Source of the DNA: a virus
Direction: 5' to 3' (one strand)
Virus record (IMG/VR): IMGVR_UViG_3300048033_001074
Coordinates: 1 to 38,308 of that record
Length of the DNA: 38,308 nucleotides
Shown here: in pieces, positions 1 to 38,308 of the stretch
How the letters are laid out: each line of letters opens with the position of its first letter
How positions within the stretch are numbered: the stretch's first letter is position 1
Position numbers and translations under genes: made by a program
Notes under the pieces: model-generated
Databases searched by the model: none
Told to the model about the DNA's origin: nothing
The model's input: the letters and a program-made list of their open reading frames with translations, nothing else

Positions 1-74
1 TCCTTTGCACTATGTACTATGTGTATCATGTATATGAGTATAGCGTCAATAGGATAGAAAGTGTAAAGGCGTGT

Positions 75-107
75 AGAGAGGATGCAGAGATGTGTCCTCT
101 TTTTTTA
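75..107 (+). terminator. rho-independent terminator of an upstream gene
   Basis: The stem AGAGGA (77-82) pairs with TCCTCT (95-100) across a 12-base loop and is followed directly by a run of T to 107. It would end a plus-strand transcript entering from the left of the window. Confidence 0.75.
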
Positions 108-148
108 TGCATAGAGAGATACCATACAGCATAGAATAGCGTATAGAG

Positions 149-160
149 ACTGGTCCTTAG
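149..160 (-). repeat. inverted copy of the 12-mer CTAAGGACCAGT
   Basis: ACTGGTCCTTAG is the exact reverse complement of the element found inside the promoters at 1003, 1534, 1652 and 1752. Here no TTGACA sits at the matching distance, so this copy is not in a recognisable promoter. Confidence 0.7.
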
Positions 161-191
161 CACAATATGCCACACAACCACAGAATACCTC

Positions 192-199
192 TATTTATA
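192..199 (-). promoter_or_regulatory. T4-type late promoter, leftward
   Basis: TATAAATA on the minus strand is the exact T4 late consensus. It would fire out of the window to the left; no minus-strand gene is visible between 1 and 190. Confidence 0.5.
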
Positions 200-204
200 A
201 CCAA

Positions 205-212
205 TATAAATA
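205..212 (+). promoter_or_regulatory. T4-type late promoter, rightward
   Basis: An exact TATAAATA lies five bases from the oppositely directed box at 192-199, giving a back-to-back late promoter pair. Its transcript would cross 220-490 before reaching the first gene. Confidence 0.5.
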
Positions 213-429
213 CGGGTTTAATAAAGCCCTATATAAAGCCTATACGTCCATATGAGTGTGGGGGTCCAGTAATCTAAAGTCGCAGGCTCCCGGCGTCCGA
301 CCACGGACCTCTGCTCCACCATAGCGGACCTCTATTATACACCAATACCCATCGCCTGTCAAGGTGTTTCTACTCGCCTCCATGGATATCCAGGTGTTGT
401 CCTTTGTCCATGGACGTCCAAAATAACCC

Positions 430-458
430 TTGACAAATCTCAGAAACCCTGTTATTAT
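430..458 (+). promoter_or_regulatory. sigma70-type promoter of the 491 gene
   Basis: TTGACA (430-435), a 17-base spacer and TATTAT (453-458). It lies 32 bases before the start codon at 491. Confidence 0.8.
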
Positions 459-490
459 ACAGATGTAGTCAATGATATTAGGAGTGTTTA

Positions 491-682
491 ATGTTTACTT
501 ATGAATGTGATGTTGCGTATGACTGTCCCATTAGTGAGATTGCTAAGTTGTGTGAAGCAACCAATGCGACTATGCGAGTAATAGAAGCAGAGGGACCTGG
601 TGGTGGGAATCCTTTCTTGTGCTTTGAGTTTGATACTGATGCTAACCGTATTGAATTCATTAACCTTTTTAATGCGTACTAA
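491..682 (+). CDS. small protein of unknown function (63 aa)
   Basis: A good ribosome site (AGGAG at 480-484) precedes the ATG, and a near-consensus promoter sits just upstream, so the gene is probably expressed early. The protein is short, soluble and mildly acidic, with a glycine cluster (GPGGGNP) around residue 36-42 and two N-terminal cysteines (C6, C12). I recognise no family. Immediately at its stop codon begins a copy of CTAAGGACCAGT (679-690) with no -35 partner, so the end of the gene overlaps a regulatory repeat. It is the first of several small, separately promoted early-type genes. Confidence 0.7.
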   Translation: MFTYECDVAYDCPISEIAKLCEATNATMRVIEAEGPGGGNPFLCFEFDTDANRIEFINLFNAY

Positions 683-690
683 GGACCAGT
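679..690 (+). repeat. 12-mer CTAAGGACCAGT, copy without -35
   Basis: Exact copy of the promoter-spacer element, followed by TATATA, overlapping the stop codon of the 491 gene. The hexamer at the -35 distance (668-673) is TTTAAT, so this may be a decayed promoter or a stand-alone binding site. Confidence 0.7.
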
Positions 691-708
691 TATATACCAA
701 ATTAATCC

Positions 709-737
709 TTGACATGCCATTGCCCTTAGCATATACT
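709..737 (+). promoter_or_regulatory. sigma70-type promoter of the 767 gene
   Basis: TTGACA (709-714), 17-base spacer ending CCCTTAGCA, TATACT (732-737). The spacer shares only the CCTTAG part of the element seen in later promoters. Confidence 0.8.
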
Positions 738-766
738 GTATGTGTAATAAGAGATGAGGAGTTGCT

Positions 767-1006
767 ATGAAGTTTCCTGAAGGTCTAAATGAGTTCTTGG
801 GTTATGTTCATTCTTTCTATGGTAAGGATGGTATCTATGACTTAGGTGTTGGTATTCCTGACATTCAGTCTGCTATACTACACTACTGTGGGCAATGTAT
901 TGCTGGTGATGGTGTATGGGGTGGTGGTGATAGTGTTGACCGTGAACGTGTCCGTACTATCTTAGAGGACCAAGGTTTCTTTGAAATTAACCAAAATAAT
1001 CCTTGA
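767..1006 (+). CDS. small protein of unknown function (79 aa)
   Basis: The start is supported by GAGGAG a few bases upstream and by the promoter at 709-737. The protein is acidic, with a glycine-rich stretch (VWGGGDSVDR) around residues 50-60 and two cysteines (C42, C45 region, HYCGQC). I recognise no family. Its stop codon TGA (1004-1006) is part of the TTGACA -35 box of the next promoter (1003-1031), so gene end and promoter share bases. Confidence 0.75.
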   Translation: MKFPEGLNEFLGYVHSFYGKDGIYDLGVGIPDIQSAILHYCGQCIAGDGVWGGGDSVDRERVRTILEDQGFFEINQNNP

Positions 1007-1031
1007 CAGGGTGCTAAGGACCAGTTATATT
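1003..1031 (+). promoter_or_regulatory. sigma70-type promoter with CTAAGGACCAGT spacer
   Basis: TTGACA (1003-1008), spacer GGGTG plus CTAAGGACCAGT (1014-1025), TATATT (1026-1031). The 12-mer abuts the -10 box. It drives the 1068 gene, whose ATG is 37 bases downstream. Confidence 0.8.
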
Positions 1032-1067
1032 GTATATGTAATGAGATGAATTGAAAGGACTAAGCGA

Positions 1068-1493
1068 ATGGCGTATATGAATCAAGAACGTAAGAAACAA
1101 CTTGCTCCTGCTATTAAAGCAGTATTGAAGAAGTACAACATGAAAGGCACTATCGGTGTCCGTAACCATAGCAGTCTTGTTGTCAACATCAAAGAAGGTG
1201 CCCTTGACTTGCTTGGTGCCGCCCAGAAGCATAATGATGAGTATGCACGGGTGCGTGGTTTCCAAAAACCTTATCAAGTAGGCGACTATCTTCAAGTGAA
1301 CCATTACCACTGTGTAGAGAACGCAGAGCGTGTAGGAGAGACTACTATCGCTAAGTTCTATGAAGAGTTGATTGCCGCAATGAAAGGCGACCAGTGGTAT
1401 GATAACAGTGATGCAATGATTGATTACTTTGACACTGCATACTACATGGATATCAATGTAGGCGACTGGAATAAACCATACACATTGGTATAA
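1068..1493 (+). CDS. LPD29-like phage protein (141 aa)
   Basis: The pattern of an N-terminal helix, a segment like KKYNMKGTIGVRNHSSLVV (residues about 21-39), and a C-terminal part with WYDNSDAMIDYFD followed by YYMDINVGDWNKPY matches what I recall of the large polyvalent protein associated domain 29 family, common in phages and conjugative elements. No enzymatic role is known to me. The length fits a stand-alone copy of the domain. It is preceded by its own promoter (1003-1031) and a GAAAGGA ribosome site. The family call is from memory of the motif pattern, not from a search. Confidence 0.75.
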   Translation: MAYMNQERKKQLAPAIKAVLKKYNMKGTIGVRNHSSLVVNIKEGALDLLGAAQKHNDEYARVRGFQKPYQVGDYLQVNHYHCVENAERVGETTIAKFYEELIAAMKGDQWYDNSDAMIDYFDTAYYMDINVGDWNKPYTLV

Positions 1494-1506
1494 GAGAGGA
1501 TATAAG

Positions 1507-1689
1507 ATGAAAGAAGTGATTGTATTTGAAGGGTTGACTAAGGACCAGTTATATGATATGATGTCCACGTTGCCTGAAGAACTCTTAGCGGATATCCAAT
1601 GGGCGGCAGAGGTCGAACTGATGGACCGTGCGTTTACTGCGGAAAAGGGGGTTGACAATCCCTTAGGACCAGTATATACTGATATGTGA
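1507..1689 (+). CDS. small acidic protein (60 aa) carrying two embedded promoter elements
   Basis: GAGAGGAT upstream of the ATG supports translation, and the gene follows the LPD29-like gene by 13 bases. The product is acidic and probably helical. Its coding sequence includes one exact CTAAGGACCAGT (encoding part of LTKDQLYD, residues 10-17) and near its end one variant (DNPLGPVY region), each within a TTGACA/T-spacer-TATA arrangement. The reading frame may therefore be a real gene constrained by promoters, or partly a by-product of repeat spread. I do not recognise the protein family. Confidence 0.6.
   Translation: MKEVIVFEGLTKDQLYDMMSTLPEELLADIQWAAEVELMDRAFTAEKGVDNPLGPVYTDM
1534..1562 (+). 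promoter_or_regulatory. possible promoter inside the 1507 gene
   Basis: TTGACT (1534-1539), 17 bases, TATGAT (1557-1562). The 12-mer CTAAGGACCAGT is at 1538-1549, so it overlaps the -35 and lies further from the -10 than in the other copies. TATAT follows the 12-mer here too, so the element rather than the promoter spacing seems conserved. Confidence 0.4.
1652..1680 (+). promoter_or_regulatory. sigma70-type promoter with CTTAGGACCAGT spacer
   Basis: TTGACA (1652-1657), 17-base spacer containing CTTAGGACCAGT (1662-1673, one base off the common form), TATACT (1675-1680). It is the strongest of the group. The transcript would start near the stop of the 1507 gene. Confidence 0.8.
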
Positions 1690-1751
1690 TGAGGTGGGTG
1701 GTGTCCTCTTAGCGGACCTTTGTGTTCCTTGGATTAATTTGGAGACTGCCC

Positions 1752-1780
1752 TTGACAAACCACTAAGGACCAGTATATGG
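1752..1780 (+). promoter_or_regulatory. promoter copy with CTAAGGACCAGT spacer
   Basis: TTGACA (1752-1757), then CTAAGGACCAGT (1763-1774) and ATATGG at the 17-base position, or TATATG with 16 bases. The -10 is poorer than in the first unit. It would serve the 1855 gene. Confidence 0.55.
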
Positions 1781-1854
1781 GGGGTTTGATTTTGGGTGCC
1801 GGTGTCCTCTTAGCGGAACATGGTGAACATGGCGAACTACTATGGAGAATAACA

Positions 1855-2028
1855 ATGCAAATTGAACTAGTATACGACAAGATGGATGTTCTACTAATGA
1901 TGGTTATGTCAGGTGTTACACTTGGCGTATTACTGATGGTCGTAGTAGCGTTTATGCGAATTGGATGGAAATTAGCACCATACATATTAGTAGTAGCAAT
2001 GATTATCTATCTAATGAATGGAGTGTGA
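1855..2028 (+). CDS. two-helix membrane protein (57 aa)
   Basis: I chose the ATG at 1855 because GGAG lies seven bases before it; a longer frame from 1777 would begin inside the promoter. The protein begins MQIELVYDK and has two hydrophobic segments, about residues 10-29 and 35-54, predicting a small inner-membrane protein with both ends on the same side. No family recognised. It is the first gene after the duplicated promoter-leader units and the head of a run of tightly overlapping small genes. Confidence 0.65.
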   Translation: MQIELVYDKMDVLLMMVMSGVTLGVLLMVVVAFMRIGWKLAPYILVVAMIIYLMNGV

Positions 2029-2030
2029 AT

Positions 2031-2132
2031 ATGATAGCGTTTCTAATAGAGTTGTTTAAAGAAAAGAAGTATACAGGTGATATGTCTCGCCATCGTGTAC
2101 ATGCATTAAAGTATGAGGATATGTGTTTCTGA
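2031..2132 (+). CDS. 33-residue microprotein
   Basis: The frame starts two bases after the 1855 gene stop, with GGAG nine bases upstream, and ends TGATG, sharing bases with the next ATG. It begins MIAFLIELFKEKK, an amphipathic helix followed by a basic stretch. There is no recognisable family. Support comes from ribosome site and end-to-start overlap only. Confidence 0.45.
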   Translation: MIAFLIELFKEKKYTGDMSRHRVHALKYEDMCF

Positions 2133-2236
2133 TGGGTGATTATATTGCAGTGCGTATGGCACAAGTGTTTATTGTAGTAGTGTTTGTTATGGGTATGATT
2201 AGTCTGGCAACCGAAATTTATATGGGAACGATTTGA
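2132..2236 (+). CDS. 34-residue single-helix membrane microprotein
   Basis: Start and stop both overlap the neighbours by one base (TGATG at each end), which suggests translational coupling. Residues about 10-27 form one strongly hydrophobic segment rich in V, F and M. No family recognised. Confidence 0.45.
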   Translation: MGDYIAVRMAQVFIVVVFVMGMISLATEIYMGTI

Positions 2237-2418
2237 TGTCCTATCGTGTTGGTGTATTTGTAGATGAGGACTTTATGTACGTTACGTCTGTTAGTCCTAC
2301 TGTCATTCTTCAGCCTTCTCAACATTCACATATCTTTGATACATACGAGACTGCGAAGCATGTTCGTGATATGTTCAACGAAGCAGTGATTGAAGAGGTG
2401 TCTGATGTGGACAAATGA
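2236..2418 (+). CDS. small protein of unknown function (60 aa)
   Basis: The ATG at 2236 overlaps the stop of the preceding microprotein gene. The sequence begins MSYRVGVFVDEDF and ends in an acidic helix (EAVIEEVSDVDK). It is soluble, with no recognised domain. The next gene begins 14 bases before its end, continuing the run of overlaps. Confidence 0.6.
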   Translation: MSYRVGVFVDEDFMYVTSVSPTVILQPSQHSHIFDTYETAKHVRDMFNEAVIEEVSDVDK

Positions 2419-2644
2419 GTTTGAATTCTATAAGTCAATCACTACTATATTAGATGAGACTGCTACTGTGAGTGATGTTATCATTACTGTTGAACAGGAT
2501 GGTTATGTCTTTATTGAGCAAGAGAGTGAGGATGATGGACTTCCAAACACCATTACACTCCCTCCGAATATGTTTAGAGAAATGCTGAAAGCCTTGCATA
2601 CTGGTGAAGGTGCATTTCGATTAATTGATAGAGAAGAAGGATAG
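2405..2644 (+). CDS. small acidic protein (79 aa)
   Basis: The start at 2405 is preceded by GAGG at six bases, whereas the longer frame from 2390 lacks such a site. The product starts MWTNEFEFYK and is acidic throughout. It overlaps the end of the 2236 gene by 14 bases. Unknown function. Confidence 0.6.
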   Translation: MWTNEFEFYKSITTILDETATVSDVIITVEQDGYVFIEQESEDDGLPNTITLPPNMFREMLKALHTGEGAFRLIDREEG

Positions 2645-2647
2645 TAT

Positions 2648-2914
2648 ATGCAAGAGAGTTACGAGAGTTATATGAAACGCCGTAGCCGTGAAGAAGATGA
2701 AAAGCAAATGCGTAGCCGTTTGCCGTCTGTGCGTGAAAGGTATGCAGAGTTTTTAGAGAACTGTGCAGATGAGATTGTAGTGATTGAACTACAAAATGCA
2801 TATGAAACATGTGTAGAAGAAGGCGATGAAGATATGATGTATTGCATACGAAAAATCTTGCAATACTACATGCCTGCTTCTGAGTATAACATCTGGCGAG
2901 ATGTCAGTGTATGA
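2648..2914 (+). CDS. charged helical protein (88 aa)
   Basis: GAAGGA lies a suitable distance before the ATG. The first 30 residues are very rich in arginine and glutamate (KRRSREEDEKQMRSR), the rest is acidic with predicted helices (residues 35-75). The last bases ATGA start the next small gene. No family recognised. Confidence 0.6.
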   Translation: MQESYESYMKRRSREEDEKQMRSRLPSVRERYAEFLENCADEIVVIELQNAYETCVEEGDEDMMYCIRKILQYYMPASEYNIWRDVSV

Positions 2915-2997
2915 TAGATAAAGTAATGCCGTGGATATTAGGTACTCTTGCTATTGTAGCGATAGTATCATTGGTTGTAGGAGTTTTATTAGTATGA
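2911..2997 (+). CDS. 28-residue single-helix membrane microprotein
   Basis: The frame starts in an ATGA overlap with the 2648 gene and ends in an ATGA overlap with the phosphoesterase gene. After MIDKVMPW the rest is one continuous hydrophobic helix (I, L, V, A, G). The perfect fit between two genes is the main support. Confidence 0.45.
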   Translation: MIDKVMPWILGTLAIVAIVSLVVGVLLV

Positions 2998-3545
2998 GTA
3001 GAGATATCTGGTTAATTAGTGATACACACTTCGGTCACGAAAACATTTTGAATTTTCGTGATGGCGGTCCTGATGGTCCTCTCATTCGTGGCGAACTGTT
3101 CTCTTCTGTCGATGAGATGGATGAGTATATGATTACACAGTGGAACAGATACGTCAAGCCTGGTGATATTGTCTATCATCTTGGCGATGTGATGTTCGGT
3201 GACAAAGAGAAGTTTCTGAAGAACTTCAAGCGTCTGAATGGTGCAAAGCGTCTCGTAGTAGGCAACCATGATGATATTAAGTGGATTGCAAAGCACGAAC
3301 TGTTTCAGAAGATTATGATGTGGAGAATGTTTCCTGAGTTTGGTATGTTGCTAACTCATACACCTCAGCATGAAAGCACTATGTACGAAGGTCGCTTTCG
3401 AAACTTTCCTGGCATGCCTCTGAACGTGCATGGTCACATTCATCAGAACCCAAGCCCTACAGAAATGCACAAGTGTGTATGCGTAGAACAAATTGATTAC
3501 ACGCCTATTCATATTGAAGACGTAAGAGATGGAAGGACAAGATGA
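2994..3545 (+). CDS. calcineurin-like metallophosphoesterase (183 aa)
   Basis: All metal-site motifs of the family are present: D10 and H12 in SDTHFGH, D65 in HLGDV, N91-H92 in GNHD, H122 in LTHTP, and H146/H148 in HGHIH. Proteins of this compact type hydrolyse phosphomono- or diesters with two metal ions; the natural substrate of phage versions is not clear to me. I chose the ATG at 2994, which overlaps the preceding microprotein stop and places the first motif at residue 10. The longer frame from 2931 would add a cysteine-rich stretch that is the shadow of the microprotein. It ends in an ATGA overlap with the next gene. Confidence 0.85.
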   Translation: MSRDIWLISDTHFGHENILNFRDGGPDGPLIRGELFSSVDEMDEYMITQWNRYVKPGDIVYHLGDVMFGDKEKFLKNFKRLNGAKRLVVGNHDDIKWIAKHELFQKIMMWRMFPEFGMLLTHTPQHESTMYEGRFRNFPGMPLNVHGHIHQNPSPTEMHKCVCVEQIDYTPIHIEDVRDGRTR

Positions 3546-4003
3546 AAGATGAAAAAGAAAAGGCACTAGATGGTCTTGCAAAGTTACAGCAAGAGTGGGA
3601 GACACAAAGAAATCTACATGAAGCCGCAGTAGATGATTGGTGGGATAACTTGCACGAAGATGAGAGAGAGTATGCATTCTTCTCTGTCTGTAAACGTATT
3701 CACGAAGCAGAACTGCAACACGGTGGTACCTATCGTCATGCTCTATATGATGTGTTTGGTTTTGACGGTGGTATGTATCTGCACGGTATGAACTGCGGTT
3801 TCATGGCAATTCATAATGCTATCGGTGATGGAGAAGATTATCAAGCAATGCGCGGTATTAATCGTCTTGAGGTGATTGATGAAAATGGTCGTGCGCTTGT
3901 GAAATACCTTGACAAAGATGAGAAAGTACGTTATTATTTACAAGATGATAATCGAACACTCAAAGTGTTTATTGAAAAAGTATCTCTGCCTGAAGATTGG
4001 TGA
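3542..4003 (+). CDS. conserved-looking phage protein of unknown function (153 aa)
   Basis: The gene starts in an ATGA overlap with the phosphoesterase gene, so the two are probably translated together. The first 40 residues form a charged helix. The middle (YAFFSVCKRIHEA then TYRHALYDVFGF, residues about 41-75) looks like a compact helical domain of a type I associate with phage accessory proteins, without a known function. The C-terminal third is acidic with short strands. Confidence 0.65.
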   Translation: MKDEKEKALDGLAKLQQEWETQRNLHEAAVDDWWDNLHEDEREYAFFSVCKRIHEAELQHGGTYRHALYDVFGFDGGMYLHGMNCGFMAIHNAIGDGEDYQAMRGINRLEVIDENGRALVKYLDKDEKVRYYLQDDNRTLKVFIEKVSLPEDW

Positions 4004-4006
4004 CAA

Positions 4007-4225
4007 ATGAAATTTAGCGAACTCAAAGAACTATTCGATGACTATTCCTATGCAAGCAGTAGTCCATCACGAAGCGCAGTCATATTTGGTTGTGACTGCG
4101 GATGTGGTGGGGATTCTTACACAGAAGAAGAATGGGATGCTGAAGAAGACGAAGCAGATAATGCTATTGCAGCCATGGAGCAATTTTGTTTAAAGTATGG
4201 TATTGAATATGATGGTATTGAATGA
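4007..4225 (+). CDS. acidic protein with a cysteine cluster (72 aa)
   Basis: It begins four bases after the previous stop without a strong ribosome site, suggesting coupling. Residues about 27-34 read FGCDCGCG, three cysteines that could bind a metal, followed by a glutamate/aspartate-rich helix. No family recognised. It ends in an ATGA overlap with the 4222 gene. Confidence 0.6.
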   Translation: MKFSELKELFDDYSYASSSPSRSAVIFGCDCGCGGDSYTEEEWDAEEDEADNAIAAMEQFCLKYGIEYDGIE

Positions 4226-4446
4226 TGATTGAAATTACAGAAAAAGAATATGAACTGTTTCAAAAACTAAAAAAGATTTGGATTCATTCAAGTCCTGAAA
4301 AAAGCGGTGCATACTTTATTTGCGGTGAAGCGGGCGAGAAAGACAGTATGGGATTACCAGATGGAATTTTAGTCTGTCCTACTTTTGGTCTCGACGGCTT
4401 CGCCTATTATAAGAAAGACAAAGATTATAGCGCACCGGGATATTGA
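4222..4446 (+). CDS. small protein of unknown function (74 aa)
   Basis: The start lies in an ATGA overlap with the 4007 gene; a second ATG at 4225 is equally possible. The N-terminal 20 residues form a charged helix (ITEKEYELFQKLKKIW). A short cysteine-containing middle part follows (YFICGEAGEK). No family recognised. Confidence 0.55.
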   Translation: MMIEITEKEYELFQKLKKIWIHSSPEKSGAYFICGEAGEKDSMGLPDGILVCPTFGLDGFAYYKKDKDYSAPGY

Positions 4447-4456
4447 TGGGAAGAAG

Positions 4457-4798
4457 ATGATGAGTGAATATCTACCAGACAACTGGGTTGTTCTTAAAAT
4501 TGCATACAAAGACGATACACTATATAAAGTGCTTGGTGGATGGTCAGGTGGTTATCTTTACGGCGATAGTTGGCGAATGAACTCTGGCATCACCCGTGTA
4601 GAAGACCACGAAACATATTACAGTTTTTATGGTTACAGCGGAAGTGTGTACAAAGTTTGGAAAGACCGTTATGGACTACGCATGAATAATGCTGGCGTAT
4701 ATAATCACATGAAAGAAAAGTTTGGTGATGCAGTTGAGATGATGCCTGAAGACACTGACTGGATTAACTTAGATTGGGGAATTACAAATGATGCATAA
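4457..4798 (+). CDS. aromatic-rich protein of unknown function (113 aa)
   Basis: I place the start at the paired ATGs 4457/4460, just after the preceding stop, because the longer frame from 4385 is entirely inside the previous gene. The protein has many glycine, tyrosine and tryptophan residues (GGWSGGYLYGDSW near residue 25), suggesting a small beta-rich fold. No family recognised. The next gene starts 11 bases before its end. Confidence 0.6.
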   Translation: MMSEYLPDNWVVLKIAYKDDTLYKVLGGWSGGYLYGDSWRMNSGITRVEDHETYYSFYGYSGSVYKVWKDRYGLRMNNAGVYNHMKEKFGDAVEMMPEDTDWINLDWGITNDA

Positions 4799-4967
4799 GA
4801 GAGAAGGTAATTATATACTCATAGATAACGAGGCTGGTGGTTTCGTGTGGGTTCATAATGACACAGAAGAGAATGTTTCTCCCGTCTTTGAAGATAGTGA
4901 TGAAGCAGAGTTTTGGATGTTCAGTGATGGGCAGAGACTTCTATTTCCAAGAACGGATGATGCATAG
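4788..4967 (+). CDS. small acidic protein (59 aa)
   Basis: An open frame with paired ATGs (4788, 4791) fills the gap between two other genes. It overlaps the 4457 gene by 11 bases and shares its last base with the GTG start of the next. The product begins MMHKREGNYILID and has an acidic middle (EDSDEAEFW). The arrangement matches its neighbours, so it is likely real despite its size. Confidence 0.55.
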   Translation: MMHKREGNYILIDNEAGGFVWVHNDTEENVSPVFEDSDEAEFWMFSDGQRLLFPRTDDA

Positions 4968-5344
4968 TGTCGGATGATGTCCGTCATATATTCAATGTAC
5001 CTTCTAGTAGCGGTATGACATATGTCCTAGAAGCACATAAGGCATATAGCCAATTCTTTAGCGCAGGTGAAGCATACTTCTGGTCTATTAAAGAGACTGG
5101 TGTAGCAGTATCACCATTGTTTAGTTCTCCGACTGGCGCTTCAACCTGGCTGAAGTTTATGTCAGATAATGATATGATGGAACATAGAGTTTTTCAGTTT
5201 GGGTTGGATTGTCTGTGTTTTGTTGATGGTGAATATATCTGGTGGAATGATGAAAGACAGACGGTTGATGTAGATGATATTTACTATGACTACGATAGCG
5301 CAGTGAACTCAAAATTATTCCCCTGGATGAAAAATATGCCTTGA
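4967..5344 (+). CDS. small protein of unknown function (125 aa)
   Basis: The frame opens with a GTG overlapping the previous TAG (TAGTG). An internal ATG would give a product starting MTYVLEAHK, so the true start is not certain. The sequence is acidic and aromatic-rich, with FGLDCLCFVDGEYIWW in the last third. Its stop TGA (5342-5344) forms part of the TTGACA box of the next promoter. No family recognised. Confidence 0.55.
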   Translation: MSDDVRHIFNVPSSSGMTYVLEAHKAYSQFFSAGEAYFWSIKETGVAVSPLFSSPTGASTWLKFMSDNDMMEHRVFQFGLDCLCFVDGEYIWWNDERQTVDVDDIYYDYDSAVNSKLFPWMKNMP

Positions 5345-5369
5345 CAAAGATACGTCAATAGTGTATATT
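5341..5369 (+). promoter_or_regulatory. sigma70-type promoter
   Basis: TTGACA (5341-5346), 17 bases, TATATT (5364-5369). The -35 includes the stop codon of the preceding gene. It serves the 5406 and 5654 genes. Confidence 0.75.
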
Positions 5370-5405
5370 GGTTGTGTAATCAAAACTGAAAAAGGTAATG
5401 TGAAA

Positions 5406-5654
5406 ATGATTATTAAGCAGATTGAATATCATCAAATGACTTCAACTTTAACCTACGATATTGACGATGATGCAATCATAGATGCATTTGGTACGATTGA
5501 AAACTTTGAAACTTCAATGGCTGATGAAGATGATGATTTTTTTGAGTTTATGGCTGAGGGTTGGGACTACGACCGAGAAGATGATATCTGGACTGACCGC
5601 AAAGGTGGGTATGATGTTGATTATGAAATCGAATATGACGGAGAAGATGACTAA
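5406..5654 (+). CDS. very acidic small protein (82 aa)
   Basis: I use the ATG at 5406 because a GTG at 5361 would lie upstream of the expected transcript start of the promoter at 5341-5369. The product begins MIIKQIEYHQ and is dominated by aspartate and glutamate (DDDAIIDAF; ADEDDDFFEF; EYDGEDD end). Such charge suggests a DNA-mimic or an inhibitor of a basic target, but that is speculation. Overlaps the next gene as TAATG. Confidence 0.65.
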   Translation: MIIKQIEYHQMTSTLTYDIDDDAIIDAFGTIENFETSMADEDDDFFEFMAEGWDYDREDDIWTDRKGGYDVDYEIEYDGEDD

Positions 5655-6247
5655 TGGCAAATCATGTAAATACCCGTATCTATATCGTAGAAGGCAACGA
5701 AGATGCTCACAAAGTAATGGCGTCTATCAATCAATCTCACTTAGACATTAAAGAAGACTGGGACAACCAAGTTCCTGCGTTTGCTATGTGGGAAGATACT
5801 AAAGCACTTGCTGATGCTAAAGAATGGGGTGAACTTATTGACCAAATCGGTTCGAAGTGGTGCTTTGTTGAAGATTGGGATGATGAGGATTCAATCACCT
5901 TTACGAGTGCATGGAGTATGCCTGATAGTCTTATTGAACGTATTGCTGAACAGATTATGGAAGCAGACCCAGATGCGATTGTTGGATACATGGCAGATGA
6001 TGAAATGCCTAACTGGGTTGCCTGTGGTGTCTATGCTGATGGTGAGATGTGGGATGAAGAAACCATTGAGAGTGAAGAATACTCAGACCATGATATCAAA
6101 CTCTGGTGGGACGAAGACGAAGAGGGTATTGAGGAACCTGATGACTTTGAACCCGACTGGGAAAAACTTTGGGAGTTGCTAGATGATACTATTGGAAGTA
6201 TGATTGAAGCAGTCAAGTGGGACCGTGACCAAGAAGACACAGATTAA
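5654..6247 (+). CDS. acidic protein resembling DUF1281/Api92-type phage proteins (197 aa)
   Basis: The beginning MANHVNTRIYI, followed later by a segment TFTSAWSMPDSLIERIAEQ (residues about 80-98), is typical of a family of phage and plasmid proteins with a ferredoxin-like fold in which a W-S-x-P-x-x-L-I-x-x-I motif is common. No activity is known to me. The last 70 residues are extremely acidic and tryptophan-rich. The start shares a base with the previous stop (TAATG), so the two acidic proteins are probably coupled. The family call is tentative. Confidence 0.65.
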   Translation: MANHVNTRIYIVEGNEDAHKVMASINQSHLDIKEDWDNQVPAFAMWEDTKALADAKEWGELIDQIGSKWCFVEDWDDEDSITFTSAWSMPDSLIERIAEQIMEADPDAIVGYMADDEMPNWVACGVYADGEMWDEETIESEEYSDHDIKLWWDEDEEGIEEPDDFEPDWEKLWELLDDTIGSMIEAVKWDRDQEDTD

Positions 6248-6350
6248 TATGCTTTAGGTTAGTGGGGTTGTGTTTCAGACAAAATCCTGATAAGTATAGT
6301 GTGCGCTTATTCTAGCGCAGTCTATAAAAATACAAAAGGATTTTGTTACC

Positions 6351-6770
6351 ATGAATAAAGCATTCGCTTTCGCTTTCGCTGTCGCAATGGCAGCCACAAC
6401 CCCAGCCTTCGCCGCAGACTTGCCATTGCCTGGGTTGTCACTTGATACTGAAGTGAAACTAAATCACGCTGTCGATGCTGAGGCAACTACATTGACATTC
6501 AACCCAGAAGTAAACTGGCAACCAATCGTTGATGGTCCAATGACACTTTCTTTGGGTACAACTATTACTGCATTCGATAGCACAGCCTCTGGTGGCTTCC
6601 GTGATGATGTAATATTGTTCAACACATTTGATACTGGTTCACGTCCTAACATTGAACTTGGTGCAACATATCTAGTTCGTGAGAACGTAGAATTTTTTGC
6701 TGAAACTGAGTGGGATGTAGATGCTGGTGAGCGTACAGAGATTAATATTGGTGCTACTCTCAACTTCTAA
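6351..6770 (+). CDS. exported porin-like outer-membrane protein (139 aa)
   Basis: A clear signal peptide (residues 1-21, cleavage after TPAFA) is followed by alternating-polarity strands and a C-terminal phenylalanine (ATLNF), as in proteins inserted by the Bam machinery. At about 118 mature residues it is too small for a standard porin but could form an 8-stranded barrel or a periplasmic beta sandwich. AGGA precedes the ATG. Upstream lie TATAGT (6295-6300) with a poor -35 and TATAAAAA (6323-6330), one base off the late consensus. A strong terminator follows, so it is a single-gene unit. It may alter the host surface, for example for exclusion of other phages; that role is inference. Confidence 0.75.
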   Translation: MNKAFAFAFAVAMAATTPAFAADLPLPGLSLDTEVKLNHAVDAEATTLTFNPEVNWQPIVDGPMTLSLGTTITAFDSTASGGFRDDVILFNTFDTGSRPNIELGATYLVRENVEFFAETEWDVDAGERTEINIGATLNF

Positions 6771-6796
6771 TACCAAATTAATTTAAACTTTTTTGG

Positions 6797-6837
6797 AATC
6801 CCCTTGTAATTCAATAGGTTACGAGGGGATTTTTTTT
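6797..6837 (+). terminator. strong rho-independent terminator
   Basis: A 13-base stem (6797-6809 with 6819-6831, one G-U pair) around a 9-base loop, followed by eight T. It ends the 6351 transcript. Confidence 0.92.
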
Positions 6838-6847
6838 GGTAAAAGCC

Positions 6848-6876
6848 TTGACAATCTCCTCAATACCATACATAAT
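6848..6876 (+). promoter_or_regulatory. sigma70-type promoter of the 6904 gene
   Basis: TTGACA (6848-6853), 17 bases, CATAAT (6871-6876), beginning just after the terminator. Confidence 0.75.
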
Positions 6877-6903
6877 GTACTTGTAAATGAGAGAGGACTG
6901 AAA

Positions 6904-7104
6904 ATGATTACAGTGATTAAATTCGTATTTGGGGTAATGATTGCCGCTGGTATATTCATCGTACTTGGTACTGCTGGTGCAGATTGTGATGGGAAGTGTA
7001 TGGAAAACTCCTTGACACTAGGTGAGATTTTAGAGTATACTTTCTATGGAATCGCATTGATAGCGGTCGGTGCTTTCGGTCTTAACAAAATGAGTGAGGT
7101 ATAA
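6904..7104 (+). CDS. two-helix membrane protein (66 aa)
   Basis: The ATG at 6904 has GAGAGGA upstream and follows the promoter; the longer frame from 6793 would include the terminator. Two hydrophobic segments (about residues 3-22 and 44-60) flank a short loop with two cysteines (ADCDGKCMEN), which could form a periplasmic disulfide. No family recognised. A second promoter for the next gene lies inside it. Confidence 0.65.
   Translation: MITVIKFVFGVMIAAGIFIVLGTAGADCDGKCMENSLTLGEILEYTFYGIALIAVGAFGLNKMSEV
7012..7041 (+). promoter_or_regulatory. internal sigma70-type promoter
   Basis: TTGACA (7012-7017), 18 bases, TATACT (7036-7041), inside the 6904 gene and upstream of the 7108 gene. Confidence 0.5.
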
Positions 7105-7107
7105 ATT

Positions 7108-7446
7108 ATGACACAAGTAGCAGTTATTCACACAGCGTTTGAAGAAACTCCCACTACAGTTGCTTTCGTTGAAGTCGGTAATCGTACTGGCACCGAAGCA
7201 CTTGAGTATGCTTATATGCGAACAAATAACATTCAAGGTTCATGGAGCCGCGGTCGCCATGTAGAGTATGATGGTCAGTGGGTTGAAAATCCTGACTACT
7301 CAGAAGATGTAGCAGTTATGACAGCCCTGCCTGTTTCAAAACGCACTGGCGAGACTATGGGTCTACGTTCTACATCAATGGGTGACCAGATGTTGCTCGG
7401 CAATCAAAAGTACCGTGTTGCCGCCTTTGGTTTCAAGGAGATATAA
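7108..7446 (+). CDS. small protein of unknown function (112 aa)
   Basis: Preceded by GAGGT and the internal promoter at 7012-7041. The sequence is soluble and mixed (MTQVAVIHTAFEE start; GSWSRGRHVEYDGQW in the middle; SKRTGETMGLRSTSMGD near the C terminus), suggesting a compact single domain of beta strands. I do not recognise it. The next gene begins at the following base. Confidence 0.65.
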   Translation: MTQVAVIHTAFEETPTTVAFVEVGNRTGTEALEYAYMRTNNIQGSWSRGRHVEYDGQWVENPDYSEDVAVMTALPVSKRTGETMGLRSTSMGDQMLLGNQKYRVAAFGFKEI

Positions 7447-7683
7447 TTGTCAATCAAAAATGTTGAATATCTAAAGTGGTTGGGAACTGCGCTGTTTATT
7501 TCAGCCGCAGTTCTTCTATCTGCAAATGTTAGTATTAGTCCCTATGGTTTCTTTCTGTTTTTGTTGGGTCACATTCTACTGGCATTCCTATTTTTCAAAG
7601 CAAATGACAAACCCATGTTCACACAGAACTTTGTATTTCTGTTTGTTGATGCGTTTGGTATATATCGGTGGTTTCTCGCATGA
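7447..7683 (+). CDS. small three-helix membrane protein (78 aa), TTG start
   Basis: AAGGAG lies at 7435-7440, the ideal distance from the TTG at 7447, and no ATG fits, so a TTG start is likely. Hydrophobic segments at about residues 11-27, 31-50 and 58-75 predict three helices. The ending FVDAFGIYRWF resembles the N-x-x-G-I-Y-R-W end of small SemiSWEET-like or phage membrane proteins, but similarity is weak. It overlaps the next gene as ATGA. Confidence 0.6.
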   Translation: MSIKNVEYLKWLGTALFISAAVLLSANVSISPYGFFLFLLGHILLAFLFFKANDKPMFTQNFVFLFVDAFGIYRWFLA

Positions 7684-8228
7684 ACGTTTTCTATCTACAT
7701 CCCGACCCTATAACATCTGCCCAACAGCATTGTGATAAGCATGTTGTTAAGATGGTGATTGAGTATGCACAAATGCTATCTACAAATCACCGCTTTCTTG
7801 ATGGCGAGATGTACCTAGAGAAGTCTGCTAATACTGGGCGTATGATTAAGCGTTGGCGGTTAGATGATGAACGTGAAAATCATATGTACAAAGTTGCACA
7901 CTTAAATCACCCATCTACAGTTTGGGCGAGAGAGAACAAGCAAACTTATTTGTGGCTATATAATTGTTGGCAGGAGTTGTGTAAAGAATACACTATGCGC
8001 TATGGTCGAATGCACGAAACTGAACGTAAGTTGAAAGATTGGTTATGTCTTGTGCCGAACAACATACCTGATGGTGAAATGGTGCAACCGCCTCCTGCAA
8101 TGAAGAAGTTTCCCCAATGTATTATTGAGAATGATAGTGTTGCTTCATATCGTAAATATTACATTGAAGCGAAATCGCATTTTGCTAAATGGACAAAAAG
8201 AGAAGTACCCTCTTGGTATTGTGCATAA
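7680..8228 (+). CDS. conserved T4-like phage protein of unknown function (182 aa)
   Basis: The start NVFYLHPDPITSAQQHCDKH, then KMVIEYAQMLSTNHR, NHPSTVWARENKQ, EYTMRYGRMHETE and a proline-rich PPPAM stretch form a pattern I know from many marine T4-like phages, always without an assigned function. The many conserved histidines, aspartates and arginines suggest an enzyme, perhaps nucleic-acid directed. The ATG at 7680 overlaps the preceding stop; the frame from 7668 is within the previous gene. Confidence 0.8.
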   Translation: MNVFYLHPDPITSAQQHCDKHVVKMVIEYAQMLSTNHRFLDGEMYLEKSANTGRMIKRWRLDDERENHMYKVAHLNHPSTVWARENKQTYLWLYNCWQELCKEYTMRYGRMHETERKLKDWLCLVPNNIPDGEMVQPPPAMKKFPQCIIENDSVASYRKYYIEAKSHFAKWTKREVPSWYCA

Positions 8229-8231
8229 ATA
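8224..8231 (+). promoter_or_regulatory. possible late promoter
   Basis: CATAAATA, one base off the late consensus, 29 bases before the 8260 gene and overlapping the previous stop. Confidence 0.4.
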
Positions 8232-8259
8232 AAAGTAAGTGAACAATAAAGGATAGATA

Positions 8260-8499
8260 ATGCCAACGTATAATTTTAGAAATATTGAAACAGATGAAGA
8301 GTTTGAAATTGTAATGAAGATTTCAGAACTTGATGATTTCAAAAAAGACAATCCAAATCTTCAACAGTTTCTCACCAAAGGTCCAAGTATTTCATATCAG
8401 ACACAAAGTTTTAATGCCAAAGTACCTGACTGGCATAAAGATAATATGAAAGAAATGAAAAAGATACACCCACTAGGCAACTATGGGACAATTGATTAA
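8260..8499 (+). CDS. FmdB-like small T4-like protein without zinc cysteines (79 aa)
   Basis: The beginning MPTYNFRNIETDEEFE is the start typical of FmdB-type zinc-ribbon proteins and of a small T4-group protein family, but the expected cysteine pairs are missing. The remainder (VMKISELDDFKKDNPNLQQF, ending MKKIHPLGNYG) fits the phage branch. Role unknown. AAAGGA precedes the start. It lies directly upstream of phoH. Confidence 0.65.
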   Translation: MPTYNFRNIETDEEFEIVMKISELDDFKKDNPNLQQFLTKGPSISYQTQSFNAKVPDWHKDNMKEMKKIHPLGNYGTID

Positions 8500-8523
8500 A
8501 CATTACATAAGGGTACTCAATTA

Positions 8524-9252
8524 ATGCCAAGAAGAAAAGATAGGGATACGTCTAAATCCCAGAACCAAAATGCTAAAACAAATTTTGGTATAGGCAAAAT
8601 CGAACCACTAACTGATACTCAGGCAGATGCGTTTGATGCGTTTGAGGATGAAGCAAATTTAATGTTGCATGGTGTTGCCGGCACAGGTAAAACTTTTATT
8701 GCACTTTACCTTTCCCTTAAAGATATTATCAATAAGGTAGAGCAGAAAAAAAAGGTATACATTGTCAGGTCAGTAGTACCGACAAGAGACATGGGGTTTT
8801 TGCCAGGAAATCAAAAAGAAAAGTCACGGGTTTATGAAGCACCTTACTATACAATTTGTAATGAGTTGTTTGGTCGAGGTGATGCATACGAAACTTTTAA
8901 ATCAAAAAATATTATAGAATTTATCACAACTTCATTTATTCGAGGTATCACCCTAGATAACTGTATTGTTATTGTAGATGAATGTCAGAACATGTCTGGC
9001 ATGGAACTACACTCTATTATGACCCGTGTTGGAGAAAACTGTAAGATTATTTTCTGCGGTGATACTCGACAGGATGACTTGACAAGTGTTCGTAAAAAAG
9101 AAGAGAGTGGTCTTTCAGAATTCATGCGTATTCTAAAAAGAATGGATTCATTTGAGTTTATTGAATTTCTTGAACAAGACATTGTGCGAAGCGATTTGGT
9201 TAAAGAGTATATTATTACAAGAAATGAGTTGGGACTTGACTGGGCTTCCTGA
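8524..9252 (+). CDS. phoH: PhoH-like P-loop ATPase (242 aa)
   Basis: A Walker A motif GVAGTGKT (residues 50-57), a PTRDMGFLPG segment (86-95) and a Walker B with IVDECQNM (150-157) followed by FCGDTRQ define the PhoH family, an RNA-helicase-like ATPase fold widespread in marine phages. Its job in infection is not settled; it has been linked to phosphate stress and to RNA processing. Length matches phage PhoH. The N-terminal 25 residues are basic and probably disordered. AAGGG lies about 11 bases before the ATG. Confidence 0.93.
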   Translation: MPRRKDRDTSKSQNQNAKTNFGIGKIEPLTDTQADAFDAFEDEANLMLHGVAGTGKTFIALYLSLKDIINKVEQKKKVYIVRSVVPTRDMGFLPGNQKEKSRVYEAPYYTICNELFGRGDAYETFKSKNIIEFITTSFIRGITLDNCIVIVDECQNMSGMELHSIMTRVGENCKIIFCGDTRQDDLTSVRKKEESGLSEFMRILKRMDSFEFIEFLEQDIVRSDLVKEYIITRNELGLDWAS

Positions 9253-9260
9253 TTTTTCCC

Positions 9261-9289
9261 TTGACAATGTGAGAGATATGTGTTATAGT
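9261..9289 (+). promoter_or_regulatory. sigma70-type promoter of the exonuclease gene
   Basis: TTGACA (9261-9266), 17 bases, TATAGT (9284-9289), 30 bases before the ATG at 9319. Confidence 0.8.
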
Positions 9290-9318
9290 TATAGTTGAAT
9301 TAATAAATCGGAGTTGTT

Positions 9319-10050
9319 ATGTTTAATCATGTTGGGTTGCCTAAAGACCTACCAAATCTAAAATCTGTATCGCATAATAAGAAGCGATATTATCTTTCGC
9401 CAGAAGAAGATATCTTTCCATCAATGACTACGGTCCTTGGTGATTTGAAGAAAGACGTTATTATGAAATGGCGTGAACGTGTAGGTGAAGAAGAAGCAAA
9501 CCGTATTTCTACTCAAGCCGCACGGCGTGGTACGTCTGTTCACCATATGTGTGAAGATTACATCAACAATCTTCCTTACTTGAACAGACGTATGCCACAT
9601 GAGATTGAGATGTTTAATAGCATCAAACCAATCTTGGATGAACGTATCAATAACGTTCATTGTCAAGAACTTGCTATGTGGTCTCATCACCTAGGTGTTG
9701 CAGGTCGTGTAGATTGTATTGCAGAATTTGATGGTGTGTTATCTATCATTGACTTTAAGACTTCTAGCAAACCTAAGCGTGAAGAGTGGATTGATAACTA
9801 CTTTATGCAAGAAGCAGGATATGCAATCATGTACGAAGAGAGAACAGGTATTCCAGTCTCTCAGTTAGTAACGATAATTGCTGTTGAGCAAGGTGGTGAA
9901 CCTCAAGTGTTTGTTCAAAAACGTGACACATGGGCGAAACCCCTCTTATCTGCGATTAAAGCATATAAGGAAAAGAACAACCATGAACAAGTTACTGAAA
10001 GCATTCGTCATAAGTTCGACAATGTTGTTCCTGGGTATATCGCAGTCTAG
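9319..10050 (+). CDS. RecB-like PD-(D/E)XK exonuclease (243 aa)
   Basis: The core GRVDCIAEFDGVLSIIDFKTS (split here at residues about 133-153) supplies the aspartates and the D-F-K of a PD-(D/E)XK nuclease, with a helix carrying Q-E/A-x-Y-A (MQEAGYAIMYEE) behind it as in RecB/Cas4-like enzymes. The N terminus has the RRGTSVHHMCEDYI helix seen in the same group. T4-like marine phages carry such a single-domain exonuclease among their DNA metabolism genes. It has its own promoter and GGAG site. Its last 68 bases are overlapped in another frame by the 9983 gene. Confidence 0.85.
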   Translation: MFNHVGLPKDLPNLKSVSHNKKRYYLSPEEDIFPSMTTVLGDLKKDVIMKWRERVGEEEANRISTQAARRGTSVHHMCEDYINNLPYLNRRMPHEIEMFNSIKPILDERINNVHCQELAMWSHHLGVAGRVDCIAEFDGVLSIIDFKTSSKPKREEWIDNYFMQEAGYAIMYEERTGIPVSQLVTIIAVEQGGEPQVFVQKRDTWAKPLLSAIKAYKEKNNHEQVTESIRHKFDNVVPGYIAV

Positions 10051-10432
10051 TGCTGATACGATTGAATTATCTCAAGAAGAACTAGAACACTTCAAAGATA
10101 ACTATTTCGAAGATGTTGACGGAGACCCAACACCACAGAACATGCCACCAATAACTTTGACAAACCTTGAGTTTTGTAATTCTATTGAAGTTGTGAAATA
10201 CAATCTAGTAAATGAGTATAACGAAGTTGCAGTTGCAACTGGTGAGTTTACTCAGACGATTATAAATCGCAATGGGCAAATGGTGCAGAAGACTGGCAGA
10301 TTATATTTCTACAGCGACCCAACGGCATTAGAGTATACGGTTATTGTAGAGTATGAAGAAGATGGTATCGCATGTGTCATTGGTAGCGGCAAAAGATTTC
10401 GCCCCTATTCAGATGATGAAATTGAAATGTGA
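9983..10432 (+). CDS. exported protein of unknown function (149 aa)
   Basis: The ATG at 9983 starts a clear signal peptide (MNKLLKAFVISSTMLFLGIS, cleavage after QSSA near residue 24), with AAGGA upstream; the longer frame from 9878 is not needed. The signal-peptide region lies wholly inside the end of the exonuclease gene in another frame. The mature protein has two cysteines (in LEFCNSIEV and DGIACVIG), likely a disulfide, and looks beta-rich. A periplasmic role is probable; the exact one is unknown. A late promoter and the tmRNA follow at once. Confidence 0.7.
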   Translation: MNKLLKAFVISSTMLFLGISQSSADTIELSQEELEHFKDNYFEDVDGDPTPQNMPPITLTNLEFCNSIEVVKYNLVNEYNEVAVATGEFTQTIINRNGQMVQKTGRLYFYSDPTALEYTVIVEYEEDGIACVIGSGKRFRPYSDDEIEM

Positions 10433-10440
10433 TATAAATA
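10433..10440 (+). promoter_or_regulatory. T4-type late promoter of the tmRNA
   Basis: Exact TATAAATA overlapping the stop of the 9983 gene. The transcript would start near 10446, just before the acceptor piece of the tmRNA. Confidence 0.8.
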
Positions 10441-10446
10441 AATTAC

Positions 10447-10808
10447 AATCGTTGATACAAGACGAAAGATATCTGGACCCGGGTGCGATACCCGGCACCT
10501 CCACCATAACTACACTTGAGCGGTTGGCTTAGTGCAAGTAAGGACTCGAAAGAGAATAGCCTTAAGTGTAGTTATGATGGGGGTGAAATAGGTTCGACAG
10601 GTGTTTGTAGTGGCGAGTAGATTGTCGTGTTGACCTACGTTATTCGGTCAAAAATTATAGTTGCAAACGATAACTATATGCCAGAAATGGCACTTGCTGC
10701 CTGATAAAGGTTAGCGGAGTTTCGCAAACTGCACTTGGCAACAGAAGCAGTTTGCACCCAACGGGTGATGCCGTAATACATCCGTGTAGACCAACGGTTA
10801 GTCTGCAA
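10447..10808 (+). ncRNA. ssrA: circularly permuted (two-piece) tmRNA
   Basis: The 3' acceptor half comes first: T arm CCGGG-TGCGATA-CCCGG, then CACCTCC (10496-10502), A and CCA (to 10506). The 5' half follows from 10579: GGGGGTG (10579-10585) pairs with CACCTCC, with G3-U70 as in alanine acceptors, then AAATAGGTTCGACA. Between them 10507-10578 folds into a long hairpin (13-bp perfect stem, 10505-10517 with 10564-10576) that must be removed. A hairpin TTGACC/GGTCAA (10630-10651) precedes the tag. The resume codon GCA is at 10663 and the tag reads ANDNYMPEMALAA, ending TGA TAA (10702-10707). A 9-bp helix (10724-10732 with 10747-10755) and smaller hairpins follow. The 5' and 3' ends given are estimates. 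The T loop has G instead of the second T. Confidence 0.93.
10663..10707 (+). other. tmRNA tag reading frame
   Basis: GCA resume codon at the start of the loop of hairpin TATAGTT/AACTATA (10656-10678). The frame gives ANDNYMPEMALAA with tandem stops. The ALAA end is the usual signal for ClpXP-type proteases, and AND at the start is typical of alphaproteobacterial tags. Confidence 0.9.
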
Positions 10809-10839
10809 CTTAACACACACAGACACAAAGGAGAAAACC

Positions 10840-11061
10840 ATGTCTAATAAAAACCCGTTCGAAATCCGCTCAGAAATGATGGCACTTGCAAAAGATTACA
10901 TGGACCAACAGGTTCAAATGAATATGCATTTTGCACAACAAGCAGTAGAGCAAGGTAAGAAATCTATAGAAGAAGCACAAGAAATGTGCAAGATGTATTC
11001 TATGGAAGACCTTATGGAAAAAGCAAAAGAGATGTATTCTTTCGTTTCTAAGAAAGATTAA
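10840..11061 (+). CDS. small helical protein downstream of tmRNA (73 aa)
   Basis: AAAGGAG lies 7 bases before the ATG. The protein starts MSNKNPFEIRSEMMALAKDY and is helical and methionine-rich throughout. A small protein with a similar NPFEIR beginning is known to me from marine T4-like phages, with no function. It shares the tmRNA transcript and is followed by the convergent end of the minus-strand lysis block, with no clear terminator between (11062-11094). Confidence 0.75.
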   Translation: MSNKNPFEIRSEMMALAKDYMDQQVQMNMHFAQQAVEQGKKSIEEAQEMCKMYSMEDLMEKAKEMYSFVSKKD

Positions 11062-11094
11062 TTCGTTTCATAGTTAATGGGCTGGTCCAATATT

Positions 11095-11649
11095 TTAGGG
11101 TAAGAGCAATTTTTGCCGCCAGTCATCTTTTTCAATATGTCTTCTAATTCCTATTGCACTGTCTGCACGATATGCTTCAATAGAAACTCTATTATTTTGA
11201 TTCCCACCAAGTATCATATAATATAAAACATCGTTTATCTCTCGGTGTTCAATGAACAACCCAACGTGACCTTGCCATCCTTGATTGCCTCTTGGAAATA
11301 CAACAACGTCACCCGGCAATGGGTATTCTACTTCTACTCCCCAATCTAAATAACCTCTAGCAGTCAAGGGATATGCGTGTTCAATTGTATTTAAACTAGG
11401 CACACCACTCTCTTCTAACACTGCGTTTAGAAATGCCGCACACCATTCTGTGCGTACTGGGTCAACACCAGTAAAGTCTTTAATCTCTTGCCGTTCTTTT
11501 ACCTCATCATAGTATAAGTAATCTGCCGCCGTATGAATAGTATTCAAATTGGCAGGTATTTTGATTACATCTGTTTCGGGTACTCTGGGTGCAGTGCAAG
11601 CCACTTGCCCAAGAAGGACAAGTGGTGCAATAAGTATGCTAATTCGCAA
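11095..11649 (-). CDS. exported TIGR02594-type cell-wall hydrolase, possible lipoprotein (184 aa)
   Basis: The N terminus (MRISILIAPLVLLGQVAC) is a signal peptide with a possible lipobox ending at C18, though position -3 is Q rather than L. The catalytic set of NlpC/P60-like TIGR02594 proteins is visible: C70 in EWCAAF, H128 in QGHVGLF, and ILGGNQ (146-151), with the characteristic LTARGYLDWG and LPGDVVVF. Such enzymes cleave peptidoglycan peptides or amide bonds and act as endolysins. Last gene of the minus-strand block, overlapping the preceding coiled-coil gene by 11 bases, a spacing reminiscent of spanin pairs. Confidence 0.8.
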   Translation of the reverse strand: MRISILIAPLVLLGQVACTAPRVPETDVIKIPANLNTIHTAADYLYYDEVKERQEIKDFTGVDPVRTEWCAAFLNAVLEESGVPSLNTIEHAYPLTARGYLDWGVEVEYPLPGDVVVFPRGNQGWQGHVGLFIEHREINDVLYYMILGGNQNNRVSIEAYRADSAIGIRRHIEKDDWRQKLLLP

Positions 11650-12151
11650 GAGGGTTATCCAATGCTCTCTGAAGTTTCTTTGTAAGTCTATCTTCTAAAT
11701 CTTTAAGTTCAGTTGCAGTATTTGTTTGCAGTCTATCTTTCGCTTGGTCGTAATCATTCTGCAATGCGTCACGTTTATTCTCAAAACGCTCTTCTGCATT
11801 CTGTATCATTTGACGCACATCATTTTCAAGTTCATTCATATTATCTTCAGTGCGGTCAACTTGCTTTTCAATACCTAGAATATCGTCACGCAAACCTGAC
11901 TTGATATCTCTTGTGTATTCGATTGCTTCTTCAATACGAACCATCTGCTCATCCATGCGCTGAAGTAGAAGATTGTTTTGATTTTCGATTTCAGTAGTAT
12001 CAATATTCTGCACAATCTCTTTCATGTCCATGTAATCTTTGTAGAACTCAAAACCTGCCCACAATCCACCACCAAGCGTAGAGAGTGCAGTTATGAGAAC
12101 CATCATCTTTCCGCCTTTAAATGTCATTCCTGCGAATTCTACTTCAGCCAT
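11639..12151 (-). CDS. membrane-anchored coiled-coil protein, spanin-like candidate (170 aa)
   Basis: One hydrophobic segment (about residues 15-33, MMVLITALSTLGGGLWAGF) is followed by about 120 residues of charged heptad-like helix (LLLQRMDEQMVRIEEAIEY onward). An N-terminal anchor plus a long periplasmic coiled coil is the layout of an inner-membrane spanin. The next gene encodes a possible lipoprotein and overlaps it by 11 bases, which would fit a spanin-type pair, although that partner also has a hydrolase domain. GGAGG precedes the ATG. A role in lysis is inference from context. Confidence 0.65.
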   Translation of the reverse strand: MAEVEFAGMTFKGGKMMVLITALSTLGGGLWAGFEFYKDYMDMKEIVQNIDTTEIENQNNLLLQRMDEQMVRIEEAIEYTRDIKSGLRDDILGIEKQVDRTEDNMNELENDVRQMIQNAEERFENKRDALQNDYDQAKDRLQTNTATELKDLEDRLTKKLQRALDNPLAN

Positions 12152-12154
12152 TTC

Positions 12155-12313
12155 TTAGTCCTCCGATTTGTAGATAGTCCATGCGCCATAGAAAATTGCG
12201 GCGTATGCGATTAAATCTACTGGCACCAAAATCATAGCGATACCAGTTGCGATAAGAACAGCACCATCAAGTGTTGTTCTTTCTGTCATTCTTTTTGTCA
12301 ACCAATTAATCAT
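12155..12313 (-). CDS. small membrane protein, holin candidate (52 aa)
   Basis: The frame begins MINWLTKRMTERTTLD, overlaps the end of the 12306 gene by eight bases, and ends three bases before the coiled-coil gene; its end contains the ribosome site of that gene. A hydrophobic stretch of about 28 residues (VLIATGIAMILVPVDLIAYAAIFYGAW) predicts one long or two short helices. Size, charge pattern and location fit a small holin, but I cannot prove it. An internal ATG (residue 9) could give a second, shorter product, as in dual-start holins. Confidence 0.6.
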   Translation of the reverse strand: MINWLTKRMTERTTLDGAVLIATGIAMILVPVDLIAYAAIFYGAWTIYKSED

Positions 12314-12596
12314 TCTTTTTCTCCAATTGCTTAATTCGTTCTTCTAGTTCATCAATCTTTGATGTTATCTTAGGGTAGTTTCTACGCCATGCGTTAGGGT
12401 CATTCTGTAACCAGGTCCAACCCCAACGAATTGCAAGATGTTCTAGTAGTGCATCAAACTTTGTTACACCCCATGTCGCCATTCTCGTATCTTTAAACCA
12501 GAACAAGAATGCCGCACCAAATAGAGAACCTGCTATACTAGTGTAAATCCAGAGACGGTCGCCCGCCATCTGTTGTATCATTTCCCACATTGACAA
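12306..12596 (-). CDS. membrane protein with cytoplasmic coiled tail (96 aa)
   Basis: A single hydrophobic helix (about residues 15-34) is followed by ALLEHLAIRWGWTWLQND and a short C-terminal coiled coil (KIDELEERIKQLEKK). I associate this pattern with marine T4-like phages where it is of unknown function. It starts 19 bases before the end of the lipase gene. Holin or antiholin activity is possible given the neighbours. Confidence 0.6.
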   Translation of the reverse strand: MSMWEMIQQMAGDRLWIYTSIAGSLFGAAFLFWFKDTRMATWGVTKFDALLEHLAIRWGWTWLQNDPNAWRRNYPKITSKIDELEERIKQLEKKND

Positions 12597-13336
12597 TCGC
12601 CTCCGCAGTTATTATCACTCTTACATTCAGTGTACTTGACATAGTATTTCATACTATGGTCATAGAACCCATCAAAGAATTGAAACTTCTTTATTGCGGA
12701 CCATCTTCCTCTGAGTTTATCTTTGAAGCGTTGCCAGTAGGTAAGGGTTCTAATATTTCCGTAGTGATTGATGTATCTTGCCACGCTGTGGTGACGATAT
12801 CCAAGCAATAGGAATGGGACGGTCGGTACAGCGTCATTGTTATTAACATGCCTGTAATGAGTGATATTACAATTTTGAACAAACTTTTTACTCCCTACTC
12901 TAGGCGAACCGTATGTATATAAGCACTTTACTTCTTCCTGTATTCTGCTTGCAAATATAGTTGCCATTGCTCCACCCAACGAATGTCCCGTAATAAAGAG
13001 TGGTCTTGTCTTTGGTCTTTTTTCTAGTATTACTTCAAGTTTACCCCAGACTTTATCAACTTCAGTTTGGAATCCATTATGCACGAACCCACCGATTTGA
13101 CCTCTGTCTGGAATAGCATTCAGGTCTGCCGCCAAGTCACTCATTTGTGTTGGTTCAGTACCTCTGAATGCTACTACCATCTCATGTTTATTTGACACCA
13201 CATAGCATTGGGCACCATCAATGTCGATGAATTTAATGCTAGTATATCCTAGCGATTTGAACTTAGCAGTACCTTCTTCTTTTTGTAAGTATGCCGTCTC
13301 TGCCATAACAGCCATGCGGTGACAATTTTCTAACAT
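12578..13336 (-). CDS. class 3 lipase (alpha/beta hydrolase, 252 aa)
   Basis: The nucleophile motif GHSLGG (S119), VAFRGT (oxyanion-hole strand, residues 55-60), TYGSPRVGS (141-149), D168 in NNNDAVPTVP, and H227 in YDHSMKYY make a complete Ser-Asp-His triad of the lipase_3 family. Such enzymes hydrolyse acylglycerols or phospholipids. No signal peptide is seen, so it probably acts from inside or after membrane leakage. The last 16 residues are cysteine-rich (CKSDNNCGGDCQCGK), unusual for the family and possibly a metal site. It sits between the EF-hand and small membrane proteins, suggesting a part in membrane breakdown at lysis. Confidence 0.88.
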   Translation of the reverse strand: MLENCHRMAVMAETAYLQKEEGTAKFKSLGYTSIKFIDIDGAQCYVVSNKHEMVVAFRGTEPTQMSDLAADLNAIPDRGQIGGFVHNGFQTEVDKVWGKLEVILEKRPKTRPLFITGHSLGGAMATIFASRIQEEVKCLYTYGSPRVGSKKFVQNCNITHYRHVNNNDAVPTVPFLLLGYRHHSVARYINHYGNIRTLTYWQRFKDKLRGRWSAIKKFQFFDGFYDHSMKYYVKYTECKSDNNCGGDCQCGK

Positions 13337-13345
13337 AGATACCTC

Positions 13346-13672
13346 TTATTTTTTCAATGCGTCTGCACCAAAGAATGCTGAAACCAATACAGCAATGGAT
13401 GCAAAGTATGTTGGAGCGATATCTGCGATAAGACCTGCGGCATTCTCTAATCCCAACCATGCAGTCAATACGATACCCATTGGGTATACAAGTAGACCAA
13501 TTAGTGAGAACCAAGCCATCTTACGAATAGCGTCTCTTTGAGCGTCTTTGTCTTCAAGTGCTTTACGCTTAAACTCTAGGTGCATTTCCATTTCTTCTTT
13601 TGAAATGTGTCCATCGCCGTTGGCATCAATACCCGCAACTGCGTCTGCATCAATAGTTTTTTTATCTGTCAT
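13346..13672 (-). CDS. EF-hand membrane protein, holin candidate (108 aa)
   Basis: Residues 16-27 (DANGDGHISKEE) are a perfect EF-hand calcium loop: D16, N18, D20, G21, I23, E27. After a charged helix come two membrane helices (about residues 52-72 and 83-104). A two-helix membrane protein within a lysis block is a good holin candidate, and the single EF-hand raises the possibility of calcium control. GGAG lies upstream. EF-hand plus two helices is a combination I have seen in marine phages without experimental function. Confidence 0.75.
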   Translation of the reverse strand: MTDKKTIDADAVAGIDANGDGHISKEEMEMHLEFKRKALEDKDAQRDAIRKMAWFSLIGLLVYPMGIVLTAWLGLENAAGLIADIAPTYFASIAVLVSAFFGADALKK

Positions 13673-13687
13673 TTTATTATTCTCCTT

Positions 13688-14158
13688 TTATTTACTTAAA
13701 TCACGGTTGTCCCATGAACCTGTTTCATAACAACCTGCAGGAATAGTGTCTTTGTAGTTCACACCTGCTTCAAATCCATTTTTAGTACGTTTGATGTATG
13801 AACTTTCAAACGCATTCTCTCTGGGTTTACCCCAACAGCGATTATTACTTTGCCCAGGATAACGATATCTTGGGTTGTGCTTTAAGAAGTCCTGAAATTC
13901 TGCATACTCCTTAGCAACGATTTTTCTTTTTACTGCATTAGTACATACTGATGCTTGATTCCAATCGAAGTTGTTTATTCTTTCTTCAACAGGTGCATCC
14001 CACTGATACCCAAAATGTTGTAAGCAGTTTTTAACTCCTTCATTGTATTCTGAAGCACTTAATTCTTTTACAAATACGAATGTACCAATAATCGCTACAG
14101 TAGTAACAAGAATGAAGAATTTAATCTTGTCAGATGTTGAACCATTCCAGTCATTCAT
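13688..14158 (-). CDS. single-helix anchored protein with cysteines (156 aa)
   Basis: The start at 14158 has GGAG upstream and overlaps the CPGY-repeat gene by eight bases; the longer frame from 14194 is inside that gene. One N-terminal hydrophobic helix (about residues 14-33) precedes a soluble part with four cysteines (KNCLQHFGYQW, SVCTNAV, NRCWGK, AGCYETG), suggesting disulfides outside the cytoplasm. No family recognised. Confidence 0.65.
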   Translation of the reverse strand: MNDWNGSTSDKIKFFILVTTVAIIGTFVFVKELSASEYNEGVKNCLQHFGYQWDAPVEERINNFDWNQASVCTNAVKRKIVAKEYAEFQDFLKHNPRYRYPGQSNNRCWGKPRENAFESSYIKRTKNGFEAGVNYKDTIPAGCYETGSWDNRDLSK

Positions 14159-15977
14159 TTTCTTTCTCCATATAGTAGTTATTGGTATCGGCATTTTCAG
14201 AAGGGTATTGCATGTCTACCATTTTATTATGCAAAATCTGTTGTGCTAGACCATTTCTTAAAGCACTTCTATTCTGCGGTATTTCTACATCTTTATACCA
14301 ATCTTCATCTTTATAGAATTCATCTTGAGGAATAGTTCTGTTGTTGTATTCATTGAATTCAATATTGACGCCCATCAATGTTATAATTTCTGATTGGTTT
14401 GCATCTGCATCAACCATCAACTCATCCATTTTATTTTCGATAGATTCCTGTATACTTTCAGCAACAGTCTTTTCTGCATCATCGACACTATCACTACCCA
14501 TGTCCATCTTTGCGGTGTCAACCATCTGTTGAATTCTTTCTCTGATTATTCTTTTAGAAAGACTATTATAATTTTGTTCCTGTAGTCCCGCAATTACTGT
14601 TGCTCCTCCTGATAGTTCAGGATTATCAAATAGAGGATTTATATTTGTGCCCATCTGCTGTTCTAAATCTGTAATTCCATTCTGCCCAACTTTGGGTCCA
14701 TTTGTTCCTGATAATGAACCGAAGCCGTTGTTGATTTCGATACCACTTTGTTGTTGTGCATTAGCATTGCTTTCTGGAGAACCAAAATTCATATCAGTAG
14801 ATGGCATTCCAGAATCCGCCGCTGTCATACCCGTCTTATCAACTGACTGTCCTGTACTAGAATTTCCCGAACTCATAGAACCAGTCGGTCCACCTGGGGT
14901 TTGAACTTGCCCAGTAGCAGAGATTGTTCCGCCTGTACCTTCAATACTGTTGTCTAATCCTGTTGGGTCACCAACTCCGTTTGTTGCAGAGTTTCCTAAT
15001 ATACCCAATTTAGATAATGCACCTATCACTTCACTAGGAGACATACTATCAAGGTCAAGTTCGTTTGCTTCTTCTAGTGCGGCTGTTTCTGTATCAGAAC
15101 TTGCTTGTGCTTGTTCTTCAACCACAGCAACACTTTCTTCTACAGCATCAACTTGCTCTTCTATTATGGCAACTGGTTCCGGCGCTTCAACTATGGGCGT
15201 GGGTGCAGTTTCTTGTTGTACAAATTGTTCATCAAGTGTGAGTCCAGAACCCGTGTCTTCCGCCACTTCTTCACCGAATGTCTCTTCTACAAACGAAGGT
15301 TCGGGTTCAATATATTCAGCAATGTCACTACCATCATTTGCGGGAACACCATCATCAACAACATCTGAACCATCATTTACATTAGTTCCTGTTGGTTCTT
15401 CTTGTATCATTTGTAGTGCATATGCTTCATTATAACCAGGACACGATTGGTCGTATAGTGCATTTGAAGTACATTGCAATTCTAGGTATGCTTGAGCATA
15501 ACCAGGACAAGATTGGTCATACAATGCGTTTGTACTACACATGAAACTAAAGTATGCTTCTTGGTAACCAGGACATGATGCATCGTTAAGTGGGTTTGAG
15601 CAATCAATTTTGACAGTACCCATCTCTGAATAATAATCAACAAAGATTAATTCATCGCTTTGATATGGACCGTCCGCCCACCAACTACAAGACTGCGCCC
15701 CGTTTGTCCCGTAGACAAGAGTTTTCTGTCCGCCATAATCATAGATTTGACAGAATTGGTCGTTGCTATAATCGCCATCATTTTCACCGCTACCAGGAAA
15801 CCACTGCCAGTTTTCTAACACAGCACCAGTATAGTAGTTTGTGAGAATGTCGTCCTTATAGTAAGTAACGTCATTCCCCCAATCATAATTGTTGTAGTTA
15901 GCGAAGGCTGGGTTAGAGAAGAAGGAACAACAAAGCACCAACACCCAGACCACCCAGGAATGATTTTTCATCAACAT
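14151..15977 (-). CDS. exported CPGY-repeat surface protein (608 aa)
   Basis: A signal peptide (to about residue 26, NPAFA) precedes an aromatic-rich domain (27-125). Then come three tandem units of about 21 residues, C126 to M190, each with N-x-L-x-D-x-S-C-P-G-Y-x-x-A-Y and two cysteines (15408-15602). Residues 195-330 are acidic and low in complexity, 330-450 rich in G, S, T and N, and the C-terminal 150 residues are helical and acidic. The layout fits a secreted or outer-surface protein with disulfide-bonded repeats. Its start is overlapped by the N/T-rich gene by 65 bases. Function unknown; a virion fibre part cannot be excluded. Confidence 0.7.
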   Translation of the reverse strand: MLMKNHSWVVWVLVLCCSFFSNPAFANYNNYDWGNDVTYYKDDILTNYYTGAVLENWQWFPGSGENDGDYSNDQFCQIYDYGGQKTLVYGTNGAQSCSWWADGPYQSDELIFVDYYSEMGTVKIDCSNPLNDASCPGYQEAYFSFMCSTNALYDQSCPGYAQAYLELQCTSNALYDQSCPGYNEAYALQMIQEEPTGTNVNDGSDVVDDGVPANDGSDIAEYIEPEPSFVEETFGEEVAEDTGSGLTLDEQFVQQETAPTPIVEAPEPVAIIEEQVDAVEESVAVVEEQAQASSDTETAALEEANELDLDSMSPSEVIGALSKLGILGNSATNGVGDPTGLDNSIEGTGGTISATGQVQTPGGPTGSMSSGNSSTGQSVDKTGMTAADSGMPSTDMNFGSPESNANAQQQSGIEINNGFGSLSGTNGPKVGQNGITDLEQQMGTNINPLFDNPELSGGATVIAGLQEQNYNSLSKRIIRERIQQMVDTAKMDMGSDSVDDAEKTVAESIQESIENKMDELMVDADANQSEIITLMGVNIEFNEYNNRTIPQDEFYKDEDWYKDVEIPQNRSALRNGLAQQILHNKMVDMQYPSENADTNNYYMEKENE

Positions 15978-16998
15978 CTAATTTTTCTCTTTTTTCAACT
16001 TTAGTTGGGTCATCGCCGTTAGCAATTGCTTCTTTGACTGCTTCGATGTATTCTTGTCTTAGTTGGTACTCTTCAGCATCAGGTCTTAGTTCAGGCATCA
16101 ACGTCCAAGCCGCTGTTGCTTCTTCACCAATATCACCCATAAACGGACAAGGCGTACCTGCCATTTCCATTGCACCAAAGACACGTTCATCCTGACACAT
16201 CACGGAAACCGCGGCGACTTTCATACCCATATCGTATAATGTTTTTGATAATTTCAAACGTTCACAGTTCATATCTCTTACAGTACCACCAGCGGCGATA
16301 CCTAAGATTTGTGTTTGAACTGCACCAGACCTACCAACAGAACACATATCAATATTGTTTGCACTTATGTTTGGTGCAATAGCACTTGGTGGAGGAGACT
16401 TAATCTCTTGCTCAATCTTTGAAGTGTTGTTGTTATTGTTGTTATTTGTGTTTGTATTTTCATTCTTACTAGTGCTATCAACAGTAGTATTGTTTGTGTT
16501 ATTATTTGTATTCGTGTTGTTACTAGTAATATCACTTGTATTATTATTCGTGTTTGTATTCGTATTATTCGAAGTGCTATTAATAGTTGCATTCGAAGTT
16601 TCGTTTACGGTCGTGTTATTTGTGTTATTATTCGTATTGTTCGAAGTAATATCACTTGTGCTTGTGTTTACATTTGTGTTTGTATTGGTATTATTAGTAC
16701 CACCAGACAGAATGTTATTGTTTGTGTTGGTTGAAGTTGATGTGTTAATATTAGTGTTTGTAGCATCTACTGTGCTAGTATTAACATTCGTGTTATTGTT
16801 TGTAGCACTAATGGTACTAGTATTAGTATTATTGTTAGTGTTTGTGCTAACGTTTGTGTTCGTGTTATCTGTTGTGCTATTCACCGTTGTAGTGTTAGTG
16901 TTAGTGTTGTCTGTGACAATCGCATCTTGTGCAATTGCAGAACTTCCTAAAACACTCAACATGAATGCACCAAGCACGATTAAACTCTGCTTTTTCAT
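15913..16998 (-). CDS. exported Asn/Thr-rich repeat protein (361 aa)
   Basis: Signal peptide 1-23 (SSAIA). Residues 30-192 (16423-16911) consist almost only of N and T with some S, V, D and I, in short TNTN-type runs; a longer unit beginning SDITSNNTN occurs twice (about 115 and 155). Residues 215-300 form a conserved-looking domain with four cysteines (CSVGRSGAVQTQ, MNCERLKLSKTLYDMGMK, MCQDERV, GTPCPFMGDIG) of a type I recall from marine phages without function. The C terminus (LGVGALLFLLL) is hydrophobic and may anchor it. First gene of the minus block; a late promoter lies at 17127-17134. Confidence 0.7.
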   Translation of the reverse strand: MKKQSLIVLGAFMLSVLGSSAIAQDAIVTDNTNTNTTTVNSTTDNTNTNVSTNTNNNTNTSTISATNNNTNVNTSTVDATNTNINTSTSTNTNNNILSGGTNNTNTNTNVNTSTSDITSNNTNNNTNNTTVNETSNATINSTSNNTNTNTNNNTSDITSNNTNTNNNTNNTTVDSTSKNENTNTNNNNNNNTSKIEQEIKSPPPSAIAPNISANNIDMCSVGRSGAVQTQILGIAAGGTVRDMNCERLKLSKTLYDMGMKVAAVSVMCQDERVFGAMEMAGTPCPFMGDIGEEATAAWTLMPELRPDAEEYQLRQEYIEAVKEAIANGDDPTKVEKREKLDVDEKSFLGGLGVGALLFLLL

Positions 16999-17028
16999 GG
17001 GTTCTCTCTATTTCTTTAAGAAAAGGGG

Positions 17029-17057
17029 TTGACATAATAAATAACTTGTGTTATACT
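17029..17057 (+). promoter_or_regulatory. sigma70-type promoter of the SleB-like gene
   Basis: TTGACA (17029-17034), 17 bases, TATACT (17052-17057), 36 bases before the ATG at 17093. Confidence 0.8.
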
Positions 17058-17092
17058 ACACGAAGTTGAAATAAAATAAAGGATTTGGTCAT

Positions 17093-17671
17093 ATGCAATC
17101 AAAGCATAAATCAAGTATTACACGACTATTTATAGTTTTGGGGGTCCTAACATCAGGTTTTTATGTAAATAATAATGAACTTCATGCAGATACACGCCCA
17201 TATGAAGTTCCTCCTCCGCTGATTTCAGTCACAGAAACTCCGCAGTTTGATTTTGAAGAGATTGAATGTCTTGCACTAAATGCATACTTTGAGGCTGGGA
17301 TTGAAGGTTATGCCGGGAAGTTGGCAGTATCGAATGTTGTAATCAACAGAGTTAAATCCCCCAACTTCCCAGATACAATTTGTGGAGTTGTACAGCAAGG
17401 TCGATATCATGCAAATGGTCAGCCCAAAAGAAATCAGTGTCAGTTCTCTTGGTGGTGTGATGGTAAGTCAGACAATCCTTATGAGGGTCAAGCATGGGAG
17501 GATTCAAAGAAAATCGCACTAGATGTTTATGCATCAAATTTGAATAATGCAAATTCTCCTCTTGACATTACAGAAGGTTCCCTGTATTATCATGCAGATT
17601 ATGTTGTCCCATATTGGGCAAAGTCTATGAAACGTGTAGTCAAAATCGACACGCACATATTTTACAAATAG
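17093..17671 (+). CDS. exported SleB-like cell-wall hydrolase (192 aa)
   Basis: After a signal or anchor segment (about residues 10-25) comes the Hydrolase_2 domain: ECLALNAYFEA with the catalytic glutamate E68, then LAVSNVVINRVKS, FPDTICGVVQQG and CQFSWWCDGK. The family includes spore-cortex lytic enzyme SleB and phage endolysins cutting the glycan strand. Length is normal for a phage copy. AAAGGA precedes the ATG. The 5' end of the coding sequence contains an antisense late promoter. It is transcribed with thyX and the replication genes rather than with the minus-strand lysis block. Confidence 0.88.
   Translation: MQSKHKSSITRLFIVLGVLTSGFYVNNNELHADTRPYEVPPPLISVTETPQFDFEEIECLALNAYFEAGIEGYAGKLAVSNVVINRVKSPNFPDTICGVVQQGRYHANGQPKRNQCQFSWWCDGKSDNPYEGQAWEDSKKIALDVYASNLNNANSPLDITEGSLYYHADYVVPYWAKSMKRVVKIDTHIFYK
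17127..17134 (-). promoter_or_regulatory. late promoter for the minus-strand surface/lysis block
   Basis: Exact TATAAATA on the minus strand, inside the first codons of the SleB-like gene, 129 bases upstream of the N/T-rich gene start at 16998. No better promoter is visible between. Confidence 0.65.
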
Positions 17672-17680
17672 GAAATATAA

Positions 17681-18370
17681 ATGACAGATACCGCAGTACG
17701 TCTTATCTCATACTCCCAAGTACCCGATGGAGATTTCATTGGTCTTGACGATATGCAAGAATTGATTGCATATTGTGCGAGGGTTTCTAATCCAGCAAAT
17801 CAAATGAACAGCGAAACTTCAGAGAAACTAATTAAGTATCTCATTAAACATGCACACTGGTCACCACTAGAAATGGTATCAGCATGTTTAGAGATTGATA
17901 CGACCCGTGACATTGCACACCAAGTTGTACGTCACCGCTCATTCGCATTCCAAGAATTCTCACAACGATATGCAGACCCAGCCAGTATGGGTGACCAGTT
18001 TGTAATCCGTGAAGCACGTTTGCAAGATACTAAGAACCGCCAAAACTCGATTGAGATGGACAGTGAAGACGCAACACAGCGCATCATTGCAGAGACTTGG
18101 GTAGAAGCGCAACAAGAAGTTATTGACCTAGCAAAGCGTACCTATGAGTGGGCGATTGATAACGGTATTGCAAAAGAGCAAGCACGTTGCATTTTGCCAG
18201 AAGGTCTAACAAAGACACGGTTGTATATGAATGGTACATTGCGTTCATGGGTTCATTACATTGAACTTCGTGGTGCGAATGGTACTCAAAAAGAACATAT
18301 GGAAATCGCTCACGCATGTGCAAAAGTTATTGCGGAAGTATTTCCTATGATTAACACCCTTGACACATAA
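17681..18370 (+). CDS. thyX: flavin-dependent thymidylate synthase ThyX (229 aa)
   Basis: The ThyX signature RHRX7S is present as RHRSFAFQEFS (residues 84-94), followed by QRYADP. The C-terminal part has GLTKTRLYMNGTLRSWVHYI, which shapes the dUMP and flavin sites. The enzyme makes dTMP from dUMP with methylenetetrahydrofolate and NADPH. Full family length. It starts ten bases after the SleB-like gene with GGAAAT upstream and leads into the replication genes, so it likely supports phage DNA synthesis. Confidence 0.95.
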   Translation: MTDTAVRLISYSQVPDGDFIGLDDMQELIAYCARVSNPANQMNSETSEKLIKYLIKHAHWSPLEMVSACLEIDTTRDIAHQVVRHRSFAFQEFSQRYADPASMGDQFVIREARLQDTKNRQNSIEMDSEDATQRIIAETWVEAQQEVIDLAKRTYEWAIDNGIAKEQARCILPEGLTKTRLYMNGTLRSWVHYIELRGANGTQKEHMEIAHACAKVIAEVFPMINTLDT

Positions 18371-18386
18371 ATGAAAGTAGTATACA

Positions 18387-18548
18387 ATGACAGATGAAAA
18401 TGAAAGCAAAGAGTATGTGAAGAATACCAAGTCTAAGGTTATTCCTAAGACATACTTTGCAACAAAAGAGGACTTGGATAACCCAAGAATGAGACACGGT
18501 AGTTCTCAACTTGGTGTTTATAAAAATATTAAAACCTGGAGAAAATAA
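18387..18548 (+). CDS. small basic protein (53 aa)
   Basis: A short frame fills the gap between thyX and the gp33-like gene, ending TAATG with a one-base overlap. The product (start MTDENESKEYVKN, end NIKTWRK) is basic and polar. In T4 the small dsbA gene occupies the place just before 33, but I see no clear sequence similarity. The ribosome site is weak. Confidence 0.5.
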   Translation: MTDENESKEYVKNTKSKVIPKTYFATKEDLDNPRMRHGSSQLGVYKNIKTWRK

Positions 18549-18784
18549 TGCAAGAAGAGACTATTGTGGTAGATATGAAGCGGGAAGAGTTTAGTGTAAA
18601 ACTGAAGCAATATGTCACGGAAATGAACATGGCATATATTGATGCAGTTATTAAGTTGTGTGAAGAAAATGGTCTTGAATATGAGCAGGTTCCTAGTCTC
18701 ATTGATGCAAAAACTAAGATGTTCATTGAAAATGAATATCGTGAAATGAACTATTTGCCTAGGGTTGCACAGTTACCACTATGA
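18548..18784 (+). CDS. 33: gp33-like late transcription co-activator (78 aa)
   Basis: The core MNMAYIDAVIKLCEENGLEYEQVPSLID (residues about 28-55, quoted in outline) resembles the short gp33 of marine T4-like phages: a helix ending in AV..C...NGL.....V..LI. It stands directly before gp59 and gp32, as in T4 (33-59-32). In T4, gp33 binds RNA polymerase and links late promoters to the sliding clamp. At 78 residues it is shorter than T4 gp33 (112). Sequence similarity is modest; synteny carries much of the call. Confidence 0.65.
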   Translation: MQEETIVVDMKREEFSVKLKQYVTEMNMAYIDAVIKLCEENGLEYEQVPSLIDAKTKMFIENEYREMNYLPRVAQLPL

Positions 18785-19386
18785 ACGGATTTGAAGCGTA
18801 TAAAGAATATCTTGCAATAAAGAACCATTTTTCCCTTGACAGTTATGACTATATCAAGTATAATGGACGTATATCAGCAAGTGAAGCAAGTTTCTTAAAA
18901 CGCAGAGATAAGTTCTTCTTCACAAAACTGGGTAGGAGGTTTGATAGACAAGAAGAGTTGCGAGACTTTCTTGTGTCTAACTTCTTACATAATGAGAAGA
19001 TATGGGTGGGAAATCTTCTGGACGAAAAGCATTTGGATGTGTATAAGGCTTGGTTGAAAAAACAACAGTCACTAACATATGTTTTGCGTTCTGATTTCTC
19101 AACTATATTGTCTTTCTTGGACAACCACGATGTAACTTTCGATGGGCTGTTTCAACCGAGAGACAATGAGTTACCTTTGCTATTGCAGTTGCAACAAGAA
19201 GATACCATAGAGGTTGAAACTTTGATTGTGATGGACAAGGTATTAAACTTCTTTAGACGTTGGGATAAGAAAGTAGAAGATGATATCTTCTACCCAATTG
19301 TTCGTAAGCGTATAAAGAAGTATGAGGGTTTTATTGATTATGATATCAGTAAAGCAAAATCTTTAATGAAAGAGGTTTTCACTTGA
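18781..19386 (+). CDS. 59: gp59-like loader of replicative helicase (201 aa)
   Basis: The segment YDYIKYNGRISASEASFLKRRDKFFFTKL (residues about 21-49) matches T4 gp59 closely in pattern (YDVIKYN...S...KRRDKYFF.KL), followed by a FLVSNF and WVGN stretch as in T4. gp59 loads the gp41 helicase onto gp32-coated forks. Length 201 against 217 in T4. The gene starts in an ATGA overlap with the gp33-like gene. A perfect consensus promoter lies within it at 18836, and its stop TGA is inside the TTGACA box of the gp32 promoter. Confidence 0.88.
   Translation: MNGFEAYKEYLAIKNHFSLDSYDYIKYNGRISASEASFLKRRDKFFFTKLGRRFDRQEELRDFLVSNFLHNEKIWVGNLLDEKHLDVYKAWLKKQQSLTYVLRSDFSTILSFLDNHDVTFDGLFQPRDNELPLLLQLQQEDTIEVETLIVMDKVLNFFRRWDKKVEDDIFYPIVRKRIKKYEGFIDYDISKAKSLMKEVFT
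18836..18864 (+). promoter_or_regulatory. consensus sigma70 promoter inside gene 59
   Basis: TTGACA (18836-18841), 17 bases, TATAAT (18859-18864), a perfect match, 55 bases into the gp59 coding sequence. A transcript from here could give a gp32 message with a long leader. Confidence 0.55.
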
Positions 19387-19413
19387 CAACAGAGATTATT
19401 TGTGATATAAATA
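19383..19413 (+). promoter_or_regulatory. fused early/late promoter of gene 32
   Basis: TTGACA (19383-19388), 17 bases, then TATAAATA (19406-19413). The -10 of a sigma70 promoter and the T4 late box coincide, so both polymerase forms could start here. The leader to 19489 is 70-75 bases, with a small hairpin ACATT/AATGT near 19423. Confidence 0.75.
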
Positions 19414-19488
19414 CAGATATACATTATGTTAATGTGGATACAACGATAAACAGCAATATAGCAATACAACACATATAGGAGAATACAT

Positions 19489-20403
19489 ATGTCCTTTGCA
19501 TCACTTAAAAAATCTTCAGGTAACTTTGCGAAACTCGCAGATGCACTTGAAAAGCAATCCTCCCCCCAACAAGGTAACAATGACGCTGACCGCTTTTGGA
19601 AACCAGAAGTAGACAAAGCGGGTAATGGTTATGCCGTCATTCGTTTCTTGCCAGCACCAGAAGGTGAAGACCTTCCGTGGGTGCGTGTATTCGACCACGG
19701 GTTCCAAGGACCAGGCGGTTGGTACATCGAAAACTCTCTTACAACTCTCGGTGGGCAAGACCCAGTATCAGAATACAATTCCAAACTTTGGAATTCTGGT
19801 GTAGAAGCAAACAAAGAAATTGCTCGTAAGCAGAAGCGCCGTCTGAAGTACATTGCAAACATTGTAGTTGTCAGTGACCCTAAGCGTCCTGAGAACGAAG
19901 GCAAGGTTTTCTTGTATCAGTTTGGTAAGAAGATTTTTGATAAAATCACTGAAGCAATGAATCCTCAGTTTGAAGATGAGAGTCCTGTAAACCCATTTGA
20001 TTTCTGGGAAGGCGCAAACTTCAAGTTGAAAATTCGTCAGGTTGAAGGTTATCGTAACTATGATAAGTCAGAGTTTGATAGCACATCTCCTCTGCTTGAT
20101 GGTGATGATGATGCACTTGAAGCACTATGGAAAACACAGTCTTCTTTGACTGAGTTTGTTGACCCGAAAAACTTCAAGTCGTATGATGAGTTGAAAGCAC
20201 GTTTGGATAAAGTGTTGGGTATTTCTACATCTGCTAGTGCAAGTGCAGAACCTGCTCCAACGCAAGATTACAAACCTGCGTTCAAATCAGAAGCGCCAGC
20301 GTCACAACCTAAGGCAACTGAAACTGCCGAAGCCGCTTCAGTTGATACTGATGATGATGACGATACTCTGTCTTATTTTGCGAACCTCGCAGAAGAAGAT
20401 TAA
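19489..20403 (+). CDS. 32: gp32-like single-stranded DNA-binding protein (304 aa)
   Basis: The basic N terminus (SFASLKKSSGNFAKL), the OB-fold core with AVIRFLPAPEGEDLPWV, RRLKYIANIVVVSDP, FLYQFGKKIFDKI and PVNPFDFWEGANFKLK, and the acidic tail (DTDDDDDTLSYFANLAEED) match T4 gp32 in order and length (304 against 301). It coats ssDNA and recruits replication and recombination proteins through the tail. The region that in T4 holds the zinc ligands H64, C77, C87 and C90 reads here WYIENSLTTLGGQDPVSEYN, and the protein has no cysteine at all. AGGAG precedes the ATG. A terminator follows. Confidence 0.95.
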   Translation: MSFASLKKSSGNFAKLADALEKQSSPQQGNNDADRFWKPEVDKAGNGYAVIRFLPAPEGEDLPWVRVFDHGFQGPGGWYIENSLTTLGGQDPVSEYNSKLWNSGVEANKEIARKQKRRLKYIANIVVVSDPKRPENEGKVFLYQFGKKIFDKITEAMNPQFEDESPVNPFDFWEGANFKLKIRQVEGYRNYDKSEFDSTSPLLDGDDDALEALWKTQSSLTEFVDPKNFKSYDELKARLDKVLGISTSASASAEPAPTQDYKPAFKSEAPASQPKATETAEAASVDTDDDDDTLSYFANLAEED

Positions 20404-20424
20404 GAATATTATATAGCACTATTG

Positions 20425-20453
20425 AGGGGGAGCAGAAATGTTCCCCCTTTTTT
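20425..20453 (+). terminator. rho-independent terminator after gene 32
   Basis: AGGGGGA (20425-20431) pairs with TTCCCCCT (20441-20448) around a 9-base loop, followed by six T. It separates gene 32 from the convergent minus-strand tail genes. Confidence 0.88.
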
Positions 20454-20455
20454 GT

Positions 20456-23400
20456 TTAAGAAAGACCCATCATTTGTGCTTCTTCTGGCGTCATTAGTTG
20501 TGTTGAACTTCCCATGCCGCTTGTGACAGATGTACTATTATTAGCAATAGTTGTTGGTGCATTAACAACAGCGGCTCCACCACCACCTGCCAGCGCCGCT
20601 TGTTGGGCAGCCAGCGCCGCATCTGTTTCTGCCTGAGCATCTGCAAGCATCGTACCTGAAGTACCTTGTCCAGGTTGCATCATGTATGACGCAAACAAGT
20701 CTCTTCTGTCTTGTAGTCCTACAGTACCGCCATTGATTGCTTTGGATACTGCATCAACATTATTACTGTCAATACCTCTTCCTGATACACGGTCTTGGTA
20801 GTATGCTACTGCAACTTTGGCACCAATCTCTGGGTCATTTACAAGTTCTGGATTGGACTCTAGGTCTACGCCAACCATATCGCCATAGCGTTTATAGTTC
20901 TCACGTCCAGTCAACTGGAATGCACCACGCCCACGATATTTGAATCCGTCACCCGCATCGGTGTTACCCATACGCCCACCGTAGATAACATCACCAACAG
21001 CACTTTTTCCTTGTGAAACTAGCGCATTCGCTTCCTCTACTGAGTTGAAACGTACTTTGTTTTTATATTTATTTCCTGTACCATATAATTCAAATAACCT
21101 TTTACCAGAGTAATTGAAGTTCTCTTCTGATGATTGGAATCCACCAGTCTCATGGTGTGCTTGCGACATGATAGCGGCACGGGTTGCTGGGTCGTCAATA
21201 CCAGCCGCGGCAATTTGTCTTTCTAGCGCATTTCTTCTTGTCGCCGCATCTCCGGAATCTACGTTTATTTCAGTATGGGGATTTCCTGCTCTTAGATTAG
21301 GCATCGCCGCCGCCGCACCATCTGCCGCTTCGCCTCCCCACCAAGAACCAAACCAACTACTAACACCGTCTACCATTCCACCTATACTATCAGAGATTGC
21401 CTCACCTACTTCTGAAACTGCTTCACCAGCGGCGTCAAGTTGTTCTTCAACGAATGCGACTTCATCCTCAAGTCCCATTGCGGCAATACCTGCATCAACT
21501 GCATCACTAACTGCCTCTTGTCCTGCCTCAACAAATTCACCTGCTCTTTCGATTGCGGGCGCAATTGCTTCTCCAAGAACTTCACCACCAGCACCTAGAG
21601 CATTACCAACATCACCTAAATCTAATCCGTCAGACAGGTCAACTGCGTCAGTCATTGCTGTTGCGGCATCTCCAACTACGGTTGCAACTTCTCCAGCCAT
21701 ATCAGCCGCGGCACCAGCGGCGTCACCCACAGCATCTCTGACTGCCTCATATTCATCATCAAGCCCGACACCAGCAAGTGTGTCTGTAATTGCGGCGTCT
21801 ACTTGAGCGGCAGTTTCTGCAACAGTATCCGCAACTTTACCTGCAAGTTCTGATGCTTTGGCTTCGACATATTCAACTGCATTTGCCACACCTTCAGAAA
21901 TACCAAATGCTTCATCAAGCGCAGTAATCTTTTCTGCAAACCAACCTCTAGCACTTTCAAACCCAGCCTTCATTGTTTCGAACCCTGCACTGGCGGCACC
22001 ACTGAGCATATTCCAGGATTCGTATAGTCCTGCAGAAAGATTGTCGTACCAGGTTGGGTCTACGTTTGAGCGTAACTCTGCCGCGGAGTTTTCAAACGCA
22101 TCTCTTGATGCATCGTATTCTTGTTCTAGCGTATCAAGGGTGTCATACATTGCTTTACTGACTTCAAGCCCCTGGTCTTCCATTGACTGAATAGTTGCAT
22201 TCAACTCGTTATATTGTTGACCCTTCGCCATCATGGTTTCTTGTAGGGTTGCAGTCTCCGCCGCCATTGCTTCATGGTTAGCATTCAGTGCTTGTTGTGC
22301 TTCAATAACTCTTCTCTGTTCGTTATATTCTGCTTCGGTGATAGCACCTTGATTGTATAAATCTGTTATTGTCGATAGTGATGCACTCAGCGCCTCTTTT
22401 GATGCTTGAATTTGTGCTTCTGTTTCTGTCAATACTTCACTGTAGTTTGGTGCTATAGTATCACCGACAAAACTGCCGACCATATTACCAAGTGCCATAC
22501 CAAGACCTGCGCCAAGAGGACCAGCGACAAACATACCGACAGTTCCTAGTAGTGCGCCACCAATGACGCCACCCATATCTTTACCTTCAATCTCTGTAGT
22601 AATATCATCATCAAGTGCGGCAGATGCCATGTCATAAACATCTTTAGCAATCATAGCACCACCAACTGCGACTGCCGCAAGGGGTGCCGCTGCCGTGGCA
22701 AGACGACCAACAGTTGCGGCAAGAGGACCTGCTTTCGCAAATAGTCCACCAACACTTTTCATAATTCCAGTAAGACCGTTTGCGCCCAAAACGCCTGCCA
22801 AGGTTTCCATAATGCCCGAAAGCATTCCACCACCCTTCTTACCGTCACCTCCAGCAACCCCACCTGTGACTTCAATACCCTCTACGGCATCAATGAGTTG
22901 TTCAGTTTGTCGGTTATTTTCTCTTCTGTTCTCTTCGTCATTTCGACTAGATATGATATCATTATTTAAGAATGAGTTAATACCAATACGGATTTTTTCA
23001 AGTTCTTCTGCCTGGAGTTCGTTCCAAACAAGAAGTTCTGAAGAAGAACCTTCACCAGCACCAGCACTTCCACTAGCACTATTCTGCAATACTTTTGCTT
23101 CTGTCTTGGCGTTTTGATTACTCTGTTTTGCGGCGGCAATGCTTTCAAGTCTTTCTAAGGATTCTTCAGCCATCGCCTTTTTGCGTGCCGCCTTTTCCTC
23201 TTTCATTTGCTTACGTTTATCTAACACATATTTTGTTGCAAACATAACCGCAGGACTGTTACCACTTAGACCAGCGGCAACAGATGTAATATCAATTGCG
23301 TTATTAGAAATTGTTTCTTTCATTTTTGAAAGAATACCAGACTGAGACTTCGCCTCCATCTGCATCTTAGCAATATCGCTTGCTTTTAATAGAACTTGTC

Positions 23401-23674
23401 TATCTGCCTCAGCCATATCTTTTTGTGCTTTAATCACATTTTCAATATCTTTGAGACCTTTAACACCATCTTTAAGATTGCCCGCACTTAATTCGGCAGA
23501 TTTTTCGACAGCGTTTTTAATGGCATCCATGTATGCCTGATTTTCACCAGATACTTGTTTTTGATACTTATCCACAGAATTCATAATTTCACGGGTCCGC
23601 TTCTCTTGGTCGGAAGCAAACTGCTTGAAATTAGATTCCTTCATGGAATCAATGGTGTCTTTTAACGTTGCCAT
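20456..23674 (-). CDS. tape-measure-like tail protein with C-terminal GH19 lytic domain (1072 aa)
   Basis: Residues 1-200 are a charged coiled coil. Two glycine/alanine-rich hydrophobic blocks follow (about 280-350 and 370-410), then coiled coil (410-560) and a long acidic, alanine-rich helical region (600-800). Residues 813-997 form a GH19-like domain: HHETGGF with the likely catalytic E842, GDGFKYRGRGAFQLTGRENY (908-927), and VSKAINGG. GH19 enzymes cut chitin or peptidoglycan glycan strands. The size and hydrophobic blocks fit a tape-measure or hub protein carrying a lysin to open the wall during injection. It follows gp26 and gp51-like genes, where T4 has its hub and tape-measure genes. 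Which virion part it forms is inference. Confidence 0.75.
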   Translation of the reverse strand: MATLKDTIDSMKESNFKQFASDQEKRTREIMNSVDKYQKQVSGENQAYMDAIKNAVEKSAELSAGNLKDGVKGLKDIENVIKAQKDMAEADRQVLLKASDIAKMQMEAKSQSGILSKMKETISNNAIDITSVAAGLSGNSPAVMFATKYVLDKRKQMKEEKAARKKAMAEESLERLESIAAAKQSNQNAKTEAKVLQNSASGSAGAGEGSSSELLVWNELQAEELEKIRIGINSFLNNDIISSRNDEENRRENNRQTEQLIDAVEGIEVTGGVAGGDGKKGGGMLSGIMETLAGVLGANGLTGIMKSVGGLFAKAGPLAATVGRLATAAAPLAAVAVGGAMIAKDVYDMASAALDDDITTEIEGKDMGGVIGGALLGTVGMFVAGPLGAGLGMALGNMVGSFVGDTIAPNYSEVLTETEAQIQASKEALSASLSTITDLYNQGAITEAEYNEQRRVIEAQQALNANHEAMAAETATLQETMMAKGQQYNELNATIQSMEDQGLEVSKAMYDTLDTLEQEYDASRDAFENSAAELRSNVDPTWYDNLSAGLYESWNMLSGAASAGFETMKAGFESARGWFAEKITALDEAFGISEGVANAVEYVEAKASELAGKVADTVAETAAQVDAAITDTLAGVGLDDEYEAVRDAVGDAAGAAADMAGEVATVVGDAATAMTDAVDLSDGLDLGDVGNALGAGGEVLGEAIAPAIERAGEFVEAGQEAVSDAVDAGIAAMGLEDEVAFVEEQLDAAGEAVSEVGEAISDSIGGMVDGVSSWFGSWWGGEAADGAAAAMPNLRAGNPHTEINVDSGDAATRRNALERQIAAAGIDDPATRAAIMSQAHHETGGFQSSEENFNYSGKRLFELYGTGNKYKNKVRFNSVEEANALVSQGKSAVGDVIYGGRMGNTDAGDGFKYRGRGAFQLTGRENYKRYGDMVGVDLESNPELVNDPEIGAKVAVAYYQDRVSGRGIDSNNVDAVSKAINGGTVGLQDRRDLFASYMMQPGQGTSGTMLADAQAETDAALAAQQAALAGGGGAAVVNAPTTIANNSTSVTSGMGSSTQLMTPEEAQMMGLS

Positions 23675-23697
23675 TTATTGCTCTCTTTTAATCTGCA

Positions 23698-23889
23698 TTA
23701 ACTGCGCCTCTTAGCGGTGCGCTCCTTAATTCTTTCGTTTTGTTCTTGTACATGATTAAGTAGCATTCCAACATACACTTCTCTCTCCCACGGCATCATA
23801 TTTTCGATTTCAGTGAGTGAGTATTTGTGATGCTGAACCATAGCGAAATTCGTTTCATATAAGTTTTTCAACTTATTATGGTCCAGCAT
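23698..23889 (-). CDS. small gp51-like hub assembly protein or tape-measure chaperone (63 aa)
   Basis: It overlaps the end of gp26 as TAATG and precedes the tape-measure-like gene. The product starts MLDHNKLKNLYETNFAMVQH and has YSLTEIENMMPWEREVYVGM, the E-I-E-x-M-x-x-W-E-R-x-x-Y motif of short tail assembly proteins. It looks like a truncated relative of hub assembly gp51 or of tape-measure chaperones; it is far shorter than T4 gp51 (249). The ending is basic (RIKERTAKRRS). Confidence 0.6.
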   Translation of the reverse strand: MLDHNKLKNLYETNFAMVQHHKYSLTEIENMMPWEREVYVGMLLNHVQEQNERIKERTAKRRS

Positions 23890-24626
23890 TATGCGAAAAA
23901 ATTTGACAATCCCTCCACATTATGCTCAATCATTTCATTGCACTTTGTACATTGGTGACGTATCTTCTTATTCAATCTAGGCATATTGTTGAAGAATGCA
24001 TTCACCTTCTGGAATTGTTCAGTATTCAAACCTTCCAGAAAATCTTCAAGTTCTTGCTTCGTGGAATTTTTTGCGGGGAACATTTCATCCCCATCAAAAA
24101 TTATTTCGATACATTGAACAACAACATTTAATATTTTCTCTACACCAGCACTTCCGTCTTTCGCAATTTCAATTGCTTCTGATACTGATGGGTATCTCAT
24201 CTTCATGCCGACAGTATCAGTCAAGTGAATTACTGGCGGTTTAATATCCCCATGCACTTCAACTTCAGACAAGTCAACATCGACAGACATGACGTTATTG
24301 CAAGGTTCACCTTTGTTATTTTTTCCACCCTTATGTTTAAACCTAAGAGTTGTCTTATCACCAATACTTCTTCTGCGGATTTGTAGAAACATCCACTCAA
24401 CATCAAAGTTCGCCATCTTCTCAACATCTAATTTCGGTTCATTACCTTCAGTGCAGTTTGCGATAATCTGCAATGTCGCATTATGAATGTTGTCTTCTTC
24501 ACCACTTTCTAAAGCCATTAGCAAAATCTTTTCTTCTTTTACTAGAAAGGGTCTGAATTTAATCTCTTTACCAGTAGAAGGAAGTGTAGTTGTGTAAAGG
24601 GGCAAATCAATTTTAGGTAGTGCCAT
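23889..24626 (-). CDS. 26: gp26-like baseplate hub protein (245 aa)
   Basis: The N-terminal pattern TTLPSTGKEIKFRPFLVKEEKILLMALESG (residues 13-42 region) and the following FDVEWMFLQIRRRSIGD are characteristic of the T4 gp26 baseplate hub family. The C-terminal CTKCNEMIEHNVEGLSNFF carries a likely zinc site (CxxC and H). It takes part in hub assembly at the centre of the baseplate. Slightly longer than T4 gp26 (208). Confidence 0.85.
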   Translation of the reverse strand: MALPKIDLPLYTTTLPSTGKEIKFRPFLVKEEKILLMALESGEEDNIHNATLQIIANCTEGNEPKLDVEKMANFDVEWMFLQIRRRSIGDKTTLRFKHKGGKNNKGEPCNNVMSVDVDLSEVEVHGDIKPPVIHLTDTVGMKMRYPSVSEAIEIAKDGSAGVEKILNVVVQCIEIIFDGDEMFPAKNSTKQELEDFLEGLNTEQFQKVNAFFNNMPRLNKKIRHQCTKCNEMIEHNVEGLSNFFA

Positions 24627-24680
24627 TTAATATTTCTCCATTTTAAAAAATTATATAACCATTACTATATATGCTATCTA

Positions 24681-25304
24681 CTAGAATCCTATTCTGCCAC
24701 GGAAAGGACCTATAGAAAATGAAAGAGATGGGGCGGCGATTGCCTGAAATAGCGCACCAAGAATATTACCTGCTCCACCAACACCTTGTCCCTCTTCAAT
24801 TCTTGTATATGAAAATGTGACTGAAAATGTTGCAATTTCTTCTGCTCCATAGGATAAAGATATATCACCAAGATTTTCAGGAAACGCATCAAACAGTGCT
24901 TGTTCGTGCGTTGTCAATCCAGTACCATCAAACGTTTTAATTTTTACAACACCCTTATAATCATCAGGATATGCAACAGCGCCTGTGTTTGGGTCGTGAA
25001 TTAATCTCTGCCAAGACTGAAAGTGTCTCCATAGTTCCATATTACCATCTGTCATAAATGTGATTGTGCAATCGGAGGGGATAGAGTTATAGACTTGTTT
25101 TGTTGTCGGTAGTCCGCCATATTTGATTTCAGACGTTGCCATATTCCGTCCAGGCAATGTAACATCTTTTACATAGCAATGTGCAACACTATTTCCTAAT
25201 GGGACGGAACCAACCGCACCAGGAGGATAGAATTCAACCTGAAAGTGTGAAGACTTTTGAAGTCCACCTGACGATAATTTTGATGCAAAACTTAAAATAT
25301 CCAT
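24681..25304 (-). CDS. tail-tube-fold baseplate protein, gp54/gp19-like candidate (207 aa)
   Basis: The layout HFQVEFYPPG at the start, CYVKDVTLPGRNMAT (residues about 42-57), DCTITFMTDGNMELWRHFQSW (78-98) and a late ISLSYGAEEIATFSVTFSYT is that of phage tail-tube proteins and their baseplate initiator relatives. Given gp26 on one side and gp2/gp4-like genes on the other, a tube-initiator role like gp54 is plausible, but a tube paralogue is equally possible. The last 40 residues (GVGGAGNILGALFQAIAAP) are unusual for a tube monomer. Confidence 0.6.
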   Translation of the reverse strand: MDILSFASKLSSGGLQKSSHFQVEFYPPGAVGSVPLGNSVAHCYVKDVTLPGRNMATSEIKYGGLPTTKQVYNSIPSDCTITFMTDGNMELWRHFQSWQRLIHDPNTGAVAYPDDYKGVVKIKTFDGTGLTTHEQALFDAFPENLGDISLSYGAEEIATFSVTFSYTRIEEGQGVGGAGNILGALFQAIAAPSLSFSIGPFRGRIGF

Positions 25305-25315
25305 TGTTTTTCCTA

Positions 25316-25906
25316 TTAGAATTTAGACATACTGTCAGACCAGACTGTTCTTTTTCCTGCGCCTTTGAAGTTTTCGACTGGCAGAAATAAAGCAATATCC
25401 CATTCTGAAGGATTAATATAGACGTACTTACTTCTAACTTGTCCATTCAGATAACGCTTCAGACAAGGTTTGTATGCCGCAAGTTTAGCGGCGCTTTTTA
25501 GAGTTTGGTATGTCAATTTTATTCGTGTAGTCTCATCGTACTTTTTATTGTTGGAAAGTGTGTATAGAGCATCCATCAACTTTGCTCTTGCTACATAAGG
25601 CAAGTAGTGTAAGTTCAACCCAAGAAATCCGCCTGGAGTATTTTCAACAACAATTGTTAAAGGAAATCTATCATAGTATGGGAGTGTCTTTTTACCCTTT
25701 GCATCATAAACGTAGAATACCATAGTCCCTGGAAGCAAACGACTTCTCAATCGTTCTCCGTCAGAGATTAGTGAAGTCTGAGTAGTTTTACCACCCAACT
25801 CTCTTGCTTTGTTACGATACCACGTTCTTGCTTTTCTTGTCTTCGCTGGTATCTGACCAGAACGAACACCTTGCAAGAGAATATCGTCAAAAACTACTGC
25901 CGCCAT
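25316..25906 (-). CDS. gp2-like protein, candidate DNA end protector (196 aa)
   Basis: The segments LLPGTMVFYVYDAKGKKTLPYYD, GGFLGLNLHYLPYVARAKLMDALY and CLKRYLNGQVRSKYVYINPSEWD are very familiar from marine T4-like phages, where the protein is usually called gp2, the DNA end protector that blocks host RecBCD. It stands next to gp4, as gene 2 does in T4. It is shorter than T4 gp2 (274), so the name rests on memory and synteny. The N terminus is basic. A minus-strand late promoter lies at 25940-25947. Confidence 0.6.
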   Translation of the reverse strand: MAAVVFDDILLQGVRSGQIPAKTRKARTWYRNKARELGGKTTQTSLISDGERLRSRLLPGTMVFYVYDAKGKKTLPYYDRFPLTIVVENTPGGFLGLNLHYLPYVARAKLMDALYTLSNNKKYDETTRIKLTYQTLKSAAKLAAYKPCLKRYLNGQVRSKYVYINPSEWDIALFLPVENFKGAGKRTVWSDSMSKF

Positions 25907-25939
25907 GTATAAAGTATCTCTCTATTAAACCTATATAAC

Positions 25940-25947
25940 TATTTATA
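25940..25947 (-). promoter_or_regulatory. late promoter of the gp2-like gene
   Basis: Exact TATAAATA on the minus strand, 34 bases upstream of the start at 25906, between gp4 and the gp2-like gene. Confidence 0.8.
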
Positions 25948-25950
25948 AGC

Positions 25951-26403
25951 CTAAGTCAAATGTTCTTCAGTAAGAATTTTCCATGTCCATTTTCTATCAG
26001 CACAATACTCTTTTGCCGCTTCGAACTTCGCCATGTTGACTGCATATGTTTTTACTTCACGGACATATTTGGTTGACAAACGTCCAGTAGGTGTGTTATA
26101 CTTCTTAGACTGGTCGGGTGCTTTAAGTTGTTTGCTTGGTTTCACTTCGATTAGTCCGCATTCGATATCGCCATTTTTGTTTCTCATCTTAACCCAGAAG
26201 TCAGGAAAGTATCTTCTGTTCTTCCCTGATGTTGGGTCACGATATGGTATGATGACCTCTTCACTTGCCCACTGTAAAATGTTTACATTTGTATCACAGT
26301 ATACCATAAACTTTCTTTCCCAGAGGGAGCGATAAATAATCTTAGTTGGGTCGCCTCTATACTTTTCTGGGTTTTGGGGTTTATATTTACCTTTGTATGC
26401 CAT
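25951..26403 (-). CDS. 4: gp4 head completion protein (150 aa)
   Basis: Starting at 26403, the product MAYKGKYKPQNPEKYRGDP... aligns in pattern with T4 gp4 (MAYSGKWVPKN..KYRGDP), including TKIIYRSLWERKF, VIIPYRDPTSGKNRRYFPDF and IEVKPSK, and has the same length (150). The fold is nuclease-like, with D in FPDFW and E-x-K in IEVKP. It completes filled heads before tail joining. The longer frame to 26487 would overlap the opposing gp48 gene and is rejected. A minus-strand late promoter lies at 26435-26442. Confidence 0.92.
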   Translation of the reverse strand: MAYKGKYKPQNPEKYRGDPTKIIYRSLWERKFMVYCDTNVNILQWASEEVIIPYRDPTSGKNRRYFPDFWVKMRNKNGDIECGLIEVKPSKQLKAPDQSKKYNTPTGRLSTKYVREVKTYAVNMAKFEAAKEYCADRKWTWKILTEEHLT

Positions 26404-26415
26404 TCGCACTATCCT

Positions 26416-26423
26416 TATAAATA
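26416..26423 (+). promoter_or_regulatory. late promoter of gp48
   Basis: Exact TATAAATA 39 bases before the ATG at 26462. It faces the minus-strand box at 26435-26442. Confidence 0.85.
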
Positions 26424-26434
26424 ATGTAGTAAAG

Positions 26435-26442
26435 TATTTATA
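26435..26442 (-). promoter_or_regulatory. late promoter of gp4
   Basis: Exact TATAAATA on the minus strand, 32 bases upstream of the gp4 start at 26403, interlocked with the plus-strand promoter at 26416-26423. Confidence 0.85.
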
Positions 26443-26461
26443 AATTCTCAGAGGGAACCCA

Positions 26462-27274
26462 ATGGCAATATCATTATCGTTTAACATACCGAACCCCCTA
26501 GCGGTGCTTGGGGCAAGTATGTTTTCTTCATCAAATGCTCAATTTCCACCAGATGGTAATGGTCCTTCAATCACTTTTACTGCTATGTTGGAGCCAGGTC
26601 AGTCCTTTGCACCAAACACACCAGTATCAACAAATTTGATGGGGTTCTCTCAGGGTTCTGTTCGTTTATATATGCCCCAATCCATGCAAACACAATACTC
26701 TGCAAATTATGAGGAAAGTCAGATTTCTAATATTCTGAGACCCCTATTATCAACAGGCGTGAATACTGCGGCAATCGGACAAGCGGTCTCCGCCGCAGGT
26801 TCAAGCGCAATGCAGAATGCACTCTCTGGAGCGGAGGCGTTTACTGGACTAACGGGAACACAAGATGCATATAATATTGCAAACAATCAAGCAGTCAACA
26901 ATCACATGGAGGTCATGTTTAGGGGTATTGCATTTAGACAGTTCTCATTTGAATTTAAATTTTTCCCTAAAAATTCAAGTGAAATGAGCGCCCTTAAAGG
27001 TTGTTTGAATACATTCAAGTATCATATGCACCCAGCATTTAAAAATGCTGGTAGTGAAGCATATTTTACCCCACCATCCAAATTCTCAATTAACGTAAGT
27101 GCTGGAGATGCATATAACGGATATGTTGATGCAGTTCTCGTTGACATGAGTGTAAACTATTCTGGCGCAGGTGTTGCCGCATATCACTCTGACGGAAACC
27201 CCGTAGAAGTTGACGTTACATTGCAGTTTAAAGAAACAAAGTATCTCACAAAAGAAACAATAGGCGGAATGTAA
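26462..27274 (+). CDS. 48: gp48-like baseplate tail-tube cap (270 aa)
   Basis: The segment MEVMFRGIAFRQFSFEFKFFPKNSSEMSALKGCLNTFKYHMHP (residues about 161-203, in outline) is the signature of the gp48 family: F-R-x-F-x-F-x-F/Y-x-x-x-P-K-N-x-x-E ... F-K-x-H-x-x-P. The first 130 residues are glycine, alanine and asparagine rich. gp48 caps the hub and starts the tail tube. Shorter than T4 gp48 (364). GAGGGA precedes the ATG. Confidence 0.82.
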   Translation: MAISLSFNIPNPLAVLGASMFSSSNAQFPPDGNGPSITFTAMLEPGQSFAPNTPVSTNLMGFSQGSVRLYMPQSMQTQYSANYEESQISNILRPLLSTGVNTAAIGQAVSAAGSSAMQNALSGAEAFTGLTGTQDAYNIANNQAVNNHMEVMFRGIAFRQFSFEFKFFPKNSSEMSALKGCLNTFKYHMHPAFKNAGSEAYFTPPSKFSINVSAGDAYNGYVDAVLVDMSVNYSGAGVAAYHSDGNPVEVDVTLQFKETKYLTKETIGGM

Positions 27275-27277
27275 ATC

Positions 27278-28045
27278 ATGCCAACAACACAATTCCAACC
27301 TAAGAAAAGAAGTCTTCTTTTTAGAAAGTATCCAGAAGTAAAATATACAGTTCAGGATATTGAAGAGAGTTGCCGTGACATTATGGTCCGAGCGCAAATT
27401 GCTGAAGTTGTTAGAGATAACGCTAGACTATTTTATTCATACGATATGCAAGACGGCGATACACCAGAAATGATTGCACACAAATACTATGATGATGTTA
27501 GTCTTCATTGGATTGTTCTGATGACAAACCTACAGCCCGATGGTCGTTTTGGTTTTGGTATGAACTATCAGACATTTGTTAATTATTTAAAAGCGAAATA
27601 TCCCGGCGTCACAATGAACACAAACAACTTCAGCGGTGATATTGTCAGAGGTGCTAAAATATTTAATGACACTGCGGAAGGCGTTGTTTTCGACTGGAAC
27701 CCATCTGTAGGGCGTATTGTTATAGAAGAGACTGATGGTAGTTTTGCAAAGGGTGGTCAGGCAGAAACTATTATTATTCGAAATGATGAAGTTCTGACTG
27801 GACAGATGCAATTTGGTCAATATAGAACAGCAACAGATAGAGCAATACATCACTATGAAAATACTTCTACTGGCGACATATTAGACTACGCTCAGTTTGT
27901 AGAAACTCCTGTTGACGAAAGAAGAGAAGTATCAAATCTTACATATGAACAAGAATTGAATTTAGAAAAACGGGCAGTTCGATTAATTAAACCGCAATTC
28001 GTGAATAGTATAGTCGAAGAAATGACTAATATTTTAAAAAAATAA
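27278..28045 (+). CDS. 53: gp53-like baseplate wedge protein (255 aa)
   Basis: After an N-terminal LFRKYPEVKYTVQDI, the segment LFYSYDMQDGDTPEMIAHKYYDDVSLHWIVLMTN (residues about 47-80) matches the T4 gp53 theme of a LysM-like fold (Y.I..G..PE..A..IY......W.LLM.N). gp53 joins wedges to the hub. A middle insertion (100-180) makes it longer than T4 gp53 (196). It starts three bases after gp48. Confidence 0.85.
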   Translation: MPTTQFQPKKRSLLFRKYPEVKYTVQDIEESCRDIMVRAQIAEVVRDNARLFYSYDMQDGDTPEMIAHKYYDDVSLHWIVLMTNLQPDGRFGFGMNYQTFVNYLKAKYPGVTMNTNNFSGDIVRGAKIFNDTAEGVVFDWNPSVGRIVIEETDGSFAKGGQAETIIIRNDEVLTGQMQFGQYRTATDRAIHHYENTSTGDILDYAQFVETPVDERREVSNLTYEQELNLEKRAVRLIKPQFVNSIVEEMTNILKK

Positions 28046-28056
28046 GTGATTGATTT

Positions 28057-29316
28057 ATGTCTGAATTAAACAACACAACTGACTACACACCGATTAAACT
28101 TGAGATAATTCCTCAACACGGTACAGGTACGCCAGTTAAGATACACCAGATAATGACGGAAATACATATTTATGAAGATATGTATAAACCCTTTTTGACG
28201 GGTACTATTGCACTTATGGACGGTGTGGGTCTTGCATCAAAACTTCCTATTAGTGGGGAAGAGCATTTAGAGATTGTTTTTGAAACACCTGGTGGTGAAA
28301 CTATAGAACAGTCTTTTTACATATATAAAGTTTCAAATAGAAGCGATGCAAATGAAATGCAACTTCTAGTTTGTCATTTTTGTTCACATGAAATGATGAA
28401 GAATGCAAAGACCTCAGCGAGTTTTGGATTCAACGGCGAACTTTTATCAGATATGGCGCAAAAAGTTTTTGACGAATTCATTGTTGTAGATAAAGAGATT
28501 GATATTGAACCCACACTAATGCCAAGAAGAATGTCATTCCCAAATTGGTCGCCATCTAAAATTATGCTGAGTATGGCAAAGACTGCACAATCTGCCGCAC
28601 ATCCAGCAGGTTCAGACTACAGATTTTGGGAGGATATGAAAGGATTTCATTTCAGAAGTATTCAGTCATTGATTGAAGATATTGAACCCATTCGGGATTC
28701 TGACCTGAGAGAAATACTTCACAGAACACCACAGAATGTTCAATCAAACACACCAAACGCAATGCAAGCCATTGAAGAGTTTAGGATTATAGCACAGAAC
28801 AATAATCTACAACAAATTTTGAGTGGTGCTATGGCAAATACAATGAATGTGTTTGACCCAGTTTTGGGTTCGGTTACAAAAGTTGAAACAAAACTTGCTG
28901 ATATATTTGAATCCTTCAAGTCCCTTGAACCAAATTTAAACGTTGGTGCAGAGGCTATAAATAACTTGATGGAACCTGGTTCAAATATTCGTGTATTGTT
29001 GACTGATGCCGCAGAAGAATTTGCCAGTGGTATTGAGGAATTTGCACCAACACAAATCGCACAGCAAGCGTTATTTGGTTCTACTAAAATAGACCTGCAA
29101 TTACCTGGAAACTCTAACAGATGTATTGGTGATGTTGTAGAGTTGAGATTACCATCACCTGGTCCAAGAGAAACAGAGGGTCCAGTATTAGATAATCAAA
29201 TGAGTAATAATGCAATGATTACTGCGATTAACCACACATTTACTCGTGGAACTTATAGACAAATCGTTCAAGTTGTTAAAGACAGTTCGTTTGAAGAGAT
29301 TAAAACTGAAGAATAG
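28057..29316 (+). CDS. 27: gp27-like baseplate hub protein (419 aa)
   Basis: Features shared with T4 gp27 and related hub proteins include the N-terminal strand with MTEIHIYEDMYKPFLTGTIALMDG (residues about 30-54), then FYIYKVSNRSDANEMQLLVCHFCS and LPRRMSFPNWSPSKIMLSMAKTA-like segments (L is M in part), and a late LPGNSNRCIGDVVELRLPSPG. The trimer forms the cylinder that holds gp5 under the tail tube. Length 419 against 391 in T4. A helical insertion occupies about residues 235-340. It lies directly between gp53 and the kinase-like gene. Confidence 0.8.
   Translation: MSELNNTTDYTPIKLEIIPQHGTGTPVKIHQIMTEIHIYEDMYKPFLTGTIALMDGVGLASKLPISGEEHLEIVFETPGGETIEQSFYIYKVSNRSDANEMQLLVCHFCSHEMMKNAKTSASFGFNGELLSDMAQKVFDEFIVVDKEIDIEPTLMPRRMSFPNWSPSKIMLSMAKTAQSAAHPAGSDYRFWEDMKGFHFRSIQSLIEDIEPIRDSDLREILHRTPQNVQSNTPNAMQAIEEFRIIAQNNNLQQILSGAMANTMNVFDPVLGSVTKVETKLADIFESFKSLEPNLNVGAEAINNLMEPGSNIRVLLTDAAEEFASGIEEFAPTQIAQQALFGSTKIDLQLPGNSNRCIGDVVELRLPSPGPRETEGPVLDNQMSNNAMITAINHTFTRGTYRQIVQVVKDSSFEEIKTEE
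28956..28963 (+). promoter_or_regulatory. possible internal late promoter in gp27
   Basis: Exact TATAAATA inside the gp27 coding sequence. It could supply the kinase-like gene and gp5, or be chance in an AT-rich codon context. Confidence 0.35.
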
Positions 29317-29330
29317 AATAGGAGAAAAAT

Positions 29331-30176
29331 ATGCGACTATCACTTAATGAGTGGTTGGCAGATGGCACAGAAAGTGAAGTTGTTGACCTACAAGAAAAAC
29401 AAATTCTTTTCAATGGTGGAAAGAAATATGGTCAAGTTGTATTTTTAGCAGGCGGCGCTGGTTCAGGTAAAGGGTTTGCTATTCAAAACTTTTTGCAAGG
29501 CAACGATTTCAAAATTCGTGATGTTGACGAATGGAAAAAAGCATTTCTCAAACTCAATCAAGAAAAAGGTAAATTTCCAGAACTTGCTGACTTGAATTTG
29601 CGTAATCCAAAAGATGTATTCAAACTTCACATGGCTGTTAAAGATGCAGGCATCAAAGACAAAACACTAGATGGTCTTCTTTCAGATGTATCGCAAGATA
29701 GACTACCCAATGTTATCTTTGACATTACACTAAAAGAGATTGGTGACATTACAGAAGTCATGCCAAAATTACAAGAAGTAGGATATGACCCTAAGAATAT
29801 TCATATCGTTTGGGTATTGACAAACTACCGTGTTGCTGTTACAAATAACGCAGGACGTGAACGTGTTGTGCCAGAAGATATTCTATTGAAGACGCATGAA
29901 GGTGCCGCAAAAACAATGTATCAGATTGTGTCTGGTTCTATCCCCAGAGGTATTAACGGCAAAGTTGCAGTCATTCTAAACAATAGAGAGAATACTGTTT
30001 TCTTTGACACACCAAATTCAAAGGGCGAAAAAGTTATTAAAGACTTCACTTATCTTACAATTAAAAAAGAAGGTAAGCGTCCAGTTAAGCGTAAAGAAGT
30101 TCAACAGCAAATATTCAATTGGATTAAGGATAATATTCCAAAGACAAAAGAAACAAAAGAACTTTTTGGAAAATAG
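29331..30176 (+). CDS. P-loop kinase-like protein between baseplate genes (281 aa)
   Basis: A strand-loop QVVFLAGGAGSGKGFAI (residues 35-51) is a textbook Walker A (GGAGSGKG), followed by a D-V-D-E-W motif (FKIRDVDEWKK, about residue 60) and VIFDITLKE (Walker-B-like, about 128-136). The arrangement resembles small kinases and zeta-toxin-type phosphotransferases. A segment VLTNYRVAVTNNAGRERVV with two arginines could be the lid. GGAG precedes the ATG. It is not a T4 structural gene, yet sits within the baseplate operon and so is probably made late. The substrate is unknown. Confidence 0.75.
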   Translation: MRLSLNEWLADGTESEVVDLQEKQILFNGGKKYGQVVFLAGGAGSGKGFAIQNFLQGNDFKIRDVDEWKKAFLKLNQEKGKFPELADLNLRNPKDVFKLHMAVKDAGIKDKTLDGLLSDVSQDRLPNVIFDITLKEIGDITEVMPKLQEVGYDPKNIHIVWVLTNYRVAVTNNAGRERVVPEDILLKTHEGAAKTMYQIVSGSIPRGINGKVAVILNNRENTVFFDTPNSKGEKVIKDFTYLTIKKEGKRPVKRKEVQQQIFNWIKDNIPKTKETKELFGK

Positions 30177-30326
30177 ATGAATAAAGAGAATAAAGAAAAG
30201 TTAAAAAATGCGCCAGCGTCAAGCATGGAAGAGTTATTTCAACAAGGTGAAGTGGGCGAGTTTGACCACTTAAAAGATATAAGTGAGATGAAAAAAGATG
30301 GCGGTAGACAGAAACAATCCAGGTAA
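30177..30326 (+). CDS. small hydrophilic protein (49 aa)
   Basis: The frame starts directly after the kinase-like gene stop and runs 29 bases into gp5. The product (start MNKENKEKLKN, middle SMEELFQQGEVGEFDHLKD) is charged and helical. GGA lies eight bases upstream. It may translationally couple gp5 to the gene before. Unknown function. Confidence 0.5.
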   Translation: MNKENKEKLKNAPASSMEELFQQGEVGEFDHLKDISEMKKDGGRQKQSR

Positions 30327-31314
30327 TGGCGGAACCCATGTTCAATTTCAAGGGCGAGTTGTAGACAGAAACGACCCAGAGAATTTGGGGCGTGTTCGTA
30401 TAAGAGCATTAGGGTATCATACAGATGATACAGAACTTTTGCCGACAGACGCACTCCCTTGGTCGACTGTTATTTATCCTCCGTCACCAACTCCTGCAAT
30501 CACCCCACCCAGAATTGGTGACTGGGTAGTTGGTCACTTCACTGATGGTGTAAATGCACAGAACCCAACTGTGACAGGATTAATGCCGACAAAAGGTGGT
30601 GGTGGTTATGCAGACGATTTAGGTGATGACGGACCCTCACCTCTTGCAGATAGACCTTCACCTGCGGTTGCAAACGTACCAGGTCCCGGTGGCGTAGGTA
30701 ATGTTCAAGTGCCAGAACCAGCCGCACCAACAACGGGAGCAGGAACACCTGGTGCCGCAACAGGTGCAATGCCCCCTGGAGTTGCAAATGCTGCCGCAGA
30801 CGCAAAGACAGGAATACCTGATGGTGCTGGTGGCACAATTGATGAACCTGCATCTTCATACGCCGCAGTATATCCATACAATCAAGCAACGGTGTCGGAA
30901 TCTGGTCACTCAGTAGAGATTGATGACAGTCCTGGTGCAGAACGTGTTGATGTAAGACATAGAACAGGCACGGGTATGGAATTCAACCCTGGCGGTGATA
31001 TGAACGTCAAGGTTGTCAATAATAAAAATGAATTCATTACAGGTAATCTAAATCAGTCAATTACAGGCGGTCAGATTTTATCTATTGGTCAAGGGCTGAA
31101 CGTTCAGACTAGCGGCGGTGCTGGAGTTATACTATTTGTAGATGGTGGCGGTGGTATTGATATCACAGTCACAGGTGGTGATGTAAAAATCAACGTTACT
31201 GGTAATGTGGATTTAAATGCAACTGGTAATATCACACAAAAATGTGACGGTGCTATGACTTTAGAATCCACCGGACCGATGGTACTGAAAGGTTCTACAA
31301 TCGACCTTAACTAA
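30298..31314 (+). CDS. 5: gp5-like central spike protein without lysozyme domain (338 aa)
   Basis: The N-terminal OB-fold (residues about 14-100, FQGRVVDRNDPENLGRVRIRALGYHTD and RIGDWVVGHFTDG) fits gp5/VgrG spikes. Residues 100-190 are a proline, alanine and glycine-rich linker where T4 gp5 has its lysozyme domain. Residues about 195-338 begin with SGHSVEIDDSPGAERVDVRHRTGT and run into repeated V-x-G/N-x strands (KINVTGNVDLNATGNI), the triple beta-helix needle. Length 338 against 575 in T4. It punctures the outer membrane but should have no lytic activity of its own. Confidence 0.88.
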   Translation: MAVDRNNPGNGGTHVQFQGRVVDRNDPENLGRVRIRALGYHTDDTELLPTDALPWSTVIYPPSPTPAITPPRIGDWVVGHFTDGVNAQNPTVTGLMPTKGGGGYADDLGDDGPSPLADRPSPAVANVPGPGGVGNVQVPEPAAPTTGAGTPGAATGAMPPGVANAAADAKTGIPDGAGGTIDEPASSYAAVYPYNQATVSESGHSVEIDDSPGAERVDVRHRTGTGMEFNPGGDMNVKVVNNKNEFITGNLNQSITGGQILSIGQGLNVQTSGGAGVILFVDGGGGIDITVTGGDVKINVTGNVDLNATGNITQKCDGAMTLESTGPMVLKGSTIDLN

Positions 31315-31403
31315 CAGTAATTAGAAGTATAGATTAATAGCAACATCTGTATAGTAACACACATTTTCAAAGTTGTCAAGGGTTAATTTGGAGAAAGTAA
31401 AAA

Positions 31404-31706
31404 ATGCCACCAATTTGTAGAGTAGGGGATTCGCTATCAACAGGACATGCGTGTACTGGTTCGACAACCATTGCCGCTCCTGCTAATGACGGAACTGTAT
31501 CCGCAGATGGTTCAGTTGTAATTGTTGTAGGTGCCCCAACTGTAGCGCACCCACATCCACCAAATCCTCCATGCCCAGACCACGTTGCAAATTTAAACGC
31601 AGGTTCAGGTACAGTGAGAGTGAATGGAATCCCTGTTGGTAGAATTGGTGATAGTGCAGATGCAGGTGCAATGACTAGTGGTGGTGGTACCGTGTCTGCG
31701 GGTTGA
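31404..31706 (+). CDS. 5.4: PAAR spike-tip protein, gp5.4-like (100 aa)
   Basis: Starts MPPICRVGDSLSTGHACTGS and has repeated strand-turn units with HPHPPNPPCPDHV and GTVRVNGIPVGRIGDSADAG, ending GGGTVSAG. The conserved histidines and cysteines bind a metal at the tip of the cone in PAAR proteins. It sharpens the gp5 needle. Length matches T4 gp5.4 (97). GGAG precedes the ATG. The 89 bases between gp5 and this gene show no clear promoter. Confidence 0.92.
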   Translation: MPPICRVGDSLSTGHACTGSTTIAAPANDGTVSADGSVVIVVGAPTVAHPHPPNPPCPDHVANLNAGSGTVRVNGIPVGRIGDSADAGAMTSGGGTVSAG

Positions 31707-31714
31707 CGATGTGT

Positions 31715-31722
31715 TATAAATA
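31715..31722 (+). promoter_or_regulatory. late promoter of gp25-gp6-gp7
   Basis: Exact TATAAATA, 28 bases before the gp25 start at 31750. Confidence 0.85.
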
Positions 31723-31749
31723 ATAGTAGGAATTTTATAGGGAAAGACA

Positions 31750-32151
31750 ATGGCAAGATTAAGTTCTGCAAACTCAACATACTCAGACTTCGATATGAAT
31801 TTTATCGCTCACCCTGTCACGGGTGATTTGGGTCGTGTTAGAGATGTTGAATCCATTAAGAGGTCTATGATTTCCCTATTGATGACTTCGCACTACGAAA
31901 GACCTTTTCACCCTGAGATTGGTGGAAATATCAGAAACACACTATTTGAACCGTTCGGCGAATTCACAGAAGATATGTTAAAGATTGCGATTGTTGAAGT
32001 TTTGCAAAACTTTGAAGAAAGAATTACATTAGATAACGTAGACGTTGAAGGATTTCCAGATGAAAATGGGTTCAGAGTGCGTATTGATTTCTATATCGAA
32101 AACGTTGCGTCCGTCAATACGGTAGAAACATTTTTAGAGAGAGTAAGATAA
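31750..32151 (+). CDS. 25: gp25 baseplate wedge / sheath initiator (133 aa)
   Basis: DFDMNFIAHPVTGDLGRVRDVESIKRSM (residues about 13-40) and the YERPFHPEIGGNIRNTLFEP segment carry the E-P-R/E-R-P core motif and G-x-x-I/L-x-x-x-L-F-E of the gpW/gp25 family. It starts polymerisation of the contractile sheath. Same length as T4 gp25 (132). It is translated just ahead of gp6. Confidence 0.94.
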   Translation: MARLSSANSTYSDFDMNFIAHPVTGDLGRVRDVESIKRSMISLLMTSHYERPFHPEIGGNIRNTLFEPFGEFTEDMLKIAIVEVLQNFEERITLDNVDVEGFPDENGFRVRIDFYIENVASVNTVETFLERVR

Positions 32152-32152
32152 G

Positions 32153-34051
32153 ATGGCAGAAAATCTAAAAGTCAATGAACTAGACTTTGACTCCATTAAA
32201 GCAAACCTTAAGGGGTTTCTCAAAAATCAGTCTGAATTCAAAGACTTTGATTTTGAAGGTTCGTCTATGGCGGTTCTTTTAGATTTGCTTGCATATAATA
32301 CACACTATAACGCATTCTATATGAATATGATTGCGAATGAAATGTTTTTGGATACAGCAAAAAATAGAGATAATGTTGTGTCTCGGGCGAAAATGTTGGG
32401 GTATACTCCACGTTCAATGTCTTCTTCAAAAATTCTTGCTAAGATTGGCGTTAAAGTTCCGACTTCAGTTTCGCCTATCCCGACAGTAGTTATTGTACCA
32501 CAATATACGAAATACAAAACTACAATCGACCAAAAGGCATACTATTTCAATACTTTGGATTCTCACAATGCAATCTTCAATCGTACAGAGGGCGAGTATC
32601 ATATATTCGAAACCCCTAATGTGTATCTGTATGAAGGTACAAAAATCGAACAGAAGTTTACATATGATAAAAACAATCCTTCACAAAGATTTATTTTAGA
32701 GAATTCTGGTGCAGATACTTCGACATTGCATGTTAAAGTGCAAAGGTCTGCAACAAACCTCTCAACAACAAGGTATACTCGGGCTTCTTCTATTACAGGA
32801 CTTAACTCTGCCAGCAACGTATATTTCTTGCAGGAAGTTGAGGCGGGCAAGTATGAGGTTTATTTTGGTGACGGAAACACAGGTAAAAGTCTTGAGCATG
32901 ACAATGTTGTAATTGTAGATTACGTTTCAACTTCTGGTCCTGCCGCCAACGGCGCTTCTGAATTCAAATATACAACACCAATCTCTGGTTATGAACAAGA
33001 CATTACTCTTGCAGAAGGTAATGTCAAATCATCAGGTGGTGATATCAGAGAAGATATCGAAAGCATTCGGTATCTTGCCCCTCTAAATTTCAACTCACAA
33101 AATCGTGTTGTGACTGCAACTGACTACCAGACAAGTATTCTTCAGAATTATGGAGATGTTCAGGCAGTATCATCTTGGGGTGGAGAAACTAACGACCCAC
33201 CTGTTTATGGTAAAGTGTTTATTGCACTGAAACCTAAGACAGGTCTCACTATTAATGAAGTTGCAAAAAATCAAATTAAAGATAGTATTCTTAAATCCAG
33301 AAATGTTGTGTCCATCACTCCAGAGATAGTAGACCCATCTTATATCTTTATTAAGCCAAATATTATATCATATTTCAATAGAGAAATTGGCGCATATACA
33401 GCAACAGAGATTGAAGACTTGATAAAGGCAAACGTTTTAAGTTTCTCCAAAACCGATTTGGAGCAGTTCAATTCTTATTTTAGATATTCCAAATTTTTAA
33501 GAACAATTGACGGTTCTGCTCCTGCAATCGAAAACTCTTCTTTGTCAGTTAAACTTGCAACGAATATCACTTTGGTTCCAAATCAGAGTAAATCTATTTC
33601 TGCGGCATTTTCGAATGCAGTGTTTTATCCTCACGAAGGACACTTTGGTTCGATTAAATCTTCAACGTTTACTTACTTTGGTGATAATCAATGTTATTTG
33701 TCTGATGATGGTGCTGGGATAATCAATATCTACAGAGATATTGTTGGTGAAAGAAGATTGGTAGATACAAATAAAGGTACGATAAACTACGACACTGGTG
33801 TATTTAAAGCGACATTTACACCTGAAGGGACTGGCGATACATTACTTACTGTTGAGATTGTTCCTAGAGAGCAAGATGTATTCTCTGTCCGAAACCAAAT
33901 TCTTGAAATTTTAGCAAACGATATTCAAGTTGTTGCATTGGATTCTCAGAATAGATATGTTTCAAGCACAAATACTTTGGTTGGAGAAACAATCAATACT
34001 GGGGTTCAATATTCAGGAACACCGTCTTCGTCTAGCAGTTCGGGATATTAA
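32153..34051 (+). CDS. 6: gp6 baseplate wedge protein (632 aa)
   Basis: The N terminus LDFDSIKANLKGFLKNQSEFKDFDFEGS, then AVLLDLLAYNTHYNAFYMNM and NVVSRAKMLGYTPRS is the well-conserved start of gp6. Later GEYHIFETPNVYLYEG, the DITLAEGN and GGDIREDIESIRYLAP segments also belong to the gpJ/gp6 fold. gp6 dimers form the ring that holds the baseplate together and drives sheath contraction. Length 632 against 660 in T4. It starts two bases after gp25. Confidence 0.94.
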   Translation: MAENLKVNELDFDSIKANLKGFLKNQSEFKDFDFEGSSMAVLLDLLAYNTHYNAFYMNMIANEMFLDTAKNRDNVVSRAKMLGYTPRSMSSSKILAKIGVKVPTSVSPIPTVVIVPQYTKYKTTIDQKAYYFNTLDSHNAIFNRTEGEYHIFETPNVYLYEGTKIEQKFTYDKNNPSQRFILENSGADTSTLHVKVQRSATNLSTTRYTRASSITGLNSASNVYFLQEVEAGKYEVYFGDGNTGKSLEHDNVVIVDYVSTSGPAANGASEFKYTTPISGYEQDITLAEGNVKSSGGDIREDIESIRYLAPLNFNSQNRVVTATDYQTSILQNYGDVQAVSSWGGETNDPPVYGKVFIALKPKTGLTINEVAKNQIKDSILKSRNVVSITPEIVDPSYIFIKPNIISYFNREIGAYTATEIEDLIKANVLSFSKTDLEQFNSYFRYSKFLRTIDGSAPAIENSSLSVKLATNITLVPNQSKSISAAFSNAVFYPHEGHFGSIKSSTFTYFGDNQCYLSDDGAGIINIYRDIVGERRLVDTNKGTINYDTGVFKATFTPEGTGDTLLTVEIVPREQDVFSVRNQILEILANDIQVVALDSQNRYVSSTNTLVGETINTGVQYSGTPSSSSSSGY

Positions 34052-34054
34052 TCC

Positions 34055-37000
34055 ATGAAGACCTACACATATACAGTAACAGCGGCACCTGATAATGGCG
34101 GCTATCTAATCAACGGGGAGTTAAACCCTCCGTTAGATTTGCAGAGCAATACAACTTACATATTCAATGTGCAGGCACCTGGTCACCCCTTTTACATCAA
34201 GACTGATAGAGTTTTAGGTGATGCTTCCGCTTATGATTTTCAAGTTACTGGTAATGGTGCAGAGCAAGGTAATGTAAAGATTGTTTTGTCGATGGGTCCT
34301 GTCCCAAAGTTGTTTTACCAATGTGCTAATCACATTAAGATGGGAGGTTCTCTCACAAACGTAAAGCACATTGATAATTCGATTAAACATGCCCTCGGCG
34401 ACCAACTTCCTGGATTCGTTAGTGCCGAATACCCAATGTTTCAGCGTTTTCTCGAGGCGTACTATGAGTGGTTGGGAAGTCCTGGGCAAGTAGACTATAA
34501 CATTCAGAGTGTTGTTTCAAACGCTGATGTTGATAATAGTGTAGACTTATATCTACAGCAATTAGAGACAGAATTTCTAAACCAGATTCCAAAAGATATT
34601 GAGATTGATAAGAGACTTCTTATCAAAAATATTCGTTCATTCTACAACTCAAAAGGTACAGAAAAATCTTATGAATTTCTGTTTAATATCCTGTTCAATG
34701 AGAATGTCGAATTCTATTATCCGAAAAACGATATTCTTCGTGCGTCTGATGGTAAGTGGGAAACTGTTACATCTATTCGTTTTCTGAATGATGATAACTA
34801 TGATGTTTTTGCTTTAACAGGAAAAACAATTTATCAGGATTACGTTTATGTAAATCCAGAGACTAACTTACCTGAAACTAGATTGTGGGCGCAAGCAAAA
34901 GTAGAACGTATCATTCAGTTCTTCTTGGGTGATAATTTGATTACTGAAGCATACTTGTCAAACCTAGAAGGTCTTGGTGACTTTAATGCTTCTACTTCTG
35001 ATGATGAAGATGATAGGGAATTTATATACTATAAAGATGAAGAAAATAATCCCTATATGTTCCGTATTGTTCCTATGGTTACAACTATTCAAGTTGAAAG
35101 TCAAGGTACAGGATACAGTGCAGGTACACTTTTAAACATTGATACTGCAAATGGCGATACTGGTGTTGGTGCATCTGCACAAATTTCATCTATCTTTCCT
35201 GGTAACATTCAAGATATTAATCTAGTCAGTAATGGTGAAGGATATCGGGTAAACGACAAAGTGCAATTCGAAAGTTCTGCACAAGTCGGTGGCTCTGGAG
35301 CAGCCGCGTTTGTGTCTGAAGTATCTGTTGATGGAATGGAATACGCCGCAGGAAGTGTTGACTATACTGGTAGAGGTATCAGTGGTTCACCAATTCTCAA
35401 CTTTGAAGTCGCAGATATACTGAATGATGATACTACGACATTTGCAAAATCATATGTGTTTAAGGTTCGTGGTCCAGGTTCTTGGACTGCATCTGCTTTG
35501 CTTAACAACCTCAGTGTTGCTGAGTTTGGTGGGACTGTTAAATTCGATTACTTTAATGTTTGGGTTGGCGATACTTTAGCAGAAGTGCAAGCGGCACTTA
35601 TTGGAGATGCTGAGATTGCAGTTACGGACCAAACATTGATTAGTAACTATACATTGGGTACTGATGTAATTGACGATGACAAATTTATTCGTATCGAATT
35701 CACTGCATCAATTAGTGGTGCGACATATGATGAGGGTGCTGGCGAAACCGCAGAAATGAATGTATCTTTCTCATCTAACTTTATTGCAAACGGTGCAATT
35801 AAAGAAATCAAAATGGACAATTTTGGTTCTGGATATAGAAGAGTACCAACAGCAACAATCATATCTCAAACTGGTACTGGTGCCGCAGTCACGGCAGACG
35901 GAAGCAACATTGGTCGAATTAAAGAAGTAAAACTTCTCAATCAAAACTTCGGTGCTTTGTATTACGCAAACCCATCAATTGATATGTCAAACTTGGGGAA
36001 TGGCGATGCGGCTGTTTCTTTGGGGACTGGTTCTGTTGCAAGACACCCAGGTATCTTCCGTAACGATGATGGTCACTTATCAGAAGCGAAATACCTACAA
36101 GATAACAAATACTACCAAACATTCTCTTATGTTCTTAGAACTGGTTTGTCGATTGAAAACTATCGTGACACAATTAAGAAACTTGTTCACCCGTCAGGTA
36201 TGGAACTTTTCGGTGAGGTGTTTATTACAAACAACCTCCGTGCAGGTTTGTATAATAACTTTACGTCTGACCCGAACGACTTGATTGTTTCTGAAAGACT
36301 TGGTGGACTTCAGATTCCCAAGTACAAGAAAACAATTATGTTGTTTAAGACGAACTTTGTTGATACAGTCACTTACGGTGGTGGCATCAAAGAGGGTCAA
36401 TTATATAAACGTCCAACCATTATTGATAAGTTTATCAATGTTAATGGTGAAGAGATACCAGTTGGAACTAAAAAGATATTTAATTTAGAGCCAGTAACTC
36501 TCGGTGTTGACCCAACAGATGTTCGGGTATTTAGTTTCCCTGTTCTGAAATTCCCAATTCAGACAGATATCGAAAACATCATTATTGATAATACTGTTGA
36601 AGTCAGTAAAGTCATTACTATGAATGTTCGTGATGAAATGAATGTTGAGGTTGCTGATGTATTCCGAAGAGACAAAAAGGTTATCAGAAAAGAGTTTGGT
36701 CAACCTGTAGAGGCACAAACACTCAGACCAAAACGCCAAACTATTTTACACAGACCACTCCCAGATTTGGGTGTTGCGTCTTGGTTTAAGAATGTAGTTC
36801 TTGTTGGTGTTGGCGAACTTCGTGACATTGATGGTAACCAGTTAATTTCTGATATAGATAACGAATACACAGATATTAAGAACTGGGCAAGAGACCTCTC
36901 GCTTAGTGTCCGGATTGACAGCCAACTTGTTGACAAATATTCGACACAAGTCCTAGACATTCTTCTAAATGCTGATTTGACAGTAGGTGCATTCAGAACA

Positions 37001-37753
37001 CTAGAACGTACTATTGACTTAGATTTAGATGTTCCTGTAGATACCTCATCTCTTTATCAACATGAAATAAGTCTGAACACAAACACTGAAGTAACTTCTA
37101 CAGATAGATTTTCAAAACGGATAGTATCTAAAGTATTAGATTTGTCTGTTGATATGCAACGTGAAATTCACAGACATTGGACAACACATAATTATCTACT
37201 TACTGCGCCTCAAAGCGTGTCTGTTGAAATGGTTGCCGCAGAAGAGAAGACACAAGAAATCACTATCTTGAGCGGCTTCAAAGAATTGCATGACTATGGG
37301 GATTTGATAATTGGTGATATTTCAAGTTCTGAAATTAGAAGTCTTGACCCGACATTCTTGCAGGTTATTCCTAGAGATTTCATCTATAGAAATATTCCTA
37401 TAGAGAAAGTTTTAACTCAGATTGTAACAAATGTTGCAATACAGAATGTTGGTCAACACATCAAACGTTCAATTTTTAGAAACGCTGATTTGACAGTGGG
37501 AACAACATTCCACCGCAAACTAGGGTTCTCAGAAGAAGTCTCTACCAGAATGACTGGTAGAGATGAAACACAGCAATATAATAAAAATATGAACCTCTTC
37601 AATGGGTTCATATATAAGATTGAAGAGAACACTATTGATTCCCTAGACCCAGACAATACTCAAATCAGAAGTATCGCAAATTCTCAACTTGTATCTACAA
37701 CCCTAATGGGATACATTAGAGATAGTGACGATAATATTGTTGGCACATTGTAA
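34055..37753 (+). CDS. 7: gp7-like baseplate wedge protein with N-terminal cupredoxin-like domain (1232 aa)
   Basis: Residues 1-100 look like a small blue-copper fold: YTYTVTAAPDNGGYLING, then H44 (GHPFYI) and C90, H93, M96 in FYQCANHIKMGG. The spacing from H to C (46) is close to plastocyanin (47). After it, LPGFVSAEYPMFQRFLEAYYEWL and IRSFYNSKGTEKSYEFLFNILFNENVEFYYPK (about residues 125-225) are the common core of gp7-like wedge proteins in marine T4-like phages. Beta-rich insertions follow (350-620), and the C-terminal third is helical with repeated L-D-x-x-V/L-D motifs. The gene lies between gp6 and gp8, as in T4. Longer than T4 gp7 (1032). Confidence 0.83.
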   Translation: MKTYTYTVTAAPDNGGYLINGELNPPLDLQSNTTYIFNVQAPGHPFYIKTDRVLGDASAYDFQVTGNGAEQGNVKIVLSMGPVPKLFYQCANHIKMGGSLTNVKHIDNSIKHALGDQLPGFVSAEYPMFQRFLEAYYEWLGSPGQVDYNIQSVVSNADVDNSVDLYLQQLETEFLNQIPKDIEIDKRLLIKNIRSFYNSKGTEKSYEFLFNILFNENVEFYYPKNDILRASDGKWETVTSIRFLNDDNYDVFALTGKTIYQDYVYVNPETNLPETRLWAQAKVERIIQFFLGDNLITEAYLSNLEGLGDFNASTSDDEDDREFIYYKDEENNPYMFRIVPMVTTIQVESQGTGYSAGTLLNIDTANGDTGVGASAQISSIFPGNIQDINLVSNGEGYRVNDKVQFESSAQVGGSGAAAFVSEVSVDGMEYAAGSVDYTGRGISGSPILNFEVADILNDDTTTFAKSYVFKVRGPGSWTASALLNNLSVAEFGGTVKFDYFNVWVGDTLAEVQAALIGDAEIAVTDQTLISNYTLGTDVIDDDKFIRIEFTASISGATYDEGAGETAEMNVSFSSNFIANGAIKEIKMDNFGSGYRRVPTATIISQTGTGAAVTADGSNIGRIKEVKLLNQNFGALYYANPSIDMSNLGNGDAAVSLGTGSVARHPGIFRNDDGHLSEAKYLQDNKYYQTFSYVLRTGLSIENYRDTIKKLVHPSGMELFGEVFITNNLRAGLYNNFTSDPNDLIVSERLGGLQIPKYKKTIMLFKTNFVDTVTYGGGIKEGQLYKRPTIIDKFINVNGEEIPVGTKKIFNLEPVTLGVDPTDVRVFSFPVLKFPIQTDIENIIIDNTVEVSKVITMNVRDEMNVEVADVFRRDKKVIRKEFGQPVEAQTLRPKRQTILHRPLPDLGVASWFKNVVLVGVGELRDIDGNQLISDIDNEYTDIKNWARDLSLSVRIDSQLVDKYSTQVLDILLNADLTVGAFRTLERTIDLDLDVPVDTSSLYQHEISLNTNTEVTSTDRFSKRIVSKVLDLSVDMQREIHRHWTTHNYLLTAPQSVSVEMVAAEEKTQEITILSGFKELHDYGDLIIGDISSSEIRSLDPTFLQVIPRDFIYRNIPIEKVLTQIVTNVAIQNVGQHIKRSIFRNADLTVGTTFHRKLGFSEEVSTRMTGRDETQQYNKNMNLFNGFIYKIEENTIDSLDPDNTQIRSIANSQLVSTTLMGYIRDSDDNIVGTL

Positions 37754-37767
37754 CCCAAATCGTGTCT

Positions 37768-37775
37768 TATAAATA
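37768..37775 (+). promoter_or_regulatory. late promoter upstream of gp8
   Basis: Exact TATAAATA soon after the gp7 stop, 123 bases before the gp8 start. The first of two in the 144-base gap. Confidence 0.75.
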
Positions 37776-37828
37776 TTATGTCAAAACTGTTTATTATGAG
37801 AAATACAAACAACAACGTATATTTTGAT

Positions 37829-37836
37829 TATAAATA
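37829..37836 (+). promoter_or_regulatory. second late promoter upstream of gp8
   Basis: Exact TATAAATA, 62 bases before the gp8 start at 37898. Confidence 0.8.
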
Positions 37837-37897
37837 TGTATGATGGTAAAAAATCAACGTATTTAGGTAATTTTAACACTTCGGAGGTAATAACAAA

Positions 37898-38308
37898 ATG
37901 CCAGCAATCGTAACTTCTAAGTTCCGTCTACATAATTCGGAACAATTTGTGGAGGCTTTCTCAGAGACAGCCGCTACTAATATGTATCTCTTCATTGGGC
38001 GTGTAGACCCATGGGGAACAGGTGCAGGTGAAACGGGTGATGATGTAACACCACCAACACCTGTGGACTCTTTTGACCAAACTGAATTTGACCATTGGCG
38101 TGATATGATTTCTGCCAAGCGTGTACAATCTGGTGAAGTCTCTCACGTTATTCCACGTTATGACTGGACTTCTGGTACTGTGTATTCTCAGTATGACCAT
38201 GAAGATTCCACACTTTTCTCAAATGAGTTTTACGTTGTAAACGCTTCATTTGATGTTTATAAGTGTCTTTTCAACAACGGTGGTGGTGCTTCTACAGTTG
38301 AACCTACT
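37898..38308 (+). CDS. 8: gp8-like baseplate wedge protein, 5' part only
   Basis: GGAGG lies nine bases before the ATG. The product starts MPAIVTSKFRLHNSEQFVEAF and continues with MYLFIGRVDPWG, FDHWRDMISAKRVQSGEVSHVIPRYDW and FYVVNASFDVYKCLFNNGG, the order typical of gp8 in marine T4-like phages. gp8 is a dimer that links wedge gp7 to gp10/gp6. The frame is open to the window end (137 codons), so the remainder is outside. Confidence 0.88.
   Translation, partial: MPAIVTSKFRLHNSEQFVEAFSETAATNMYLFIGRVDPWGTGAGETGDDVTPPTPVDSFDQTEFDHWRDMISAKRVQSGEVSHVIPRYDWTSGTVYSQYDHEDSTLFSNEFYVVNASFDVYKCLFNNGGGASTVEPT

Follow-up and report, generated by a model that had tools for sequence, protein, structure and literature searches.

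The locus examined here raises the question of whether a marine phage encodes a working tmRNA of its own, when in infection such an RNA would be made and what it would do. The window, by which we mean the whole stretch of DNA analyzed, is a 38,308-base virus contig and a fragment of a marine T4-like phage. Its positions 10447-10808 had been read, from the sequence alone, as a circularly permuted tmRNA.

A complete permuted tmRNA gene of the alphaproteobacterial type

ARAGORN calls a permuted tmRNA at this locus, with the tag ANDNYMPEMALAA followed by the stops TGA TAA. The search with Rfam covariance models that had been proposed as a check gave matches far above the gathering cut-offs for both RF04321 (130.8 bits versus 47, E 1.5e-25) and the alphaproteobacterial model RF01849 (106.4 bits versus 50, E 2.8e-28). 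Since ARAGORN agrees with two Rfam models that both score well above the threshold, the identity of the locus as a phage-borne, permuted, two-piece tmRNA of the alphaproteobacterial type is well supported.

The original prediction was borne out in the gene order, with the acceptor half, which carries an encoded CCA and ends in CACCTCCACCA (10496-10506), lying before the 5' half that starts GGGGGTG at 10579. The 7-bp acceptor stem with a G3-U70 pair that it described (GGGGGUG with CACCUCC) is directly visible in the sequence, and the intact tag frame with tandem stops is the one reported by ARAGORN. This tag ends in ALAA, a hydrophobic residue plus AA, as expected for an alpha-type tmRNA. Only the 3' part of the predicted interval needs correction: the complete, circularly permuted, alpha-type gene extends from about 10446 to near 10757 (the RF01849 match reaches 10756), while 10761-10807 is a different structured RNA, treated below (Table 1). 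The precursor fold has a z of -5.4, with none of 100 shuffles folding as well, and in the minimum-energy structure the acceptor stem is continuous with a long helix in the spacer. The tag, in any codons, and the exact acceptor sequence had no match in 84,980 species genomes.

Table 1. Features of the window around the tmRNA gene
Feature	Position	Strand	Basis or detail
PhoH gene	8524-9252	+	phrog_170, E 5e-82
PD-(D/E)XK exonuclease gene	9319-10050	+	phrog_298, E 2.3e-81
Small exported-protein gene	about 9983-10432	+	last ORF before tmRNA
T4-type late promoter box TATAAATA (putative)	10433-10440	+	predicted RNA start about 10446
Acceptor piece	10446-10506	+	RF04321 and RF01849 alignments
T arm of acceptor piece	10479-10495	+	
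Acceptor 3' strand	10496-10502	+	discriminator A 10503; CCA 10504-10506
Spacer, 72 nt	10507-10578	+	predicted to be removed on maturation
Spacer helix arms	10507-10517 and 10564-10574	+	extend acceptor stem; covariation, fold
mRNA-like piece	10579-10757	+	Rfam alignments, fold
Acceptor 5' strand GGGGGTG	10579-10585	+	
Hairpins of mRNA-like piece	10630-10651; 3' hairpin about 10724-10755	+	
Tag frame ANDNYMPEMALAA	10663-10707	+	resume Ala codon GCA 10663; stops TGA TAA 10702-10707
Pseudoknot and hairpin RNA element	10761-10807	+	four bases past tmRNA
Stem 1 of element	10761-10764/10771-10774	+	
Knot stem of element	10767-10770/10779-10782	+	GATG:CATC
Hairpin of element	10785-10791/10801-10807	+	loop CAACGGTTA
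73-aa ORF, SNKNPFEIR family	10840-11061	+	next gene 3' of element
gp33 (T4 gene-33) homologue	18548-18784		phrog_254, E 1.1e-11

Gene neighborhood and known phage tmRNAs

Judged by its homologues of gp59, gp32, gp33, and gp6, the window phage is T4-like, in keeping with the earlier claim that the tmRNA is phage-borne; its gp6 is 40% identical to that of Melnitz and 38% to that of HTVC008M. The flanking genes named in that claim fared differently. A small exported-protein gene does lie upstream, but the downstream gene assigned to the T4 group has no convincing match to a known family (best PHROG E 0.02), and gp33 is found far from it. The order PhoH, exonuclease, small ORF, and tmRNA is common to the window, Melnitz, Mosig, and HTVC008M, which indicates that the tmRNA has long resided in these phages at a syntenic position. 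An esterase/lipase-like phage-borne gene is also present in the window on the minus strand (12578-13336; phrog_21992, E 1.3e-25).

The locus had been treated as novel, and here the original prediction does not hold. The Melnitz tmRNA was described as a two-piece form by Buchholz et al. 2022 (PMC9004378), whose count for phage genomes came to 53 tmRNAs of this form; 79 phage sequences are given in the paper on the tmRNA database (PMC11915505), and Mosig has an annotated tmRNA as well. The window tmRNA joins these known phage two-piece tmRNAs and is ordinary in kind. SsrA of Melnitz (a Methylophilales phage, MZ577097) is, like that of the window, permuted and alpha-type, occupies the same gene position, has TATAAATA in front and is accompanied by the downstream pseudoknot element, about 346 nt from the 5' half. 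Melnitz differs in its tag, ANDNYVPVDYALAA, in a glutamine riboswitch (RF01739) after the tmRNA, to which the window has no match, and in its spacer of 142 nt with an ORF-like stretch. In Melnitz gp33 is the next conserved gene after the tmRNA, whereas in the window it is not shortly downstream.

The Pelagibacter phages Mosig and HTVC008M also carry a permuted tmRNA (RF04321, 93.6 and 90.6 bits) in the same neighborhood, but have no TATAAATA before it and no downstream element that the pattern search could find, both of which the window has. The HTVC008M gene (KC465899.1:145161-145370) is unannotated in the public record. Compared with the Caulobacter-type alphaproteobacterial two-piece tmRNA (RF01849), the window gene has the same gene order, acceptor stem, and tag type but is phage-borne, has a late-promoter box, and has no SmpB in the same record.

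A conserved spacer helix and genes within the spacers of relatives

For 16 distinct phage permuted tmRNAs whose spacers are at least 25 nt long, we set the first ten spacer bases against the last ones at a fixed offset, and 148 of the 160 cells were paired. When the 3' arms were permuted among the sequences, a control that ignores kinship, the paired cells averaged 118 and never exceeded 136 in 20000 trials. The arms differ between relatives yet stay complementary, as in the window (TAACTACACT/AGTGTAGTTA) and its closest relative, L042 (TAAACACATT/AATGTGTTTA). At the level of covariation, the spacer helix is thus shown to extend the acceptor stem. L042 has a tag identical to that of the window, with differences in the frame that are solely synonymous or stop-to-stop. 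The L043 tag is ANDNTYALAA, and across about 90 phage genes the tags mostly end in LAA or MAA.

Some members of the group carry only parts of this arrangement. L038 and L039 have the pseudoknot element and a gene of the 73-aa type without a tmRNA directly before them, and L041 has, at 5193-5370, an mRNA-like half whose tag, ANDNFAPSEYALAA, is intact and which is followed by a tRNA-Trp gene. Neither an acceptor half, in the 14.8 kb searched, nor a promoter box was found in L041, and its half is either a truncated remnant or one that would use the acceptor piece of the host. The element of L039 without a tmRNA before it and the lone 5' half of L041 show that the tmRNA gene is non-essential to the group.

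The spacers of 24 distinct phage tmRNAs (e.g., L168, L157, L133, and L147) contain an ORF for a hydrophobic protein, mostly of 38-44 aa, with the motif WSICAD. This ORF usually stops one base before the GGGGG of the mature 5' half and has a pN/pS of 0.33. A second short ORF lies behind AAAGGAG directly after the CCA, within the spacer helix. Since the ribosome-binding site of the spacer gene is inside this helix, the arrangement suggests that translation and tmRNA folding may be mutually exclusive, and that a transcript would either be translated or become tmRNA. Other spacers, that of Melnitz included, contain a second small-protein family, and the spacer of the window is without a small-protein gene of the kind found in its relatives. 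A stretch related to the KYEDLC small-protein family of Melnitz-type spacers is present at 2064-2126 of the window, far from the tmRNA. In L146, on the minus strand, a spacer of about 575 nt holds an HNH/endonuclease VII-like endonuclease gene between the tmRNA halves, and the small hydrophobic gene is just upstream instead of in the spacer. The spacer features of these relatives, like the promoter features that follow, are unreported.

A T4-type late promoter box before the tmRNA

Exact copies of TATAAATA occur 12 times in the window versus 2.45 expected, a number reached by none of 100 shuffles, and several of them lie a few tens of bases 5' of structural genes, a placement that fits the expectation for a T4-type late promoter. 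The 92 distinct complete genes compared, all for permuted phage tmRNAs, are mutually related, so that the copies do not count as independent events; 79 of them have an exact TATAAATA 66-80 nt before the CCA end. TTGACA, with at most one mismatch and a spacing of 16-18 nt, accompanies it in 70 of the 79. Because TATAAATA is paired with this sigma-70 -35 box, most of these sites would be combined early and late promoters. The -35 box is missing from the window, L042, L043, and L107, which keep TATAAATA alone. A sigma-70 -10 box stands apart, beside TATAAATA, in L117, L220, and L208, so that TATAAATA seems to be conserved in its own right.

From the box in front of it we infer that the window tmRNA is expressed late. 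As an alternative reading of the same bases, the TG one base before this box would fit a sigma-70 promoter of the extended -10 type. A further candidate, TTGAAA-16-TACAAT at 10422-10449, was rejected as a sigma-70 promoter, as 3 such sites are present versus a chance expectation of 2.9, and the implied start would fall inside the tmRNA. For the Melnitz tmRNA, early expression was inferred from a sigma-70 promoter call (Buchholz et al., PMC9004378). On timing, the comparison yields a claim open to testing: in most of the phage permuted tmRNA genes found, a conserved T4 late box overlaps with an early box, and the clade of the window keeps the late box alone, in contrast to the early role suggested in print.

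Predicted function of the window tmRNA

We estimate a probability of roughly 0.85 that the window locus is a functional phage-encoded two-piece tmRNA, its function being predicted. This reading is based on the completeness of the acceptor stem with G3-U70, the encoded CCA, the resume codon, and the stops; on the covarying spacer helix and a gene position held in Melnitz, Mosig, and HTVC008M; on the dedicated promoter box at a fixed place in 79 of the 92 distinct, though mutually related, genes; and on the L042 tag, which is the same despite synonymous changes. A search for SmpB matched 10 of 14 control genomes but none of 9 phage records, three of which are complete phages (Melnitz, Phosso, and RcSimone-Hastad). 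With no SmpB in the phage records, and the window being a fragment, the tmRNA, if working, would have to use the SmpB of the host. Counting against the functional reading are the relatives that lack the gene (L039) or have just its 5' half (L041), the absence of TATAAATA before the HTVC008M and Mosig genes, and the fit of the window box to an extended -10 promoter.

The lack of a phage SmpB would also suit a decoy or inhibitor of the host tmRNA, one whose competition for SmpB, alanyl-tRNA synthetase, or ribosomes blocks host trans-translation to the benefit of the phage. There is a precedent in phage DS6A, whose tmRNA without a CDS inhibits the endogenous tmRNA in E. coli (PMC11915505). However, an intact tag frame with tandem stops, and LAA or MAA ends across about 90 genes, would be needless for a decoy, and we consider this explanation improbable.

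tmRNA genes are frequent integration sites, and the locus could be a passive remnant of host DNA, for example one that an ancestral temperate phage took along together with its attachment site. Buchholz et al. (PMC9004378) have proposed exchange with a temperate phage. A passive remnant is nonetheless very improbable here, given that both halves and all pairings are intact, that one gene position is held in four phage lineages, and that a phage-type promoter stands at a fixed spacing in most relatives.

Trans-translation works on stalled ribosomes rather than on chosen proteins, which, together with TATAAATA standing alone in the window, L042, L043, and L107, makes early tagging of selected host proteins for amino-acid recycling equally hard to credit, even though 70 of the 79 relatives with TATAAATA have the near-match to TTGACA. 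That role was proposed for Melnitz from the sigma-70 promoter call, and both roles, keeping translation going and marking host proteins, are in print for that phage (PMC9004378).

As a functional two-piece tmRNA, the window RNA would be transcribed by host RNA polymerase from about 10446 at the T4-type late promoter and would fold with the spacer helix extending the acceptor stem. Two-piece cleavage is the fate expected from the gene form: RNase P and 3' trimming would yield two pieces that remain base-paired, the acceptor piece ending at 10506 and the mRNA-like piece starting at 10579. The host alanyl-tRNA synthetase would charge this RNA through G3-U70, and host SmpB would deliver it to stalled ribosomes. 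The ribosome would resume at GCA 10663, add ANDNYMPEMALAA, and terminate, which would free the ribosome and mark the peptide for ClpXP-type proteases. The likely gain would be more ribosome recycling late in infection as cut mRNAs build up.

A pseudoknot RNA element downstream of the tmRNA

The different RNA at 10761-10807 consists of a putative pseudoknot and a hairpin with a conserved loop of the YAHGGTTA type. The pattern GATGCCNNAATACATCC matches in at least 119 viral contigs. In the 93 distinct copies left after removal of chance matches, two flanking bases are Watson-Crick paired in all, with four pair types. Changes on both sides of a pair were found in 60 cells of alignment A2 (21 in shuffles) and in 33 cells of alignment A3 (8.1 in shuffles), and no shuffle reached either number; both alignments are ungapped, and the GATG:CATC knot stem, being fixed by the search pattern, is outside their test. 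The knot was therefore tested by a separate scan for copies that differ both at the first base of one strand and at the last base of its partner. This gave 77 distinct matches, 53 of them with the hairpin and loop, and the knot stem was fully complementary in 53/53. Because every hairpin-bearing altered copy keeps this complementarity, the covariation is strong evidence for an H-type pseudoknot. Among 150 distinct element copies there are 14 knot-stem sequences, although that list requires pairing and the test is the 53/53. Compensatory changes are found in all three helices. The element was also considered as a tRNA half and rejected, as ARAGORN finds no tRNA there and the pseudoknot accounts for the conserved bases.

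A phage tmRNA is present within 1 kb upstream on the same strand in 75 of the 119 copies that have 1 kb of upstream sequence, whereas this is so for 12% of positions picked at random in those loci. The element abuts the tmRNA in the window, L334, and L188 and sits amid tRNA genes in L336, L245, and L197. A gene with a ribosome-binding site follows within 130 nt in 100 of 150 copies, mostly 65-80 nt from the element start. In these 100 cases the next gene is gp33 (41), an exported protein (15), the SNKNPFEIR family (13), or others, so that the SNKNPFEIR ORF of the window is one among several gene families found 3' of the element. A tie to gp33 alone was rejected, since the element precedes a different gene in the window and relatives. 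The single copy per genome and the varied downstream genes argue against a regulon-type riboswitch. We consider it quite probable that this second phage RNA constitutes a new family in marine T4-like phages; it would be either the 5' leader of the next gene, mostly gp33 (the late-transcription coactivator), or a small stable RNA by the tmRNA.

Rfam 15 has no match to the element in the window at E up to 10 or in the loci of 16 relatives at E up to 1. Set against Rfam 15 and the open-access literature the element is undescribed; Ocean-VI, which is given without an Rfam number in PMC2864571, may be the same RNA. Widespread in marine phages, the element is a strong candidate to be a phage RNA family that is both new and common. 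With a covariance model, 11 phage records of 38-204 kb yield exactly one copy each, and one copy in the viral contigs is at L002:3355-3404. Melnitz, the sole cultured phage found with the element, has one copy and would be an immediate testbed. In L147, L252, and L330, the pseudoknot module occurs in tandem before a single hairpin.
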